From positions 1,240,001-1,304,000 of the forward strand of contig NZ_AP017560.1 in assembly GCF_003967015.1 (NCBI RefSeq): a stretch of 64,000 bases of DNA, in the 5' to 3' direction. Position numbers and translations under genes: made by a program. The notes under the pieces were generated by a model. It saw only the letters and a list, made by a program, of their open reading frames with translations. It did no database searches and had not been told where the DNA came from. Source of the DNA: Pseudanabaena sp. ABRG5-3. Lineage in GTDB: Bacteria > Cyanobacteriota > Cyanobacteriia > Pseudanabaenales > Pseudanabaenaceae. Below, piece after piece: positions 1 through 64,000 of the stretch (the first letter of the stretch is position 1; every line of letters starts with the position of its first letter).

Positions 1-168
1 TACCCTCACAGACCAGATAGCCTCATCACTATTGATACACTTGAAATGTAAAGAAGGATGAAATGAATTTTCTGCCCACAATCGGTAAGCTTTTCTAGCA
101 CTTTGTCTGACATCATCATCAAGTTTTCGATACTCAATCCAAAATGAAGGTAAGATAAACGATTTCAT
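1..168 (-). CDS. RelE/ParE-like toxin, partial (cut by window edge)
   Basis: Translation of the minus strand from an ATG at 168 gives 56 open residues running off the window edge. The sequence opens MKSFILPSFWIEYRKLDDDV and contains HPSLHFKC followed by WSVRV. This layout (helical start, then a short stretch ending in a W-S-V-R strand) is the one seen in cyanobacterial ParE/RelE-type ribosome or gyrase toxins, so a type II toxin is inferred. The ATG overlaps the stop of the upstream 76-residue protein as ATGA, which means translational coupling, as expected for antitoxin-toxin order. The C-terminus is missing from the window, so completeness and catalytic residues cannot be judged. Confidence 0.6.
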   Translation of the reverse strand, partial: MKSFILPSFWIEYRKLDDDVRQSARKAYRLWAENSFHPSLHFKCINSDEAIWSVRV

Positions 169-395
169 AGCTGTTCGTAATCAAGAGCAACAGCTTTTCC
201 CTCAGAGATTTCTTGCTTAGCACGCCTAGCTGCCATAACCAGTTTAGATTGCGTCTTTTCAAATGACTTGCTCCATTTAATGTCATCTTGCAAGTCATAA
301 ATATACTCTCTCAAATGTTCTGTAACCTTCTCCTGTAGACTATCAGGCAAAGTCTCCATTATCTTGACTAGCGTTGTAATTTGAGGTGACGACAT
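165..395 (-). CDS. Type II antitoxin-like protein
   Basis: This is a 76-residue acidic, helical protein with no recognised DNA-binding motif. Its length, charge pattern (ends in SEGKAVALDYEQL) and ATGA overlap with the downstream RelE/ParE-like frame indicate the antitoxin of a two-gene addiction module. Such proteins bind and neutralise the toxin and often repress their own promoter. The family assignment rests mainly on context. A start at 395 is the only sensible one, and the next upstream gene begins beyond 460. Confidence 0.55.
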   Translation of the reverse strand: MSSPQITTLVKIMETLPDSLQEKVTEHLREYIYDLQDDIKWSKSFEKTQSKLVMAARRAKQEISEGKAVALDYEQL

Positions 396-461
396 AGTTG
401 TAATAGTCTAGAGAAATGTTCTAATTTTAAAGCTAGCACAAATTTACTTTTGCATGTCAGT

Positions 462-1337
462 CTAGGCGAGGTTGTCGATATATTCGAGGCATTTACGCAT
501 TTGTTGCTGCATGGTGGCGCGATCGCTATGAAATCTTCTGCCGTGACCGGGAAGTACCCATTCAAAATTGTAAGTCGCTAACCTTGCCATCGACTTACCG
601 AGTTCTGTCCACGAATACCAACAAGCATTCCGAAAAGCGTGAAGTTGTTGTAAACGATCTGACCATGCCAGATGATCGCCACTAAATAGAAACTTCTCCT
701 GATAGAGTAAAACCGTGTGTCCCTTGGTATGTCCAGCAACGGGAATAATCAGTAAATCAGTATCTAATTGATAATTTTCTACACTTTGTAGTTGAATCTC
801 TACGGATTTAGTTCCTGAGGAAATATCGTCAATATGCAGAATGCGATCGCACTGAAAATGTTGATGATACTTCTCATGATCGGCGATATCATCACGATGG
901 GTGAGATACATATAACGAATTCCGCCCATGTTCTCAATTTGTTTCACAAGCGGTGGTGCAAAGCGAGGAGAATCCACCAGAATATTTCCTTCAGGACGTT
1001 GAATCAAGTAACTTGCTGCACCGTAGGAACTCTCAGAGTGATAACCGCAGTGATAGACATTTTCGGCGACTAGTAGAGGAAATTGCTCTTGGATAGCTTT
1101 AATATCGGTCGGCTTCTCGACAGTGCCAATTGACGCAGTAGGACAAGCCAACAGCGCTTGCATTGCTTTGATTCTTTGCAACTCATCCTGTGGTTGTTGG
1201 TAAACTGCTGATTGGTCATCCTGCCAGTTAAAGACTTCTGGAGCCATCCAACGACAGGTATCGCAATCGATGCAACTACTATCTACATAAAAATCACCAG
1301 CAATATTTTGCGATCGACGATGTTTGAGGTTAGCCAT
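462..1337 (-). CDS. Ferredoxin-domain metallo-beta-lactamase-fold hydrolase
   Basis: The 291-residue protein has two parts. Residues 15-70 resemble a single-cluster ferredoxin, with Cys22, Cys25, Cys28 and Cys65 (CIDCDTC ... ACPTASIG). Residues 85-290 are a metallo-beta-lactamase fold. Metal-ligand candidates are His147, Asp153 and His154 in THRDDIADH, His203 in PVAGHTKGH, Asp221-His222 in SGDH, and His265 in PGHGRR. In the classical HxHxDH motif the second position is His; here it is Asp149, so the first metal site may be altered. Cyanobacteria commonly carry this ferredoxin-MBL fusion, but its substrate is unknown. It is probably cytoplasmic, as no signal peptide is visible. It lies 15 bp downstream of the next gene on the same strand, so co-transcription is plausible. 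Confidence 0.8.
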   Translation of the reverse strand: MANLKHRRSQNIAGDFYVDSSCIDCDTCRWMAPEVFNWQDDQSAVYQQPQDELQRIKAMQALLACPTASIGTVEKPTDIKAIQEQFPLLVAENVYHCGYHSESSYGAASYLIQRPEGNILVDSPRFAPPLVKQIENMGGIRYMYLTHRDDIADHEKYHQHFQCDRILHIDDISSGTKSVEIQLQSVENYQLDTDLLIIPVAGHTKGHTVLLYQEKFLFSGDHLAWSDRLQQLHAFRNACWYSWTELGKSMARLATYNFEWVLPGHGRRFHSDRATMQQQMRKCLEYIDNLA

Positions 1338-1352
1338 AGCAGCAATAGATAT

Positions 1353-3164
1353 TTAGAATTGAGGATTAGCTGGAGGTGGAGAGATGAAAATCGCGATCGC
1401 ATTGTGGACAGGGGCAATCTCAGTTATAGGACGATTGAGGATATTGCCACCGAGGAACAGAGTGGAAGAACTACCTCCATCGAGATTTAGCGCATCAACT
1501 GCACCGAGCTTTCTGAGAACTTCCGCAGTTTGCAACAGATTAGGGGCAACGCCTTCAGGAGCCGCTTGCACTGTGGCGAGAAGTAGTTTGCCTTTTTCCT
1601 TGGTGGTAGCGATCGCACTGCGATCGGCAGCTTGGGTATCAAAACCTGCTTGGAAAGTTTCTAATTTGCCATCTAGGGATATATTGCCATTTTTCAGTAA
1701 CAGGGGCCCCGCACCAATCAAGTTAGGAAAGTTAGAAAACTTTTCGGGAACGAAGGCTTGACGACCGCGCACGGTCATTCCCACAGGTAATTGTTTTGCT
1801 GCTTCAGGAGATTGTCTTGCCACTAAAACATACCCATCACTAGGAATGGCAACCTGTCCCACCCCGACTGCACCACCTTGGTACTGAGCAACTACGCGAT
1901 CGCCACGGACTACGATCAGCAATTCATTTTCAGTCAATGGCGTATAACCACTGCCCCAGTTGGGAGTATAACGAGCAATTCCGCGTTGGACATAGCCGCT
2001 ATTGAGATTTGTGAGCGTGATTTTGGTTTGATTGGCAGTAGTAATTTCTTCAGTGAAGTTGAGGCGATCGATTAGTGTCTCTCCCTTCTCATTCCACGCG
2101 ATCGTACCTCTGACTAGAGCCGTTCCTGCAATCCAGCGATTACCTTCACGGATTGCACCTACGGGTAATTGACGAATCCGATTAAAGAATCCTCCATTAA
2201 TCGCGCCTACCGCTTGAACTTTTTCCACCATTTGCGGCACTGGTAATAAACCGAGGATACCATTGGGTGAGCCATCGGGATTACTCCAAATCGGACGTAA
2301 TTTTAGCCTTGGTTGCTTGAGATCAACTTCCAAAGCTGTAACGGAGAACTTAATCGTTTTGGGATCTTTATCCGTTTTCGGTTTATTGGGAATCTCGACA
2401 ATTTTTTCAATTCTCTTTAATCCATCAGCCCATTGCACCGTGAGACTCGGTGGTACATAGTCACGGCGCAGATCAATCACCATGCGGGGCGTGGGACTAC
2501 TCAAAAGCTCGATCGCAGGATTAATCGCCTCATTAGTATCAATCTGAATTTGGGTTAATTTGCCCTGTTGTTGCACCGTTACCGATTTCACCAGATTGCC
2601 TGCGGTGGTATTTGTGCCAATCGGTTGATCGGCAGCCATCTCTGCTGACACCACGACATTAATCACATTACCCTGATGACTCACTCGCCAAGGAGTACGC
2701 CGATTGAGATCAATCACAAGGCGATCGCCCCAAGCCTGTTTACTGCGCCGCACCGCCTGTATTTTCGTGTCAGGAGTGTAAATATTGAGGGAATTGCCAA
2801 TAATTTCTGTCCGCCATTGCTCGGCAAAGGGAGTGAGATCGAGATAGCGAAATCTCCCTGTACTATCAAAAGCTACTCGCGAAAAGGTAGGGCTAGAAAA
2901 CCAGCGCACCCTTTGGCGATCGGCTTTTTCGGAATCCATCATCTGCACACCTAAGCCACCCGTCAGCCAGTCTTCCTGCACATACAGATTTTGCTGTCCC
3001 TGTTCCACTCGCCTGATCCATCGTCCTGACCAAGGCTGTCCATTGAGTTGAATTACATTGCCGCTCTCAGGTACGGGGGCGGAAGGAGCGCTATCCGCAA
3101 TGAGAAATTGGCTAAAACTGACAGCAATAAGGGAAATTAGCGTTTTATGGTATGTCATTTTCAT
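1353..3164 (-). CDS. Exported phosphodiester glycosidase-family protein with AMIN-like N-terminus
   Basis: This 603-residue protein starts with a signal peptide (MKMTYHKTLISLIAVSFSQF, cleavage likely near SAP at about 25). Residues 30-250 hold repeated beta-rich stretches such as DRLVIDLNRRTPWRV and PRMVIDLRRDYVPP. These resemble AMIN domains, which bind peptidoglycan or localise envelope proteins. Residues 270-600 match the phosphodiester glycosidase (NAGPA/DUF2233) family: AINGGFFN near the start of the domain, then LIGAGPLLLKNG, and a C-terminal LNLDGGSSSTLF. The role is therefore inferred to be envelope glycan processing in the periplasm. The gene could share a transcript with the ferredoxin-MBL gene just downstream. 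The exact substrate cannot be read from sequence. Confidence 0.8.
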   Translation of the reverse strand: MKMTYHKTLISLIAVSFSQFLIADSAPSAPVPESGNVIQLNGQPWSGRWIRRVEQGQQNLYVQEDWLTGGLGVQMMDSEKADRQRVRWFSSPTFSRVAFDSTGRFRYLDLTPFAEQWRTEIIGNSLNIYTPDTKIQAVRRSKQAWGDRLVIDLNRRTPWRVSHQGNVINVVVSAEMAADQPIGTNTTAGNLVKSVTVQQQGKLTQIQIDTNEAINPAIELLSSPTPRMVIDLRRDYVPPSLTVQWADGLKRIEKIVEIPNKPKTDKDPKTIKFSVTALEVDLKQPRLKLRPIWSNPDGSPNGILGLLPVPQMVEKVQAVGAINGGFFNRIRQLPVGAIREGNRWIAGTALVRGTIAWNEKGETLIDRLNFTEEITTANQTKITLTNLNSGYVQRGIARYTPNWGSGYTPLTENELLIVVRGDRVVAQYQGGAVGVGQVAIPSDGYVLVARQSPEAAKQLPVGMTVRGRQAFVPEKFSNFPNLIGAGPLLLKNGNISLDGKLETFQAGFDTQAADRSAIATTKEKGKLLLATVQAAPEGVAPNLLQTAEVLRKLGAVDALNLDGGSSSTLFLGGNILNRPITEIAPVHNAIAIFISPPPANPQF

Positions 3165-3236
3165 GATGCTAAACGGTGACTAATTTGCGTGATGTTGAGG
3201 GCATCAAAGAGGTCATCAAAACTATGCAGAAATAAT

Positions 3237-4289
3237 TTAAGGCGCAGGATTAAAGTAGCGGGCATGAACTTGGTCGATTTCGGCTAAAATCTCAGTATTT
3301 AGCTGTACTTTAGCACTGTCGATATTTTCCTTGAGTTGTTCCATCGTGGTTGCGCCAATAATTGTACTGGTAACAAACCACCGACTTCGCACAAATGCTA
3401 GCGCCAATTGGGTTGGAGATAAATCATATTTTTTTGCGATCGCTGCATATTCCGCAGTCGCCGCCTGTACATTTACCTTCTTATAGCGCTGTCCAAACTG
3501 CGGGAATAGGGTAATACGGGTATTGCTAGGCGAACCTTGGACATATTTGCCTGAAAGATGCCCAAATCCCAAAGGACTATAGGCTAGTAGCCCCACTTGC
3601 TCACGATAGCAAGCTTCGGTTAGCCCCATTTCAAAGGTGCGATTGATCAGGTTATAGGCATTTTGAATCGAGACAATTTTCGGTAAACCTAACTGCTTGG
3701 CAGTATGGCTAAATTCGCTAAGGCCCCAAGGTGTTTCATTGCTAACTCCCAAATGACGAATTTTACCTGCTTGAATTAGTTCCGCAAATGTGGCTAATTG
3801 ATCGGAGATCGCCACCATTTCCCGCTCATTTTGTGGCTCAAATGTGACCTGCCCAAACATCGGTACATTGCGATCTGGCCAGTGGATTTGATAAAGATCG
3901 ATATAGTCAGTTTGCAATCTCTTGAGGCTATCATCAACTGCTTGCAAAATATTTTTACGACTTAAAGCCGCGATCGAGTCATCTCGTAACCAACTGTAAT
4001 TACGACCTGTGCCAATAATTTTGGTAGCAATAATTAATTTATCTCGTTGTTGCTTAATGTGTGGTTGGGCTAGCCATTCCCCAATATATTGCTCAGTTCT
4101 ACCCTGCGTTGCTGCATTGGGTGGGACTGGATACATTTCTGCCGTATCAATAAAGTTAATCCCCCGTGCGATCGCGTAGTCTAGTTGCTCATGGGCTTCG
4201 GCGATCGTGTTTTGCTGTCCATAGGTCATTGTCCCTAGACATATTTCTGATACTAACAGTTCACTTGTGCCAAGTCTCTTGTATTCCAT
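3237..4289 (-). CDS. Aldo/keto reductase (Tas-like)
   Basis: The 350-residue protein has the full aldo/keto reductase barrel: MEYKRLGTSELLVSEICLGT at the start, FIDTAEMYP with the catalytic Asp and Tyr, then YIDLYQIHWPD, GVSNETPWG and a C-terminal SRWFVTSTIIGATT NADPH-binding segment. The long insertion after the Tyr motif and the LYQIHWPDR sequence resemble the Tas/YghZ-type group rather than the shorter xylose-reductase group. It should act in the cytoplasm as an NADPH-dependent carbonyl reductase; the physiological substrate is unknown. The start ATG at 4289 matches the family's N-terminus. It appears to be a single-gene unit. Confidence 0.88.
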   Translation of the reverse strand: MEYKRLGTSELLVSEICLGTMTYGQQNTIAEAHEQLDYAIARGINFIDTAEMYPVPPNAATQGRTEQYIGEWLAQPHIKQQRDKLIIATKIIGTGRNYSWLRDDSIAALSRKNILQAVDDSLKRLQTDYIDLYQIHWPDRNVPMFGQVTFEPQNEREMVAISDQLATFAELIQAGKIRHLGVSNETPWGLSEFSHTAKQLGLPKIVSIQNAYNLINRTFEMGLTEACYREQVGLLAYSPLGFGHLSGKYVQGSPSNTRITLFPQFGQRYKKVNVQAATAEYAAIAKKYDLSPTQLALAFVRSRWFVTSTIIGATTMEQLKENIDSAKVQLNTEILAEIDQVHARYFNPAP

Positions 4290-4429
4290 GTTTGATGCAC
4301 ATACATTGCAAACATAACAATACTATGGAAGTCTATCTTCAGATTAGCAAATAGTTCTATGTGATTTCGCGATCGCTAATTTCCCAGATCCTATCAAAGA
4401 ATGTCGGCAATTGGCAGTTACGGAAATTT

Positions 4430-4456
4430 TTGACCAAAATATCGAAATGCTATAAT
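4430..4456 (+). promoter_or_regulatory. Candidate sigma70-type promoter for the Uma2 gene
   Basis: A TTGACC hexamer at 4430-4435 and a perfect TATAAT at 4451-4456 are separated by 15 bp, slightly less than the optimal 17. The gene start follows 37 bp later. Only the pattern supports it; no transcript data are available. Confidence 0.35.
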
Positions 4457-4493
4457 AATTGCCACAGTAAACAGATAACTATTAGTGATAACG

Positions 4494-5045
4494 ATGTTGC
4501 TAGATATCCGCTTAATATCAGTTGCAGAATATCATTCTATGGGTGAGCTAGGTATTCTAAATCCTGATGAGAAAGTGGAACTGTTAGCGGGGCAAATTGT
4601 CAAAAAAGCTATGAAGGGAACGCGACATACATCCACAAATAAGCGTATAGAAAAAGTTTTAGAGAATCTTTTAGGCGATCGCGTATTGGTAAGAACACAA
4701 GATCCAATTAGACTGGACAATTATTCGGAGCCAGAGCCAGATGTGGCGCTTGTAGTTCCCAATCTTTCTTTTTATGCCGATCATCATCCCACACCATCAG
4801 AAGTTTATTTAATTATTGAAATAGCCGATACGACTCTGCGACAAGACTGTGAGTACAAGGCTAAGCTCTATGCCCAAGCGGGTATTGAGGACTATTGGGT
4901 ATTAGATATTAATAATCGTCAGCTATATGTTTTTCGATTACCAAGTCCAGAGGGATATCTCTCCCGCCAAGTACTATCTGATGGCGAGGTGATTTCTCCT
5001 CTAGCATTTCCTGATATTAAGGTATCGATATCTGATTTCTTGTAA
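4494..5045 (+). CDS. Uma2 family protein (DUF820, restriction-endonuclease-like fold)
   Basis: This 183-residue protein belongs to the Uma2/DUF820 family, which is greatly expanded in cyanobacteria. It has the expected PD-(D/E)xK-like pieces: EPEPDVALVV, then YLIIEIADTT, then YKAKLYAQAGIEDYWVLDI. The ATG at 4494 is preferred over a GTG nine bases upstream because the family begins close to this point. Members are thought to be nucleases on structural grounds, but their biological role is unsettled. It stands alone between an aldo/keto reductase and the secretion-like locus on the opposite strand. Confidence 0.8.
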   Translation: MLLDIRLISVAEYHSMGELGILNPDEKVELLAGQIVKKAMKGTRHTSTNKRIEKVLENLLGDRVLVRTQDPIRLDNYSEPEPDVALVVPNLSFYADHHPTPSEVYLIIEIADTTLRQDCEYKAKLYAQAGIEDYWVLDINNRQLYVFRLPSPEGYLSRQVLSDGEVISPLAFPDIKVSISDFL

Positions 5046-5117
5046 ATTAGTATTGGGGAAAAGATGGAGATCGCTCAGATCCTCAATTTTTTAAATAGGT
5101 GATCGCTACTCCTACAA

Positions 5118-5867
5118 TTATTTCCCACCCATTAATGTGGGTTGCTCTGGTAAATCACGTTCTCTCTTATATTCTTCTCTTTTCTTTTCCTCTTCAATTT
5201 CCTGCCAAGTATCAAGTTGCTCAAAGTTAGAACTAATGCCAAATTTGTCTTTTACTTGATCGGAAATGTCTGTAATTATTGCAGGAGCAGAATCCTCTGG
5301 TAAGTTCGGATTTTTGGCAATCATTTCATCGTAAACAGCGATCGCTGGCGCAATAATCTCATCGTAATTTTTCACCAAACCACCACATAGCATCGTTATA
5401 AAGATCATGCTGCTTGCTGTACCTTTCCTTAGCACTCCGATGGTTTGGTAAAATCGGTTAGTAATGCCATTGATAAGTGTATCTAGTGGTGAATTATCTG
5501 TATTATTTGGTGCAGCCTGACTACTTACCGATGTGGAATTAGTACTTCCCATTTGGATTGGTAAGTTAGCACTGAGAATTTCGGAAATAGCCCCTAAGCC
5601 ATAAACCTGTTCGGCAATTTGAGTTTTCTTGTCCAGATACTCACTGGTTTCTTCATAAGTTTTAATTGTAATTTTAGTTTTATCTACAAATTCCTCCCAA
5701 AAATCATGAACGAAGTCTGAATACTGATCGTCACGCCATGTTGATTCAAGGTTATGCCATTGGTTTATTAATCTGCTAAATTCTTGATTTAATACGTCTC
5801 TCAGATTTTGCAATTGTCGAGATAGTTCTTGGGCATCTTCAATATCAAACTTTGTCTGTACTGCCAT
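5118..5867 (-). CDS. WXG100-like protein with C-terminal extension (candidate type VII-like substrate)
   Basis: This 249-residue protein has an N-terminal helical hairpin of about 95 residues aligned with the neighbouring 97-residue protein: QWHNLESTWRDDQY here against QWANLRSCWHDDQY there. The turn reads W44-R-D46, where a canonical WXG protein has W-x-G. After a low-complexity linker rich in Ser, Asn and Thr (about 105-130) comes a second helical segment containing a hydrophobic stretch, SSMIFITMLCGGLV. The tail is highly charged and ends TLMGGK. Long WXG proteins with extra C-terminal domains are often effectors or substrates of type VII-like machines, so that is the inferred role. No YxxxD/E export signal was seen. 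The start lies 3 bp after the upstream stop, so the two are co-transcribed. Confidence 0.6.
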   Translation of the reverse strand: MAVQTKFDIEDAQELSRQLQNLRDVLNQEFSRLINQWHNLESTWRDDQYSDFVHDFWEEFVDKTKITIKTYEETSEYLDKKTQIAEQVYGLGAISEILSANLPIQMGSTNSTSVSSQAAPNNTDNSPLDTLINGITNRFYQTIGVLRKGTASSMIFITMLCGGLVKNYDEIIAPAIAVYDEMIAKNPNLPEDSAPAIITDISDQVKDKFGISSNFEQLDTWQEIEEEKKREEYKRERDLPEQPTLMGGK

Positions 5868-5870
5868 AGC

Positions 5871-6164
5871 CTAAAGTCCTTTTAAAGCTCCCAATTTAGC
5901 CCTACGCTCTTCGGCAATGCGAACTTGGTCACGCATGAATGAGATAAATTCTTCAGATTCTTTCTGGCTATCTTTGTGGGTTGTAGTTAGTTTTTCATAG
6001 AGTGGTTCAAAGGTTTGGTACTGGTCATCATGCCAGCACGATCGCAGGTTTGCCCATTGATTTTCCACCCTTGACCAGTCTTGTTTCATGACTTGATGAA
6101 AGTTTTCCAATTGCTTGAGTAAGTCTTTTGCATCATCAAGATCGAATGTAGTTTGTGCTGCCAT
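5871..6164 (-). CDS. WXG100-like small helical protein
   Basis: This 97-residue protein fits the WXG100 size and shape: two predicted helices separated by a turn at W44-H-D46. It is clearly a paralogue of the N-terminus of the next gene, sharing the DD-A--L--QL-N start and the QW-NL-S-W-DDQY segment. The turn Gly is replaced by Asp, so the strict WXG motif is lost while the Trp is kept. Canonical members are secreted as dimers through FtsK/SpoIIIE-type ATPases. A role as structural partner or substrate of the ATPase encoded upstream is inferred from gene order only. Confidence 0.6.
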   Translation of the reverse strand: MAAQTTFDLDDAKDLLKQLENFHQVMKQDWSRVENQWANLRSCWHDDQYQTFEPLYEKLTTTHKDSQKESEEFISFMRDQVRIAEERRAKLGALKGL

Positions 6165-6199
6165 AATGTCCTCTTCTAGTTCTATTTAGCCTTGGAGAA

Positions 6200-6219
6200 C
6201 AAGGGGCTTAAGCCCCTTG
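6200..6219. repeat. Perfect 20-bp palindrome between WXG100-like genes
   Basis: The stretch CAAGGGGCTTAAGCCCCTTG is a perfect palindrome lying between the 90- and 97-residue WXG100-like genes. In RNA it could form a short stem. It lacks a clear U-tract on the coding strand, so it is more likely a processing or attenuation element than a full terminator. Confidence 0.5.
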
Positions 6220-6225
6220 CCTGTT

Positions 6226-6498
6226 TTAATTTCTTTCAAATTCTTCGACTATTTCCAAAAAGCGCTCTAGCCATTTTTTAGCATCATCACCCGCGTCAAG
6301 CGCAGATTGAGTTGTCTTAGTTGTTTCTTCAAATTCTTTGGTAAAGCGTTCTTTGGATTCGCCTTGCCAAGACTCATCACACTTCTTCCATTTGGCTTCT
6401 AGTTCCTTAAACTCATCACCAACTTGTCTCTGGAAATTACCCAACACATCGATAAACCGACTGAGTTCATCAATATTGACATCTATATCTCTTGCCAT
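6226..6498 (-). CDS. WXG100 family protein (canonical WXG motif)
   Basis: This 90-residue acidic protein shows the classical ESAT-6/WXG100 pattern: a first helix, W37, then the turn W44-Q-G46 in CDESWQGESKERF, and a second amphipathic helix to the C-terminus. Length and motif position match the family exactly. No YxxxD/E signal occurs after the second helix. It sits 182 bp downstream of the FtsK-like ATPase gene on the same strand and is the strongest single sign that the locus is related to type VII secretion. Whether it is exported is unknown. Confidence 0.72.
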   Translation of the reverse strand: MARDIDVNIDELSRFIDVLGNFQRQVGDEFKELEAKWKKCDESWQGESKERFTKEFEETTKTTQSALDAGDDAKKWLERFLEIVEEFERN

Positions 6499-6559
6499 GA
6501 ATTTCTCCTGTTGTATGAATTTACAAATATTCTGTAATGATTGCTCTGCAATGAATACC

Positions 6560-6670
6560 CTGCAATAAATTGCGGGCTGAAAGCTTAAACCCGTTGAAAC
6601 GGGTTGATCTTTAAATACCAGTCAGTTTTAACTGACTTAAGCTTTGAGCCAAGAACTTTAGTTCTTGGTA
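6560..6670. repeat. Cloverleaf-like palindromic repeat between the ATPase and WXG100 genes
   Basis: Several small palindromes are nested here. A closing stem pairs GGCTGAAAGCTTAA (about 6575-6588) with TTAAGCTTTGAGCC (6637-6650) with one mismatch. Inside it are an AACCCGTT/AACGGGTT hairpin at 6588-6605 and an AGTCAGTT/AACTGACT hairpin at 6620-6637. Just outside is a CCAAGAAC/GTTCTTGG hairpin at 6649-6668, and a GCAAT/ATTGC hairpin starts the block. The arms are different from each other but each is perfect, which suggests a conserved folded RNA or a mobile palindromic repeat. I recall similar elements between cyanobacterial genes but cannot confirm a match. Confidence 0.6.
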
Positions 6671-6680
6671 TGGATTGCAA

Positions 6681-9600
6681 TTACTCCCTTTTCTGTTCTA
6701 AATAATTTACATAGGTTGCAAATTCCTGTTTAGTTGGAATGGCGTATGGTTTGAATTTCTCCAGATTAGCGGCTGTGGCTTCATCTTTGAAATAGGCGCG
6801 AAGTTTAGTGAGATTGGCGGCTAGGGTTTCATTGAATAAAGCACGGGAGTCATCGGTAGGCATAGTTAAGCCAATCCGTAGGTCGAAATTGCTGAGGGAA
6901 ATACGCTCTTTCCCTGCAAATAGTTGATTTAAGGTTTTGATACCTTCTACCCAGAGAATTAGATGAATACCCAGTTCTGCACCCTGCGAGGCGATCGCCA
7001 TTAATTTCTTCGCATCATCGGACATATCGGGATTACCGCGATTGTCAACGGTGGGGCGCAAGCTATTGAGGCGTTCTAATGTGCCGATCGCTGCCACAAA
7101 AAAGATGGAAGCACCAAAATTAGTCATATCGGGATCGGCTTCGCGCATTTGCTTACGGCGCTCGAATTCGGCGTGAATATTTTGCAGGGTAGTATTTGCT
7201 TTGCTGATTTGGCGATCGCGGTCGGCGAAGTCTTTAGCGATCGTGATGGGGAAATAGGTTGAGAAGGCTTCAAGGAAATTAAGGGTCATGCTTGACCAGT
7301 GACTACCGCGATCGTCTTCATCGGAGAGGTCGATGATGTGAAATTCGGCTTTTTGGGGTTGATGGCTGGCAACAAGGCTGGTCAAAACGCCGCCGAGGAT
7401 ACCAAAGATATTTTCTTCGATGTTGCCGACTATAAGCATATTGCTGCGGCTACGGCGGCGGAAGATGGCGCGGCTATGGTAGCCGATTTGCATCGCTTCA
7501 CCGACCCATGCAATGCTGGGAAAGTCTCGTACGCGCCAGTTAGACTCGTTGATAACATCCTTGATATCCGCAGGACTGAGCCAAGTATCAGCCGATGCTA
7601 AAACTGTTAATAGTCCATTATTGCGGAGGCGGGTGGGATGTCTACCATCAAAGACCACTAGCTGATCGGTGGGTGGGCGTTGGTAGCCATTGGCTTGTAC
7701 GGTTTCTTGGATTTTGCGTAGGGCTTTTTTGCGTTGATCTGTGGAGGCATCGGCAACTTGACCGATTTCGTTACTGCCTTTGCGCCCAAAGTCAGAGTTG
7801 TAAATAATCCGTCCTGGGCGATCAAGTAAATCGACAGCATCGGTATTTCCTTCTGCTAAGGTCATGGCAGCAACATTTTGATTCATCTGCATTGCCATTC
7901 GCAGATCGATTAGGTCATAGACACTGCGGGTAATGTTTTTGATATTGGGAGATTGAGAAGCTAACAGTAAGTGAATCCCAAAAGCGCGACCTTTTTTAAC
8001 AATGGTGTCAAAGATTTGGTTTAGCTCTGCGGAGATGCTGTCGTTGTCTTCAAATAAAACCTGAAACTCATCAATGACGATGAGAATACGCGGCATTTTC
8101 TTGCCATTGGTTTTGTTGCGATATTCGGCAACCTTGGTAATGTCATTGGATACCGATTTCCATTCGTTAGCCCGAATCTGGAACTGCTCATTGACTTTAC
8201 GCAAGACGCTCAAACCAAACTCGCGATCGCTTTCAATCGAGATGACTTTAGCATGGGGTAATGCTTTTGTAAGATCGAGATCATTAGAAGAGCCAGAATC
8301 TTCACCGCGATCGGGATCGACATAGACTTGAAATTCTACGCCCTCTTTGAAGTCAAGTAGATACAGTTCCAATTCATCAGGAGCATAGCGCATCGCTAAC
8401 CCATTGATAATGCTGTGCAAGGTGTAGCTTTTACCTGCCCCCGGTTTACCAAATAGCAGCGATTGACTGACTTCTAAACCCTTGGGATTTTGTCCTAACC
8501 AGAATTCTAGTTTTTCTCGCGCACCTGCGACACCGATCGCTGTGCGAATTTCACCACGACTATCGCTTGTCCATAGGGTTTCTGGGTATAGCTGCGAGAA
8601 GGCAACGGTGTCAACTTTGACTTCACCACTAGCTTTGCTAATCATGGCGGTGAGTTGGTTAAAGCGATCGCTTTCGGGTGGTTTGTCTAATGTGGCATAG
8701 CAAACGATGCTAGAAATTTTATTAAAAGTATTTGAGCGATCGGGCAAGTTTGAATATATTTGCTTAAACTGTGAGCGATTTAAACTAATTTCTAAATGTA
8801 ATGGTCTTTCTTGAGTCGCGGTAATATACGGCAAATTAATTTCAGTTTCGCCTGCTGTCGAAAGTTCAATTTTAGCCATTTCCGCAGCCTCATTCAGACG
8901 TTGTAAAGCTGACCGATCCTTACGGAGATCCACGCCATAGGTTATTAAAAATGCTTTAACAATATAATTTACAATTTGAAGCTTGACATCATCATCACCA
9001 GCTAAATGCGTATCATCTTCTTTTGTGTTAATTGCAGTTACTTCAGGGAATTCATAAACAAACAGTGGCTCGCCATTGTAGGACTTCCCTGCGGATCGCA
9101 AAATCTGGCAATGTGCTTTGAATAGGTCGTAATTAAAGTTGCGGGGTTTTTCGAGGGTTTCGTCAATGTGAATGATTGTGTAAACCCCTGCTCTGGAACC
9201 ATTGACTAGAAGGCTATTGAGATATTCAAAAGATTTGTTGTCAAATTTGCTAGGAAAGTCGGCAATAAACAGATAACGATAAGCCTCTTGAATCGCTTCG
9301 GCGGCAGCGTTGTAGGCTTCGATATTATCGAAATCACGGCTGAGATAGTTTTGGATGACTTGCTCAGTATGCCCAATCAGTTTATGCAGTTGTTCTTGAA
9401 TGTCATCGCTGGTTGTGTAGGTGCGCTTGCCGCGTATTTCTTCGGGTATACTCTTGAAGGGGAAGGTATTGCCCATGCTAACAGGATCGATAAAGATCCC
9501 TTGTAGCTTACGGACTGGGAATGTTGCTATAGCGCGTAAGGCGATCGCTTCAAGGGCGGCAGTTGCGGCTTGTCTGGTTTCAGGGCTATTGGTGAAGATG

Positions 9601-10256
9601 GCAATATGTCCAGAATCCTTTCCTTTCTTGAAAGTTCGGCATTGTAATAATAGAGGCAGTTGATCTAGGCTCAATTCAATTTCTTTTCTCGTCAGCAATT
9701 TACGAAGTGGTTCTGCATGAGAAAATTTACCCAGATCAAACTCAAACTTATTTTGCTTTCCTTTAATCACCCGCAGAGTCCCAGTCCGAAGTAACATTGG
9801 TGCGAGTCCTTCTATTCTGGGAGTATATTTGTTTGCTACAGTATCTTTCCACCAACGCTCGTCTTCCCAAGATGCGCTAACTTGTCTAGAGGGAGTATCA
9901 AGGAATTGGCGCTCTCCATTAACAATTTCAATAATACGATCAAGCAATAAATGAGATCCAGATATTGTGCGTGATGATTCAGCCAAAACACTGGCTAGTT
10001 CATCTAACAAAACTCCATCAGCTCTGTCTTTTACAAGTTGAATATATGCTAGGACTAAAGATAGACAATGAGTCAATTCCCGTTGAATTTTTCTTGCTTG
10101 AATTTCAAATTTTTGTTCGATAGAAAGCAATTCTTGTCGATGAGCATCTTTCAACTTAGGAACAATTCTTTCTCCTTGCTCGAACTCATCTGTAAGTGTC
10201 TGAATCGTTTGCGCCAGCTTAATTCGTTGTGAAATAATCGAAAAGATATTAGCCAT
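6681..10256 (-). CDS. FtsK/SpoIIIE-type ATPase of a type VII-like locus, three tandem modules
   Basis: This is a 1191-residue soluble protein with no predicted membrane segment. Residues 1-120 are helical and coiled-coil-like. Three stretches then look like FtsK/HerA ATPase modules. The first (about 195-370) lacks a P-loop (FTNSPETRQA at that position) and has YLFIADFP at the Walker B position. The middle (about 570-860) is intact: Walker A GKPGAGKS near 600-607, Walker B RILIVIDEF near 722-730, and LLLASQSP as a sensor-like motif. The third (about 920-1120) has VGNIEENIFG and SIFFVAAIG without Lys or acidic residues. Three modules in one chain recall EccC/EssC, the motor of type VII secretion. 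Unlike those, it has no N-terminal membrane anchor or FHA domain. It is followed by three WXG100-like genes, so it is inferred to recognise or move them. Confidence 0.75.
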   Translation of the reverse strand: MANIFSIISQRIKLAQTIQTLTDEFEQGERIVPKLKDAHRQELLSIEQKFEIQARKIQRELTHCLSLVLAYIQLVKDRADGVLLDELASVLAESSRTISGSHLLLDRIIEIVNGERQFLDTPSRQVSASWEDERWWKDTVANKYTPRIEGLAPMLLRTGTLRVIKGKQNKFEFDLGKFSHAEPLRKLLTRKEIELSLDQLPLLLQCRTFKKGKDSGHIAIFTNSPETRQAATAALEAIALRAIATFPVRKLQGIFIDPVSMGNTFPFKSIPEEIRGKRTYTTSDDIQEQLHKLIGHTEQVIQNYLSRDFDNIEAYNAAAEAIQEAYRYLFIADFPSKFDNKSFEYLNSLLVNGSRAGVYTIIHIDETLEKPRNFNYDLFKAHCQILRSAGKSYNGEPLFVYEFPEVTAINTKEDDTHLAGDDDVKLQIVNYIVKAFLITYGVDLRKDRSALQRLNEAAEMAKIELSTAGETEINLPYITATQERPLHLEISLNRSQFKQIYSNLPDRSNTFNKISSIVCYATLDKPPESDRFNQLTAMISKASGEVKVDTVAFSQLYPETLWTSDSRGEIRTAIGVAGAREKLEFWLGQNPKGLEVSQSLLFGKPGAGKSYTLHSIINGLAMRYAPDELELYLLDFKEGVEFQVYVDPDRGEDSGSSNDLDLTKALPHAKVISIESDREFGLSVLRKVNEQFQIRANEWKSVSNDITKVAEYRNKTNGKKMPRILIVIDEFQVLFEDNDSISAELNQIFDTIVKKGRAFGIHLLLASQSPNIKNITRSVYDLIDLRMAMQMNQNVAAMTLAEGNTDAVDLLDRPGRIIYNSDFGRKGSNEIGQVADASTDQRKKALRKIQETVQANGYQRPPTDQLVVFDGRHPTRLRNNGLLTVLASADTWLSPADIKDVINESNWRVRDFPSIAWVGEAMQIGYHSRAIFRRRSRSNMLIVGNIEENIFGILGGVLTSLVASHQPQKAEFHIIDLSDEDDRGSHWSSMTLNFLEAFSTYFPITIAKDFADRDRQISKANTTLQNIHAEFERRKQMREADPDMTNFGASIFFVAAIGTLERLNSLRPTVDNRGNPDMSDDAKKLMAIASQGAELGIHLILWVEGIKTLNQLFAGKERISLSNFDLRIGLTMPTDDSRALFNETLAANLTKLRAYFKDEATAANLEKFKPYAIPTKQEFATYVNYLEQKRE

Positions 10257-10321
10257 TTTTGTGTTTTTTAACTGTAAAATCTTGATTTTCTATTGTGAGG
10301 TATAGCTATATAGCCATTGCT

Positions 10322-10894
10322 TTAGTAAGCATTTGAGCGCCACCAGAACATCGCAATAACTGCAATGATCGCACCCCAAGCCCCACCGATAGTTCCAACA
10401 ACAAGCGCTCCAAAAAGCAAGAGTGACTCTATACCAATAGATGTATCTAACTCTCTTAGCTCTTTCTCCGACTGAGTTATCCGAATTTCAGTAGACGATA
10501 ATTTGTTGTAGGCTGACTTTAGCTCAGATTCTTGATTCTTAATTAGCTCTTCCAATCCTTTTTTAGCTTTTAGATCGTGGTTTACAAAGTCTGTAAGCGA
10601 TAAGTATAAATCCTGAGTAAAAACACCAAATTTCTCTTCATCAGAAAGATTATTAGCAAACTTTTGAGACTTTAAATGTTCGACAACAGAATCAAAACTA
10701 GGTATCTGCAACTCGTTTTCACTGACGTGTCCAGAAGCGCTTAAGCACATACCTTTCTTTTCAGAGAATTGGTTGACACACGTTTCATAATGCTCTTTTT
10801 CTGAACAGAGAACATTCCAAGCATTAGCAATTTGTTTTAAAGAAACTTGTTGGGTGATCTGACAAGAAAGATCTGTTTGGCTATCTGTTGTCAT
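10322..10894 (-). CDS. Hypothetical protein with coiled coil and C-terminal membrane segment
   Basis: I do not recognise this 190-residue family. The N-terminal half is soluble and has four Cys (including CVNQF and MCLSASG). Residues 110-150 are charged and heptad-like (coiled coil). The C-terminus, residues 153-187, is hydrophobic and glycine-rich (LLLFGALVVGTIGG then IIAVIAMFWW), either one long or two short membrane helices. It is the first gene of the run leading into the FtsK-like ATPase, 65 bp upstream on the same strand. Because the ATPase has no anchor of its own, this protein is a candidate membrane tether, which is inference from position and topology only. Confidence 0.55.
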   Translation of the reverse strand: MTTDSQTDLSCQITQQVSLKQIANAWNVLCSEKEHYETCVNQFSEKKGMCLSASGHVSENELQIPSFDSVVEHLKSQKFANNLSDEEKFGVFTQDLYLSLTDFVNHDLKAKKGLEELIKNQESELKSAYNKLSSTEIRITQSEKELRELDTSIGIESLLLFGALVVGTIGGAWGAIIAVIAMFWWRSNAY

Positions 10895-11331
10895 ATATTA
10901 ATGAGCCTTAGTAATAAAAAGATAGAGTAGCTAGACATGAGGAATTGAAAAGGGATTAAGATTTCCGACTTTTTTTGCAAGTTTAGGATTAACTTTTGTC
11001 AGTCACACGAAAAGTCGGAAATCTAACCCGCGATAACTCTCTTTTAATTTAAAAATAGTGAAGAAACTTGCTATGATCGCAGGAAAGTAAAAATTACTGC
11101 CCATTTAGTCGATTAACTGCCAAAAACTTGATAAATCTCACCCCTGCTTCAATAACTTACCTAAAATTCTACAGAAAAATAAAATAAAAAGCAATCCATT
11201 AAACTAATACAATTTATGTCGAGTTTTTAGGTATCTGATTTTTAAAGAGGAGAGCTATCCTTAGAACCTTACAAAAAAATTGGGGATCATTGTGTGGCAA
11301 AGGTTTTAGGACATGACATTCCTGTAGAAAT
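10895..11331. other. Intergenic region, 437 bp, with a 15-bp inverted repeat
   Basis: The region between the secretion-like locus and the HEPN/MNT module holds a 15-bp perfect inverted repeat (listed separately) and AT-rich DNA. On the plus strand about 11242-11335 reads as a short open stretch without a start (ends VAKVLGHDIPVEI, stop at 11335). It may be the tail of a lost gene but is too short to name. Confidence 0.4.
10959..11024. repeat. 15-bp inverted repeat around a 36-bp spacer
   Basis: AGATTTCCGACTTTT at 10959-10973 is exactly complementary to AAAAGTCGGAAATCT at 11010-11024. Outside the perfect arms the similarity continues imperfectly (GGGATTA against TAACCC). It lies about 65 bp upstream of the ATG of the 190-residue gene. 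It could be an operator-like site, a terminator, or a MITE remnant. Confidence 0.55.
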
Positions 11332-11706
11332 TTAGTCATCCAACATAGGGTAGATAAACTCTATAAATTTTTGGGCTTCAAAAATAGCCTCTAATGCTTC
11401 CTCTTTAGTTGGCTCAAACCGAATATTGTAATCACTCATCTGTTGGTCATCGTAAGCACTTGCTAAAGATTTTGCTAAATCATTACTAATTTTGCCAGTC
11501 TTCACAAAATGTAAACCTAATAACTTGAAAAGCCCCCTATGAGTAGAAGCCTCAAAATCCTCTGAAAGCAACAAGGCTTGAGACATATAGTACATCGCAT
11601 AATAAGACCGTGATAAGTACAATCGATAACGTCCTGCCTTTACCAAAAGCTCTGCCGTCTCAATCTCTTCATTTGCCAATGCTATAAATTTCTGAATATC
11701 TGTCAT
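11332..11706 (-). CDS. HEPN domain protein (UPF0332-like), toxin partner of an MNT-HEPN module
   Basis: The 124-residue all-helical protein has the features of the UPF0332/HEPN group: AGRYRLYLSRSYYAMYYMSQALL in the first helices and QQMSDYN in the third. HEPN proteins paired with nucleotidyltransferases are usually RNases neutralised by the partner. The RNase motif R-x4-6-H typical of HepT is not evident, so this may be a non-nuclease variant. The start overlaps the stop of the upstream MNT gene as ATGA, a classic coupled module. Confidence 0.75.
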   Translation of the reverse strand: MTDIQKFIALANEEIETAELLVKAGRYRLYLSRSYYAMYYMSQALLLSEDFEASTHRGLFKLLGLHFVKTGKISNDLAKSLASAYDDQQMSDYNIRFEPTKEEALEAIFEAQKFIEFIYPMLDD

Positions 11707-12068
11707 AGCGCGATCGCTTCACGGCGTACTTTACTCGCAAAAGATGCCGAGCGATCGCTAAACTCCTCTAGCGACATTGGCATAATCGAAACCAACTCTC
11801 CAAACTCCAACAAAAAATGTAAGCGAATATCTGCCATCCGCCGAACCTCTTGGACTGGCAAAACTTGCCCTTTTAGAACTACTAACACATCAATATCTGA
11901 ATCAGCAGTTGCTTCGCCTCTAGCAACAGAGCCGTATAGCAACACTGAAAATAGGCGATCGCCATACAGCTCTTGCAATTGTGATTTTAGTTCTTGCAAA
12001 AGAAACTGTAAGCGATCGCTAATATTTAGAGTGTTAGTGAGCATAAATTTAGCAATATCTAAGCCCAA
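11703..12068 (-). CDS. MNT-type nucleotidyltransferase, antitoxin of the HEPN module
   Basis: This 121-residue protein carries the minimal nucleotidyltransferase signature LLYGSVARGEATADSDIDVLV: Gly-Ser, then Asp-x-Asp metal ligands. In MntA-HepT systems the enzyme modifies the HEPN toxin with AMP and so inactivates it. That role is inferred from pairing with the adjacent HEPN gene. The N-terminal eight residues may be an over-extension; an ATG at 12044 (MLTNTLNISD) would also be reasonable. The gene is separated from metK by a strong terminator. Confidence 0.78.
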   Translation of the reverse strand: MGLDIAKFMLTNTLNISDRLQFLLQELKSQLQELYGDRLFSVLLYGSVARGEATADSDIDVLVVLKGQVLPVQEVRRMADIRLHFLLEFGELVSIMPMSLEEFSDRSASFASKVRREAIAL

Positions 12069-12072
12069 TAAT

Positions 12073-12099
12073 AGAAAGGCTCGCTAAGCGAGCCTTTCT
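12073..12099 (-). terminator. Terminator after metK
   Basis: A 12-bp perfect stem (AGAAAGGCTCGC with GCGAGCCTTTCT) closes a TAA/TTA loop 6 bp downstream of the metK stop. The outer part of the stem supplies a short U-run. It separates metK from the MNT-HEPN genes that follow on the same strand. Confidence 0.75.
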
Positions 12100-12105
12100 A
12101 AAATA

Positions 12106-13344
12106 TTAAGCGTTCTTTTTCAAGATTTCTACTTTGTCTAAGCGTTCCCAAGGAAGATCGAGATCGTTCCGACCTAAGTGACCATAGGCGGCGACATTTT
12201 GATAGAAACGACCACCTCTAGTGCTAGGTAGATTTTGCAAATCAAAGTTCTTGATGATTGCCGCAGGACGTAAATCAAAATTGTCTTTGACTAGACGCAA
12301 TAGGGTTTCTTCATCAACCTTGCCAGTGCCAAAGGTATCAATGTGCATACTGGTAGGACGTGCCACACCGATCGCATAACTGATTTGTAACTCACACTTG
12401 CTAGCCAAACCAGCCGCCACAATGTTTTTCGCTGCATGACGTGCCGCATAGGCTGCACTGCGATCGACCTTTGTGGGATCTTTGCCAGAGAATGCGCCAC
12501 CACCATGACGGGCATAGCCGCCGTAGGTATCGACAATAATTTTGCGTCCAGTGAGCCCAGAATCACCTTGAGGTCCCCCAATTACAAATTTGCCAGTGGG
12601 GTTAACCAGATAGCGAGTTTGGTCATTAGGCTTCACGGAAGTATCGGCAAAGCTAGGCAAGACTACATGAGTCCATAGATCAGCTTTGATTTTTTCCTGT
12701 ACTTTGGCTTCGTCAGTAATGCCATCGATCGCCGCATCATGCTGTGTCGAGATGAGGATCGTGTCGATCGCAACGGGCTTATCACCTTCGTAAACTACAG
12801 TAACTTGGGTTTTGCCATCGGGACGTAAGTAAGGTAATTTGCCATTTTTTCGGACAACCGATAGCTGACGGGCGAGGCGATGGGCGATCGCGATCGGCAT
12901 GGGCATAAATTCAGGTGTTTCGTCACAGGCAAACCCAAACATAATCCCTTGGTCGCCCGCACCTACTGCTTCGAGGGCAGCATCTTCTTCTTCACCAGTG
13001 CGGGCTTCTAGGGCAACATTCACGCCCTGAGCAATATCTGGGGACTGTTCATCAAGGGCAACGATCACCGCACAGCTATTTGCTGAGAAACCGTTATCAG
13101 CATTGGTATAACCAATTTCAGCAATTTTTTTACGGGCAATATCGACGTAATTGACATGCGCTTTGGTTGTAATTTCCCCTGTGATCAAGACCAGACCAGT
13201 GTTTACTACAACCTCGGCAGCGACACGCGATCGCGGATCTTGAGCCAACAAGGTATCAAGAATCGTATCGGAAATCTGATCGCAAATTTTATCAGGATGT
13301 CCTTCCGTAACCGATTCAGATGTAAATAAGAAGCGACTAGCCAA
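12106..13344 (-). CDS. metK: S-adenosylmethionine synthetase
   Basis: The 412-residue protein matches MetK along its length: [20 protein letters not shown] at the N-terminus (ATP and metal binding), [24 protein letters not shown] in the middle loop, and [22 protein letters not shown] near residues 270-295. It makes SAM from methionine and ATP in the cytoplasm. The start codon is TTG at 13344, giving M-A-S-R-F-L-F, supported by a consensus Shine-Dalgarno eight bases upstream. A DUF39 homocysteine-biosynthesis gene lies 0.85 kb away on the other strand, so methionine-cycle functions are loosely grouped here. Confidence 0.97.
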
Positions 13345-13352
13345 CTATGTTT

Positions 13353-13358
13353 CCTCCT
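13353..13358 (-). promoter_or_regulatory. Shine-Dalgarno of metK supporting a TTG start
   Basis: AGGAGG on the minus strand lies eight bases before the TTG at 13344. No in-frame ATG fits this spacing, so the TTG is the likely start. Confidence 0.7.
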
Positions 13359-13463
13359 AAACGTAAGAAGTGTAAGGCAAATTTTTGTATCTCTTAAGAT
13401 TTATCCATCATAGTACAAGGCGTTATTGCTTTATGACTGGTTTAATTGCCGTCGATCAACCGC

Positions 13464-13500
13464 GAAAAAGAAGATGGCACTCAGTACCATCTTCTTTTTC
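13464..13500. terminator. Hairpin upstream of metK, terminator-like in both directions
   Basis: A 14-bp perfect stem pairs GAAAAAGAAGATGG with CCATCTTCTTTTTC around a 9-base loop. It lies in the gap between the divergent metK and YbjN-like genes, about 120 bp upstream of the metK start. The T-rich arm could terminate transcripts, or the hairpin could be a leader element of metK; nothing resembling a SAM riboswitch is visible. Confidence 0.45.
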
Positions 13501-13607
13501 TTGGAAAATATTCAAATAATGCTTGGAAAATGTAACTGCCTATGGGTATAGTTCTGATTAGCTTAGCTACGATGCTGATTGCCAAAATCGCCCAGTTTGA
13601 TCAACCT

Positions 13608-14108
13608 ATGGAGGCAAATAACTTGAAATTTCAAACTACCGCTCAAGAAGCCTGCTATGAAAAAGTAGTAACGTGGATCCAAGAGATTTTTGGCAAATAT
13701 CCCTGCGCTCGCCAAGATTTTCCCGGATTAGGAATGTTTGTCGGATCAGCATTAGTAGAAATATTAGTTTTTCCTTGGGACGAAAATGACGCGGTAATTA
13801 ATACGCGATCGTATGTAGTGGTCGGAGCTGAATTAAAACCTGAACTGATGCGATATTTATTAGAAGAAAATGCCAAGATGATTTTTGGTGCTTTTGGAAT
13901 TTCCCCCGACAATGAAATTCTCTTTGAACATTCCATCGTTGGTTCAACTTGTAGCATGAAGGAATTAGAAGCTTCTGTCAAGGCGGTGATGGAAATTGCT
14001 GATGAATATGACGATAAAATTGTCGATCGCTGGGGTGGTAAAAGAGCCTTAGATCGCATCCATGCAGGCACATTGTCTAACAATGGTTGGTCACTGCCCA
14101 CATTGTAA
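13608..14108 (+). CDS. YbjN-like domain protein
   Basis: The protein (166 residues from the ATG at 13608) has the alternating helix-strand pattern of the YbjN / type III chaperone-like fold: VTWIQEIFGKYPCAR, then FVGSALVEILVFPW, VVGAELKPELMRYLL and FEHSIVGSTCSM. Such proteins are common in cyanobacteria and of uncertain role, perhaps chaperone-like. A longer frame opens at 13542 with a hydrophobic N-terminus (MGIVLISLATML), but residues conserved in the fold begin only after the internal Met, so the shorter start is preferred. A hairpin terminator follows directly. Confidence 0.65.
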   Translation: MEANNLKFQTTAQEACYEKVVTWIQEIFGKYPCARQDFPGLGMFVGSALVEILVFPWDENDAVINTRSYVVVGAELKPELMRYLLEENAKMIFGAFGISPDNEILFEHSIVGSTCSMKELEASVKAVMEIADEYDDKIVDRWGGKRALDRIHAGTLSNNGWSLPTL

Positions 14109-14143
14109 GAAATGAGAATTTGCACCACAAATTCTCATTTCTT
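14107..14143 (+). terminator. Terminator after the YbjN-like gene
   Basis: A 16-bp perfect stem (AAGAAATGAGAATTTG with CAAATTCTCATTTCTT) with loop CACCA begins at the gene's stop codon. The next gene starts 50 bp later. Confidence 0.65.
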
Positions 14144-14192
14144 AAATTGCAAAGCCCTATATTTCTAGATAATTTCAATTCAGCCAAGTCCT

Positions 14193-15359
14193 ATGCCCCA
14201 AACGATCGCCGATATTAATGACAAAATCAGAGCTGGTAAGGCTAAAGTCCTGACTGCAACTGAACTTAAAACCCTTGTTGCCGAGATTGGGGTTACGCAG
14301 GCGACAAAGAAAGTCGATGTGATCGTTACAGGCACATTCGAGCCAATGGAATCATCGGGGGCAATTCTCAATTTAGGACATACCGATCCACCGATCAAGA
14401 TTCGCACTTGTTGGATTGATGGTGTACCTGCCTATGCGGGATTTGGCGCTGTTGATATTTATTTAGGCGCAACCCAAGAACCAGAGGCTAATGATGAAGG
14501 TGTCCAAAATCGTGGCGGCGGTCATGTGATTGCGGATTTAATTGCAGGGAAGACAGTTAATTTTAAAGCGATCGGGCATCCTAACGATTGCTATCCTCGC
14601 GCTAATTTTGAGACGACAATTACGAAGGATTCGATCAATCAGTTCTATCTCTTTAACCCTCGCAATCTCTATCAAAATTTTATTGTGGGTGTCAATGGAG
14701 GTGAGGAAACTCTTTACACCTATTTGGGTCCTCTTCAGCCGCGATTAGGAAATGCCGTTTATTCTAATCCGGGGGCAATTTCACCACTATGGAATGATCC
14801 TGATTTGCAATTGATTGGGATTGGTACACGTATCTTTATGGGTGGTGGTATTGGTTATGTGGCATGGGAAGGAACCCAACATTTCCCATTGCAAAAGCGT
14901 TTAGAGAATCGTACTCCTATTGGTCCTGCGGCGACTCTGGCGCTAATTGGTGATGCTAAGCAAATGACCCCTGAATGGGTGCGTGGTTGCTATTTCCGTA
15001 ATTATGGTGCTTCGCTAATGATGGGTGTTGCCGTGCCGCTACCTGTGATTAATGAGGAAGTGGTAGCAAAGGCGGCTGTACTAGATGAACAGTTGGTTGC
15101 ACCTGTGATTGATTTCTCGATTCCCCGCAGAGTTCGTCCGATCTTTGGTTCGGTTTCCTATGCGGAACTTAAGTCTGGCAAAATTCCGATCGCAGGTACG
15201 ACTGTTCGCACTGCGCCTCTTGCTAGCTTGCATCTATCGGAGGAAGCGGCGAAGACTCTCAAAGATTGGATTGTCAAGGGAGATTTCACTCTAACAGAAC
15301 CTGTGGCGATGTTGCCAAGCGATCGCACTTTTTTACCGCAAGATTTACGTGGTTTTTAA
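14193..15359 (+). CDS. DUF39 homocysteine biosynthesis protein
   Basis: The 388-residue protein is a full-length member of the HcyBio/DUF39 family. Diagnostic stretches include SSGAILNLGHTDPPIKIRTC, GGGHVIADLIAGK, IFMGGGIGYVAWEGTQH and GVAVPLPVINEE. In methanogens and some bacteria this family helps convert aspartate semialdehyde plus sulfide to homocysteine. Archaeal forms may have an added CBS or ferredoxin partner; none is fused here. The cytoplasmic role in sulfur assimilation is inferred from the family. Closeness to metK fits the methionine/SAM cycle. The stop is 8 bp before the next gene, the CHAT-TPR protein, so they may be co-transcribed although unrelated in function. Confidence 0.88.
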   Translation: MPQTIADINDKIRAGKAKVLTATELKTLVAEIGVTQATKKVDVIVTGTFEPMESSGAILNLGHTDPPIKIRTCWIDGVPAYAGFGAVDIYLGATQEPEANDEGVQNRGGGHVIADLIAGKTVNFKAIGHPNDCYPRANFETTITKDSINQFYLFNPRNLYQNFIVGVNGGEETLYTYLGPLQPRLGNAVYSNPGAISPLWNDPDLQLIGIGTRIFMGGGIGYVAWEGTQHFPLQKRLENRTPIGPAATLALIGDAKQMTPEWVRGCYFRNYGASLMMGVAVPLPVINEEVVAKAAVLDEQLVAPVIDFSIPRRVRPIFGSVSYAELKSGKIPIAGTTVRTAPLASLHLSEEAAKTLKDWIVKGDFTLTEPVAMLPSDRTFLPQDLRGF

Positions 15360-15367
15360 TTTGCATT

Positions 15368-16744
15368 ATGACCGATCCCTTAGCTGAAAAAATTGGTATT
15401 AATGTGCAGGGCGTTACTGTGAATGTGCAGAATCTGAATGTCGGTATTGCGGAACGGTTAGAAAAATCAGGCGATCGCGTTAGAATTTTGGTAGTAGCAG
15501 CAAGTCCTTTGGGAGCTTCTCCTCTGCAACTAGATCGTGAGGTGAAAACGATCCAAGAGGCGTTAAGGCGATCTCGCAAACGGGATAATTTTGAGGTGGA
15601 ATATCGGCTGGCGGCGACACCTTCAGAATTACGTCGTGCTTTGTTGGATTTGGAACCCCATGTTTTACATTTTAGCGGTCACGGTTCGGGAGAGCAGGGT
15701 TTGCTGTTTGTGAGTGATGAGTCGGCAAGTGCGATCTATCGTTCTGAGGGTGGCGAGGTGCGATCGCGTTCGACTAATTCTAATGAAATTAAATTTGTTC
15801 CCGCGCAACCCTTGGCTAATTTGTTGCAGCTTTGCGATGAGCATTTGGAATGTGTGGTTTTGAATGCTTGTTATTCGGATGTACAGGGTGATGCGATATC
15901 AGCAAATATTCCCTTTACGATTGGGATGCGTGATGTGGTTGAGGATAATGTGGCGATTAAGTTTTCGCAGGGTTTTTACGATGCGATCGGATCGGGGAAG
16001 GGTTATGAAAGTGCTTTTAAATGGGGAAAGGTGGCGATCGAGTTCGATCTCGTTAACAATGAAGCATCTCAAATTCTCGTACTGAGAAAAAAAGGTGAAT
16101 CTTTTTCTCAATCTAGTCCTGTTGTGACGATGATTCCTCTCGAACCTGAACTACCCACATCTGATCGCTCTCTTTCAGCTAATGAGTATTTTAATCGCGC
16201 CCTTGAAAAATCGAAAAAAGGAGACAAAAATGGAGCGATCACCGACTACAACGAAGCCATCCGCCTCAATCCTAATAATTCTATTACTTACTACAATCGT
16301 GGGGTAGCGAAGTATGACTTAGGAGACAAAAACGGAGCGATCACCGACTACAACGAAGCCATCCGCCTCAATCCTAATAATTCTATTACTTACTACAATC
16401 GTGGGGTAGCGAAGTATGACTTAGGAGACAAAAACGGAGCGATCACCGACTACAACGAAGCTATCCGCCTCAATTCTAATTATGACAAAGCTTACGACAA
16501 TCGCGGGTTTGTGAAGTATAACTTAGGAGACAAAAACGGAGCGATCGCTGACTACAACGAAGCCATCCGCCTCAATCCTAATAATGCTAATGCTTACTAC
16601 GATCAAGGATTAATAAAACGAGAAAGAGGTAAAAAGCAAGAAGCATTGGCATATTTTCGGAAAGCATCTGAACTCTATCAACAGCAAGGCAATACAGAAT
16701 CGTATAACAACTCTCGCGATAGAATTAAAGAACTAGGAGGATGA
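15368..16744 (+). CDS. CHAT-domain protease-like protein with C-terminal TPR repeats
   Basis: From the ATG at 15368 the protein is 458 residues. Residues 1-35 form a short hydrophobic-polar segment (GINVQGVTVNVQNLNVG) typical of cyanobacterial CHAT proteins. Residues 37-265 are a caspase-like CHAT domain with catalytic candidates His105 (HFSGHGSGEQG) and Cys168 (VVLNACYSD). Residues 275-455 hold about five TPR units; four share nearly identical 34-residue sequence (GAITDYNEAIRLNPNN). CHAT proteins are cysteine proteases or scaffolds, some acting in defence and cell death. A longer frame begins upstream at 15266 inside the previous gene, but only the ATG after that gene's stop is sensible. Confidence 0.85.
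   Translation: MTDPLAEKIGINVQGVTVNVQNLNVGIAERLEKSGDRVRILVVAASPLGASPLQLDREVKTIQEALRRSRKRDNFEVEYRLAATPSELRRALLDLEPHVLHFSGHGSGEQGLLFVSDESASAIYRSEGGEVRSRSTNSNEIKFVPAQPLANLLQLCDEHLECVVLNACYSDVQGDAISANIPFTIGMRDVVEDNVAIKFSQGFYDAIGSGKGYESAFKWGKVAIEFDLVNNEASQILVLRKKGESFSQSSPVVTMIPLEPELPTSDRSLSANEYFNRALEKSKKGDKNGAITDYNEAIRLNPNNSITYYNRGVAKYDLGDKNGAITDYNEAIRLNPNNSITYYNRGVAKYDLGDKNGAITDYNEAIRLNSNYDKAYDNRGFVKYNLGDKNGAIADYNEAIRLNPNNANAYYDQGLIKRERGKKQEALAYFRKASELYQQQGNTESYNNSRDRIKELGG
16221..16628 (+). repeat. Four tandem 102-bp units in the TPR region
   Basis: Units begin with GAGACAAAAAYGGAGCGATC at 16221, 16323, 16425 and 16527, exactly 102 bp apart, each encoding one 34-residue TPR. The first two are almost identical over their whole length, which points to recent duplication by slippage or unequal crossing-over. 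Confidence 0.9.
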
Positions 16745-16803
16745 TTACTGAAGCGATGGAATACAATGTTAAGACCTAACCAATGAGGCAATGGAGGTAA
16801 ATT

Positions 16804-17061
16804 ATGAGTACCTTATTAACTAAAGTTTTAGCCGACGCAATACAACTCACCCCGCAAGAGCAATTACAATTAATTTCGCATTTGATGAATACTTGGCAGC
16901 AACCACCGCACCTTAATGAAATATCTAATCAAATATCTACCGATAAAACTACTACAAGCCCAACATTAAGCCGTAAACATCTTTTTGGCTGTATGCAAGG
17001 CAAAATAAAAATGGCTCCAGATTTCGATGCTCCCCTTGCTGATTTTGCTGAGTATATGTGA
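16804..17061 (+). CDS. Antitoxin of a VapBC-like module (DUF2281-type)
   Basis: The 85-residue protein starts with a short helical segment (LTPQEQLQLISHLMN) that resembles the DUF2281-type antitoxin N-terminus. It ends with RKHLFGCMQGKIKMAPDFDAPLADFAEYM, the toxin-binding tail often seen with PIN toxins (a GxMKGK-like motif followed by DFDAPL). The stop overlaps the toxin ATG by one base (TGATG). It is inferred to bind and inhibit the PIN toxin and to repress the pair. Confidence 0.82.
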   Translation: MSTLLTKVLADAIQLTPQEQLQLISHLMNTWQQPPHLNEISNQISTDKTTTSPTLSRKHLFGCMQGKIKMAPDFDAPLADFAEYM

Positions 17062-17453
17062 TGAAATTATTATTGGATACACATATTTTGATTTGGTTGT
17101 TAGAGGGCAATCAAAACCTTAGCCCTAAAGTCAGACAGGTAATAGAAGATGAAACCAATAGCCTGTATCTTAGCATAGTGAGCTTATGGGAAATTGCGAT
17201 CAAAACTAGCCTTGGTAAACTCCAATTAGAACTTCCACTAGAAAAAATTATCTGTGATTTTGTGTTGCCCAGTGGAATCAAGATTTTACCAATTGATATT
17301 GCACATTTACTAACACTACAAAACCTACCATTTCACCATCGAGATCCATTCGATCGCCTATTAATAGCTCAAGCAAAATCAGAAACTTTAACCTTAGTTT
17401 CTGAAGATCATATCTTTCGGCAATATCAGGTAAATGTAATTGGACAGAAGTAA
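17061..17453 (+). CDS. vapC: PIN-domain toxin, VapC-like
   Basis: The 130-residue PIN protein has the four expected acidic positions: LLDTHILIWLL (first Asp), SLWEIAIK (Glu), HRDPFDRLLIAQA (two Asp) and TLVSEDHIF. The DTHxxxW start and HRDPFDR motif place it in the subgroup of cyanobacterial VapC-type RNases. It should cleave RNA, commonly tRNA, when released from the antitoxin. The ATG at 17061 is used; a GTG one codon upstream is possible but lies inside the antitoxin. Confidence 0.85.
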   Translation: MKLLLDTHILIWLLEGNQNLSPKVRQVIEDETNSLYLSIVSLWEIAIKTSLGKLQLELPLEKIICDFVLPSGIKILPIDIAHLLTLQNLPFHHRDPFDRLLIAQAKSETLTLVSEDHIFRQYQVNVIGQK

Positions 17454-17533
17454 CCCAAATGACTTCACAATTTATACAAAAAATCGTAAGGCAACGCCCC
17501 CTACCATAATTCCCATTTGTAGGCATCTCAACT

Positions 17534-17752
17534 ATGCGAATTACCATTGAAATACCCGATGAACTAGGTAGCCTTATCCAAAATAAAGGTAAACCCCTTA
17601 ATGTTGCGATTATTGAAGCACTAGGGCTATATCTCCAGCATGACACACCAACCAATACCATCCCAAATCCCAAACAGCCAGAAATAGACTGGTCAGCAAA
17701 ATGGGAACAATGGTTTGCAGAATGTGAAACTATTTCAAACAGAAGACTATGA
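17534..17752 (+). CDS. Orphan small antitoxin-like protein
   Basis: This 72-residue protein begins MRITIEIPDELGSLI, the strand-helix start found in many MetJ/CopG-type and related antitoxins. It has a Trp-rich tail (DWSAKWEQWFAEC). No toxin frame follows; instead a decayed CHAT fragment occupies the next 100 bases. It may be a left-over antitoxin from a broken pair or a solitary regulator. Confidence in the frame is moderate and in the function low. Confidence 0.5.
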   Translation: MRITIEIPDELGSLIQNKGKPLNVAIIEALGLYLQHDTPTNTIPNPKQPEIDWSAKWEQWFAECETISNRRL

Positions 17753-17761
17753 AAGATTATT

Positions 17762-17867
17762 TGCCTTGATGTCACAGTTCAAGAGGCATTAAGGCGATCG
17801 CAAAAATACGATGATTTTGTAATCGAATAGCGGCTGTTAGTTACTCATTCCGATCTGTGCTGTTGTT
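17762..17867 (+). pseudogene. Degenerate fragment of a CHAT-domain gene
   Basis: Read on the plus strand, 17777 onward gives VQEALRRSQKYDDFVIE, stop, RLLVTHSDL. This aligns with residues 62-87 of the CHAT protein encoded at 15368 (IQEALRRSRKRDNFEVEYR then LAATPSEL), with an in-frame stop in place of Tyr79 and loss of similarity after about 30 residues. It is therefore a remnant of a paralogue, not a gene. Confidence 0.7.
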
Positions 17868-17886
17868 TGGAGATTATAGTTGTTAT

Positions 17887-19125
17887 TTATCCTTTGAGAG
17901 CAGTTAATCCTTCGACTTCTGATAGTTGTTCTACTTCCCAATGACTGAGGATAATCGCATTCACACTATTCCCAATAATATTCACGACGGTTTTTAAACC
18001 ATCGGTAATGCGATCAATCCCTGCCACTAAAGCGATCGCTTCTAATGGTAGTCCCGATGCCGAAAGTACTGTTGCCATTGTAATCAAGGCAGCCCCAGGC
18101 ACTCCAGGGGTACTAAAGGAAACGAGTAGGCTACTCAGTGCGATCGCCATTAGTAAGGAAGGAGTTAAGGGAACTTGATAGATTTGCACTACAAATAAAG
18201 CATTAAATCCCTGTAAAATCGCCGCCCCATCGCGCTTGAGGGCAGTACCTAAAGGAATTGCAAAACTAGCAATCTCTTCGCGTAATCCATAATTTTCTTG
18301 AATATTCTGTAATACGACAGGTAAAGCGGCATTAGAACTAGCTGTACCAAAGGCTAAGGCGATCGCCTCGGATAGACTCCGCAAAAATTTAATTGGGTCA
18401 GCTTTGAGAAATAATAGAACTAGCATATCCAAGCACAGCATGATACTGGAGGATATGACTAAGCCCACCACATAAAGGAATAACTTGGCAACTAGTTCTA
18501 AGCCTTGAGTTGCGATCGTGGAACTCATTAAGGCAAATACTCCCAAGGGGGCAACATAGAGAATTACGGATAGAGTTTTCTCGCTAATGTGATAGATACT
18601 CTCAATGAATTCCACAAAGGGTTTGGCTTTCTCCGCAGCAAGTTGGACACCAATTCCTAATAAAACTGCTGAAAAAATGATTTGTAATAAATTCCCATTA
18701 CTAAGGGCTTCTAAGGGATTGACAGGAATAAGACTGACTAACCAAGATATAAGTGAAGGGGCTTCGGTGATGCTAATTGTCTCAGATATGATAAATCCCG
18801 TTACACCCCTCCCCGGTTGTAAAAAATAGGCTGTCCCCATGCCCACGCCTAGAGCGATCGCACTAGTAACCACGTAGCTCGTCATTAATTTGATCGTATA
18901 TCGCCCAACCTGCCCTGCTCCTTGAATTCTCGTTAAGCCCATGATTAGTGAAGAGAAGACGATGGGAACTACCACAAACTGAATCAACCTTAAAAAAGAT
19001 TCACCAACTGGAGCCAAAAAAGTTTGATTAATGAGTTCAATATGGTTAGGAAAAGTTGTATTGAGCAAAGTTCCAAAGACAACACCAACACCAAGGGAAA
19101 GCAAGATAAATGTAGATAGATTCAT
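17887..19125 (-). CDS. Dicarboxylate/amino-acid:cation symporter (DAACS family)
   Basis: The 412-residue membrane protein matches the GltP/DctA family. It has about eight membrane helices and two re-entrant hairpins; signature stretches are LRLIQFVVVPIVFSSLIMG, LAFGTASSNAALPVV (the hairpin serine-rich motif), PLGTALKRDGAAILQGF, and GVPGAALITMATVLSASGLP followed by the substrate-helix segment DRITDGLKTVVNIIGNSV. It should import dicarboxylates or acidic amino acids with Na+ or H+. The typical motif Asn-Met-Asp-Gly is altered to LKRDGAA, so substrate range may differ from glutamate transporters. It stands alone, with no partner genes. Confidence 0.93.
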   Translation of the reverse strand: MNLSTFILLSLGVGVVFGTLLNTTFPNHIELINQTFLAPVGESFLRLIQFVVVPIVFSSLIMGLTRIQGAGQVGRYTIKLMTSYVVTSAIALGVGMGTAYFLQPGRGVTGFIISETISITEAPSLISWLVSLIPVNPLEALSNGNLLQIIFSAVLLGIGVQLAAEKAKPFVEFIESIYHISEKTLSVILYVAPLGVFALMSSTIATQGLELVAKLFLYVVGLVISSSIMLCLDMLVLLFLKADPIKFLRSLSEAIALAFGTASSNAALPVVLQNIQENYGLREEIASFAIPLGTALKRDGAAILQGFNALFVVQIYQVPLTPSLLMAIALSSLLVSFSTPGVPGAALITMATVLSASGLPLEAIALVAGIDRITDGLKTVVNIIGNSVNAIILSHWEVEQLSEVEGLTALKG

Positions 19126-19378
19126 ATTCCAATTTGCTAATGTGAAAATCGCCAGTCAGCTATCAATCAAAGATGCAATTTGTGGTAAGTATTGGCGACC
19201 CTATCTCAAGTTAACTTAATGGGACACCCAAGAAAGTCCAATATGAACGGCGATCGCGTTTTATGTTATACCCCGTGCGACATTCGCTTATCTAGGTTTA
19301 TTATGGCGATTGCTATATAATCAATGCTGCTAGGTTTTCCCCTCTTTGAAAAATATTTAAATTACGAAAAAAGATGTT

Positions 19379-20197
19379 ATGGCGGATCGTTATGTTCGCG
19401 TAAAAACTGCCCAAGGACAGGTTTATTACGGGTTGTTAGAGTTAAATCAAGCCGTAAAGGTACTCAATACAGCGCCTTGGCTGGGAGGGGAGCCAAATGG
19501 TGAATTACTTGCTCCAGATACTTATCAACTTTTGTATCCATGCGAACCCAGCAAGATTGTTGCTGTGGGTAAAAACTATTCCGCCCATGCAGCCGAGATG
19601 GGTGGTGAAGTACCCAAGGAGCCGATTTTATTTTTAAAGCCAACGACGACATTAATTTCTCCTGATGATGAAATTGCCTTACCGCCTCAGTCTAAACGGG
19701 TGGAATATGAAGGCGAGCTGGCTTTAGTAATTGGTGAGCGTTGTTTTAACTTGACACCCAATCAGGCGATCGCCGCAATTTGGGGTTATACGATCGCTAA
19801 TGATGTCACCGCTAGAGATATTCAACGCAGTGATAGTCAATGGACAAGAGGCAAGGGCTTTGATACCTTCTGTCCTTTAGGTCCTTGGATTGTGCGTGAC
19901 ATTAGTCCTACCGCAGTATTGCAAACTTTTGTGAATGATGGCAAAAAACCACTGCAATCTGCTGCGATCGATGAGATGGTCTTTTCGCCAGAATATATCG
20001 TGTCCTACATTAGCCAAATTATGACCTTACTGCCTGGGGACATTATTATTACTGGCACACCTGAAGGAGTTGGACCTATGCAGGAAGGCGATCGCATATG
20101 TATCGAAATCGAAGGTATTGGGAAACTGCAAAATACTGTCATTTTGCGAGAACCTTTACCCATAGAAGCAGAAATTGAAGAAAGTGAAATTGATTAA
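19379..20197 (+). CDS. Fumarylacetoacetate hydrolase family protein
   Basis: This 272-residue protein has the FAH fold signatures: VGKNYSAHAAEMGG and ILFLKPTTT near residues 60-90, VEYEGELALVIG with the metal-binding Glu pair near 105-115, YTIANDVTARDIQ, and a C-terminal GDIIITGTPEGVGPMQEGD. Members hydrolyse or decarboxylate beta-diketo acids, for example acylpyruvates or oxaloacetate, using Mg2+. The length and the motif set resemble the YcgM/FAHD1-like group. The substrate is unknown. The gene is followed by an exceptionally strong terminator. Confidence 0.92.
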   Translation: MADRYVRVKTAQGQVYYGLLELNQAVKVLNTAPWLGGEPNGELLAPDTYQLLYPCEPSKIVAVGKNYSAHAAEMGGEVPKEPILFLKPTTTLISPDDEIALPPQSKRVEYEGELALVIGERCFNLTPNQAIAAIWGYTIANDVTARDIQRSDSQWTRGKGFDTFCPLGPWIVRDISPTAVLQTFVNDGKKPLQSAAIDEMVFSPEYIVSYISQIMTLLPGDIIITGTPEGVGPMQEGDRICIEIEGIGKLQNTVILREPLPIEAEIEESEID

Positions 20198-20200
20198 AAT

Positions 20201-20243
20201 TAAGTAAGGATGGGCGGCGCGAAGCGCCGCCCATCCTTACTTA
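20201..20243. terminator. 20-bp perfect palindromic terminator with GGCGCGAAGCGCC core
   Basis: TAAGTAAGGATGGGCGGCGC pairs perfectly over 20 bp with its complement around a GAA loop, a few bases after the FAH-family stop. Its core is shared with the palindrome at 43394. Confidence 0.8.
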
Positions 20244-20465
20244 AATAAATCCTTAGGACTACCGTTAAAACATCCTCCCTTAACTTGTGAGGATTTTGTG
20301 AAGATACGGTGGTGAAGTACTTGGAAATATTTTGGAAACATTTTCGCTAAAAACTATGTCATTAAGGTATGGTTAGCCCCATAGTTGAACAATAATTTTC
20401 CATATACTCACAGCATAACGTCACCATACAAACAAAAACGACATAAGAGCCTTGGGGGGAGATTT

Positions 20466-20528
20466 ATGTTTCGCCGTTTGTGGTTGATTTACCACTTGAT
20501 TATTCACCGCTCCTTACACACCTGCTAA
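20466..20528 (+). CDS. 20-residue leader ORF preceding the COP23-type gene
   Basis: A tiny frame, MFRRLWLIYHLIIHRSLHTC, has an unusually strong ribosome-binding site (GGGGGGAG, 5-6 bases before the ATG). Its stop at 20526-20528 is only four bases before the ATG of the next gene, which itself has no visible Shine-Dalgarno. The arrangement suggests translational coupling through a leader peptide. No homology is claimed. Confidence 0.45.
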   Translation: MFRRLWLIYHLIIHRSLHTC

Positions 20529-20532
20529 TCCT

Positions 20533-21345
20533 ATGAAATCCCAATTGTCTCCAAAATTTCGACGGTCTGCTGGTTCCCTATCGGCGATCGCCATGAGTTT
20601 CCCGCTAGCGATCGCGATCGCCTTACCCAGTGTTGCCCAAGTTATCCCCATTGAAACTAATCCCAGTTCTGCACCACTTCCATCGGATAAGCCCAACGAT
20701 AAAGCGTCAAATCCCACTGACAACAAGACTGCAAGATTTAGCTGTCAAGTGCGTGATGGTCAATATATTGTCGTCTATCAGCCGAAGAGTCAGCCTCAAA
20801 AATACTTCCCTTGGGCTGCCCCCAGTGCGATGGGTGATGGTTGGTCACCTGAACGTCGTTGCAATGAAATCAGTCGTCGTCTCGAATCCTATCGTCCTGA
20901 TGGTTTAGTAGAAATGCGAACCAGCACCGAGAATGGCTATAACGTCATTTGTGCTACGACGGACAAAAATTCTGCTTGTCGAATTGTGCTGACAGTCCCC
21001 AATGGACAAGATCCTATCGCCACCCGCGATCGCGTATTTGGTAATCTTACCACCGCTGATAGTGGTCAGCAAACTACAGCAGTAAATACTTATCGTGGAC
21101 GCGATCGATCATTAGGCGACATTACTAGTGACCTTGGTTTAGGCATTGATCTCTCAGGGATCAATGGTGTCCTCAATTCAGTACTATCTTCAAACCGCCC
21201 AACAGCTACCACGAATATTCGTGGTGGCAACTTGTACCTAAAGCCCTTCCTTGATCCTAGTGATGGTGGCACTGGTGCAAGTCTAACCAACAGTGGTTTT
21301 ACTGGTAGCAGTGGCAGAAGACTTAATCCTGATAATTTTCGCTAA
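20533..21345 (+). CDS. COP23-domain exported protein
   Basis: The 270-residue protein has a signal peptide (basic start, then SAIAMSFPLAIAIALPSVAQ, cleavage near residue 36). From residue 65 it matches the cyanobacterial circadian oscillating protein COP23 domain: ARFSCQVRDGQYIVVYQP, FPWAAPSAMGDGWSPERRCNEISRRLE, NVICATTDKNSACRIVLTVPNGQDP. Three or four Cys probably form disulfides. A Ser/Thr/Gly-rich tail follows. COP23 was described as a rhythmically expressed peripheral membrane protein, but its function is unknown. Translation may depend on the leader ORF upstream. Confidence 0.88.
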   Translation: MKSQLSPKFRRSAGSLSAIAMSFPLAIAIALPSVAQVIPIETNPSSAPLPSDKPNDKASNPTDNKTARFSCQVRDGQYIVVYQPKSQPQKYFPWAAPSAMGDGWSPERRCNEISRRLESYRPDGLVEMRTSTENGYNVICATTDKNSACRIVLTVPNGQDPIATRDRVFGNLTTADSGQQTTAVNTYRGRDRSLGDITSDLGLGIDLSGINGVLNSVLSSNRPTATTNIRGGNLYLKPFLDPSDGGTGASLTNSGFTGSSGRRLNPDNFR

Positions 21346-21381
21346 ATAAAAAAGGGTCGCTTAGCGACCCTTTTTTATTTA
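21343..21381. terminator. Bidirectional terminator between COP23-type gene and pgk
   Basis: An 18-bp perfect stem (A-rich arm, GGGTCGC, loop TTA, GCGACCC, T-rich arm) lies between two convergent genes and starts at the COP23-type stop codon. A- and T-tracts on both sides allow use in both directions. Confidence 0.9.
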
Positions 21382-21399
21382 GCGAGGCTATTTGAAAAA

Positions 21400-22602
21400 T
21401 TAAGCTTCGTTCAAAGCAGCAATACCAGGGAGGATTTTGCCTTCGAGCAATTCTAAGCTTGCACCACCACCAGTGGAGATGTGGCTCATCTTTTCAGCAA
21501 CGCCAACCTTCTCAACTGCGGCTACGGAGTCACCACCACCGATGATGGTGATTGTGCCTTTGCCAGTCAAGTCAGCGAGGGTATGGGCGATCGCTTCAGT
21601 ACCAACGGCAAACTTATCAAATTCAAATACACCCATAGGACCATTCCAGATTACGGATTTGCAATCTGCAAGCGCATCTTGGAATACCTTGACGGAATCA
21701 GGACCAATATCCAAGCCCATCCAACCATCGGGAATATCGTTAATGCTGACGGTTTGAGAGTTAGCGTCAGGCTTGAAGTTGTCAGCAACCACTACATCGG
21801 TAGGAAGCAAGAACTTGACACCACGTTCTGCGGCTTTCTTTTCGAGAGCGCGAGCTAGGTCTAGCTTATCTTCCTCAACGAGGGACTTACCAACGCTTAA
21901 GCCACGAGCCTTGTAGAAGGTGAAGATCATGCCACCACCGATGAGCAGTACATCAACCTTATCGAGCAGGGTTTCGATTACGCCGATCTTGCTGGAAACT
22001 TTAGAACCACCAACGATCGCGGCGAGAGGACGCTGAGGATTGTCGATCGCGCCACTGAGGTATTGCAATTCCTTGTCGAGCAAGAAGCCAGCAACGGAGG
22101 TACTGATGTACTTGGTTACGCCTTCAGTAGAAGCATGGGCGCGGTGAGCAGTACCAAAAGCATCATTTACATAGATATCAGCCAAAGAAGCCAATTTCTT
22201 CGCAAATTCAGGGTCGTTCTTTTCTTCTTCAGGATAGAAACGAACGTTTTCTAGCAAAGCCACATCACCATTGTTGAGGGCATTAACTTGAGCTGCAACC
22301 GCATCACCGATACAGTCATCGGTCTTGACTACAGACTTACCGATCAATTCAGACAAACGAGCAGCTACAGCATTGAGGCGAAGACCTTCGGTAACGCCCT
22401 TGGGTCTGCCGAAGTGACTGGTGAGGATGACACGCGCACCAGCATCGGTCAAATACTTAATCGTTGGCAAAGCTGCACGGATACGGGTATCGTCGGTAAT
22501 TTTGCCAGTTTCATCTTGAGGAACGTTGAAATCGACTCTGACTAATACCTTTTTGCCTGCCAAGTCAGCAGCAGTCAAGCTTGCTAGATTCTTTTTTGCC
22601 AT
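21400..22602 (-). CDS. pgk: Phosphoglycerate kinase
   Basis: A full-length 400-residue phosphoglycerate kinase. Conserved stretches are [13 protein letters not shown] at the N-terminus, [49 protein letters not shown] and the C-terminal [14 protein letters not shown] and [14 protein letters not shown] nucleotide-binding loops. In cyanobacteria it works in the Calvin cycle (1,3-bisphosphoglycerate formation with ATP) and in glycolysis. It appears to be transcribed alone. Confidence 0.98.
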
Positions 22603-23053
22603 AAAAATTTAAGTTTTTAGTATATAAAGTTGCTTTTTTACAAAGTCTTAATAATTTTACACAAATCTGTCCAACTTAAACTAGTCGTGAGTAAAAATAC
22701 TTATTGTCAAATTACTGATTATTTCGGGATGACAAAAACACTTGTCCAATGGCTTTCAGGATCAAAATATTTGCAATAGATTTTGTGGTTAATACATGGT
22801 TATTGCTATTACTTTACTTCGAGATCTCCCAAGTCTTTACGGTATTAACAACATTCAAGGACTAAATAGACCATTTACAACCTGAGCTTACTACTTCCTC
22901 TCTTGGATTGTCGAAGTTAAATGGAGCGATTGCCCTTCAACTCAATCTCAACAAACCGCGATCGCCTAGAGTTCAATCCACAAAAAGCGATCGTTATAAT
23001 TGTCGTATGCTCGATAATGTTAGTGTTGGATTTATCAAAGGAGTTACAAATCA
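22603..23053. other. Intergenic region, 451 bp, between pgk and a DUF29 gene
   Basis: The first part presumably carries the pgk promoter, but no clear -10/-35 pair could be assigned. The last 130 bases hold one copy of a dispersed repeat (22925-22993, listed separately) and an AAGGAG ribosome-binding site for the DUF29 gene. Confidence 0.5.
22925..22993 (+). repeat. Copy 1 of a dispersed about 60-bp repeat with HIP1 ends
   Basis: GCGATTGCCCTTCAACTCAA is followed by TCTCAACAAACCGCGATCGC and a tail resembling TTCAATCCACAAA. The same order of blocks recurs at 23511, 24153 and 24214. Confidence 0.65.
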
Positions 23054-23503
23054 ATGACTCAGACAATTGCCAGAAAATCCTTATATGAATCTGACTACCT
23101 TCTTTGGACTCAAGAGACTATAACTAAGTTAAAAGCTAGAGACTTTGATCATGTAGACTTTGAAAACTTGATAGAGGAGATTGAGGATTTGGGGCGTTCT
23201 TATCGGGATGAGCTAGAGAGTCGATTGGATGTATTGCTATCGCATATTTTGAAGCGTTTGTACGTTCCTCTGGTCAATGATTACAATGGTTGGGAAAGAA
23301 CAATTAGAGAACAGCGTAAACAAATTAGACGACGTTTAGAAAAGTCTCCTAGTCTTAAAAATTATTTGGCTGAAATTTTTGATAATATTTGGAAAGAGGC
23401 TCTTAAGGAAGTTCGAGAAGACTATCCACAGTATGAATTTCCTGATTTGTGGCACTTTAATCGTGATATTGATACATTGTTAAATGGTAATTTCTGGAGT
23501 TAA
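23054..23503 (+). CDS. DUF29 family protein
   Basis: The 149-residue helical protein is a DUF29 member: SLYESDYLLWTQETITKLKA, then VDFENLIEEIEDLGRS, LLSHILKRLYVP, GWERTIREQR and a C-terminal tail ending YPQYEFPDLWHFNRDID. It has a strong AAGGAG ribosome-binding site. The family is widespread and multi-copy in cyanobacteria with unknown function. A second member lies at 32969. It sits between two copies of a dispersed repeat, suggesting an accessory insertion. Confidence 0.88.
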   Translation: MTQTIARKSLYESDYLLWTQETITKLKARDFDHVDFENLIEEIEDLGRSYRDELESRLDVLLSHILKRLYVPLVNDYNGWERTIREQRKQIRRRLEKSPSLKNYLAEIFDNIWKEALKEVREDYPQYEFPDLWHFNRDIDTLLNGNFWS

Positions 23504-23510
23504 AGTGAAA

Positions 23511-23566
23511 GCGATCGCCCCTCAACTCAATCTCAACAATGCCCATCAAGAGGAGATCGACTAAAA
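23511..23566 (+). repeat. Copy 2 of the dispersed repeat
   Basis: GCGATCGCCCCTCAACTCAA continues as TCTCAACAATGCCCATCAAG and ends GATCGACTAAAAT. It starts within 10 bases of the DUF29 stop and lacks the central CCGCGATCGC block of the other copies. Confidence 0.65.
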
Positions 23567-23583
23567 TATATGAAAGGCAATAT

Positions 23584-23829
23584 TTACGAATTGTTGGATG
23601 TTGTTAAAGACTGTTCGCTTGGTTGAGATGGAGATTGTTTAATCAGTCTCATTAATAAGCGCAAGCCTTCATTAACTGCTCCTGAATCTGGGAAAAGTTT
23701 TGCAACATCAGGATCTAGTTGCACAGTGATTGGAGATCGCTTCCTACCTTGCCCACGAGCAACAACAGTGAGTTGAGTAAAGTCATATTCGGGGCGTAAA
23801 TCATCTTCCATTTCAAAGTTCTGATTCAT
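23584..23829 (-). CDS. brnA: BrnA-like antitoxin
   Basis: The 81-residue protein contains RKRSPITVQLDPDVAKLFPDSGAVNEGLRLLMRL, a ribbon-helix-helix segment of the type found in BrnA antitoxins that pair with BrnT toxins. It should dimerise, bind the BrnT toxin and repress the operon. It overlaps the toxin gene by 17 bases and lies downstream of it, as usual for brnTA. The Ser/Gln-rich tail is variable. Confidence 0.8.
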   Translation of the reverse strand: MNQNFEMEDDLRPEYDFTQLTVVARGQGRKRSPITVQLDPDVAKLFPDSGAVNEGLRLLMRLIKQSPSQPSEQSLTTSNNS

Positions 23830-24088
23830 ATACTTTACGTTCTTTGCGAGTGGCTGGACGGGCGCTAATTAGACGGGTGATATCTTGACGATCAGTGTAA
23901 GAAACCACTAGTAATCTTCCTCTGGCTGATTCTCCCATAATAAGAAAACGTTGTTCCAGCACAGAATGTTCTGGATCGGCAAAGGTTAAAAATAACGGAT
24001 CGTCAAATACAGAAGTAGCTTCATCGAAAGAGATTCCATGCTTAGCAAGATTGCTTTTGGCTTTTTCCTCATCCCAATCAAACAACAT
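23813..24088 (-). CDS. brnT: BrnT family RNase toxin
   Basis: The 91-residue protein has the BrnT signature: FDWDEEKAKSNLAKHGISFDEA at the start, then VFDDPLFLTFAD, RFLIMGESARGRLLVVSYTDR and the tail ITRLISARPATRKERKVYE. BrnT is a RelE-fold ribonuclease toxin induced under stress. All family motifs are present, so it is probably active. It is first in the two-gene operon. Confidence 0.9.
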   Translation of the reverse strand: MLFDWDEEKAKSNLAKHGISFDEATSVFDDPLFLTFADPEHSVLEQRFLIMGESARGRLLVVSYTDRQDITRLISARPATRKERKVYESEL

Positions 24089-24152
24089 GGCTCGAATTTG
24101 CTAAAACTGATCTCTTGGATTATACCAGTTTCTATAGTTGTGATGGCTACAA

Positions 24153-24277
24153 GTGATCGTCCCCAACTCAATCTCTACAACCTGTGATCGCCTAAAATAA
24201 AACCCATCAAACAGCGATCGCCCCCTCAACTCAATCTCAAAAATCCGCGATCGCCTAAAACTTAACCCATCAAGAAA
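24153..24277 (+). repeat. Copies 3 and 4 of the dispersed repeat, in tandem
   Basis: Two units of about 61-64 bp lie head to tail: GTGATCGTCCCCAACTCAAT onward, then GCGATCGCCCCCTCAACTCA onward. Both contain a TGATCGC or CGATCGC centre followed by CTAAAA and AACCCATCAA. A partial third unit (CGATCGCCTCCAATTTAAGC) follows. Confidence 0.7.
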
Positions 24278-24319
24278 CGATCGCCTCCAATTTAAGCTAA
24301 TCTGAGTAGTGATATTCTC

Positions 24320-25357
24320 CTAAATAATCACACCTATTCCATTTAAAACATCAGCTATGTGGAAATCCACTTGATTAACATTAAGACTTCCATTAATAAA
24401 TTCATATGATAAATTGACCTCGACTAGATATGTATTTGTTACACTCGCCACATATCCCCCGCCCGACGGGAAGGTATTCGGACGACCATCTTCTCCAAAA
24501 TATGTGTCAAGAGGTTCTACATGTACTTCAAAATGAACCATAACATCGAATGTTATTTGAATTTCTTTAGGGCTGATAGAGAGAATAGAAGGATCAATAT
24601 CTCCCACGTTTATTACTTCAATCCCCCATACTTCAAAATCATCTTTCCTTGAAGAGTTATATACATCACAATTCTCAAGATAATCTTTGATTTCTTCCTT
24701 AACTGACTCCACATTAGTAGCAAAGTAACGCTTCACTTCAGCCGTTATCGTATTTGTATGCTCATTATATAAATCTAGTACTTTAGCTAATGAACTAATT
24801 GATTTTAATTGTGAGTCACCATCACAGAATGCTTTCATATCAGGATCTTCAGAAACCACATAAATTTTTTCGTCTTTTTTGTTTAAATATGACTTTAACG
24901 AAAACAACGAAAAAGCATCAGGAAACTCTGATTTTTTCTTCCCATCTCCAAAAGGAGGTTTCCTATCAAAATAAAGATTTAAAATAGTTTCAGTATCAAC
25001 ACAAGTCGCATTAATACATTTAGTCTGACAGCCTTCAATAAATTTGAGAAAGACATCATTTGCTTTCATATACACATCTTCTTCTAATATTTCAGCGAAC
25101 AAAGACTTGATATATCCATCATTCAATGATGAGAGAATGCGAGCTTTACGTTTAAATGTTTGCATTGCATTCAAAGCTTCTTTTACTGAGAGATTGATAT
25201 GATTTTCAACCTCTCTCATAACAACACTCGTTGTTATATGAAATAGCTCACCAGCTTCACATAGTTCTCTGAAAGACTTTAAAGCGGGATTATCGAAATA
25301 AAGTCCAGTTTGAACAAAGTACTGAGTATCTATAAAAACGTTTCTTGTCTCTAGCAC
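24320..25357 (-). CDS. PIN-domain protein (DUF4935-like)
   Basis: The 345-residue protein begins NVFIDTQYFVQTGL, a PIN first-strand Asp motif. It continues with KSFRELCEAGELFHITTSVVMREVENHI (second acidic), then FPDAFSLFSL and IYVVSEDPDMKAFC (third and fourth acidic positions). That is the DUF4935/PIN_4-type arrangement, which is a probable RNase. Residues 190-345 are a long region not typical of toxin VapC and could be a substrate or regulatory domain. There is no obvious antitoxin next to it. It belongs to the accessory stretch with brnTA. Confidence 0.72.
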   Translation of the reverse strand: MLETRNVFIDTQYFVQTGLYFDNPALKSFRELCEAGELFHITTSVVMREVENHINLSVKEALNAMQTFKRKARILSSLNDGYIKSLFAEILEEDVYMKANDVFLKFIEGCQTKCINATCVDTETILNLYFDRKPPFGDGKKKSEFPDAFSLFSLKSYLNKKDEKIYVVSEDPDMKAFCDGDSQLKSISSLAKVLDLYNEHTNTITAEVKRYFATNVESVKEEIKDYLENCDVYNSSRKDDFEVWGIEVINVGDIDPSILSISPKEIQITFDVMVHFEVHVEPLDTYFGEDGRPNTFPSGGGYVASVTNTYLVEVNLSYEFINGSLNVNQVDFHIADVLNGIGVII

Positions 25358-25407
25358 AATACCTTTTCCTGAAACTTGATAACTGAGTGTAATTAGGTGT
25401 AAAACGT

Positions 25408-25995
25408 TTATTTATACCTTTCAGCCAAAGCCAACATTGCATCTAACTGAGAATCCATCAACAGACATTGCTCCAAATGCTCAATATCCAAATCAGGCAA
25501 ACATAAGCTATGGGAACTCTGCACATAATCCCCAGACCGCAAGCAAAAAATACTAATCTTCCCCTCTTCCCAAAACCAAACTTCAGGGACTTCTAGCAAC
25601 TGATATTTTCTGAGCTTGGCGACATTACCAATCGTCACCACCAACTCGATACACAAATCCGAAATCTCTTTCTCTGTATCAAAGTTATAGGACAAATCCG
25701 CTTGAAACTTGGTACGTCCTTGCAAAGACTGGGTATATGCACCAGTAGAAACAAACCGAATGCGCTTGAGCGTGAAATATGAAATTAACAATGCCCCAAG
25801 CAAAGTACAAATCATTTCATGCAGTCGCCCAATACCCACAATCTCTAAAACTCCCTCACAGTAAATTAGCCGCACACCATCAATATCTGCAAAAGCAGAT
25901 TCTAATGCTTGGAACTGCTCCCACGTTACGAACTGCCTAACAATATGTTCGTGATCGGACTTAGCTAAAGCTTGGATCATGGCTTGGAGACTCAC
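25408..25995 (-). CDS. Uma2 family protein, divergent
   Basis: This 195-residue Uma2-type protein differs from the one at 4494. It has VRLIYCEGVLEIVGIGRLHEM, then FQADLSYNF (Asp), CIELVVTIG (Glu) and AKLRKYQLLEVPEVWFWEEG with Lys, the PD-(D/E)xK pieces of the family. The usual Pro-Asp before the first acidic is Ala-Asp here. It is probably a nuclease-fold protein of unknown role. It is the terminal gene of the accessory block. Confidence 0.75.
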   Translation of the reverse strand: MSLQAMIQALAKSDHEHIVRQFVTWEQFQALESAFADIDGVRLIYCEGVLEIVGIGRLHEMICTLLGALLISYFTLKRIRFVSTGAYTQSLQGRTKFQADLSYNFDTEKEISDLCIELVVTIGNVAKLRKYQLLEVPEVWFWEEGKISIFCLRSGDYVQSSHSLCLPDLDIEHLEQCLLMDSQLDAMLALAERYK

Positions 25996-26295
25996 AGCTT
26001 AACATCACGATTTTAGCTTGAATTTTTAGATACTAATTATTCTAGCCGATCGCTCAATCTCAATGTAGATAAGTAGGTGGGCGCAATTAAATATAAAACC
26101 CTAAAAGCTGTGGCGCACGCTGCGCGTGCGCCACAGCTTTTGGTTCTATTTTTTAATTATGCCTAGCTACTTAGCTTTATCAAAAATTTATCTTAGAGTC
26201 ACTCGCTACTCATCTTTAACCTTCAGATTAGCTCTAGACTATAACAAAGCCATATTTCAGGCTATAGCGGCTTTCATTCAAGGAAGGAAAATCTA
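25996..26295. other. 300-bp intergenic region with a long hairpin
   Basis: This gap contains a partial copy of the dispersed repeat (about 26048-26065), the palindrome at 26103-26141, and an AGGAAGGAAA ribosome-binding stretch at 26281 before a GTG start. Nothing else is evident. Confidence 0.5.
26103..26141. terminator. 18-bp palindrome, GC-rich core
   Basis: AAAAGCTGTGGCGCACGC pairs perfectly with its complement around a TGC loop and is followed by T-rich sequence. No gene ends immediately upstream on the plus strand, so this may be a dispersed palindromic element rather than a true terminator. Confidence 0.6.
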
Positions 26296-26934
26296 GTGCA
26301 ATCAATAGAATCAAAGCAAGCGATCGCTCAAGACTGGTTAGTTAACAACGAAAGCCAATGTTTTCCTTTTGCATCTTTGCAGGAAGATTTGCTAGAAAAT
26401 CCCTTCCCCTATCGACTCTATCGATTTCTTACTGATGTAGAGAATATCATTTGGCAAGAATCAGATGATCGCTTGCGATTACAAAAAATCTGTCCATTAG
26501 TGCGGCGGTTGCTGAATGATTCGGAATGGATTTTGACTAGTTTTGCAATGCCAGATCGCGAAACGGGTTGGTCGGTGCAGATGATTTATGATGAACCAGA
26601 TTTTGCGCTAACGGTGCAGACCGTCGCTTGGTCGCCGCAGCGTATTTCGTCAATTCATAATCATGCAACTTGGGGAATCGTGGCGCTGATTGATGGCGAG
26701 GAGAAAAATACTTTTTGGCAGCGATCGCCTAGTGTGGAATTTCCTGATCGCCTTGTCAAAACGGGTGAACATACGCTCACGGCTGGTGATATTCTCTGTT
26801 TGATGCCTGAGGCAATTCATCAAATTGAAGCGATCGGCGATGAGCCCACGATCAGTTTTAATATCTACGGTATAACTGACTATAGCCGCAGGTTTGAGTT
26901 TGATATAGAGCAGCATACCGCTAAAAAATTTTAG
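26296..26934 (+). CDS. Cysteine dioxygenase-like cupin protein
   Basis: The 212-residue protein begins with GTG, supported by AGGAAGGAAA upstream. The cupin metal site appears as SSIHNHATWGIVALIDGEEKNTFW, and a second His is in MPEAIHQIEAIGD. This is the pattern of the type I cysteine dioxygenase family, which uses Fe2+ to oxidise thiols such as cysteine. The N-terminal 80 residues are helical. The specific substrate is uncertain; the Cys that forms the Cys-Tyr cofactor in mammalian enzymes is not evident. It is followed by a hairpin and a histidine-kinase gene. Confidence 0.78.
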   Translation: MQSIESKQAIAQDWLVNNESQCFPFASLQEDLLENPFPYRLYRFLTDVENIIWQESDDRLRLQKICPLVRRLLNDSEWILTSFAMPDRETGWSVQMIYDEPDFALTVQTVAWSPQRISSIHNHATWGIVALIDGEEKNTFWQRSPSVEFPDRLVKTGEHTLTAGDILCLMPEAIHQIEAIGDEPTISFNIYGITDYSRRFEFDIEQHTAKKF

Positions 26935-26936
26935 TA

Positions 26937-26973
26937 TTCGGTATGGGATGTGCGAAGCGTTACCCATGCCGAA
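26937..26973. terminator. Imperfect 17-bp hairpin with GCGAAGCG core
   Basis: TTCGGTATGGGATGTGC pairs with GCGTTACCCATGCCGAA around GAA with about four mismatches. It sits directly after the cupin gene's stop and just before the kinase start, so it could limit read-through. Confidence 0.5.
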
Positions 26974-26985
26974 CTTGTGAAATCA

Positions 26986-28425
26986 ATGTATAAATCAATT
27001 AGAACAGCGATCACGCATATATTTAGCAAGCGAGTTTCCCATACCTCCCTACAGTTTCGTTTGACCGTAGAATTGATTGCCCTTGCGGTAATTAGCTTAA
27101 CGGGGGTGGCTGTTTGGGCTGGTTGGAAAATGGAACAGACAGTGGTTAATGGTCACAAGCAAATGCTGGAATATGTAGCGATGCGTTTTCCCGATCAAGT
27201 GGAAATGTATATGGAAACAGGGGGGATTCAAGCAGGTATAGAACGCACATCTAATAAGGTTTCCACTTCAGAATTAGCGATTCTCGTTAAGGGGGGCAAT
27301 GGCGAAGTTATTGCCAAATCCACGAAAAATTATGACCTATCCTCAGATATACAACATATTGGTGATACCCAAGTGCCAACTACGCCACAGGTAATCCAAA
27401 TCGGCGATCGCTATGTGGTTATGTGTGGCAATCCTCTAACTGTCAATGGCAAAATAGTTGGTAAGGTTTATCTTTCTCAAGATATTACCAATGATCAATT
27501 ACAGCTAAATAATGGCATTTACGGATTAATCATCGTTAGTATTAGCGCAACGATGATCTTGATTGTGGCGATCGCCCTGCGGGTTCGCAAAGCCCTTTCG
27601 CCTTTGCAGGAAATGAGTCAGATGGCAAGTCTGATTTCCATTGATGATCTCAGTGCTGCCAAATTGGAACTAGCCAAGGCTCCCGATGAGATTTTGGGAT
27701 TAGCCCAGACTTTTAATGAAATGCTCCAGAGATTGTCGAGCGCTTGGGAGCAGCAGCGTCAATTTGTCGGCAATGTATCCCATGAGTTACGCACACCGCT
27801 AACCGTGATTGGCGGCTATTTGCAAAGCTTGCTGCGCCGAGGCGACAATTTGAGTGTCTATCAAAAACAAGCGATCGCAACCGCTAGCGCCGAAACTGAG
27901 CGCACGATCCAGATGCTCCAAGATTTGCTAGATCTGGCCCGTGCCGATAGTGGCAATTTGCATTTTCGGCAAGCTCCTGTTTTTTTAAATACTCTAGTTG
28001 CGGAAGTAGCGGCAATGAGTGCCAAAGTCAGCGATCGCTCAGTTACAGCCATAACCCAAAATCAAGATATTGTTGCTCTGGTAGACCAAGATCGGCTGCA
28101 ACAGGTTTTGATTAATTTAGTGGATAATGCCATTAAATATTCCTCTGATCCAGTGGAAATTAAATTGGAAACTAGAGAAGATCAAGCGATGATCCATGTG
28201 TGTGATCGCGGTATTGGTATTGCTCTTGTCCATCAACAGCGTGTATTTGAGCGTTTTTATCGCAGTGATGATCCTTCCACCCGTTCCCGTGATGGTACTG
28301 GTCTGGGCTTAGCGATCGCCAAAAGCCTAGTAGAAGGGATGAATGGTAAAATCAGTCTTCTATCCAAACCAAATGAGGGTAGTATTTTTACAATCAGTTT
28401 ACCGCTATGGAATCCGCAACGATGA
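26986..28425 (+). CDS. Membrane sensor histidine kinase
   Basis: From ATG 26986 the protein is 479 residues. A first helix (about 20-45, LTVELIALAVISLTGVAVWAG) and a second (about 170-195, GLIIVSISATMILIVAIAL) bracket an external sensor domain of some 120 residues. A HAMP domain follows (LRVRKALSPLQEM). Then comes the HisKA dimerisation helix with the phosphorylated His266 in FVGNVSHELRTPL and the ATPase domain: LINLVDNAIKYS (N box), CDRGIGI (G1), DGTGLGLAIA (G2). The ligand is unknown. It overlaps the response regulator by ATGA, so the two are coupled. A GTG at 26950 is possible but lies inside the hairpin. Confidence 0.93.
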   Translation: MYKSIRTAITHIFSKRVSHTSLQFRLTVELIALAVISLTGVAVWAGWKMEQTVVNGHKQMLEYVAMRFPDQVEMYMETGGIQAGIERTSNKVSTSELAILVKGGNGEVIAKSTKNYDLSSDIQHIGDTQVPTTPQVIQIGDRYVVMCGNPLTVNGKIVGKVYLSQDITNDQLQLNNGIYGLIIVSISATMILIVAIALRVRKALSPLQEMSQMASLISIDDLSAAKLELAKAPDEILGLAQTFNEMLQRLSSAWEQQRQFVGNVSHELRTPLTVIGGYLQSLLRRGDNLSVYQKQAIATASAETERTIQMLQDLLDLARADSGNLHFRQAPVFLNTLVAEVAAMSAKVSDRSVTAITQNQDIVALVDQDRLQQVLINLVDNAIKYSSDPVEIKLETREDQAMIHVCDRGIGIALVHQQRVFERFYRSDDPSTRSRDGTGLGLAIAKSLVEGMNGKISLLSKPNEGSIFTISLPLWNPQR

Positions 28426-29102
28426 ATAATCGCATTCTGCTGATTGAAGATGATCCCAAGTTATCGAAATTTATCGAAATGGAACTTGGTTTAGAAGGTT
28501 ATCAAATAACTGTGGCGATGACTGGCTTAGATGGTTTGCAATTAGCCCGTGATACGCAACCCGATCTGGTGATTTTAGATTGGATGTTGCCTGAAATATC
28601 AGGATTAGATATCTGCACAAGATTACGCAAAACGGGTGTACAAGTGCCGATCATTATGCTGACCGCTAAAGATGAAATTCGCGATCGCGTTACAGGTTTA
28701 AATGCAGGAGCCGATGACTATCTCACTAAGCCCTTTAGTATTGAAGAATTGCTGGCGAGAATCAAGGCAAGAATGCGGCGCATGTATCCCGAAGCGATCG
28801 ACAATTTGCAATTTGAAGATATTACCCTAAAACATACTTCTCGCGAAGTCCATCGGGCAGGGCAGAGAGTCGATCTCACTGCTAAAGAATTTGACCTACT
28901 AGAATTTATGCTACGCCATCCTCAACAAGTTCTCACCCGCGATCAGATTCTCGAATCAGTATGGGGCTATGACTTCATGGGCGAGTCAAATATTATTGAG
29001 GTGTACATTCGAGCTTTACGCATCAAATTGGAAGTACATAATTCTAAACGGCTATTACATACGGTGCGCGGCGTGGGCTATGTTTTGCGCGGTCAAGCAT
29101 AG
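28422..29102 (+). CDS. OmpR/PhoB-family response regulator
   Basis: This 226-residue regulator has a receiver domain with the acidic pocket ED at 9-10, phosphorylation site Asp53 (LVILDWMLPE), then MLTAKDE and YLTKPFS. The C-terminal winged helix (residues 125-225) contains LTAKEFDLLEFMLRHPQQVLTRDQ and VRGVGYVLRG. It should bind DNA when phosphorylated by the coupled kinase. The ATG at 28422 is used because of the ATGA overlap; an ATG 15 bases upstream is less likely. Targets are unknown, but the convergent CcdA-thioredoxin genes lie next door. Confidence 0.95.
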   Translation: MNNRILLIEDDPKLSKFIEMELGLEGYQITVAMTGLDGLQLARDTQPDLVILDWMLPEISGLDICTRLRKTGVQVPIIMLTAKDEIRDRVTGLNAGADDYLTKPFSIEELLARIKARMRRMYPEAIDNLQFEDITLKHTSREVHRAGQRVDLTAKEFDLLEFMLRHPQQVLTRDQILESVWGYDFMGESNIIEVYIRALRIKLEVHNSKRLLHTVRGVGYVLRGQA

Positions 29103-29108
29103 GATAAT

Positions 29109-29159
29109 CAAGAGGAATCTTAAAAGTGTTGCAGAGCAACACTTTTAAGATTCCTCTTG
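29109..29159. terminator. 24-bp perfect palindromic terminator
   Basis: CAAGAGGAATCTTAAAAGTGTTGC pairs perfectly over 24 bp around loop AGA, and the downstream GGTTCTTTT is T-rich. It separates the convergent regulator and CcdA-type genes and can work in both directions. Confidence 0.85.
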
Positions 29160-29178
29160 GGGTTCTTTTCAATAGAAC

Positions 29179-30054
29179 TTAGCCGCCAATAAACCACTTT
29201 ACACCTATAAATAGATAGTAAATTCCTGCCAAAATCAGCGCGACGCTGCCAAATTTAGTAATCCCCTCCGAATAATTCATTAGAAGCCGAGCTTGTTTGG
29301 CAAAACCAGTCAGCAAACTAGATAAAAAGATCACAATCGTATAGCCCAAAGCATAGCTGACCATCGTTAGCACCGATAGAATTTGCGAACCACTTGCCGC
29401 CGAAGCCGCAAGCACGGCAAACAAGACAGGACTTGCACAGGGGGAACTAACCAAAGCGTAGGTTAAACCAACTCCAAAAGGACCAAAATTAGTTCCACCA
29501 ACATTAATTTGCGGTAATGGAATCCTAATCAATCCCAGCAAACCAAGCCCCATAATCAGAATAATCGTTCCCACTACCACATTAATATGACCGCGATATT
29601 CCACAATCACAAAGCCAGCGAAGGAAGAAACTAATCCAAATAGACTGAGGATAATTACATTACCAAGCACAAACATTCCTGCTTTGACAAAGGCATCTTT
29701 GCGAGAAGTGATATTGCGAGTACCGATATAGCTCAAGTTGATGGGGAGCATCGCTAAAATGCAAGGAGAAACACTGGCGATCAAGCCACCTGTAAAGGCG
29801 AGGGGCATGAGAACCAATGGGTTAGCGGTATCCTGTTGAGCGAACCATTCTTGATAGCGATTTTCAACGATAGATATGGCATATTCCAGTCCTTTAGATA
29901 CTGGTTCAATAATGAATAGAGCGAGTAAAAAACCTAGAAGTGCTAATCCTCCAAAAACAAACCATTTTTTAGGAATTTTAGGGCTGTTTTTTTTGCTTGT
30001 AGTTTGCATAACTAGATCTTCAGTATTGCGATTGCTATTTTGAAGGGGTTTCAT
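29179..30054 (-). CDS. CcdA/DsbD-type thiol-disulfide transporter
   Basis: This is a 291-residue membrane protein with six or seven predicted helices. Two conserved cysteines lie in matching positions of the two halves: SVSPCILAMLP and LVSSPCASPVLF, the redox pair that carries electrons across the membrane in the CcdA/DsbD family. The N-terminal 30 residues are polar and may include a spurious extension; Met at 30009 (MQTTSKK) is an alternative start. It is followed on the same strand by two exported thioredoxin-like proteins, which are its likely electron acceptors. Cytochrome maturation or envelope disulfide reduction is the inferred task. Confidence 0.9.
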   Translation of the reverse strand: MKPLQNSNRNTEDLVMQTTSKKNSPKIPKKWFVFGGLALLGFLLALFIIEPVSKGLEYAISIVENRYQEWFAQQDTANPLVLMPLAFTGGLIASVSPCILAMLPINLSYIGTRNITSRKDAFVKAGMFVLGNVIILSLFGLVSSFAGFVIVEYRGHINVVVGTIILIMGLGLLGLIRIPLPQINVGGTNFGPFGVGLTYALVSSPCASPVLFAVLAASAASGSQILSVLTMVSYALGYTIVIFLSSLLTGFAKQARLLMNYSEGITKFGSVALILAGIYYLFIGVKWFIGG

Positions 30055-30080
30055 AAAGGGGTCTTGAGATGAGGGATGAA

Positions 30081-30115
30081 AAACATTCCATTTGTCTAGG
30101 ACAAATGGAATGTTT
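30081..30115. terminator. 16-bp perfect hairpin between thioredoxin-like and CcdA-type genes
   Basis: AAACATTCCATTTGTC pairs perfectly around a TAG loop between the two co-directional genes. It may terminate or attenuate rather than fully separate them. Confidence 0.6.
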
Positions 30116-30120
30116 AGAAA

Positions 30121-30681
30121 TTATTTAGTCAGCGCAGCATCCAAAACTTTGGTATAGGCGATTTTATCGGTATTATTGCGATGTTGAGCGAGAATTTTGC
30201 CAGTGGCAGGATCGACAATGGTGAGGGAACCAGTTTGAGTTTTATTCTCCGCCAAAAATTTGCTCAGTCCTAGCTCTTGCGCCTTTGCTTCGGCGGCGGC
30301 TGTAGTGGATTTGTCCGATACATCTAGCACCACAAATTCAACCTTGCCCTCATATTCTTTCTTCAGTTCAGAGACGGTTGGGGCAATATTTTGGCATTTT
30401 GAACACCAACTCGCATAGACATCAATCACGACGGGCTTACCTTGCAGCTTTTGCGCTAAAGGTGCGCCAATAGAAGCGGCAGAGGCAGATTTAGCGGCAC
30501 AAGGATCGGCTTTTTTAGCGGCACAAGGATCGGCTTTTTTAGCGGCACAAGGATCGGGCTTAGTTGCGGTAGTGGTGGTGCTGGCAGTATTTTTGGGCGC
30601 TTCAGGCGTAGCGCAACCAATAAACACGCCTGTACTCAAGAGCGCGATCGCTGCTAATGAAGCCAGATACTTAATTTTCAT
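30121..30681 (-). CDS. Thioredoxin-like lipoprotein with DPCAAK repeats
   Basis: The 186-residue protein has a lipoprotein-type signal (LASLAAIALLSTGVFIGC, acylated Cys at 23). A low-complexity linker follows, with three near-perfect copies of DPCAAKKA at 43-65, giving three evenly spaced Cys. Residues 75-185 are a thioredoxin fold with active site WCSKC (Cys93, Cys96), then VEFVVLDVSD and GSLTIVDPATGKIL. The role is inferred to be a membrane-tethered thiol oxidoreductase served by the CcdA-type protein downstream. The extra Cys repeats could bind metal or be additional redox sites. It is a paralogue of the next gene. Confidence 0.82.
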   Translation of the reverse strand: MKIKYLASLAAIALLSTGVFIGCATPEAPKNTASTTTTATKPDPCAAKKADPCAAKKADPCAAKSASAASIGAPLAQKLQGKPVVIDVYASWCSKCQNIAPTVSELKKEYEGKVEFVVLDVSDKSTTAAAEAKAQELGLSKFLAENKTQTGSLTIVDPATGKILAQHRNNTDKIAYTKVLDAALTK

Positions 30682-30747
30682 GTAGTTCTTTCCTGTTTAG
30701 AATATCGTTAGGTAAAAGTAAATGGATTGAGAGTAAGCGAAAACGCC

Positions 30748-31242
30748 TTATCTTTTAGCTAAGGCTGCATCTAAGACCTTGGTATAGGTAGCTTTATTGG
30801 CATTGTTGCGATGTTGTGACAAGATTTTGCCCGTGGATGGATCGACAATAGTTAACGAACCTGTTTGCGTCTTATTGGCAGCAAAGAAACTACCAAGTCC
30901 TAGCTCCTTGGCGATCGCCTCTGATTGAGCCGTGGTTGCTCTATCAGATACATCTAGCACCACGAAATTAACCTTGCCCGCATATTGTTGTTTTAATTGG
31001 GAAATAGTTGGCGCAATATTTTTGCAAGCAGAACACCAACTAGCATAAATATCAACCACAACGGGCTTGCCTTGTAACTTCTTAGCAAGAGCGCCGCCGA
31101 CAGAATTTGATTGGGCATGGGCGGATTCACCTGCGATCGCCTCAGACAGAGATTGTTGAGATTCTGGCTTTACTAGAGCGATCGCTGTGCCAACGGTTAA
31201 CAAGACTATCGCCGCCAAAGTTGGCAAATACTTAACTTTCAT
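30748..31242 (-). CDS. Exported thioredoxin-like protein
   Basis: The 164-residue paralogue of the preceding protein lacks the Cys repeats and the lipobox. It has an N-terminal signal or anchor (MKVKYLPTLAAIVLLTVGTAIALV) and active site WCSAC (Cys70, Cys73). The rest aligns closely: GKPVVVDIYASWC, FVVLDVSDR, KTQTGSLTIVDPSTGKILSQHRNN. It is expected to act in the periplasm or lumen with the CcdA-type transporter. The pair probably arose by tandem duplication, with the repeat linker gained or lost in one copy. Confidence 0.85.
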   Translation of the reverse strand: MKVKYLPTLAAIVLLTVGTAIALVKPESQQSLSEAIAGESAHAQSNSVGGALAKKLQGKPVVVDIYASWCSACKNIAPTISQLKQQYAGKVNFVVLDVSDRATTAQSEAIAKELGLGSFFAANKTQTGSLTIVDPSTGKILSQHRNNANKATYTKVLDAALAKR

Positions 31243-31458
31243 GGAAATTGCTCAGATGAAATATGGGACTGGATTAAAGACTGAATTTATTAAAGTTGTC
31301 AAAAATGAGTGTCAGATGAGGAGTAGATGGATATTACATAAAGCTTGCAGACAATTACAGCACTTTGCGCTGTATCGTAATTTTCGGCAATCGCGATCAA
31401 TGTCACGGTGGTAACGGTAAATTAGTAGTTAGAACCAACAGCAAAAGCAAAACTAGAT

Positions 31459-32883
31459 ATGTTTGATGAAATCGCCGATAAATTTGAGGCGGCTTGGAAA
31501 AAGTTACGCGGACAGGACAAAATCTCGGACTCTAATATACAGGGCGCGATTCGTGAAGTACGCAGGGCGCTATTAGAGGCAGATGTCAACTTACAGGTTG
31601 TCAAAGAATTTGTCGAAGAAATCTCCAAACAGGCTCAAGGGGCTGATGTGATCGCAGGTGTGCGCCCCGATCAGCAATTTATCAAGATCGTCTATGACGA
31701 ATTGGTAAAGACAATGGGCGAGGCAAATGTGCCACTTGCCGAAGCCGCTAATGCGCCTACGGTAATCTTGATGGCAGGTTTGCAGGGTACGGGTAAAACA
31801 ACTGCAACAGCAAAATTAGCTTTACATTTACGCAAACTAGAGCGCACGGCTTTACTGGTGGCGACTGACGTATATCGTCCTGCGGCGATCGATCAGTTGC
31901 TCACCCTTGGTAAGCAAATTAATGTGCCAGTCTTTGAAATGGGTGCTGATGCCGACCCTGTAGAGATTGCTAAGCAAGGTTTAGCCAAGGCGAAGGAACT
32001 AGGCGTGAATACCGTGATCGTCGATACGGCTGGACGCTTGCAGATTGATCGCGACATGATGGATGAACTCAAGCGCGTCAAGGATGCGATCAAACCCGAT
32101 GAAGTGCTACTCGTTGTCGATGCGATGACAGGACAAGAGGCGGCGACCTTGACCCGCACTTTCCATGATGAGATCGGCGTTACAGGCGCAATTCTCACCA
32201 AAATGGATGGCGATACTCGCGGTGGCGCAGCACTATCGGTGCGACAGATTTCGGGACAGCCGATTAAATTCATCGGTGTGGGCGAAAAGGTGGAAGCACT
32301 GCAACCCTTCTATCCTGAGCGCATGGCTTCGCGAATTTTGGGCATGGGCGATGTGCTGACGTTGGTGGAGAAGGCGCAGGAAGAAATTGACATTACCGAT
32401 GCTGCGAAACTTCAAGAAAAGATTCTGAGCGCTAAGTTCGACTTTGACGACTTCCTGAAGAACACCCGCATGATGAAAAACATGGGTTCCTTTGGCGGAA
32501 TGTTGAAGATGCTGCCCGGAATGAAAATCAATGACGCGCAAATTCAAGAAGCAGAAAAGCAACTCAAGCGTTGTGAGTCAATGATTGCGTCAATGACGAA
32601 GCAGGAGCGCAAAGATCCTGATCTTATTGCCAAGAGTCCTAGCCGTAAACAACGGATTGCCAATGGTTCGGGGTACAAGCTTCAGGATGTGACGAAGCTG
32701 GTTGCGGATTTCCAGAAGATGAGAGCTTTGATGCAGCAAATGGGACAGGGCAAGATGCCCAACTTCCCAGGTATGCCAAATATGGGCGGCGGCTTCCCAG
32801 GTATGGGAGGAAATCAAGCACCATCAGGTAATCCTGCCTATGGCAAGAAGAAGAAAAAGAAAAAGGGATTTGGCGAATTGTAA
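31459..32883 (+). CDS. ffh: Signal recognition particle protein Ffh
   Basis: The 474-residue GTPase has the N domain, a G domain with GLQGTGKTTATAKLA (P-loop), DVYRPAAIDQL, DTAGRLQID and TKMDGDTRGGAALS, and the Met-rich M domain (MKNMGSFGGMLKMLPGMK, then MRALMQQMGQGKMPN). Gly/Met-rich and Lys-rich tails (KKKKKKKGFGEL) follow. It binds signal peptides together with 4.5S RNA and docks to FtsY. No ffs gene is visible in the window. It appears to be transcribed alone, with no terminator visible before the DUF29 gene. Confidence 0.97.
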   Translation: MFDEIADKFEAAWKKLRGQDKISDSNIQGAIREVRRALLEADVNLQVVKEFVEEISKQAQGADVIAGVRPDQQFIKIVYDELVKTMGEANVPLAEAANAPTVILMAGLQGTGKTTATAKLALHLRKLERTALLVATDVYRPAAIDQLLTLGKQINVPVFEMGADADPVEIAKQGLAKAKELGVNTVIVDTAGRLQIDRDMMDELKRVKDAIKPDEVLLVVDAMTGQEAATLTRTFHDEIGVTGAILTKMDGDTRGGAALSVRQISGQPIKFIGVGEKVEALQPFYPERMASRILGMGDVLTLVEKAQEEIDITDAAKLQEKILSAKFDFDDFLKNTRMMKNMGSFGGMLKMLPGMKINDAQIQEAEKQLKRCESMIASMTKQERKDPDLIAKSPSRKQRIANGSGYKLQDVTKLVADFQKMRALMQQMGQGKMPNFPGMPNMGGGFPGMGGNQAPSGNPAYGKKKKKKKGFGEL

Positions 32884-32968
32884 GGCTGATTTCTCAAGGT
32901 GATGTAGAGGCAATTCATGAATTACCTCTACATTCCTAAAGATACAATCTTGAATAAAGGAGAAGTAA

Positions 32969-33433
32969 ATGACACAATCAATTGCTACACCATCAGCAGA
33001 GCGAGTCAGTTTGTATGATCGCGATCTCGATTTATGGTTAGAGATAGCGATCGCGCAGTTGAAAGCTGGCGATTTCAATAATCTTGATGTTGAGAACTTA
33101 ATCGAGGAGTTAGAAGGTTTGTCGGGCAGTCATAAACGTGAAGTCGAGACCAGACTCAAAAGGTTAATCGAACATATTCTAAAACGCTGCTATGTCGATA
33201 TGCCTGACTGTTTTAGAGGATGGGAAGTCACGATCATTAACCAACGCGATGAACTTAAAAAACTTCTAAAGCAATCTCCCAGCCTCAAACGACACTTCAT
33301 GCATTCCTTTGATGATTCGTTTGCTACTGCTCTAGAGATAGTAAGAGTTGAATATGATACAGATTTTCCTGATACATGGCAGTTTAGCTGTGATCTTGAC
33401 ATGGTGCTGAGTGCTAAGTTTTGGGAATCTTAA
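32969..33433 (+). CDS. DUF29 family protein (second copy)
   Basis: A 154-residue paralogue of the protein at 23054: SLYDRDLDLWLEIAIAQLKA, DVENLIEELEGLSGS, LIEHILKRCYVD, GWEVTIINQRD, and a tail ending DTDFPDTWQFSCDLD. An AAAGGAG ribosome-binding site lies just before the ATG. The function of DUF29 is unknown. Having two complete but diverged copies is normal for these genomes. Confidence 0.88.
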   Translation: MTQSIATPSAERVSLYDRDLDLWLEIAIAQLKAGDFNNLDVENLIEELEGLSGSHKREVETRLKRLIEHILKRCYVDMPDCFRGWEVTIINQRDELKKLLKQSPSLKRHFMHSFDDSFATALEIVRVEYDTDFPDTWQFSCDLDMVLSAKFWES

Positions 33434-33634
33434 ACAACCTAAATCGCCAAACTAAATCGCCAAATAAGTGCAAGTGAATACAGTATTAACAGTCTTAAAA
33501 TTAGCAAGTCTCGAACAAGCCATCCAAAGTAGCCGCCAAGAAAATTAAAGCACCATCACTGGGTGGCTAATCGATTAATTTCGAGATTGAAATTTAATTC
33601 AAAATTATTAATTGAGTAGGTTGAATCAATTGCT

Positions 33635-33907
33635 ATGGGTAAAATGAAAGATGATCGGGAGTCAGCACCTGCTTTATATGCGCTCCTAGATTTGAGAGAG
33701 AAACTAAAAGAGTTACAAGAACTTAGTCCCGAAGTTGAGTTAAATCTAAAAAAGACTTTTCAGCTTCTTGTTACAAAGCCTAACAGCTACAACAGATATC
33801 CTGAAATTATCAGGGCAGGTGTAGAATCTCCAACTTGGAGGGAATATAGTGAGCATCCTTACCCTCGTGAGTATGGCACTGGTCGGCTAATGTGGGATGG
33901 GTTCTGA
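33635..33907 (+). CDS. Hypothetical small protein
   Basis: A 90-residue protein that I do not recognise. The first half is helical and charged (LYALLDLREKLKELQELSPEVELNLKKTF), the second half basic and aromatic, ending EYGTGRLMWDGF. No ribosome-binding site is obvious. Codon use is like neighbouring genes and the frame is closed, so it is probably real, but it has no functional clue from context (between DUF29 and an asparaginase-like gene). Confidence 0.45.
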   Translation: MGKMKDDRESAPALYALLDLREKLKELQELSPEVELNLKKTFQLLVTKPNSYNRYPEIIRAGVESPTWREYSEHPYPREYGTGRLMWDGF

Positions 33908-34163
33908 AACGTCCATTTCATGCCGACAAAAAAGACGCAAATACGTCGATCCCGATTTAGCTGACCAGTGCCCGTGAGTATATTTGTTTATGGTGTAAAG
34001 AAAAGTGGACTATAAGAAATAGTGACATTAAGCATCAATCGAATTGTCCAAATTCTTGCAATGTCAATACGATCTGAAATTTAGATCTAATGCTACATAA
34101 AAAGATTTAGCTACGCTCAAGTTTATTGAGGCTATAGGCAATCAATAATTTAAATTCTAAGAG

Positions 34164-34198
34164 ACCAATCACCAATCACCAATTACCAATTACCAAAT
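34164..34198 (+). repeat. Short tandem heptamer repeat (five copies) before iaaA-like gene
   Basis: Five head-to-tail copies of ACCAATC/ACCAATT (the last ACCAAAT) end six bases before the ATG of the isoaspartyl peptidase gene. Such short tandemly repeated heptamers are typical of cyanobacterial intergenic DNA. The preceding 250 bases contain no gene. Confidence 0.85.
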
Positions 34199-34203
34199 AA
34201 AAA

Positions 34204-35076
34204 ATGCAACCAAAAATTATTATTCATGGCGGTGCTGGTAGTACTGTCGAAAGTAAAGGCGGCTATGAACCTGTCCGCAAATCTCTGTTTGCCGTTCTGG
34301 AAACTGTTTATCCGATGTTACTCGATGGCGCGAAGGCGATCGATGCGGTGGTCAAGGCTTGTCAAATGCTCGAAGATGATCCACGATTTAATGCGGGGAC
34401 TGGCTCAGTATTGCAGTCCGATGGTCAAATCCGCATGAGTGCTTCGATTATGGATGGCGATCGCCAAAGTTTTAGTGGTGTCATCAATACCGCAAGAGTG
34501 AAAAATCCCATTGATCTTGCTAAGCACCTGCAAACTAGCGACGATCGCGTTCTTTCTGATTACGGCTCGGCGGAACTCACTCGCGAATTGGGCATCCCGA
34601 TTTACAATCCCCTCACCGATGAACGCCTTGCGGAATGGGTGGAGGAGCGCAAAACCAACTTCACCCGCAAAATGGCAGATGTGGCAATGGGAACAATCGG
34701 TGCAGTAGTTCTCGATCAATATGGCAGTATTGCGGTTGGGACATCAACGGGCGGACGTGGTTTTGAACGCATCGGTCGAGTCAGCGACTCGGCAACGCCT
34801 GCGGGGAATTACGCTACCAAGTTCGCAGGTGTAAGCTGTACAGGTGTCGGTGAAGACATTCTCGACGAAGGCTTTGCAACTAGAGTGGTGGTGCGTGTTA
34901 CTGATGGCATGACCCTTCAGCAGGCGGTCGAGAAATCGATTAATGAGGCGAAAGGTCGCGATCGCGATTTTGGTGCAATCTGCCTCGATGCGACTGGGGC
35001 GATCGCATGGGGCAAAACCTGTCCCGTATTGTTTGCTGCATATCACGATGGCGAAAAGATGCAAGATACACTATAA
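34204..35076 (+). CDS. iaaA: Isoaspartyl peptidase / L-asparaginase (plant-type, Ntn hydrolase)
   Basis: The 290-residue precursor has IIIHGGAGSTV, the DDPRFNAGTGSVLQSDG segment, and the autocleavage site at Gly163-Thr164 in VAMGTIGAVVLD. Thr164 becomes the nucleophile of the beta chain. Later motifs are GTSTGGRGFERIGRVSDSA and TGVGEDILDEGFATRVV. Enzymes of this class hydrolyse isoaspartyl dipeptides, including cyanophycin breakdown products, and asparagine. The residues needed for maturation are intact. It is a cytoplasmic enzyme. Confidence 0.93.
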   Translation: MQPKIIIHGGAGSTVESKGGYEPVRKSLFAVLETVYPMLLDGAKAIDAVVKACQMLEDDPRFNAGTGSVLQSDGQIRMSASIMDGDRQSFSGVINTARVKNPIDLAKHLQTSDDRVLSDYGSAELTRELGIPIYNPLTDERLAEWVEERKTNFTRKMADVAMGTIGAVVLDQYGSIAVGTSTGGRGFERIGRVSDSATPAGNYATKFAGVSCTGVGEDILDEGFATRVVVRVTDGMTLQQAVEKSINEAKGRDRDFGAICLDATGAIAWGKTCPVLFAAYHDGEKMQDTL

Positions 35077-35082
35077 GTATCA

Positions 35083-35117
35083 CTAGTTTTTTAGAGTTTT
35101 AGGCTCTGAAAAACTAG
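35083..35117 (+). terminator. Terminator after the isoaspartyl peptidase gene
   Basis: A 14-bp stem (CTAGTTTTTTAGAG with CTCTGAAAAACTAG, one mismatch) lies 7 bases after the stop and is followed by TTTTGATTTT. Confidence 0.75.
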
Positions 35118-35182
35118 TTTTGATTTTGTCGCGATTAATTCAAGATGAGCTAAGCTCTTCAAGAGGCATGAACTGAAAATTT

Positions 35183-36196
35183 ATGAAAGATGTAATCGTG
35201 ATCGGCGCAGGGATGGCAGGCTTAATCTGCGCTCAAAAACTCAAGCAAGCAGGACTAGATGTCACCATTGTGGAGAAATCCGCAGGTGTGGGTGGAAGGA
35301 TGGCAACTAGACGTTTGCAAGGTACTTGGGTCGATCATGGCGCACAACTTATTTCCGTAAAAAGTGACAGTTTCGGTAGGTTTATTCGCAAACTGACAGA
35401 AAAGCACATTGTGCAAGAGTGGACTCGCGATGTCTATCAGCTTTCTGCCTCAGGTTTATTTCCGCCCGATGCGGATAATCGGCATACACGCTATTGCTGT
35501 CCTATGGGCATGACGGCGATCGCTAAATATCTTGGTAGTGAACTGGCGATAATTAACAATACCCGCATTATTGGGGTAAATCACAAGGAGGCAAAATGGC
35601 AATTAGTAACCGATCGCCAAGATATCCTTGAGACCAAAGCGATCGTTTCCACCATCCCTGCACCACAGTTTTTGCCATTATTTGAAGAAGTTCTTGCTCC
35701 AGCACCAAGCTTCTTGCAAGCCCTACAGTCTGTCAAATTTGCCCCTAGTGTAACGATCATGGCGGGCTATAACGCTAGTAACTCTGTGCCTGTAGAGTGG
35801 CAAGCAATTCGATGTGTTAATGATCCCATTCTGGACTGGATTAGCTACGACAGCAGCAAACATGTCGAAAAAGCAGTACAGCCAGTTTTTGTTTTGCAAA
35901 GTACTGCCGAATTTGCTAAGCAATCGATGGAAGAGCCAGATCTAGAAATTGCGGGCAAACCCTTGCTGAATCAAGCAGGTAAATTATTAGCAAAATGGCT
36001 AGCTAGTCCTGAATGGTGGCAAGTACATCGTTGGCGCTATGCGATCGCCGAAGAATCTTTGGGGGTTTCTTGTCTATCTACATCAATTCCCTTGTCCCTA
36101 GTCTGTGCAGGGGACTGGTGTGCTGGCAAAAATATTGAAGCTGCCTATCATTCAGGACTTGCGGCGGCTGAGTCAGCGATCGAGTTGCTAAAATAA
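35183..36196 (+). CDS. NAD(P)/FAD-dependent oxidoreductase, renalase-like
   Basis: The 337-residue protein opens with the FAD dinucleotide-binding loop VIVIGAGMAGLICAQKL, then VEKSAGVGGRMATRR and WVDHGAQ. The C-terminal LVCAGDWCAGKNIEAAYHSGLAAAE is the second FAD-contacting element. It resembles renalase-type amine oxidases, which occur in many cyanobacteria with unclear substrates. No membrane segment. It ends inside a long palindrome. Confidence 0.87.
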   Translation: MKDVIVIGAGMAGLICAQKLKQAGLDVTIVEKSAGVGGRMATRRLQGTWVDHGAQLISVKSDSFGRFIRKLTEKHIVQEWTRDVYQLSASGLFPPDADNRHTRYCCPMGMTAIAKYLGSELAIINNTRIIGVNHKEAKWQLVTDRQDILETKAIVSTIPAPQFLPLFEEVLAPAPSFLQALQSVKFAPSVTIMAGYNASNSVPVEWQAIRCVNDPILDWISYDSSKHVEKAVQPVFVLQSTAEFAKQSMEEPDLEIAGKPLLNQAGKLLAKWLASPEWWQVHRWRYAIAEESLGVSCLSTSIPLSLVCAGDWCAGKNIEAAYHSGLAAAESAIELLK

Positions 36197-36250
36197 AACC
36201 CAAAATTGTTTCGGTGGGCAAAGCCCACCGAAACAATTTTGGGTTTTATT
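36192..36250. terminator. 28-bp perfect palindromic terminator
   Basis: AATAAAACCCAAAATTGTTT followed by CGGTGGGC pairs perfectly over 28 bp with its complement around an AAA loop. The left arm starts within the stop codon of the oxidoreductase gene. It is among the longest perfect stems in the window. Confidence 0.85.
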
Positions 36251-36411
36251 CCTATGCAAGAAGAGAGTGATGGCACTTTAACATAGGCGATGACAGCTAT
36301 AAGCAAATATAAGCAAAGCAAAGTTGGGATCAAATCATAACTTTACCTTGCTAAATCATTGACAATTGATGTGATCTTTTGAGATGATTGATGATTGTGA
36401 GATTTTATTGA

Positions 36412-37737
<1,326 letters not shown>

Positions 37738-37762
37738 AACTAAGCAATCATAAATTACCAAA

Positions 37763-38314
37763 ATGCAATTACAAATTAACGCCTCTACTCGTACCCTATC
37801 CAACAATCGTACCCTCCGTCGCAATGGTCAAATTCCTGCGACTGTATATGGACATAAAGGTGCTGATTCGATCTCAATTACTTTAGATGCTAAAGAAGCA
37901 ACTACTCTGTTACGTGAAGCAACGATTAATAACACATTGATCGAAGTAAATGTAACTGATGGCGACTTTAAAGGTAAAACACTATTGCGTGAAGTCCAAA
38001 ACCATCCTTACAAAAACTCTATTTATCACCTCAGCTTTTTTGCGATCGAGTCGCAATCGAAGATTGAAGTAGATATTCCTCTCCACTTTGTTGGCGTACC
38101 TGTTGGCGTAAAAGTTGGTGGTGGTTCCGTTGATACCATCAAGAACTATGTACGTGTATCTTGCGCCCCTAATAATGTGCCTGAAAGCTTTGAGCTAGAT
38201 ATTACTTCTCTCGAAATTGGTAAGGGTATTCATGTTAGCGAAATTCCTTATCCTGAAGGTGTTAAGCCAGTAACCGAAGGTACTGCTCTCGTAGTTACTA
38301 TTCTCAAGAAATAA
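37763..38314 (+). CDS. rplY: Ribosomal protein L25 / general stress protein Ctc
   Basis: A 183-residue protein of the long L25/Ctc type. The N-terminal 90 residues are the L25 domain (LRRNGQIPATVYGHKG, LIEVNVTDGDFKGKTLLREVQNHPYKNSIYHLSF). The C-terminal TL5-type domain follows (VDIPLHFVGVPVGVKVGG, then LEIGKGIHVSEIPYPEGVKPV). It binds 5S rRNA on the large subunit. It lies 25 bases after purA and is followed by a shared terminator. Confidence 0.93.
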   Translation: MQLQINASTRTLSNNRTLRRNGQIPATVYGHKGADSISITLDAKEATTLLREATINNTLIEVNVTDGDFKGKTLLREVQNHPYKNSIYHLSFFAIESQSKIEVDIPLHFVGVPVGVKVGGGSVDTIKNYVRVSCAPNNVPESFELDITSLEIGKGIHVSEIPYPEGVKPVTEGTALVVTILKK

Positions 38315-38332
38315 AATCGCAAAGCAATTTGC

Positions 38333-38371
38333 GTATAAAAAAGGGGGCGCATTGCGCCCCCTTTTTTATAC
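38333..38371. terminator. Bidirectional terminator between rplY and the Crp-family gene
   Basis: An 18-bp perfect stem (GTATAAAAAAGGGGGCGC with its complement, loop ATT) with A- and T-tracts. It overlaps the stop codon of the convergent regulator gene by six bases, so it serves both genes. Confidence 0.9.
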
Positions 38372-38995
38372 GAGAATAATGTGCCGATCGCGATCAACTT
38401 TGAGCCAACCCTCATCTTGCAATAACTTCATTGCTCTGGTGACGGTGACGCGAGTACTGCTAATAGCACTAGCAAGATGCTGGTGAGTGAGGCGTACAGT
38501 GAGACGAGTACCGCTTTCAACGGGAATACCAACCTCCTGTTTGAGCAACAGTAATATTTGCCGCAGTCGCTCCTCCACCCGTTTATTACTGACTAGTGCT
38601 AACAAGGCTTCGGTCTGCTGAAGACGACGATTGAGATGTTGCAAAATTCCTTGATAAAGCTGTGGAGATTGCTCCAGCTCAGTAAGGGTAAACCGCATCA
38701 AGTCCACATCGGATAGGGCGATCGCCTGATATGGTTCCAGATTGGTGAGGGGTAAACCAAAGGGCATAGCTTGTACGGCAAATCCAACCAGCACTTCATC
38801 ACCTGAAGGATGCAGAGTATTTAGTTGCACGACTCCACGACAAACTACCCATACTTCATGGGAGTACATAGGAATAATTTGTCCACTTTTGTAAGTGTGC
38901 ATGGTGCGACCGCGATAAATTTCTTCGAGCGATCGCCGCCAATCAATTACAGAAGTTTTGGAATTAAGATCGAAATTAGAAAACGTGTATGTCAT
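38366..38995 (-). CDS. Crp/Fnr-family transcriptional regulator, NtcA-like
   Basis: The 209-residue protein has an N-terminal effector domain (residues 25-120) with LHPSGDEVLVGFAVQAMPFG, a long dimer helix (IEEL-type, 120-150), and a C-terminal winged helix at 165-205: LTHQHLASAISSTRVTVTR, then LLQDEGWLKVDRDRHI. The helix-turn-helix closely resembles the NtcA recognition segment (SHQ-IA-AIGSTRVTVTR), so a palindromic TGTA-type target is possible. The effector domain lacks a clear cAMP-binding RS pair. Its target genes are unknown. It reads toward rplY and shares its terminator. Confidence 0.88.
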   Translation of the reverse strand: MTYTFSNFDLNSKTSVIDWRRSLEEIYRGRTMHTYKSGQIIPMYSHEVWVVCRGVVQLNTLHPSGDEVLVGFAVQAMPFGLPLTNLEPYQAIALSDVDLMRFTLTELEQSPQLYQGILQHLNRRLQQTEALLALVSNKRVEERLRQILLLLKQEVGIPVESGTRLTVRLTHQHLASAISSTRVTVTRAMKLLQDEGWLKVDRDRHIILV

Positions 38996-39182
38996 ATCAG
39001 CGTGAGGTAGACATTAATGATCCTATGTGTTTCTCGACACTCTCAGGTTAAGCTCAGTTTATCAAATCAATAAATTCTTCTTAAATACATATTTTGAGGA
39101 TTTTTTCTTTTAAAAATCATACCTTGGAGCTACTTACCAAAGATTTCATCTGCCATAGGTCAGAGATTCATAACAATTATAA

Positions 39183-39236
39183 AACTCCAAAAGTAAAGAA
39201 GCGGTGCTTATGCACCGCTTCTTTACTTTTGGAGTT
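39183..39236. terminator. 25-bp perfect palindromic terminator
   Basis: AACTCCAAAAGTAAAGAAGC continuing to GGTGC pairs perfectly over 25 bp around TTAT. It lies just downstream of the PBP4-type gene's stop (39242) and serves that gene. Confidence 0.85.
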
Positions 39237-39241
39237 GGGGA

Positions 39242-40567
39242 TTACTTGATAACTTCATTGCGATCGCTATCTCGCCAAGGGGTTTCCGCAAAGCTGGGAC
39301 TCGGAGACTTGGGCAAGCCCCACTTAGCCACTAAATTTTGCAGTACATTGTCTTGTGATCGGTGGAAATCGTCGATATTTCCCTCACCACGATTGACGAT
39401 CGCAAACCAAATGGGCCCATGCTGCTGGGTTTGCACCACCCCTGCTAAAGCACTGACATCAGATAAAGTCCCTGTCTTGACAATTGATCCCTTTGGCATT
39501 TTACGTCCCTCGATCGTGCCGCAGTTGCACTCACTAATTGGGAACAGATCCGCAAGGGTTAAGCCTTCGACTTGGGCGCGGTTATGTACTGCCATCAGCA
39601 CTGCAACTACCGCACGAGGAGAAATTTGATTAGCTTGTCCCAAGCCTGAGCCATTAACTAAGTTAATTTCTGATATGGGTATCTCTGTAGCATTTGCGGC
39701 GATCGCCGCTACTTGTCTACCGCCACCTAATTGAGAGGCAAGCATCTCCGCCATCTCGTTATTACTAAAGGTATTCATGCGTTTGAGGATTTGCCAAAGA
39801 GGTAATGACGCATGACGAATTAATAACTTGCTAGAGATATTAGTGGAGGCAAGACTGGGGACAGTCCGCGCATTGCCAAGAATTACCAATTGTGGTTTTG
39901 GCGTTCCCGCAGGCATCGTTGCATATTGCGCAGCAACTTCTCCTTCCCATCGGCTGCTATCAAAGGCTAGGCGCAAAAAATTCGCCGCCTTTACCAAGTC
40001 AGTTTCAAAATTCATGGCAAATCTGCCTGTAACGATCAGATTGCCTTGAATGCGTTTGATTCCCAATTGGTTAATCTTATTTGCCAAAGCGATCGCTTCT
40101 TCCCACACAAAAAATGGATCGCCACCACCTTCAATGATCAAATCACCTTTGAGCGTATCGCCAACTAGATTTCCCGTTGTGCTGATGTTAGTAATAAAGC
40201 GATAGTTCGATCCCCATGTTTGCAATGAGGCAAGGGTTGTGACGATTTTTGTTAGCGATGCTGAGGGTAGAGGGCGATTTGATAAATTTCCTGAAGCGAT
40301 GATCCCATCATGGGACTGAATCCATGCACCTTGGGCAGGATTGGTCAGTCCTAATTGTTTGAGTTCATTGAGCATATTCGCGATCGACTGTTTAGCCACA
40401 GGATCAGGCGTAGTATTCGCACTTACCTCTGAGGCTAGGACAGGACGGGTGGCATAGCTCATTAGCGATCGGGGTACTGTGGCGACCGCACGACCATCGA
40501 GAGCTTGGGTCGAAACCGACAATAGTAAAGCGCCAACTAAACTCCACATAGTCATAAAGAAAACCAA
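39242..40567 (-). CDS. dacB: D-alanyl-D-alanine carboxypeptidase/endopeptidase (PBP4-type, DacB)
   Basis: The 441-residue protein has a signal peptide (MVFFMTMWSLVGALLLSVST, cleavage near 24). Catalytic motifs of class C low-molecular-weight PBPs are present: Ser104-x-x-Lys107 in PSASLTKIVT, Ser-x-Asn/Gly in VNGSGLGQANQ, and Lys-Thr-Gly in SIVKTGTLSDVSALAG. It should cleave peptidoglycan cross-links in the periplasm. The insert between the first two motifs is about 170 residues, typical of the group. It appears transcribed alone. Confidence 0.9.
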   Translation of the reverse strand: MVFFMTMWSLVGALLLSVSTQALDGRAVATVPRSLMSYATRPVLASEVSANTTPDPVAKQSIANMLNELKQLGLTNPAQGAWIQSHDGIIASGNLSNRPLPSASLTKIVTTLASLQTWGSNYRFITNISTTGNLVGDTLKGDLIIEGGGDPFFVWEEAIALANKINQLGIKRIQGNLIVTGRFAMNFETDLVKAANFLRLAFDSSRWEGEVAAQYATMPAGTPKPQLVILGNARTVPSLASTNISSKLLIRHASLPLWQILKRMNTFSNNEMAEMLASQLGGGRQVAAIAANATEIPISEINLVNGSGLGQANQISPRAVVAVLMAVHNRAQVEGLTLADLFPISECNCGTIEGRKMPKGSIVKTGTLSDVSALAGVVQTQQHGPIWFAIVNRGEGNIDDFHRSQDNVLQNLVAKWGLPKSPSPSFAETPWRDSDRNEVIK

Positions 40568-40630
40568 AATTAGATTTGTGCTTGTTGCAGCAAAGCTAGT
40601 ATAGCTGTCGTCGCTTATATATTAGGTGTA

Positions 40631-40728
40631 TATAGCGCCTTTCAAGCAAATAAGGTACAGGTTTGTTTCCCCGCCTTCGGCGGGGAAACAAACCCTCTGT
40701 ACTTCACTAGACTGGAAAACGCTATAGC
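40631..40728. repeat. Nested palindrome between gmk and dacB
   Basis: A central GTTTGTTTCCCCGCC/GGCGGGGAAACAAAC stem (40661-40693, 15 bp, loop TTC) lies inside outer arms TATAGCG (40631) and CGCTATA (40722). The imperfect pair AAGGTACAG/CTGTACTT is in between. It is a good terminator for gmk (minus strand) and may be a small mobile palindrome. Confidence 0.65.
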
Positions 40729-40739
40729 GCACCATCCAC

Positions 40740-41309
40740 CTAATTAAACATAGCTGTTTCGAGTTGCTGCATCGCAATTTCTAAGTCGTCATTGACAATG
40801 GTGATGTCAAATTCATTGGCAGCCGCTATTTCCAGTTTGGCATGGTGTAAGCGTTTAATAACTTGTTCATCACTATCAGTACTACGTTGGCGCAACCGAC
40901 TTTCGAGAACTTCCATTGATGGTGGCGCAATAAAAATTCGCTTGGCACTGGGAAATGATTGGGCAACCTGTCGCGCCCCTGCGAGTTCAATTTCTAAGAG
41001 AACAATTTGCCCTAAAGCGATCGCCTGATCGATGGCTGGCTTGGGAGTACCGTAGAGATTGCCTGCATATTCAGCCCATTCGAGAAATTCACCAGCATCT
41101 CGCTTTTGTTCAAACTCATCACGGCTCCAAAAAAAATATTCCCTACCATGTTCTTCCCCTGCGCGGGGTGATCGTGTAGTTGCAGAGATAGAAAAGAGAA
41201 TGCGATCGGGATAGCGTTCTAGTAATTTTTGTAAGAGTGTGCCTTTACCGACTCCACTGGGACCCGTGACAACAATGAGTTTGCCTTCGCCTAATTGACC
41301 TTCGCTCAA
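40740..41309 (-). CDS. gmk: Guanylate kinase
   Basis: The 189-residue enzyme has the P-loop VVTGPSGVGKGTL, the GMP-binding TTRSPRAGEEHGREYFF and FLEWAEYAGNLYGTP, and the catalytic lid region RIFIAPPSMEVLESRLRQRSTD. It converts GMP to GDP with ATP. In many cyanobacteria it is directly downstream of the DUF370 gene, and the same order is kept here, but a 310-bp gap with several hairpins separates them. Confidence 0.96.
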   Translation of the reverse strand: MSEGQLGEGKLIVVTGPSGVGKGTLLQKLLERYPDRILFSISATTRSPRAGEEHGREYFFWSRDEFEQKRDAGEFLEWAEYAGNLYGTPKPAIDQAIALGQIVLLEIELAGARQVAQSFPSAKRIFIAPPSMEVLESRLRQRSTDSDEQVIKRLHHAKLEIAAANEFDITIVNDDLEIAMQQLETAMFN

Positions 41310-41619
41310 CGTTTCGTAAATTCCTGTAATGTTATTTAAATCATTTTAGATGACAGAGCCTTATGCGCTGTCATCATAACTAAGATATTTTATTGATATT
41401 TATTAAAAGTGCTACTTAAATATCTTATAGAGGTTTGCAAATGAGTATGTATACACTCATTTGCAAACTAAAAATCAATTCTAATCAGAGTTTTCGGGTT
41501 GCATTTTGCCATAGGCAAAATGCAACCCGCTATATGCTTATTTTGGGCATAAATTGCTGTAAATACTTGAGATTAAGCGAAATTAAGGCTCCTCAACTAT
41601 TAAGGAGCCTTAGTTTCGT
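41310..41619. other. 310-bp region between the DUF370 gene and gmk with three hairpins
   Basis: It contains GTTTGCAAATGAGT/ACTCATTTGCAAAC at 41433-41468 (14 bp, loop of 8), CGGGTTGCATTTTGCC/GGCAAAATGCAACCCG at 41495-41529 (16 bp, loop ATA), and AAGGCTCCT/AGGAGCCTT at 41585-41611. The last lies directly after the DUF370 gene's stop on the minus strand and is a likely terminator or attenuator. No gene is visible. Confidence 0.6.
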
Positions 41620-41880
41620 TTAATCCGTTGCGCCTTCTTTACTAATTACAAAGCGATTGGCAACGGTTTCAGGTTGAATTGCGGATAAAACGACATGACT
41701 AGAATCGGTGACAATTACAGCTCTAGTCCGCCTACCATAGGTTGCATCAACCAACTTACCGTGCTCACGCGCGTCGCTAATAATACGCTTAATCGGGGCA
41801 GATTCAGGACTAACGATCGCCACAACTCGGTTCGCGGAAACAATATTGCCAAAGCCAATGTTGATGAGCTTGATATCCAT
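41620..41880 (-). CDS. DUF370 / RemA-like regulator
   Basis: The 86-residue protein matches the DUF370 family, which includes Bacillus RemA (biofilm matrix regulator): [63 protein letters not shown]. RemA is a DNA-binding ring-forming protein; whether the cyanobacterial form acts likewise is not known. It is upstream of gmk on the same strand, a conserved neighbour pair. Confidence 0.88.
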
Positions 41881-42424
41881 AATTTTATCGACCTAAAATC
41901 GATTTAGAGGTAATGTAGCTTCATTTTTGCAAGTATTATTGCATTGTCCTACAAAAATCGACCAGCTACGATATATTTTGTCATGTATAGCAACTATACA
42001 GATTGTCACCAGATTAGGAACATATACTTAGTAATTTTTTTATGGCAGATGACAAATGAGTAAATACTTATTTGTGATTGATGTGATCAAGTAGTTCTGT
42101 ATAGTTAAAGCCCAAAATCGGAGCTTGGATCGCCCACTACGCAAACGATATAAGCTGCTAGGACTGAAGCCTACTTATACTTAGCTACTTATTTATGAAA
42201 TGAACAAATAAATTAGTTGCAGTATAGGTTGAGGAGCTTTTGTTTGATGGTGGGTAAAATAGATTCCCCTATAAATTCACAATAAGCTTTCTTAAATTTA
42301 TTATCGAGAATCATTATAAATCTATTTCTTTGATCTAAACTCGAAATTCTAGAACCTCGGTTGTGGTGATAACGAAATTCACATCACCGCGATAGAGATT
42401 TTGTCATTTTAGAACGAAAAGATT
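41881..42424. other. 544-bp intergenic region
   Basis: This region between the divergent DUF370 and trxB genes is AT-rich and contains no convincing gene, RNA or long repeat. It presumably carries both promoters. A short GAACCTCGGTTGTGGTG stretch at about 42351 precedes the trxB leader, but no element could be assigned. Confidence 0.4.
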
Positions 42425-43381
42425 ATGTCAGATACGATCGCACCTTCTTCTGTTAGAGATGTCGTGATAATTGGTTCAGGTCCCGCAGGCTATACTGCTG
42501 CCATCTATGCTGGACGTGCCAATCTTCATCCACTAGTATTTGAGGGATTTCAAAAGGGGGGGATTGCTGGCGGGCAATTGATGACCACGACCGAAGTAGA
42601 AAACTTTCCCGGATTTCCCACTGGGGTAATGGGACCTCAATTGATGATGCAGATGAAGGAGCAAGCGAGTAATTGTGGTGCAGAATTGGTGATGGAAGAT
42701 GTGGTTGCTGTAGATTTTAGCGATCGCCCCTTTACTGTAAAATCCTCATCGCTCTCAGTGCAAGCCCATAGTGTGATTATTGCCACAGGTGCGACAGCGA
42801 AAAGACTCCATTTGCCAAGCGAAACCAAATATTGGAATCGGGGGATTTCCGCCTGTGCAGTGTGTGATGGGGCGGCTCCTATCTTTCGGGGCGTGGAATT
42901 AGCGGTGGTTGGTGGTGGTGATACGGCGGTTGAAGAAGCCATTTTCTTAACTAAATATGGCTCAAAGGTACATTTATTAGTACGTAGCGATCGCTTGAGA
43001 GCTAGTAAAGTTATGCAGGAGCGCATCTTCAACCATCCTAAAATCACTGTGCATTGGCATTCTCTTCCTGTTGATGTCTATGGTGAAGAGATTGTTCAGG
43101 GGGTCAAGATTTGTGATGCAATTACCAATGAAGAACGAGATTTAGCCGTGGGGGGACTTTTTTATGCGATCGGGCATACCCCGAATACAGAATTATTTAC
43201 AGGACAGATAGAACTCGATCCGACGGGTTACATCATTACTAGAGGAAAATCAACAGCAACAAATATCGAAGGTGTTTATGCCTGTGGAGATGTCCAAGAC
43301 CATGAATATCGCCAAGCAATTACTGCCGCAGGAACAGGATGTATGGCGGCTTTAGAAGTTGAACGTTGGCTTTCTAAGTAG
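42425..43381 (+). CDS. trxB: Thioredoxin reductase (FAD/NAD(P)-linked)
   Basis: The 318-residue enzyme has the FAD loop [19 protein letters not shown], redox site CAVC in [15 protein letters not shown] (about residues 145-150), NADPH loop [12 protein letters not shown], and C-terminal [24 protein letters not shown]. It has the length of the low-molecular-weight bacterial type with no fused thioredoxin. It reduces thioredoxin using NADPH. It is followed by two long palindromes. Confidence 0.95.
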
Positions 43382-43393
43382 CTAGTACAAATC

Positions 43394-43448
43394 AAAACCC
43401 AAATAAACAAAGACGGCGCGAAGCGCCGTCTTTGTTTATTTGGGTTTT
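43394..43448. terminator. 26-bp perfect palindrome with GGCGCGAAGCGCC core
   Basis: AAAACCCAAATAAACAAAGA followed by CGGCGC pairs perfectly over 26 bp around loop GAA, 12 bases after the trxB stop. The AAAACCCAAA flank recurs in the palindrome at 36192 and the core in the one at 20201. Confidence 0.8.
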
Positions 43449-43500
43449 ATGTCCTAAGCAAAACTTTCACTAGCTACAGTCACTTGTCTTAGGACAAATC

Positions 43501-43552
43501 AAAAACCAAGAATTGATTGGCGTTCCGCGCCGCCAATCAATTCTTGGTTTTT
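43501..43552. terminator. 22-bp perfect palindrome, second in tandem after trxB
   Basis: AAAAACCAAGAATTGATTGG plus CG pairs perfectly over 22 bp around TTCCGCGC. Both this and the preceding palindrome are flanked by TAGGAC/GTCCTA, indicating two related elements placed side by side. Confidence 0.7.
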
Positions 43553-43712
43553 ATGTCCTAGTACACTTGGCGATAGCTATAACTCACAATTTGCCAGAGA
43601 GTCAGGATAGGGACAAGATAAAACCAAGCAAATTTGTTATTCTAGCTACAGTGCCACAAGCACACCAACCAAGATTTAATAGTAGCTAACTCATCAGTCA
43701 AGACTCACCGCA

Positions 43713-44939
43713 ATGACCACAACGCCGATCGCTCCCAAAACAAACCCCACGCTCACCAATCGTCCTGACGCATTAGGACGGTTTGGCATTTTTGGTGGTA
43801 AATATGTCCCCGAAACCCTAATGAGCGCTCTTACTGAGCTAGAAACTGCCTTTTATCATTATAAAAATGATCCAGATTTTAACAATGAGCTAGACGGCTA
43901 TTTGCGGGACTATGTGGGCAGACCTAGCCCTCTATACTTTGCGGAGCGATTGACACAGCACTACGGAACTGCACAAATTTATCTCAAGCGCGAAGACCTC
44001 AACCACACAGGCGCACATAAAATCAACAATGCCCTTGCCCAAGTCCTCCTCGCCATCCGTATGGGCAAAAAGCGCGTAATTGCCGAGACAGGTGCAGGAC
44101 AGCATGGAGTTGCTACTGCCACAGTTTGTGCTCGCTTTGGACTAGACTGTGTGATTTATATGGGTGTGCAGGACATGGAGCGTCAAGCCCTCAATGTCTT
44201 CCGCATGAGGCTTATGGGTGCAGAAGTGCGTCCTGTCGAAGCGGGGACTGGCACACTCAAAGATGCCACATCAGAGGCAATTCGTGACTGGGTAACAAAT
44301 GTAGTTGATACCCATTACATTCTTGGTTCCGTAGCTGGTCCCCATCCCTATCCGATGATTGTGCGTGATTTCCATGCCGTAATTGGTAAAGAAAGCCGTC
44401 GTCAGAGCCAAGAGAAATGGGGTGGCTTGCCAGATATTCTGCTTGCTTGTGTTGGTGGTGGTTCCAATGCGATGGGGCTATTCCATGAATTCGTCGATGA
44501 GCCTTCCGTTCGCTTGATCGGGGTAGAAGCCGCAGGCAGAGGCACAAATACCGAATTTCACGCCGCAACCTTGACCTTTGGACGTGTGGGTGTGCTACAT
44601 GGCGCAATGAGCTATCTATTGCAAGATGAGCAAGGACAGGTACAAGAAGCACATTCTATTAGTGCAGGTTTGGACTACCCTGGTGTAGGTCCTGAGCATA
44701 GTTATCTCAAGGATCTTGGTCGTGCGGAGTACTATAGTGTCACCGATCAAGAAGCTCTAGATGCGTTTCAACGCCTATCTCGTCTAGAAGGAATTATTCC
44801 TGCGTTGGAAACATCTCATGCGATCGCCTATCTCGAAACACTCTGTCCACAGTTAACTCCCGATCAGAGGATCATCATTAACTGCTCTGGGCGTGGTGAT
44901 AAGGATGTAAACACCGTCATTCAACATTTACATCTCTAA
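43713..44939 (+). CDS. trpB: Tryptophan synthase beta subunit
   Basis: The 408-residue enzyme carries [16 protein letters not shown], the PLP lysine in [33 protein letters not shown], the glycine-rich phosphate cradle [25 protein letters not shown] and the tail [15 protein letters not shown]. It condenses indole and serine. No trpA is adjacent, as usual in cyanobacteria. It is followed by a large palindromic element. Confidence 0.97.
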
Positions 44940-44947
44940 GTAGTTTA

Positions 44948-45091
44948 AGAGCGTGTTTGAGAAGTACCTACTATTTAGCATGGATTTCTGCTTTTACCCC
45001 CCTTCATCCCCCCTTTGTAAGGGGGGAAACTTAAATCCTCCCCCTTACAAAGGGGGAGTTAGAGGGGGTAAAAACTTCTCAAACACGCTCT
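44948..45091. repeat. MITE-like palindromic element with 18-bp terminal repeats
   Basis: AGAGCGTGTTTGAGAAGT at 44948-44965 is exactly complementary to 45074-45091. Inside are a second layer of inverted repeats, with TTTTACCCCC pairing with GGGGGTAAAA, and TTTGTAAGGGGG with CCCCCTTACAAA. No coding capacity. It lies 9 bases after trpB. Confidence 0.7.
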
Positions 45092-45144
45092 AAACAAAGC
45101 TACAAAAGATTTAGGCATGAAAACGTTTATTCAGTTTACCTACT

Positions 45145-45981
45145 GTGCTTTCTGCCAGAGTTTTAGCAACTATTTTCTCTATTGTCGTCAGTGCGATCGC
45201 TGTTGGCATTCTCACTTATCCTTTTTGGGTTAAGTTACGCCACGATCGCCTCATCGCAAAGCCATTTCCTAAGCATTGGTTAGATATTATCGAGAGCAAT
45301 ATTGCTATTTATCGCTATCTCTCAGTTGAGCAGCAACAACAATTGCAAGGCAGTATTCAAATATTTCTCAAGGAAAAGCAATTTATTGGCTGTTTGGGGT
45401 TACAAGTCACCGAAGAGATGAAGGTCACGATCGCAGCGATCGCCTGTTTATTACTATTTAGCGATCGCAAAACCTACTTCCCAAATCTGCGTTCCATTCT
45501 GATTTATCCCCATGCCTATATTGTCAACGAAACAGTAATGAGCGATCGCTATGTGGTCGAAGAAAGAAGAGTAGCAAGGTTAGGCGAATCATGGACAAAG
45601 GATCAATTAATTCTCTCTTGGGAACAGGTCAGTCAGGACTTACTTAATTGGCAAGATGGACATAACGTGATCCTCCATGAATTCGCGCATCAACTCGATC
45701 AAGAAGATGGAAAAGCAGAAGGTGTGCCAATTCTATCAAGGAAATTAGATTACGCTGTATGGGCAAAGGTAATGACAGCCGAGTATTTGCAATTATGCGA
45801 TCAAGTAGAACGTAATCAAAGGACAGTAATGGATAGTTATGGAGCGACAAATCCTGCTGAGTTTTTTGCTGTGGCAACGGAAACCTTTTTTGAAAAGCCT
45901 AAACAGTTAAATCAAAAGCATCAGTCTCTTTACGAACTCTTACAGAGACACTATCGACTTGATCCTTTGCAATGGCATTAA
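45145..45981 (+). CDS. MtfA-like zinc-dependent peptidase
   Basis: The 278-residue protein has an N-terminal membrane helix (LATIFSIVVSAIAVGILTYPF) and the zinc-peptidase motif HEFAH at 178-182 in VILHEFAHQLDQEDGKAEG, with a third-ligand candidate in NPAEFFAVATETFFE. That arrangement is the M90/MtfA family; E. coli MtfA regulates glucose uptake through Mlc. Cyanobacterial members may have other substrates. A GTG start is used; an ATG about 27 bases upstream is in another frame. No partner gene is adjacent. Confidence 0.85.
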   Translation: MLSARVLATIFSIVVSAIAVGILTYPFWVKLRHDRLIAKPFPKHWLDIIESNIAIYRYLSVEQQQQLQGSIQIFLKEKQFIGCLGLQVTEEMKVTIAAIACLLLFSDRKTYFPNLRSILIYPHAYIVNETVMSDRYVVEERRVARLGESWTKDQLILSWEQVSQDLLNWQDGHNVILHEFAHQLDQEDGKAEGVPILSRKLDYAVWAKVMTAEYLQLCDQVERNQRTVMDSYGATNPAEFFAVATETFFEKPKQLNQKHQSLYELLQRHYRLDPLQWH

Positions 45982-45988
45982 TCCACAC

Positions 45989-46037
45989 AATAAATTTTTT
46001 AAAAAGCTTGCTTTGTAGGCTTTTCAAAAAATTTATT
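45989..46037. terminator. Hairpin after the MtfA-like gene
   Basis: AATAAATTTTTTAAAAAGC pairs with GCTTTTCAAAAAATTTATT over 19 bp with one mismatch, seven bases after the stop. AT-rich, with a T-tract. Confidence 0.65.
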
Positions 46038-46127
46038 TAATGCCCGCTATATTATAAAATCTATGGGGGCAAATGCAGCCTTCATCGAAATTCTCATCAA
46101 ATTTAGCAGATTAACTAGTTAAATAGA

Positions 46128-47228
46128 TTGGCTCTACCGAATTCTCGACTCAAAGCATTTTGCTTAATCATTGCCACAATCGCGACAGTTGTGGCGATCG
46201 CAGCAATGTATTTAGAACATGATGAATTGGTGTATGTCAGTCTTGGTGTGATCTCTGTGATCGTCTTACCAATTCTCTTACCACCATTATTGACGACAAT
46301 CATCAATTCGCCCCTAGGAAAGCATTGGGACATTACCTTGTCTAGTGTCATTGCGGGGATTGCCGTGCTAGTTTCTGCCCATGTCACTCAATTTGATGCG
46401 GCTTTTATCCGATGGTTTGATAGTCTCAAATGGGAAGCTTTAGGGGCGGTAGGACAAATTTTGATTGCAGTTTTGGCGGTGTGGGTGGCATGGCGACAAA
46501 ATCAAATTTCAGAAAGTTTAACAGGGCAACAAAATGTCATTACCCAACAGCAAACCATTGATGCCTATTTTCAAGGGATTTCCGATCTAGTTCTCGACCC
46601 ACAAGGTCAATTGGAAGACTGGCCCTTGGAAAGAGCGATCGCTCAAGCAAGAACAGCAGCATTACTTGGTGGCTGCGATGCTGATGGACGCGCCAAAATT
46701 GTCCGCTTTCTATCTAGTGCAAATTTGTTAACTCCCCTCAAACGCGATGGATTGCTTGGTCGTCCGATCCTTGATGGGACTGGTGGCTATGTAGTTGATC
46801 TCGCCAATGGTGTGCGGGTAGTGAATTTAGGAACTATGTTGGCAGGTCGTGATATTGGTAATACCGATTTACGAAATGCTGATTTAAGCGGAGCCAACCT
46901 ACTCAAAGCGAATTTCAATAATTGTGATCTTACGGGTGCAAACTTTGGCGGTGCAATCTTAGCTAAGGCAAATCTGCGCGGTACAGATCTCAGTCGCGTC
47001 AAGATGTTTTACGGCAAGTTAGAAACCGCTACTCCCCGCGATCGCCTCCATGCACCAAATTTCGAGACAGGAGAATATACAGGCGCAGTCGTGGAAGATG
47101 CCGACTTTAGCAAAGCGATCGACCTATCGGAAGAAACTCGCCAATATCTATGTGCTTGGTGTGGTAAAAAATCTCGTAAAACTATCCCCGGAGGCTGTGA
47201 AGATGTACCAAATAGATTGGGGCGTTAA
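46128..47228 (+). CDS. Membrane protein with pentapeptide repeats
   Basis: The 366-residue protein has two or three N-terminal membrane segments (LKAFCLIIATIATVVAIAAMYL, VSLGVISVIVLPILLPPLL, then another near 100-120). Residues 240-290 form pentapeptide repeats of the A(D/N)LxG type: NADLSGANLLKANF, NCDLTGANF, KANLRGTDL. A Cys-rich tail (LCAWCGKKSRK) could bind metal. It uses TTG as start; ATGs occur only after the first helix (Met27), so the TTG is preferred. Function is unknown; pentapeptide repeats usually act as scaffolds. Confidence 0.75.
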   Translation: MALPNSRLKAFCLIIATIATVVAIAAMYLEHDELVYVSLGVISVIVLPILLPPLLTTIINSPLGKHWDITLSSVIAGIAVLVSAHVTQFDAAFIRWFDSLKWEALGAVGQILIAVLAVWVAWRQNQISESLTGQQNVITQQQTIDAYFQGISDLVLDPQGQLEDWPLERAIAQARTAALLGGCDADGRAKIVRFLSSANLLTPLKRDGLLGRPILDGTGGYVVDLANGVRVVNLGTMLAGRDIGNTDLRNADLSGANLLKANFNNCDLTGANFGGAILAKANLRGTDLSRVKMFYGKLETATPRDRLHAPNFETGEYTGAVVEDADFSKAIDLSEETRQYLCAWCGKKSRKTIPGGCEDVPNRLGR

Positions 47229-47274
47229 AGATATTAATAGTTCATGGAATAAACTATTTCCTATACTATTGCCT

Positions 47275-47604
47275 ATGAGAAAGAGAAACTTAGCGATCGC
47301 CACTTTTATCAGTTTCCAGATCGCCACTCTATCAGTTCCCAATCAAATATTTGCGGAAAACAAGTCTCTATCTCTGCAAGAAGATACTCCCGAAGAAGTT
47401 CTACGTGCAGAAATCTATACCGATGCGCGATCACCGATTGACGGGAAACAACTATCCGCCGCCGAGTATACCGAACTCATGGAAAAAATGCGATCGCTAG
47501 ACAATATCCCTCCCGAAGACTTAGTTTCACCCAAAGTCCGAGAAGTAATTGATTTACTAAAGTTGCGTAAATTCCTACGTCAATTTATTCCATTTATTCC
47601 CTAA
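47275..47604 (+). CDS. Small exported hypothetical protein
   Basis: From ATG 47275 the protein is 109 residues with a classical signal peptide (MRKRNLAIATFISFQIATLS, cleavage around IFA-EN at 26). The mature part is acidic and helical, with SLSLQEDTPEEVLRAEIYTDARSPIDGKQLSAAEYTELMEK, and ends KFLRQFIPFIP. I do not recognise the family beyond resemblance to conserved cyanobacterial small secreted proteins. A longer frame upstream overlaps the pentapeptide gene and is not supported. Confidence 0.65.
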   Translation: MRKRNLAIATFISFQIATLSVPNQIFAENKSLSLQEDTPEEVLRAEIYTDARSPIDGKQLSAAEYTELMEKMRSLDNIPPEDLVSPKVREVIDLLKLRKFLRQFIPFIP

Positions 47605-48179
47605 ATAGATCTAATTTCTAGACAAATGGAACTATTCACTATGCTACTAAACTTTATGATTTGTATACGCGATAATCGGTTCTATCAGCAACGTGACGAA
47701 GAAGGTGTTAATACTGAAAGTAATAGAATTTCTTAAATAGAGGTAAATTCTATTTGTATACAAAAAATCCTAAAAAATGAGAATTTTTTATTCGCTACAT
47801 ATTGCTAAGTATTTCAGTAAGTTAAGTCTATACTCTAGTAGAATATAGCTTTTTTAAATTTGACTTCTGCTTTTTTTCGGTTAACATGTAAAATAGTTAA
47901 GTTACAACATTAAAAGTTAGATCTATAAGGTAATCAAACAAATACCTGAGTCAGGTTGTTTAGTTGAAAAAACAAGGAAATCTGTATAACTTTTTGATAA
48001 CTTTTTAGGGTTTACTTCTAAATCTTTTGTGGTAATTTAATAAAAAGTTCAGCTACAACACAAAACAGAAAATAACGGGCAGCAACAACAGAATTGCCAT
48101 TATGAATGGGGGGAAGTTCTAGAGTTGTCAGCCTAACAGGTCGGGGTTACACCATTTAAACTAATAGGGAATAAACACT
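47605..48179. other. 575-bp leader and promoter region of the protease gene
   Basis: This long AT-rich gap precedes the PPC-calpain gene. No gene, strong palindrome or clear promoter was found. The last 100 bases (GAATGGGGGGAAG, then CAGGTCGGGG) hold purine-rich stretches. Its size suggests a long 5' leader or several regulatory sites. Confidence 0.4.
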
Positions 48180-50888
48180 ATGTCTGGCAGTCAGAATGCA
48201 GGCTCAACCTTTGGTTTGAGCAGTGGGGTCGATGCTTCAATTTTTGGAACAAATCAACTTCCAGATGCCTTAGGTTTAGTTAGAGAGAGACTTCAGCAAG
48301 CGGCAAGTAACTCCGACCTGTTCGCACAGGTTTTTGGAGATAAAGCAAATACGGCTGAACTGCAAGCAGTGCGATCGCAGTGGTCTGTAGGCGATTTTAG
48401 CCAATTACCTGCCATCCAAGTTCTTTCAGCAGCCAACACTAATGGCGCTTTTGGTGCATATGCCAATTCTAACCAAACAATATATCTTTCTGATGCGCTA
48501 TTTCACTCTGGTGCTGCACCAACTAATTCTGTCCTCGGTGCAGCAGGTGTTCTAGTTGAAGAAACTTTTCACTGGCTAGATGAGCGTGTTGGAGTGGATA
48601 CTCAAGGCGATGAAGGTGAGCTTGGCAAAATGTTGGTGTTTGGCGCACCGATGAGTAGCACTGAATTAACCCGTATTAGACAAGAGAATGATCGTGGATT
48701 TATTACTGTTAATGGTCAAAGAACTTCCGCAGAACTAGCTTTTGACTACGCAGGTAACTCTCTCAGTACAGCACGTAACATTAATATTGGATCTTCCACT
48801 ACTACCTTTCAAGATTGGGTGGGTAGCACTGACACCAATGACTATTATCGCTTTAACCTAAGCTATAACAGCACCTTAAATCTCAGCTTAAATGGTTTGT
48901 CCGCTGATGCCGATGTTCAACTTTTCAATAGCTATGGTGCTGTAATTCAAACCTCGGCAAACGCTGGTACTAGCGTAGATAGTATTCTTCGGCAGTTAGA
49001 TGCTGGAACCTACTACATTCGTGTATTGCCTTACAGTGGTTCTACCTACTACAACCTCAATCTGTCTGCTGTGCCTGACTATGCAGGAAATACACTCGCT
49101 ACAGCGCGTAATATCGCTGTAGGCGCAGGTACTACCACTTTTCGAGATTGGGTAGGTAGCACCGATACTAATGACTACTATCGCTTTAGTCTCAGCAATA
49201 CAAGTAACTTCAACCTCAGCTTAAATGGTTTGTCTGCTGATGCTGATGTTCAACTTCTAAATAGCAGTGGTGCTTTAATTCAAACTTCTGCTAATGCTGG
49301 TACTAGTGTAGATAGCATCATTCGCCAATTGGATGCTGGCACATACTACATTCGTGTATTACCTTTTGGTGGAGCTAATACCAACTATAATCTCAATCTT
49401 TCTGCAACGCTTTTTGTGCCACCTGACTATGCAGGTAACTCTCTCAGTACAGCGCGTAATATTGCTGTAGGTGCAGGTACTATCACTTTCCAAGATTGGG
49501 TGGGCAGTGCCGATACTAATGACTACTATCGCTTTAGTCTCGCCAACAATAGTAACTTCAATCTCAGCTTGAATGGTTTGTCTGCTGATGCTGATGTTCA
49601 ACTCCTAAATAGCAGTGGTGCAGTAATTCAAACCTCGGCAAATGCTGGTACTAGTGCAGATAGCATCATTCGTCAATTGAATGTTGGTACATACTTCATC
49701 CGTGTACTACCTTTTGGCGGAGCTAATACCAACTATAATCTCAATCTCTCTGCTGTAACTATCGTTCCACCACCTCTGCCACCTGCACCAACTGGTGACT
49801 GGTATAGCCAAAATCTCCGTGACGCAGGAATCGCCAGTTTAACTCGTTCACTGGCTTCAGATGGTAATTTGAGCCGCAATGATATTCTCTCTATATTCCG
49901 TAACGCTCAAGATGGATCTGTAATCGATAGTAATGAGCAAAGTGATTTCAGGACATTAGTTAGTAATAGTACTCGTTTTGCTATGGCGGATTCTGTCCGA
50001 TATTTATCGGGACAGGTTGCGAACGGTACATCTACAAATATGTCCGCCAGTTTATTTGAGTCAAGTTTGGTCGGTCGTTGGTTTTTAGGCACAGTAGCTC
50101 CTACTGCCATTTTTAATGAGGTATCTACTGGTAGAACTTACAATTTCACCTATACACAGGTACAAGGCAGTCTGTTTGGTAGTTCTGGACAAGCCCGTAT
50201 TGGTGATATTGATCAACGTGGCTTCGGTGATTGCGCTTTCTTAGCAGCTTTGGGATCAACTTTTGCTCGACAATCTAACGATTCTGGAAACCAAGCCAGC
50301 TCAGTTATTAATAACATGATTGAAAACAATGGTATTGACTCTGTGACAGGCATTCAGTCTTACACTATGCGCTTTTACGCCAATGGTGTTGCTCAGTATG
50401 TAACTGTCGATAACCGATTGGCTACATACAATGGTCAGGTATTTGGTGCAGCTCGGACTGACGCTCTTTGGGTTCCTTTAGTTGAAAGAGCATATGCTCA
50501 GTGGCGTGAATGGAGAGAAGGACAACCTGGCTATAATCTCATTGGTAATGGAGATAACTTAGTTCGACCTTTGGAATTTGTTACAGGACGTACTGTGAAT
50601 ACATACAGTTCAAGTAGTATCACTTTCACTCAACTACAAACTGCCCTCAACAATGGACGAGCTATAGAGACAGGTCGTACTGGTTCTAATAGCACATATA
50701 TTGTTGGTGGTCACGCTTACTCAGTTACAAATGCCTATACCAACAGTAATGGTCAGCAACGTGTAGTAGTCCGTAACCCTTGGGGAATTGATGGTCGCAC
50801 AGCTAATGGAAATGCTAACGATGGGTTCATTGATTTGAGTTTTGATGAGTTCCGTCTTAACTTCAATATTGGTGTTGCTATTGCTTAA
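48180..50888 (+). CDS. Secreted calpain-like cysteine protease with three PPC domains
   Basis: The 902-residue protein has no classical signal peptide. Residues 1-185 are the N-terminal region of many large cyanobacterial exoproteins, with a zinc-site-like VEETFHWLDERVG near 127-138. Three pre-peptidase C-terminal (PPC) domains of 110-116 residues follow (starting near 190, 300 and 416), nearly identical in GSTDTNDYYRF and NLSLNGLSADADVQL. Residues 640-902 are a calpain (C2) domain: catalytic Cys685 in GFGDCAFLAALG, His845 in GGHAYSVTNAY, Asn866 in VRNPWGIDG. The complete triad suggests an active Ca2+-dependent protease. Lack of a signal peptide and the downstream ABC/HlyD genes point to type I export. 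Confidence 0.9.
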   Translation: MSGSQNAGSTFGLSSGVDASIFGTNQLPDALGLVRERLQQAASNSDLFAQVFGDKANTAELQAVRSQWSVGDFSQLPAIQVLSAANTNGAFGAYANSNQTIYLSDALFHSGAAPTNSVLGAAGVLVEETFHWLDERVGVDTQGDEGELGKMLVFGAPMSSTELTRIRQENDRGFITVNGQRTSAELAFDYAGNSLSTARNINIGSSTTTFQDWVGSTDTNDYYRFNLSYNSTLNLSLNGLSADADVQLFNSYGAVIQTSANAGTSVDSILRQLDAGTYYIRVLPYSGSTYYNLNLSAVPDYAGNTLATARNIAVGAGTTTFRDWVGSTDTNDYYRFSLSNTSNFNLSLNGLSADADVQLLNSSGALIQTSANAGTSVDSIIRQLDAGTYYIRVLPFGGANTNYNLNLSATLFVPPDYAGNSLSTARNIAVGAGTITFQDWVGSADTNDYYRFSLANNSNFNLSLNGLSADADVQLLNSSGAVIQTSANAGTSADSIIRQLNVGTYFIRVLPFGGANTNYNLNLSAVTIVPPPLPPAPTGDWYSQNLRDAGIASLTRSLASDGNLSRNDILSIFRNAQDGSVIDSNEQSDFRTLVSNSTRFAMADSVRYLSGQVANGTSTNMSASLFESSLVGRWFLGTVAPTAIFNEVSTGRTYNFTYTQVQGSLFGSSGQARIGDIDQRGFGDCAFLAALGSTFARQSNDSGNQASSVINNMIENNGIDSVTGIQSYTMRFYANGVAQYVTVDNRLATYNGQVFGAARTDALWVPLVERAYAQWREWREGQPGYNLIGNGDNLVRPLEFVTGRTVNTYSSSSITFTQLQTALNNGRAIETGRTGSNSTYIVGGHAYSVTNAYTNSNGQQRVVVRNPWGIDGRTANGNANDGFIDLSFDEFRLNFNIGVAIA

Positions 50889-50900
50889 GGACTAAACCGA

Positions 50901-50953
50901 TAAGCTATAAGGCTACATAAGAACTTTAAAGTTCTATGTAGCCTTATAGCTTA
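50901..50953 (+). terminator. Terminator of the calpain-like protease gene
   Basis: A 25-bp stem with one bulged A (TAAGCTATAAGGCTACATA with its complement, then AGAACTT) is followed by a T-tract. The IS4-like element has inserted exactly at its foot, duplicating GCTTATTTT. Confidence 0.85.
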
Positions 50954-50957
50954 TTTT
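50949..50957 (+). repeat. Left copy of the 9-bp target duplication
   Basis: GCTTATTTT here is repeated exactly at 52099-52107 on the other side of the IS element. Confidence 0.85.
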
Positions 50958-52098
50958 CTTAGTACAGGACAAAAAGTTGCAAAAGTAGAGAGGAAGGGGT
51001 TTTATAAAAGATAACCACATCACAAATAAAACCCCTGTGAAAGAGATTAACCTATTTCGCGAAAAGTTGCATGAGCATCTGCAATGGAATGGAGCAAGAC
51101 TAGCATTTGTATCGATGTTCTTGATTGCACTAATGCGAGTAAAGACAGTAAACCTAACCGAAATCGCTACAGGATTTAGTGGTAAAGCCAAAGTCGAATC
51201 GCACTATAAGCGGTTACAGAGATTTTTTCGAGAGTTTGAAGTGGACTATGAAAGCATCGCTTTAATGGTCGTCAAAGTGATGAAAATACCCGAACCATGG
51301 GTAATTTCCATCGACCGCACCGATTGGAAATTCGGCAAGATGGTGTTTAATGTGCTGACCTTGGGAGTAGTGCATCACGGTATCGCCTTCCCGTTGGTAT
51401 GGATGATGCTGGACAAAAAAGGTAACTCGAACACCCGTGAACGATGTGAATTGTGTAATCGATTTCTGGAAATATTTGGAGACGGCAAAATCGACTTTTT
51501 GACCGCAGACCGTGAATTTGTGGGGGAAGAATGGTTTGATTACTTGCTTTGTGACCCATCTACCCGTTTTCGTATCCGTATTCGCAAAAACACCTTGCTT
51601 GATGATGGGCAGAAACAACTACGGGCTGATGTTTGTTTCCAAGATCTCCAAGTTGGTCAATCAAAAGTATTGTCCAAGCCCAGACTAGTTTGGCAACATT
51701 GGCTTTATATTGCGGCTATGCGTCTTGATGATGGTGATTTGTTAATTGTTGCCACTGCTCATGACCATAATAGGGCTATTGCTGACTATGCTAAGCGTTG
51801 GGCGATTGAGACTTTATTTGGGTGTTTTAAATCTCGTGGCTTTTGTTTGGAGGCTACTCACATTCAACACCCTGAACGCCTTTCTAAACTTATTGCTTTA
51901 CTAACTCTGGCTTTATGTTGGGCTTTTTCTTCTGGGCTTTGGCTTGCTCAAATCAATCCCCTCAAACCTAAAAAACATGGTCGCTTACCTAAAAGTATTT
52001 TTCGTCTTGGTTTTGATTTCCTGCGTCACTTCATCTTTGACTTACATCTCAATTCCCAAGCCTTCTTTAACTCCATTAAATTTTTGTCCTGTACTTAG
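50958..52098 (+). mobile_element. IS4-like insertion sequence, 1141 bp, complete
   Basis: The element is bounded by near-perfect inverted repeats: CTTAGTACAGGACAAAAA on the left against the complement of the right end, CTAAGTACAGGACAAAAA. A 9-bp target duplication (GCTTATTTT) flanks it exactly. One transposase gene fills the interior, and its stop codon TAG is formed by the last three bases of the right inverted repeat. Everything needed for transposition appears intact, so it is a recent arrival. Confidence 0.9.
51037..52098 (+). CDS. IS4-family-type transposase (DDE)
   Basis: The 353-residue transposase has a helical N-terminal DNA-binding region (SHYKRLQRFFREFEVDYE). The DDE catalytic core follows: first Asp in VISIDRTDWKFG, second Asp in FLTADREFVGEEWF, and Glu in the YREK-type motif YAKRWAIETLFGCFKSRGF. 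The YREK spacing is characteristic of IS4 relatives. Start at 51037 (GTG: M-K-E-I-N-L-F) lies 79 bases inside the left end. It is full length with no internal stop. Confidence 0.93.
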   Translation: MKEINLFREKLHEHLQWNGARLAFVSMFLIALMRVKTVNLTEIATGFSGKAKVESHYKRLQRFFREFEVDYESIALMVVKVMKIPEPWVISIDRTDWKFGKMVFNVLTLGVVHHGIAFPLVWMMLDKKGNSNTRERCELCNRFLEIFGDGKIDFLTADREFVGEEWFDYLLCDPSTRFRIRIRKNTLLDDGQKQLRADVCFQDLQVGQSKVLSKPRLVWQHWLYIAAMRLDDGDLLIVATAHDHNRAIADYAKRWAIETLFGCFKSRGFCLEATHIQHPERLSKLIALLTLALCWAFSSGLWLAQINPLKPKKHGRLPKSIFRLGFDFLRHFIFDLHLNSQAFFNSIKFLSCT

Positions 52099-52107
52099 GC
52101 TTATTTT
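52099..52107 (+). repeat. Right copy of the 9-bp target duplication
   Basis: GCTTATTTT, identical to 50949-50957. Confidence 0.85.
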
Positions 52108-52139
52108 ATAAAAAAGCAATTTATCTAGGATATTTTTTT

Positions 52140-52631
52140 ATGCTTGATCCTGTTTCCTCAATAGCATCTATAAGCCTATATATTTTTGACTTACCACCAC
52201 TAGTAAGATTAGATAATAAATCTTTTATTCAATCTAAAACAATGACCCAAAATTCACAAATCATCCCTTTTCAACTCAGTGTGATTCTTTTAGAAGCCTA
52301 TGAAGACCAAACTCCTCCCCCTGGAGCATCAAGCAACCACCCAGTTGGTCATGCTGTTGTTAGATTTAGAATAGAGAATCTAACTCAGAACAACATAATT
52401 GCTAATTTGATCAAAATTGAGCTTCGTCAAGCTAGTAATCAAGAAGTTCTAATATCTCAAACTCTAAATCCACTTGAAGTAGGGGGGCTACAGATTTTAG
52501 AACAAGGGTTTCACTTAACTAATCCTAATTATTTAGGGTTGGGAGAGGTTAAAGCTGTATTGTTTTATGAGTTTAATAGCACACAATATACGATGGAGTC
52601 AGACACAATTAAAGTTAGAGTCAATCTCTAA
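52140..52631 (+). CDS. Hypothetical protein between protease and secretion genes
   Basis: A 163-residue protein of unrecognised family. After a poorly conserved-looking start, residues 40-160 read as a beta-sandwich-like sequence (FQLSVILLEAYEDQ, then HAVVRFRIENLTQNNIIANLIKIELRQ, then KAVLFYEFNSTQYTMESDTIKVRVNL). The real start may be Met35 at 52242. It lies between the calpain-like gene (now separated by the IS) and the PpiC-type gene. A role as chaperone, inhibitor or binding partner of the protease is possible but unsupported beyond position. Confidence 0.5.
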   Translation: MLDPVSSIASISLYIFDLPPLVRLDNKSFIQSKTMTQNSQIIPFQLSVILLEAYEDQTPPPGASSNHPVGHAVVRFRIENLTQNNIIANLIKIELRQASNQEVLISQTLNPLEVGGLQILEQGFHLTNPNYLGLGEVKAVLFYEFNSTQYTMESDTIKVRVNL

Positions 52632-52840
52632 GTCGATTCAAACTATTACGGTAATTATATTTCTTGTTAGTTTTATGATGAGAATCTGATTGTTCTCTAA
52701 TTTGATAACTTGACGGTCAATTGAAATTGATTTCTTATGGTTAGAGGCGATCGCTTTGCATTTGTTCATATAAAAATCTTGAGCAATACAGCCTGATAAT
52801 ATTATGTAAGAAAACAAGAAACTAGAATCTTACATAGTAT

Positions 52841-53569
52841 ATGCAAGCAGTAGAAATTAATGGTGGTAAATTTCGGGCAGAAATATTGGTTGAGAAATTG
52901 GTCACTTATGGCATGATGCCGCAACTGGTCAGAGAAATGACACTCGATCGCGTGACATCTGACATACCACTTACTCCCGAAGAGCAAAAAACTGCACATC
53001 AACAGGCTTTTCAACAATTAGGAATTGATGCAGATGAAAAGTTGAGGATATGGCTAAAACAGCAAGGGATGACCCTTATCGATTTAGAAAAGCGAGCCGA
53101 AAAATCGTTGAAGTTAGCCAAGTTTAAACAGGAAACATGGGGAGGTAAAGTTAATTCTATTTTTTTGGAGCGCAAAAAACAACTAGATCGCGTTATTTAC
53201 TCGCTAATTTGCACTAAAGATTTTTGTATTGCTCAGGAACTATACTTTCGGATTAAAGAAGGAGAGCAATCCTTTGATGAACTCGCAAGGGAATATTCAC
53301 AAGGACCAGAATCACAAACGGGAGGATTGATTGGACCTGTAGAAATTGGTTCGATTCACCCTAATTTAGGAACAATGTTGATTGCTAGTGATATCGGACA
53401 GGTGCAGCCTCCAACTGTGATTGGGGATTGGATTGTGGTGGTGAGACTTGAGAAGTTGTTGCCAGCAATCCTTGATGAAGCAATGCAACGAAGGTTAATA
53501 GATGAAGGCTTTAGTAAGTGGTTAGAAGAAAATGTGGCGCAACAAATGGCGACATTTGTGAGGGTATAA
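52841..53569 (+). CDS. Parvulin-type peptidylprolyl isomerase (PpiC-like)
   Basis: The 242-residue protein has a helical N-terminal SurA-like part (1-115) and a parvulin domain at about 125-215: ELYFRIKEGEQSFDELAREYSQGPESQTGGLIGPVEIGSIHPNLG. It has no signal peptide, so it probably acts in the cytoplasm. In several cyanobacteria such a protein sits next to the HlyB/HlyD exporter and may help substrates stay export-competent; that is an inference here. It lies 133 bp upstream of the exporter gene. Confidence 0.85.
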   Translation: MQAVEINGGKFRAEILVEKLVTYGMMPQLVREMTLDRVTSDIPLTPEEQKTAHQQAFQQLGIDADEKLRIWLKQQGMTLIDLEKRAEKSLKLAKFKQETWGGKVNSIFLERKKQLDRVIYSLICTKDFCIAQELYFRIKEGEQSFDELAREYSQGPESQTGGLIGPVEIGSIHPNLGTMLIASDIGQVQPPTVIGDWIVVVRLEKLLPAILDEAMQRRLIDEGFSKWLEENVAQQMATFVRV

Positions 53570-53701
53570 ATTAACAATAGTTGAAGGTTCTAGTTATTTA
53601 ACAACACTTTACGTCAAAATATGGCAGGATTAAGTCGTAAAAAATTTACCTTTTCCTAAAAAGCTAGAGCATTACATCAAAATCGTTTCACAAACGTTTG
53701 T

Positions 53702-56653
53702 ATGACATCTATAACACCTCCCATTCAAGACTTTCTCGCCCTTGTACCAGAGTTACAAGCGGTCGATCGCCTGACCTTAAAAGAATTAAGCGAACGAGTT
53801 CAGCCTTTACGTTATCGCATGGGACAAGTGATTTTGCGCCGAGAAACAATGCCAGCGCAGATCTTATTTTTGATGGAGGGACAAGCAAGGTTACTGGGAC
53901 AAGTTCCTAAAACAACATCACCAAACACCTTAGAGATTCTCAAACCGAATGCGGTCATGGGTTGGGTGAGTCTAATTCGTAATGTACCCTGTGAAACGGT
54001 AATTGCTTCTGTAGAAAGTACCTGTTTAGCATTAGAAGCATCAGACTTTTGGCAATTTTGCGATCGCGATCCTGCGTTTAAAGCTGCTTTTACCAATAAA
54101 GTGGGCTTGATCGAAGTATTCGATCTCCTTGCCGCAGAAATGGCTCGGCGGGCGCAGATTCCTGCCAATTTAGCGCATCTATCGCGTGATGCCTTACCAG
54201 AGGCATTGGTGATGACGTTGGCAGCAGGTAAAATGCCATTGTCTAAACTTGATCGCGAGTTTGTATGGCTAGTTAGTGGTAGTGGTCATTTTGGTATACC
54301 TGTGGGTAGTCGCATTGAGTCGGTAAATGATAATGACTTCCTTGAAGTTCCACAGGAAGGGAATGTCCGTTTAATCGGTTTGCGAGATGATTTTGCTATT
54401 AAAGTAGAAGTAGTGGAGGAAAGACCAGTACTAACTGCTTTAGATATTCCCTATGCTCCTGAATTACCGACGGTTGGAGAGAGATCTGATCCTAAAGGTT
54501 CTGATTATCCGCATTTCTATGGTCGTGGTCCCGTTGATGCTTCCCTTGCTTGCTTCCAAATGTTGGCGAGGTATTGGCAAATTCCCTTTTATCGTCATGT
54601 AGTCAAGCGTGCCATTGATAGTCAATTTGCCCGATCACCTAAATTATCATTACAGCTCTGTGGGGCGATCGCGGAACTGATGGGCTTAAATGGACAGCTC
54701 CTATCGATCCCTGCTAGCTCGATCGCCCAAGTGCCAACTCCTGCCTTATTACCTTGGCAAGATACCTTTGCGGTACTTTATAAGGCGAGCGATCGCGAAC
54801 TGGTTTTAGGCATTCCTGAACAAGGGATCGTTACAAAGAAAACAGCTCAATTTGCCGATCTTTGGGGTGACTCAGGACAAATTTTATTAGTGCAACCAAC
54901 CAAGGATACGCCCCAACAGAAATTCGGTTTATCGTGGTTTTTACCATCCCTCAAGCGCTATCAAAACACCTTAATTACGGTATTGATTGCCTCCTTCTTT
55001 GTGCAATTACTAGGACTAGCAAATCCCTTAATCACACAGGTGATTATCGATAAGGTAATTATCCAAAATGCTCCTGCAACGCTGAATACTCTGGGTATTC
55101 TCCTTGTGACGATTGCCGTATTTGAAGCCGTCATTAGTGCCTTGCGAACCTATCTCTTTGTCAATACCACCAACCGTATCGATTTAACCCTTGGCTCCGA
55201 AACCATCGATCACCTTGTGCGATTACCTCTGCGCTATTTTGAAAAGCGATCGGTTGGGGAATTATCTAGCCGCATTGGGGAGCTAGAGAATATTCGCCAA
55301 TTTCTTACAGGAACTGCCCTGACTGTCGTTTTAGATGCAGTTTTCTCTGTGATTTATATCGTTGTAATGATTTGCTATAGCTGGTTGTTGACCCTTGTAG
55401 CGCTAGGAACAGTTCCCTTATTTGCCTTGCTCACATTTATTGTTTCGCCAATTATTCGTGGACAATTGCGAACTAAGGCAGAACGCAATGCCACTACGCA
55501 ATCCTATCTTGTGGAAGTCGTTTCAGGGATTCAAACAGTTAAAGCTCAAAGCATTGAGTTAAAAGCACGGTGGGAATGGCAACGTCGCTATGCTCGTTAT
55601 GTTTCCGCAGGTTTTAAGAACGTTGTGACTTCCACCACTGCGGGATCAACTAGCCAATTTCTCAACCAATTGTCAAACTTGCTGCTGCTCTGGGTCGGAG
55701 CCTACCTAGTACTTGCTAATAAATTAAGTCTTGGCGAGTTAATCGCCTTTCGGATTATTGCAGGTTATACGACTACGCCACTATTGCGATTGATTCAGCT
55801 TTGGCAGAACTTCCAAGAGACTGCTCTCTCCCTTGAACGCCTGAGCGATATTATCAATCACCCTCAAGAGCAAGAAGAAGCAGGTCGCCGTAATATCCCT
55901 ATGCCTGCGATTATGGGTGCAGTCAGATATGAGAATGTCCATTTTCGCTTTGTTCCGAATGGCAATCTCCAACTAAATAACGTCAGCTTAGAAGTTCCTG
56001 CGGGTAAGTTTGTTGGGGTTGTGGGCGCTAGCGGTGCGGGTAAGAGTACCCTCACGAAGTTACTATCGCGACTATACGAGCCAGAATCAGGACGTATTCT
56101 CGTTGATGACTACGATGTTAGTAAAGTGGAGCTTTATTCTCTGCGTCGTCAGATTGGCGTAGTTCTACAGGATACTTTGCTCTTTGATGGTACGGTTCAA
56201 GAAAATATTGCGCTGACTAATCCTGATGCCACGCCCGAAGAAATTACGGAAGCCGCAAGGGTGGCTTGCGCCCATGAATTCATCATGCAGTTATCTCAAG
56301 GCTATGAATCACGGGTGGGTGAGCGCGGGGCAGCCCTTTCAGGGGGGCAGAGACAGAGAATTGCGATCGCCAGAACAGTATTACAAAAGCCACAATTACT
56401 CATCTTAGATGAGGCAACTAGCGCTTTGGACTACAATACCGAGCGTCAAGTCTGTCTCAACCTTGCCGAAGAATTTCGCGGGCGCACCGTCTTTTTTATC
56501 ACCCATCGCCTCGCGACAATCCATAGCGCTGACCTGATTTTGGTAATGGATGCGGGACGAGTTGCGGAACAGGGAACCCATCCTGATTTGATGGCAAAAC
56601 GTGAGCGATATTACACTCTTTATCGCCAACAAGAGGCAGCAGGCGAATCATGA
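53702..56653 (+). CDS. Type I secretion ABC exporter with cyclic-nucleotide-binding-like and C39-like domains
   Basis: The 983-residue protein has four parts. Residues 10-150 are a cNMP-binding-type fold (LKPNAVMGWVSLIRNVPCETVIASVEST). Residues 250-400 are a C39-peptidase-like domain where the catalytic Cys motif is replaced (GRGPVDASLACFQMLARYW), so it probably docks substrate without cleaving. Residues 415-715 form the six-helix membrane domain. Residues 735-975 are the ATPase: GASGAGKSTLTKL (Walker A), LSGGQRQRIAIARTV (signature), LLILDEATSALD (Walker B). It should be the inner-membrane motor of a type I system with the HlyD gene downstream. Confidence 0.93.
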   Translation: MTSITPPIQDFLALVPELQAVDRLTLKELSERVQPLRYRMGQVILRRETMPAQILFLMEGQARLLGQVPKTTSPNTLEILKPNAVMGWVSLIRNVPCETVIASVESTCLALEASDFWQFCDRDPAFKAAFTNKVGLIEVFDLLAAEMARRAQIPANLAHLSRDALPEALVMTLAAGKMPLSKLDREFVWLVSGSGHFGIPVGSRIESVNDNDFLEVPQEGNVRLIGLRDDFAIKVEVVEERPVLTALDIPYAPELPTVGERSDPKGSDYPHFYGRGPVDASLACFQMLARYWQIPFYRHVVKRAIDSQFARSPKLSLQLCGAIAELMGLNGQLLSIPASSIAQVPTPALLPWQDTFAVLYKASDRELVLGIPEQGIVTKKTAQFADLWGDSGQILLVQPTKDTPQQKFGLSWFLPSLKRYQNTLITVLIASFFVQLLGLANPLITQVIIDKVIIQNAPATLNTLGILLVTIAVFEAVISALRTYLFVNTTNRIDLTLGSETIDHLVRLPLRYFEKRSVGELSSRIGELENIRQFLTGTALTVVLDAVFSVIYIVVMICYSWLLTLVALGTVPLFALLTFIVSPIIRGQLRTKAERNATTQSYLVEVVSGIQTVKAQSIELKARWEWQRRYARYVSAGFKNVVTSTTAGSTSQFLNQLSNLLLLWVGAYLVLANKLSLGELIAFRIIAGYTTTPLLRLIQLWQNFQETALSLERLSDIINHPQEQEEAGRRNIPMPAIMGAVRYENVHFRFVPNGNLQLNNVSLEVPAGKFVGVVGASGAGKSTLTKLLSRLYEPESGRILVDDYDVSKVELYSLRRQIGVVLQDTLLFDGTVQENIALTNPDATPEEITEAARVACAHEFIMQLSQGYESRVGERGAALSGGQRQRIAIARTVLQKPQLLILDEATSALDYNTERQVCLNLAEEFRGRTVFFITHRLATIHSADLILVMDAGRVAEQGTHPDLMAKRERYYTLYRQQEAAGES

Positions 56654-56727
56654 TTGATTAGTTACTGATAGAAAGCAAGCACCATAAGAATTCATAAATA
56701 GGTTTTAGTAGATACAGGTGAAGTGAT

Positions 56728-58281
56728 ATGACTGATGTAAATGTGAAGGCTGTAAATAACGGTTCGAGTCCAGAAGCCAATCGCCTCCAATCTGATGTAC
56801 CCAATGAAGACAATGCGGTCAAGGGTTCTGAGAATAATACTCAGGCTTTTGATCAGCCACTAGTGCTACGTCAATCACCAAAATGGACTCAGGCAATTTT
56901 ATGGACTCTGCTAGGTTCTGTCACCTTTGGACTAATTTGGGCTTCGATCGCGAAAATCGAAGAGTCAGTACCAGCCCAAGGTAAATTGGAACCACAGGGG
57001 ACGGTCAAAGAAGTCAAAGCACCTGCTAGTGGTGTACTTAAGGAAATTTTGGTTAAGGATGGCGAACGGGTCGTTGAGGGACAAGTCCTATTACGCATTG
57101 ATGCTACTGCGGCAAAAGCCCAACTTGAATCCTTGCAGAAGCTGCGCCAGAACCTCCAAGAAGAAAATCAGTTTTATCGATCTGTTCTTAATGGCGATCG
57201 CGCACCAATTACCACTAAAAAAGCTGTAGCTGTCCCTGCGGAACTATTAGCATTAGCTCGTAACCGTGAGGCGCTTGTTTCGGAATCACAACTCTATCGA
57301 ATGCAGCTTAATGGTGGTGGAGCAGATCTTTCTGGCGATCAGAGGGATCGGCTCAGAGCAAATCAATCGGAACTAAGTTCGCGATCGCAAGCGGCGGAGG
57401 CGAGTATCTTACAAACGATCGAACAGCTTAATCAAACTCAAACGAAGCGGCTCGGTCGGCAAGAATCTCTAGCGATCAATAAAAGGATTCTTGATGGTAT
57501 TAAAAACGCCTTCGATGAGGGGGCAATTGCGCGGATTCAATATCTCAAACAACAGGAAGAAGTTAAGAATACTGAGTCAGAAATCCGTCAATTGCAACAG
57601 GAAGAAATGCGTCTTAGAGCCGCGATCGCAGAAGGGCGATCGCGACTAAATAACACCTTTGACACCACTCGCAAAGAGTTAACAGTGCAAATTGCTGACA
57701 ATACCAAACGGATTGCCGAAATCGATAGTCAGCTTACTAAGGCCTTAGTAGATAACAGCAAACGTCTTGCCGAAGTTGAGGGGCAGATCAGCCAAGCGGC
57801 TGTCACCCTAAAATATCAAGAGTTACGCGCTCCTGTATCAGGTACGGTTTTTGAGCTAAAAGCAGGGCTAGGCTATGTGGCGAATACTAACGCTTCTGAA
57901 AGTGTTCTCAAAATAGTTCCCGACGATCAATTGGTTGCCAAAATATTTATCACTAACCAAGATATAGGCTTTGTTAGAGAAGGAATGCCTGTTGATGTGC
58001 GGTTAGATTCTTTTCCTTTTAGCGAATTCGGTGATATTAAAGGAAAACTTGTTTGGATTGGTTCCGATGCTCTTCCACCCGATCAAGCTAATCCTACCTA
58101 TCGATTTCCTGCCAAAGTTCAGATTGAGAAGCAAGCCATCAAAATCAATGAAAATAGAAAAATTAATTTGCAGTCGGGGATGTCTTTAACTGCCAATATT
58201 AAAATTCGCGATCGCACGGTTATTAGTCTCTTTACTGATTTCTTCTTCAAAAATACCGAAAGCCTAAAATATGTCCGCTAA
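56728..58281 (+). CDS. HlyD-family periplasmic adaptor
   Basis: The 517-residue protein has a cytoplasmic start, one membrane helix (AILWTLLGSVTFGLIWASIAK near 57-77), a lipoyl-like half (VKAPASGVLKEILVKDGERV), a very long coiled coil (about 125-340), the second lipoyl half (LRAPVSGTVFELKAGLGYV) and a beta-barrel domain. This is the standard membrane-fusion-protein layout that links the ABC exporter to an outer-membrane channel of TolC type, which is not in the window. It is 75 bp after the exporter gene and clearly in the same operon. Confidence 0.93.
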   Translation: MTDVNVKAVNNGSSPEANRLQSDVPNEDNAVKGSENNTQAFDQPLVLRQSPKWTQAILWTLLGSVTFGLIWASIAKIEESVPAQGKLEPQGTVKEVKAPASGVLKEILVKDGERVVEGQVLLRIDATAAKAQLESLQKLRQNLQEENQFYRSVLNGDRAPITTKKAVAVPAELLALARNREALVSESQLYRMQLNGGGADLSGDQRDRLRANQSELSSRSQAAEASILQTIEQLNQTQTKRLGRQESLAINKRILDGIKNAFDEGAIARIQYLKQQEEVKNTESEIRQLQQEEMRLRAAIAEGRSRLNNTFDTTRKELTVQIADNTKRIAEIDSQLTKALVDNSKRLAEVEGQISQAAVTLKYQELRAPVSGTVFELKAGLGYVANTNASESVLKIVPDDQLVAKIFITNQDIGFVREGMPVDVRLDSFPFSEFGDIKGKLVWIGSDALPPDQANPTYRFPAKVQIEKQAIKINENRKINLQSGMSLTANIKIRDRTVISLFTDFFFKNTESLKYVR

Positions 58282-58314
58282 CAGAAAAGAGTTGCATTGC
58301 AACTCTTTTCTGTT
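58280..58314 (+). terminator. Terminator after the HlyD gene
   Basis: AACAGAAAAGAGTTGC pairs perfectly over 16 bp around loop ATT, starting at the hlyD-type stop codon and ending with TTGTATTG. Confidence 0.85.
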
Positions 58315-58341
58315 GTATTGTGACGCATAGACTAAATATTA

Positions 58342-58480
58342 ACTGATGTTACGTGGAACTATCACTCCATCAGGCTATCGTGTACAGAGTAGGGGCGGGT
58401 TTAGCATATAGATCTTGCTTTCAGCCCAGAATTATCAACTAAACCCGCCCCTACTTTAGAAACTTCCACGTAACATCAGT
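58342..58480. repeat. MITE-like element with 16-bp terminal and 17-bp internal inverted repeats
   Basis: ACTGATGTTACGTGGA (58342-58357) matches the complement of 58465-58480. AGTAGGGGCGGGTTTAG (58388-58404) matches the complement of 58439-58455. The element is flanked by ATTA on both sides, a possible 4-bp target duplication. There is no coding capacity. It lies against the stop codon of the SOUL gene. Confidence 0.7.
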
Positions 58481-58481
58481 A

Positions 58482-59006
58482 TTAAATAGAACGAATGGGA
58501 ATCTGGACTTCGCGCCGCTTGAGTGGTGCTGGTGTATAGGGAGAATCATAGAGAAATTCCCTTGGCTCCCCTGCGATCGCATATTCGGGATGATTTTCTA
58601 GCCATTCCTTTAACTTGGCAATATGACCTTGATAGCTCTCATAGCCATAGGCTCCCTGCAAGCCCAAACTTACAACCAACATCGGCGGATGATCTTCCAC
58701 TTGAATATCTGGTGATGTTTGTTGGGGACTAATGCCATTATTGTTGTACAAAAAAGAGATCTTCGCTTTGCCCCTTTCCACTGGCTGATCAATGGTCTCA
58801 CTGGGATAACGAGCTTCCACAGGTGTCGTCATCGCAATATTGTTACTACTGATATGCCGAAATAGCGGATTAAAAGCATAACCAGTTGCTTCCCGCAAAT
58901 TGCCCTCATAGGTGTATGTCCCTGAGCGATAGGCAGGATATTGCTTTACTTCGATGATGCCGTGAGGTGTGGGTGCGGGAAAGCCAACGGGTAGGGGAGC
59001 AGACAT
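58482..59006 (-). CDS. SOUL-family heme-binding protein
   Basis: The 174-residue protein matches the SOUL/HBP family: PHGIIEVKQYPAYRSGTYTYEG, FNPLFRHISSNNIAMTTPVEA with the family's AMTTPV motif, KISFLYNNN, and GYESYQGHIAKLKEWLENH. Family members bind heme or porphyrins; the His normally used as a ligand in some animal members cannot be identified with certainty. It is cytoplasmic. Confidence 0.88.
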   Translation of the reverse strand: MSAPLPVGFPAPTPHGIIEVKQYPAYRSGTYTYEGNLREATGYAFNPLFRHISSNNIAMTTPVEARYPSETIDQPVERGKAKISFLYNNNGISPQQTSPDIQVEDHPPMLVVSLGLQGAYGYESYQGHIAKLKEWLENHPEYAIAGEPREFLYDSPYTPAPLKRREVQIPIRSI

Positions 59007-59055
59007 AGGTTTCTTACCACAATAAACTTAAGGTTAAAAACTAAATCAATCTACA

Positions 59056-60692
59056 TTAACTATCAATAAATGCCTTAGCCCACTCATAGCGAATTTTATC
59101 TTTCGTAATTAAATACTCTGAAACTTCTCTACGTTTAATTGTATCCTTAGTCATTCTAACAATTTTCTTTATTTCATCGTCAATATCTTCAGGTTTAGCA
59201 CCCCTTTGCTCTGCCATTACAAACCAGTTATCTCCATCAGGATAATCTCCTCGATCATAACAAATCGCTCCCATCAACGTATAAGGTTGATGAGTATTAG
59301 GTTGTAGCTCCATTGCTTGAGATGCACAGGTTTCTGCTTGAGGTGATTGTCCAAGATCCCTAAATGTTGCTCCCCTTGTGACTAATAAAGCCGATTTTAA
59401 ATCTAGATCTTTTATCTTATTCCAATTTATATCTTCTGTAACTCTAAGAGCTTGTTCAGGTTGATTTGCCTTTCGCCAATTACTACTAGCACTAGCTAAA
59501 TTCCATTTATTGCCAGTCCGTTGATATTCTTTTTCATAAAAAATGGCTTCTAATCTTCTATGAGCGATTGCTATTTTCCCATCTGGAGCTAAAAGCTCTT
59601 CTTCAATAAGTTGAATAACTTGTTTCGGATCAAGACGCTCTTCTCTTTCAAGTTTAAGCATGATCTCATAAAATGGTTGCTTTTTTAACTGTCCTAAAAT
59701 TTGATATTTGAGTTGGAGTAGCCTAAAATGTATTTTCTCAGCAATTGAAGCTGTTTCTGCTAGCCCTTGTTCTACTAAATAGTGAATATCTTGTTCAGAC
59801 ACTTGGAATTTAGTATCTTGATCTTTGATATTTCCTTTTAATTCACTACTAAATTCAAGCTTTAAAAGAATGAAAAATAGATAGCTAGAAGCATCTAAAA
59901 CTGTATTTTGATCTATTTTATAAATCTTTTGCAGTTTAGCAACTAACTTTTTCTCTTTAGATATTCTATCAACTTCAATTAATTGATTTAGATTTCTCTG
60001 CTTTAGCCACCTATATTCAACATCCTCTAAGTTTTTTTGTGCATCTAATTTCTTTAAGATAGGATAGAGATTACTATTAACAGAACTCTCAGGATATGAT
60101 TCAACTTGATACTTTGATTTTAGATTAATAAATTCAGTCTGCTCTTGCCTTTGCTTCTCCTGATTTTGATAAATATCCCAAGTCTCACTCAAGTCATTTC
60201 CTAAAATATAGTCTATTTCAGATTTAGACAGTTGTTGTTTAGCACTAATTTTCTTTAGGGCTGTATATAAAGGGTTATCGGGATATATATTTAAATATTT
60301 ATTTGCTTTGTAACTAGTCTTTAACTTTGAGAAATTAGCTACATCTTGAATCAAGCTAATTGTCTCTGTCAATTTTTTCTCTTTGAGAATCTTGATATCA
60401 GATGCTGTAATTGTAATGCCAGTATCTAGCTTCCATAATATTGAGGATATTGGGCTTGAAATTCCAATTTCTATTTCTTTAGGAATACGACATTTGTTCT
60501 TTAATTGTAGAAACTCGTCTTCTAATCTTTTGTGATCTTCCGATTGATATTGCTGTAATTTAATAATTTCAAGGGTTTGAATGAAATTATTACTTGCTAG
60601 CCACTGAGATTCTAAATTTGTAGTCTTAATTCCTAATTCAGCCTTTCTTAATATTAGATATAAGAAGCCAGAAGATATAAACTTATTAACTT
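59056..60692 (-). pseudogene. 3' part of a repeat-protein gene interrupted by an IS630-like element
   Basis: This is the downstream portion of a gene that begins at 61777 and continues after the IS. The open frame runs from the element edge at 60692 to the stop at 59056; a TTG at 60372 could initiate a 438-residue fragment. The full protein (563 residues after removing the IS and one TA) has about five repeats of 60-68 residues, each with an LK-x-KY motif near positions 14, 82, 142, 209 and 272 and a following L-x-x-L-KK-L helix. A helical C-terminus with TPR-like SQAMELQPNTHQPYTLMGAIC follows. I do not recognise a function. No strong ribosome-binding site precedes the internal TTG, so the fragment is probably not made. 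Confidence 0.85.
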
Positions 60693-60709
60693 TACAGTCC
60701 GTTGAGGGA

Positions 60710-61656
60710 TTAAGTAGTACAGTAACAACACTTAGTAAACCAATTTTTGAAGAAATCTTTTTCTAACAAGTAAGGGAAAACGTTGATTAAATGCTGAAGT
60801 AGTTTTTGAGACTGAGGTCTAAGCAATCTAATAAAATATTTGAGAACCGACCACATCATCTCAATTGGATTAAAATCAGGAGAATAGGTGGGTAAGTACA
60901 AAATCTTAGCGCCTGTCTCTGTAATTGCTTTTGCGACCCCCTCAACTTTATGGCAGTTGAGGTTATCCATGATTATCCTATGTTCAGGACGTAATTTAGG
61001 TACTAGGTCATCTTGGATAAAGGTGAGAAAATCTTCCCCTTTCATTGAACCCTGAATCTTTTTCAGGCAAACAATACCATCGACCGAAATAGCCCCAATG
61101 ACTGTGTATTTCTGACCTTTGTAAAAGGGACGATGACTGAATACTCTCTTGCCACACTCACTTCTTGCCACAGAGCGTTCCATTCCCTGCCATACTCCCG
61201 TTTCATCAATACAAATAAGATCTTCAGCTTTTACCCCCTGCAATGCTTCCCAAAATTCACATCTTTGCTGTTGTACTGCCTCACTTTTTACCTTTTCATG
61301 GCGATAGGTCTTTTTTTTAGCGTGATGTTATGCCTCTGGAAAAATCGGCACATACTGCCCGTGGTCACTGATACTCCTGTTTGTTCTGCTACTTCCTCAC
61401 AGTACTGCCATAGTGTCCAATCTGGATGCTCTGTCGCAATTTTGAGGATTTTCTCTCGATGGGCTTCGAGCGGACTTTTGATTTGACTCCCTAATGGTTT
61501 GTGGTTTAGTTCTCCTGTCTCTCGGTATTGATTCAGCAGTGTTTGCACTGTTTTTGTCGCGACTTGAAATTGCTTAGCTACTTCACGAATCGATGTATTT
61601 CCTGCTTCGTAGGTTGCTACGATCTTTTGCCTAAGATCTAGTGAGTAAGGTGCCAT
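60710..61656 (-). CDS. IS630-family transposase, two frames joined by a probable -1 frameshift
   Basis: The first frame (61656 to 61288, 122 residues) is the helix-turn-helix part: MAPYSLDLRQKIVATYEAGN, then IREVAKQFQVATKTVQTLL. The second (open to 60710) is the catalytic part with DDE motifs: ICIDETGVW, IIMDNLNCHK and NPIEMMW, a DD34E spacing. The run of eight A at 61318-61311 allows a -1 shift, giving LKKKTYRHEKVKSEAVQQQ between the parts. Such slippage is known for ISY100-type elements. If the shift works the transposase is intact. Confidence 0.9.
61311..61318 (-). other. A8 slippery site for -1 frameshifting
   Basis: Eight consecutive A on the coding strand precede G. Reading the first frame through gives a stop about 27 bases later; shifting by -1 continues for 200 codons into the DDE domain. 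Confidence 0.75.
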
Positions 61657-61722
61657 TTTTTACTCTCTTTTTTGTTCTGCTATCCTATCTTATCTTGTAC
61701 TACTCTTTCCCTCAATAGGCTG

Positions 61723-61777
61723 TATATTTACTTTTGAGGGCATCAAAATGTTTATTCTGTAAATCTTCGTTATCCAT
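61723..61777 (-). pseudogene. 5' end of the interrupted repeat-protein gene
   Basis: From ATG 61777 the frame reads MDNEDLQNKHFDALKSKY, then enters the IS and stops after three more codons. The ATG is 25 bp downstream of the dnaA stop on the same strand, so the intact gene would have been in the dnaA transcript. Joining this to 60692 with one TA restores S-K-Y-K-V-N-K in frame, which matches the repeat motif of the protein. Confidence 0.85.
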
Positions 61778-61802
61778 ATTTTTCCTAATAATAACTAATC
61801 TT

Positions 61803-63266
61803 CTAATTCTTAGATTGGGCTATGAAGTAAATGCGATCGCTTAACTGCCGCAACAACTGGGCAATATCACCATCAGTGGATTGTAATTGCGCGACCTTTT
61901 CGCAGCTATACATCACGGTTGTATGGTCTTTGCCACCGACGGCTTCACCGATTTTGGGAAGACTGAGGTTGGTATGTTGGCGCATTAAGTACATGACATA
62001 TTGACGTGCTTGGCTAATTTCACGACGGCGGGAATTACCTAAGAGATCTGCTAAATCAATATTCAGCATTTCTGTCACCACACTCAACACCATCTCGGCA
62101 GAAACCTCTACAGGTTCCTTAGGAGGATTGAGAACTGGTGCGACATTTTCCACGGTCATCGGTAAGCCTGAAATAGAAATATAGGCAACGGTTCGCACTA
62201 ATGCTCCCTCCAATTCGCGAATGTTGGAGGTATAACTCGCGGCAATGTAATGCAGCACATCGGCAGGAATTTTGAGATTGTCGTATTCGGCTTTTTTCTG
62301 CAAAATCGCCATACGGGTCTCTAAATCAGGAACCTGAATATCGGCAATTAAGCCCATTGAGAAGCGCGAACATAGACGCTCTTGTAAACGGGGAATCTGA
62401 GCAGGTGGGCGATCGCTTGCCAGTACAATTTGTTTACCCGCTTCATAGAGGGTATTAAAGGTATGGAAAAACTCCTCTTGGGTATATTCCTTGCCCTCAA
62501 TGAATTGAATATCATCGACGATCAGCATATCGATCTCGCGATATAACTCCCGAAATCTCTGCATACTATCTTTACGAATCGCCGCAATCAGATCATTGGT
62601 GAATTGCTCTGTGGACACATAGGCAATCCTTGCCCTCGGTTCGATTTCTAGATGGTAATGGGCGATCGCTTGCATGAGATGGGTTTTACCTAAGCCCACA
62701 CCACCGCAGAGAAATAAGGGATTAAATTCGCGTCCGGGGGACTCAGATACTGCTAGAGCCGCAGCATGAGCCATACGATTGGTAGAACCAACCACAAAGC
62801 GATTGAAATTGTACTTAGGATTGAGATTATTATGGCGCGGCGAATTATGGCTACTCTCAATCTGCGGATCGCTCTGTACCTTGGTAGTGGGAATTGATGC
62901 TGCCATCGCCTGCACTGTTTCGGTAGCGATCGCCGTTTCCAAGAGGCTCTCTTGATTGCCTTCACCCTCGGTTACATCATCATCGGGCTGACCACTGGGG
63001 GGCGCACCACTGGGATCGGCGACGATATAGACTTCGACGGGATAGCCTAAAATTTCGGTGACAGCATCGGTAATGTTTTGAAAATAATATTTATGTAGCC
63101 AATTTTTGGCAAAAAGTGATGGCGTGCGAATCGTCAAGCGATCAGATGTCAGCTCATCAGCCACAACAGTCTTGATCCATCCTTCATATGTAGGGCGGCT
63201 AAGTTGGCTTTCAAGAAGTTCAAGGACTTGATTCCAGAGTGTTTCTAAGGAAATATCAACAGACAT
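61803..63266 (-). CDS. dnaA: Chromosomal replication initiator DnaA
   Basis: The 487-residue protein has the N-terminal domain I ([22 protein letters not shown]), a variable linker rich in Gln, Ser and Asn (about 95-145), the AAA+ domain with [14 protein letters not shown] (Walker A), [13 protein letters not shown] (Walker B) and the box-binding domain IV ([20 protein letters not shown]). It opens the replication origin in many bacteria, although dnaA is dispensable in some cyanobacteria. I saw no convincing cluster of DnaA boxes nearby. Confidence 0.97.
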
Positions 63267-63342
63267 TGTTGGTGGTGGTCAAGAGGGCTAACAGCGAATT
63301 ACGATCTTATCGTGTGTACTAAATTTTTGGAGAATTACTTAA

Positions 63343-64000
63343 ATGAACATTCTGCGGCATTCATCTTGGAAATCTAAACCCCGAATAGCTCTCACTATAG
63401 GTGATCCCGCAGGAATTGGAACGGAAATCATTCTAAAATCTCTTGCCGATCACAATTTACTTGCCCTAGATGCTGAGTTCACAGTGTTTGGCGATCGCCG
63501 ATATCTGTTGGAAACCTATAAATTATTAAAAAACTTAAAAGATGATCATATGGCGATCGCCGATCCCAATCATTTAGAGATTATGGATATTTACACCGAT
63601 GGTGAAATTTCTCTAGGTGTTGGCAATCGTGAAAGTGGGGCAGCAAGTTTTGCTTATCTTGAGGCTGCGATCGCCCAAACTTTGGCGGGGAATTTCGATG
63701 CGATCGTCACTGCCCCAATTGCCAAATCAGCTTGGAAACAGGCAGGACATGACTATGCAGGGCAAACTGAGCTATTGGCAGAACGTAGTCACATTGATGA
63801 TTTTGGGATGCTATTTGTTGGTAAATCACCCCATACGGACTGGGTATTGCGGGTGCTATTAGCAACGGTGCATATTCCTTTGGGTGAAGTGACCAAACAG
63901 CTTACACCTGAACTGATCGAGCAGAAATTAGAATTATTGCGCCGATCGCTATTACAGGACTTTGGGATCACCCATCCGCGCATTGCGATCGCGGGGATCA
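63343..64000 (+). CDS. pdxA: 4-hydroxythreonine-4-phosphate dehydrogenase, partial
   Basis: Translation from ATG 63343 stays open to the window end (219 codons). The start, PRIALTIGDPAGIGTEIILK, and later FDAIVTAPIAKSAWKQAGHDYAGQTELLAE and GMLFVGKSPHTDWVLRVLLATVHIPL, are characteristic of PdxA. This enzyme oxidises 4-phosphohydroxy-L-threonine in the DXP-independent branch of pyridoxal phosphate synthesis. The full protein is usually about 330-345 residues, so roughly 120 are missing. It is divergent from dnaA across a 76-bp gap. Confidence 0.94.
   Translation, partial: MNILRHSSWKSKPRIALTIGDPAGIGTEIILKSLADHNLLALDAEFTVFGDRRYLLETYKLLKNLKDDHMAIADPNHLEIMDIYTDGEISLGVGNRESGAASFAYLEAAIAQTLAGNFDAIVTAPIAKSAWKQAGHDYAGQTELLAERSHIDDFGMLFVGKSPHTDWVLRVLLATVHIPLGEVTKQLTPELIEQKLELLRRSLLQDFGITHPRIAIAGI

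Follow-up and report, generated by a model that had tools for sequence, protein, structure and literature searches.

Positions 6681 to 10256 of the window (the whole stretch of 64,000 nucleotides that was analysed) probably encode an EccC-like export motor with a captured, dnaK-derived lobe IIB, set in a type VII-like WXG100 operon. The captured piece lies in the first of the motor's three FtsK-like modules and is, by sequence and predicted fold, lobe IIB of the DnaK nucleotide-binding domain. A lobe appears, in other words, to have moved into the motor of another fold class. This is the actual unusual feature of the gene, and it escaped an earlier, sequence-only reading, which had dwelt on the arrangement of the three modules and which, as a whole, is partly supported. 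Outside Hsp70 and actin-fold proteins, Hsp70 lobes are not generally known to occur.

The motor and its three modules

The ATPase gene and its parts are these:

6681..10256, minus strand: FtsK/EssC-like ATPase with three modules, open reading frame of 1191 aa (Pfam FtsK_SpoIIIE, 9e-21)
9867..10256, minus strand: N-terminal helical region, residues 1-130, possibly coiled-coil-like, with a helix at residues 2-78 in a weak AF2 model
9048..9659, minus strand: module 1, degenerate and FtsK-like, residues about 200-403, with profile matches and no P-loop
8712..9047, minus strand: DnaK/HSP70 lobe IIB insert, residues 404-515, 112 aa (Pfam HSP70, 1.5e-20; NCBIfam DnaK, 3.3e-29)
7767..8612, minus strand: module 2, canonical FtsK module, residues about 549-830, EccC D1 counterpart by profile
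8427..8450, minus strand: Walker A of module 2, GKPGAGKS, residues 603-610, read from the sequence
8064..8084, minus strand: Walker B of module 2, LIVIDEF, residues 725-731, read from the sequence
6684..7655, minus strand: module 3, degenerate and FtsK-like, residues 868-1191, with a profile match to module 2

The sequence-only reading had described three FtsK-like modules of which the middle one alone is intact, and this is borne out by the GKPGAGKS and LIVIDEF motifs of module 2. Walker A residues G606, G608, K609, and S610 and Walker B residues D729 and E730 are invariant in the cyanobacterial alignment. At the corresponding places, module 1 has TNSPETRQ (P-loop) and YLFIADFP (Walker B), while module 3 has GNIEENIFG and SIFFVAAIG, with zero Walker residues left. 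The claim that both flanking modules lack the P-loop lysine and the Walker B acids is correct for module 3 but slightly too strong for module 1, because its Walker B Asp (D333) is nearly invariant in the same alignment and only the catalytic Glu is missing. The last strand of module 1 resumes past the insert, at about residue 517. When the window ATPase is compared with two orthologues, the N-terminal region is hypervariable, with a dN of 0.72-0.79 over residues 1-120 vs 0.002-0.05 in modules 2 and 3.

Are the degenerate modules truly FtsK-like? Modules 2 and 3 match one another at a profile E value of 4.8e-13. Module 1 matches module 3 at 4.4e-5 (probability 69%) and module 2 at 9.5e-4 (probability 22%); the best reversed-profile control was 0.06. 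These values come from a larger module 1 profile, to which four proteins from other phyla were added and from which the window row was dropped; in a smaller profile of 12 proteins the relation is not seen (E of 0.03-0.64 only). Since the larger profile gives 4.4e-5 to 9.5e-4 against modules 2 and 3 and EccC D2, we reject the idea that module 1 is unrelated to FtsK. Profile comparison supports an FtsK-like identity for each of the three modules.

Structure prediction, which the sequence-only reading had proposed as a check, is confident over most of the length of module 2, in places in module 3 and the N-terminal helix, and hardly at all in module 1. The three-module fold is only partly confirmed, the AF2 model of the whole protein being poor (mean pLDDT, 49). 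A model of module 1 fell below a pLDDT of 50, and both models are poor outside module 2 and the insert, because the alignment took only three family members. In structural comparison, module 2 matches the FtsK motor with a Z score of 20.6 over 226 aa. Modules 2 and 3 align jointly to the tandem domains of EccC/EssC (4nh0, 5fv0) with an rmsd of about 24 A, flexible between domains.

How do these modules correspond to those of EccC? Module 2 matches EccC D1 at 3.8e-29, including the stretch before D1, and D2 and D3 at 7.1e-20 and 1.2e-13; the smaller profile ranks them alike. By profile, the active module 2 is the counterpart of EccC D1. It is less sure that module 3 is equivalent to D2, given that its best match changes with profile size: D2 1.7e-8 and D1 2.9e-6 in the larger, D1 2.3e-6, D3 2.2e-4, and D2 2.6e-4 in the smaller. 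In EccC, a degenerate ATPase-like domain (DUF) precedes D1, according to passages of PMC11154593. Module 1 occupies the place of this DUF and is FtsK-like, yet its profile favors D2 (4.8e-4) over the DUF (0.02), with D1, D3, and the DUF spanning 0.013-0.03 and D1 itself at 0.013. Because module 2 corresponds to D1 and a DUF precedes D1, the order degenerate-active-degenerate can be read as the start of the normal EccC series rather than as loss of the N-terminal module regarded as important in EccC/EssC motors, and the modules are perhaps better numbered D0-D1-D2. The different coupling mechanism that had been suggested finds no support here.

One P-loop is the rule in the family

The family sample consisted of the window ATPase and 15 others, from five phyla: 10 cyanobacterial proteins, 1 from Deinococcus, 2 from Rhodococcus, 1 from Caballeronia, and 1 from Helicobacter. 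A scan for [AG]xxxxGK[ST] found one site per protein, always in the middle module, in 16/16 members, and module 1 is without a P-loop in every one of them. Loss of the flanking motifs as a peculiarity of the window protein is rejected on this count. The alignment of homologues called for by the sequence-only reading finds the loss conserved, and the arrangement is not the uncommon one it was said to be. The alignment of module 3 is loose for the four most distant members; in one case, the Rhodococcus pseudokoreensis ATPase, the module 3 profile finds nothing at the expected place (iE 0.77).

The layout with a single active module is normal for the family and was already published in 2024. Passages of Bell et al. 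2024 (PMC11090510) describe EssC-like ATPases, encoded in WXG100/FtsK cassettes of extended Type III-A CoCoNuT operons, that have three ATPase domains, the central one alone predicted to be active, an N-terminal coiled coil, no transmembrane segment, and two WXG100 proteins, one of them without WxG. The locus in the window shares most of this: a canonical module in the center only, no transmembrane segment in the ATPase, and a WXG100 pair with one partner lacking WxG; the N-terminal region is helical in the weak AF2 model and may be a coiled coil. It differs from the cassettes, as those passages describe them, in the hairpin gene before the ATPase and the DnaK lobe in module 1, and a CoCoNuT core or vWA was not recognized among the neighbors given to Pfam (Uma2, HEPN, and nucleotidyltransferase). 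By itself, the layout gives an already published family a cyanobacterial branch. Searches of plasmids, phages, and viral contigs gave only matches that were under 60% identity or to small parts, none of them a close relative of the ATPase as a whole.

The operon

The ATPase gene is accompanied by four others:

10322..10894, minus strand: 190-aa protein with a C-terminal membrane hairpin (hydropathy up to 2.12, residues 149-184)
6226..6498, minus strand: WXG100 protein a, 90 aa, with a WQG motif (Pfam WXG100, 1.3e-7, above cut-off)
5871..6164, minus strand: WXG100-like protein b, 97 aa, with WHD replacing WxG (Pfam WXG100, 0.026, below cut-off)
5118..5867, minus strand: third WXG-like protein, 249 aa, with a long C-terminal part (Pfam WXG100, 0.11, below cut-off)

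The operon with its WXG100 pair is conserved in cyanobacteria. Protein a is the sole above-cut-off WXG100 in the whole genome; it also has a weak match to GrpE (0.094), which we take as coiled-coil noise. Counterparts of protein b occur in loci L035, L036, and L067-L071, and the third protein bears a GNAT acetyltransferase domain in L070 and L071.

The ATPase had also been said to have no membrane anchor. This is true of the polypeptide, whose Kyte-Doolittle hydropathy over 19 residues stays under 1.6 throughout, but a hairpin gene adjoins it, and in one homologue only, L071, a hairpin region is fused to the ATPase. Judged from its sequence, the 190-aa protein is the probable membrane anchor of the motor. 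Its gene precedes that of the ATPase, as do those of clear homologues in L035 (2.5e-25) and L036 (3.2e-24); the ORFs preceding the ATPase in L069 and L067 match the 190-aa protein weakly (0.0003 and 0.002), and it has no significant match to the fused N terminus of L071. The latter matches the upstream ORFs of L067, L068, and L070 at 4e-21 to 3e-38. The ORFs before the ATPase in L069, L072-L074, and Deinococcus also have a C-terminal hydrophobic segment. Among the 12 sequences compared, clear homology between hairpin genes is confined to groups (window/L035/L036; L067/L068/L070/L071 N terminus; L072-L074/Deinococcus), and links between groups are weak.

With EccC/EssC the window ATPase shares tandem FtsK modules, an active D1-like module after a degenerate one, and adjoining WXG100 genes. 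EccC, however, has D2 and D3 after D1, whereas the window ATPase has one module after the active one and ends at residue 1191; EccC/EssC polypeptides carry N-terminal transmembrane helices, whereas here a neighboring gene encodes the hydrophobic segments. Its match to NCBIfam EccCa (6.6e-24, 84.6 bits) is far under the cut-off of 509.15. A WXG100 gene beside the ATPase is also a feature of type VII secretion, but genome searches that detected the Bacillus subtilis controls picked up neither YukC/EssB nor YukD here. A search of the genome for EccB gave no match, and control genomes likewise gave none.

Taken together, the hairpin protein, the ATPase, WXG100 proteins a and b, and the third WXG protein probably form a small WXG100 exporter. 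Its motor would be an EccC-like ATPase reduced to three modules, best read as D0-D1-D2, and most likely hexameric by analogy with the FtsK and EccC families. Only the middle ring would burn ATP, with the two dead rings positioning substrate and partners and the hairpin protein tethering the motor to the membrane.

The DnaK lobe and its origin

The insert covers only positions 210-309 of the 625 in the DnaK profile. It is without the other nucleotide-binding lobes and the substrate-binding domain of DnaK, and the LGG motif of DnaK has become LAG. Its AF2 model has a pLDDT of 81-88 for most of its length, dropping to 62-63 at the ends, and the predicted fold matches DnaK with a DALI-scale Z of 16.7 and an rmsd of 1.2 A over 87 aa. 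The insertion point, near the end of the degenerate module 1, is a variable loop in homologues. The lobe is absent from the alignment of 10/10 other cyanobacterial members, an Hsp70/DnaK search of the loci found no DnaK piece in the ATPases of 15/15 other members, and only a single genome is known to carry the insert. Used as a query against plasmids, phages, and viral contigs, it matched nothing but ordinary DnaK-like sequences.

Where did it come from? Some 320 bp of a Pseudanabaena dnaK probably entered the variable loop of module 1 in frame, and by prediction the product still folds as lobe IIB. Both junctions keep the reading frame, and the 5' one shows a short TGAAG(T) microhomology. The nearest dnaK in the genus is that of L013 (0.779 nucleotide identity over 231 nt), compared with 0.701 for the host's own, which is rejected as the source, the insert lying nearer another clade of the genus. 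In the tree, the insert groups with the dnaK genes of L011, L013, L016, L020, and L023 at an ultrafast bootstrap of 86, under the usual threshold for that method, and its branch is long. Sequence comparison gives moderate support to a donor in a different Pseudanabaena dnaK clade from that of the host.

The insert has no stop codon or frameshift and retains core DnaK residues. Compared with 21 DnaKs of the genus, 23 of 77 insert residues are private, most at invariant positions, as against 3 private codons among 54 same-residue codons, a count of silent changes that is too low because the 21 dnaKs vary widely at those codons. This excess fits relaxed, neutral, or positive change. Pairwise dN/dS against L011 is about 0.25 (0.216/0.881), and the amino acid identity of the insert exceeds that of 2000/2000 neutral simulations from each of three dnaKs. 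The simulation overstates constraint, because every change is charged to the insert. The codon tree is weak, with the insert branch running to its limit.

What might the lobe do?

Two doubts concern the locus itself. An assembly error that fused a dnaK read to this gene would account for the presence of the insert in one assembly only, but is very improbable: the insert is in frame at both ends, identical to none of the dnaKs examined, and, unlike a stray dnaK read, holds 23 residues seen in none of the 21 genus DnaKs at those positions. The operon might also be an intracellular conflict (defense) cassette, its ATPase working within the cell to translocate nucleic acid or thread proteins. Related ATPases occur in CoCoNuT/TerY-P defense operons, according to passages of PMC11090510, and one lies in a vWA-PP2C-kinase-CARF locus. 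Also on this side are the matches of PADLOC models mad8 (4.7e-16) and SspH (2.5e-11) to the ATPase core; these two and HerA match that core only and are rejected as the identity of the ATPase. We consider a defense cassette unlikely, given that the operon also holds a WXG100 pair and a membrane-hairpin gene and that module 2 is closest to EccC D1, stretch before D1 included.

For the lobe itself, it is quite possible, if short of an even chance, that it is a neutral passenger dropped by illegitimate recombination into a surface loop of a dead module, where the nearness of the two ends of lobe IIB would let the protein tolerate it. Its restriction to a single genome, the variable loop, the junction microhomology, and the many private amino acid changes beside few (undercounted) silent ones are consistent with this; the open frame, predicted fold, and kept core residues speak against it, as do the simulations, their overstated constraint notwithstanding. 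If the lobe has a use, it most likely offers a surface on which GrpE or another Hsp70 partner docks and so brings substrates to the motor; we put the probability of this use at about a third. Lobe IIB of DnaK contacts GrpE, as passages of PMC10803776 and PMC11685456 state. In Mycobacterium tuberculosis DnaK, double mutation of the GrpE-contact residues E236 and Y257 nearly blocked refolding (PMC10803776, in part), and by offset these fall on an E and a Y of the insert (E. coli E264 and Y285 in the alignment). The kept residues prove little, because Geobacillus kaustophilus DnaK, also GrpE-binding, has D and F at the two positions. Moreover, passages of PMC10803776 report that GrpE mutants at lobe IIB contacts bound DnaK like the wild type, and that the mutant of greatly reduced affinity affects the long N-terminal helix touching lobe IA and the substrate-binding domain, both of which the insert lacks. 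In the host genome, two GrpE matches exceed the Pfam cut-off, and one Rhodococcus locus (below) joins chaperone genes to an ATPase of this family; such a neighborhood occurs in 1/16 loci, however, and the lobe-GrpE contact is argued by analogy with DnaK. That the lobe works as a dock linking chaperone-held WXG100 clients to the motor is doubtful on this balance, and a tolerated passenger is somewhat more likely.

In its fullest form the docking reading, here rather unlikely, is that the motor captured a GrpE-facing DnaK lobe, recruits the Hsp70 cycle to its dead first ring, and so receives chaperone-held WXG100 clients. On this reading, a relative would make the same link through separate Hsp70, J-domain, and GrpE genes. 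If true, such recruitment would be, in the literature searched, the first Hsp70 sub-lobe grafted into another motor as a docking module: open-licence sources yielded nothing on such a graft or on a chaperone-FtsK-WXG link beyond passages of PMC11090510. A functional lobe would make it possible to test how WXG100 clients, folded or held by chaperones, are delivered to the ATPase; a nonfunctional one would still be a clean case of a domain inserted in frame, for which a likely donor clade can be named.

Chaperone genes beside a relative

Near the homologue in L069 there is a dnaK, which we rejected as an operon member, two opposite-strand genes lying between. On Rhodococcus pseudokoreensis plasmid NZ_CP070617.1 (L125), by comparison, genes for an Hsp70 (1.8e-132), a J-domain/TPR protein (J domain, 1.3e-8), and GrpE (1.4e-15) directly precede an ATPase of the same family, which matches module 1 at an iE of 1.4e-8 and module 2 at 2.4e-58. 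There the chaperones are separate genes and the ATPase has no DnaK piece, whereas in the window the lobe lies inside the ATPase. As an independent example from nature, the Rhodococcus locus is available for comparison.

The motor ATPase and its three modules

The ATPase gene is a real, uninterrupted open reading frame. Its product belongs to the FtsK/SpoIIIE family (Pfam, 9e-21) and also matches the NCBIfam EccCa model (6.6e-24), yet its score of 84.6 bits is far below the 509.15 cut-off. The features of interest are as follows.

6681-10256, minus strand: motor ATPase, 1,191 aa, three FtsK-like modules
8712-9047, within the ATPase: residues 404-515, DnaK lobe IIB piece in module 1
9657-10256, within the ATPase: N-terminal 200 residues, very fast-evolving (dN 0.2-0.8 among close relatives)
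Downstream of the ATPase: WXG100 a, above the Pfam WXG100 cut-off
Downstream of the ATPase: WXG100 b, with WHD replacing WxG, below the Pfam cut-off
Downstream of the ATPase: third WXG-like protein, 249 aa, below the Pfam cut-off

Module 2 has both Walker A and Walker B. In module 1, the P-loop and catalytic Glu are gone and a nearly invariant Asp remains, and module 3, whose alignment is loose in the four most distant members, has lost every Walker residue. The window ATPase and 15 other members (five phyla) each carry exactly one [AG]xxxxGK[ST] site, always in the middle module, so loss of the flanking motifs is old and family-wide. The three-module anatomy with a sole intact middle module, as described in the sequence-only reading, is thereby confirmed. 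The same reading took the arrangement to be uncommon, an interpretation now largely replaced by that of a normal layout resembling D0-D1-D2, with a probable anchor supplied in trans.

How do the modules correspond to those of EccC, represented here by three Streptomyces proteins? A profile built from 12 family proteins linked module 1 to nothing (E 0.03 to 0.64), which suggested that it was unrelated to FtsK. This idea was overturned by a 15-protein profile, made by adding two Rhodococcus proteins and one each from Caballeronia and Helicobacter and removing the window row. Module 1 then matched module 3 (4.4e-5, 147 columns in register, probability 69%), EccC D2 (4.8e-4, 32%), and module 2 (9.5e-4, 22%), with weak matches to EccC D1, DUF, and D3 (0.013 to 0.03); the best reversed-profile control was 0.06. 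Module 2 was nearest to EccC D1 in both tests (15-protein values: D1, 3.8e-29; D2, 7.1e-20; D3, 1.2e-13). Module 3 is less surely labeled D2, because the best EccC domain was D2 with 15 proteins (1.7e-8, then D1 at 2.9e-6 and D3 at 8.1e-5) and D1 with 12 (2.3e-6, then D3 at 2.2e-4 and D2 at 2.6e-4). In the Rhodococcus pseudokoreensis ATPase, module 3 was not picked up by its profile. One study describes a degenerate ATPase-like DUF ahead of D1 in EccC (PMC11154593); taken with the profile matches, the window ATPase is best read from its sequence as D0-D1-D2. In the Streptomyces proteins, the G..G.GK[ST] motif occurs in D1 alone in two and in D1 and D3 in one. The whole-protein AF2 model is poor (mean pLDDT, 49); the alignments of its modules 2 and 3 to the EccC and EssC tandem domains span 365 and 369 residues and involve large shifts between domains (rmsd about 24 A). 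Its module 2 aligns to the FtsK motor over 226 residues (Z 20.6).

Such a layout is of a kind already in print. Bell et al. 2024 (PMC11090510) describe EssC-like ATPases with three domains, the central one alone predicted to be active, in which an N-terminal coiled coil stands in place of FHA/TM and which are accompanied by two WXG100 proteins, one without WxG; they credit the stand-alone mobile WXG100/FtsK operon to an earlier paper. What is new beyond this published layout is a captured DnaK lobe, which the sequence-only reading had missed.

A DnaK lobe captured in module 1

The inserted residues, encoded by 336 nt, match DnaK 210-309 (Pfam HSP70, 1.5e-20; NCBIfam DnaK, 3.3e-29). In an AF2 model of module 1 with the insert, pLDDT is 81 to 88 across most of the lobe and <50 elsewhere, and the predicted lobe fits onto DnaK at Z 16.7 and rmsd 1.2 A over 87 residues. 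The orthologues of Pseudanabaena biceps PCC 7429 and Pseudanabaena sp. FACHB-1998 are uninterrupted at the site (VYESPE-TQIVCYATLD and VYESPE-APIICYATLD), and the alignment likewise shows no insert in eight more distant cyanobacterial members. Searching the loci of all 16 members for Hsp70/DnaK returned only the window ATPase, a separate Hsp70 in the R. pseudokoreensis locus, and a separate dnaK in L069, a cyanobacterial locus; the last was rejected as an operon member.

Where did the lobe come from? Over 231 nt, its identity is 0.779 with the nearest genus dnaK (L013) and 0.701 with the host's own (L002). In a tree of 23 genus dnaKs and two outgroups, it clusters with five other Pseudanabaena dnaKs (L011, L013, L016, L020, and L023), away from the host branch, with moderate ultrafast bootstrap (86) and a long branch. 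The P. biceps dnaK, which shares a contig with the operon at a distance of about 11 kb (G015:C28:30423-30713), is not the nearest donor, its segment (L218) being 0.714 identical to the insert. In this stretch, 11 positions distinguish the genus's dnaKs of this type from eight dnaKs belonging to different types or genera. The insert agrees with the genus at 5 of them and with the other group at 3, and its residue is private at the remaining 3. The 5' junction has TGAAG(T) in common with dnaK.

Compared with 21 genus dnaKs, the insert has private residues at 23 of 77 positions and private codons at 3 of 54 same-residue positions, the latter a lower bound since those dnaKs are highly variable at these codons. 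Neutral simulations started from each of three dnaKs always ended below the observed identity (2000 of 2000 runs each), but because they count silent changes in dnaK itself as the insert's, they overstate constraint. Synonymous divergence from both orthologues is 0.57 to 0.92 in module 1 (residues 201-405) and 0.27 to 0.41 after the insert, a step that may mark a recombination boundary.

Does the lobe dock GrpE, or is it a passenger? The two readings are close in weight. The host has two GrpE proteins, encoded near C1:4343001 and C1:233449. Lobe IIB touches GrpE in solved complexes, and a study of the M. tuberculosis complex names E236 and Y257 as contact residues (PMC10803776); by offset, these correspond to an E and a Y in the insert, aligned with E. 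coli E264 and Y285. At the second contact position, Pseudanabaena dnaK has F, and G. kaustophilus DnaK, also a GrpE binder, has D and F at the two. The same study reports that GrpE mutants at the lobe IIB contacts keep their affinity (PMC10803776), so that, with the D/F pair, the E and Y are simply compatible with GrpE docking. One family locus, on an R. pseudokoreensis plasmid, has chaperone genes in a row with the ATPase.

L125 (NZ_CP070617.1 68224-79615), 1352-7340: Hsp70 (1.8e-132), J-domain/TPR protein (J, 1.3e-8), GrpE (1.4e-15), same-family FtsK ATPase

This neighborhood occurs in 1 of 16 family loci and in none of the 11 cyanobacterial loci.

Operon, probable anchor, and distribution

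WXG100 a is the sole above-cut-off WXG100 in the host genome. L035 and L036 share this gene order, and L067 to L071 also carry the two small WXG genes, with other genes intervening in L067, L068, L070, and L071. By reading only, these four have a nucleotidyltransferase-like small ORF between the ATPase and WXG100 a, joined in three of them by a second small ORF. In L070 (9202-9945) and L071 (5377-6099), a GNAT domain forms the end of the third WXG protein (best Pfam, 5.6e-8 and 1.3e-9), which suggests exchangeable effector ends.

In the window, L035, L036, L069, L072 to L074, and Deinococcus, the protein encoded ahead of the ATPase has a hydrophobic segment at its C terminus. No such segment was found in the upstream ORF of L067, L068, or L070; in L070, the ATPase ORF itself opens with one, and in L071, hairpin region and ATPase are fused in one 1,206-aa protein. 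The window hairpin protein is clearly homologous to its L035 and L036 counterparts (about 1e-24) and weakly like the rest, while the L071 N terminus has homologues in the ORFs upstream of the ATPase in L067, L068, and L070 (4e-21 to 3e-38), with no significant match to the window hairpin protein. Homology being clear only within groups, it is position and layout that make the hairpin protein the probable membrane anchor of the ATPase, in trans. YukC/EssB and YukD were not found in the host genome by searches that were positive in B. subtilis controls; an EccB search matched neither the host genome nor the control genomes.

The ATPase gene is an accessory one. Of 26 genomes from the genus, 3, the window's included, contain a close match (E below about 3e-16, the lowest listed). 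In the phylum, 51 of 386 genomes give a match of some kind at E 0.001: 6 at 52% identity or more (again counting the window's own), 3 others at about 31%, and the remainder weak. The host genome also encodes a second, distantly FtsK-like ATPase of 1,624 aa on a 152-kb contig (L075, G000:C3:128214-128837).

Several neighboring genes deserve mention. Just upstream of the operon, a HEPN and nucleotidyltransferase pair (window 11332-12068; Pfam 8.7e-16 and 1.3e-10) forms a typical toxin-antitoxin arrangement; farther along are a CHAT-domain protein with TPR repeats (15266-16744) and a PIN-domain protein (17058-17453). L069 has a Ser/Thr kinase with an ARC6-like domain and a beta-lactamase-fold protein amid its WXG genes (4062-6569). 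A JAB/MPN isopeptidase-like gene (L072 5586-6131; Pfam Prok-JAB, 1.3e-6) follows the more distant ATPase branch, and an ORF in L073 (5427-5972) resembles it by appearance only. Finally, a Caballeronia plasmid locus (L110, NZ_CP049321.1) carries vWA, WXG100, same-family FtsK, CARF, vWA, PP2C, and kinase genes, and resembles TerY-P defense neighborhoods.
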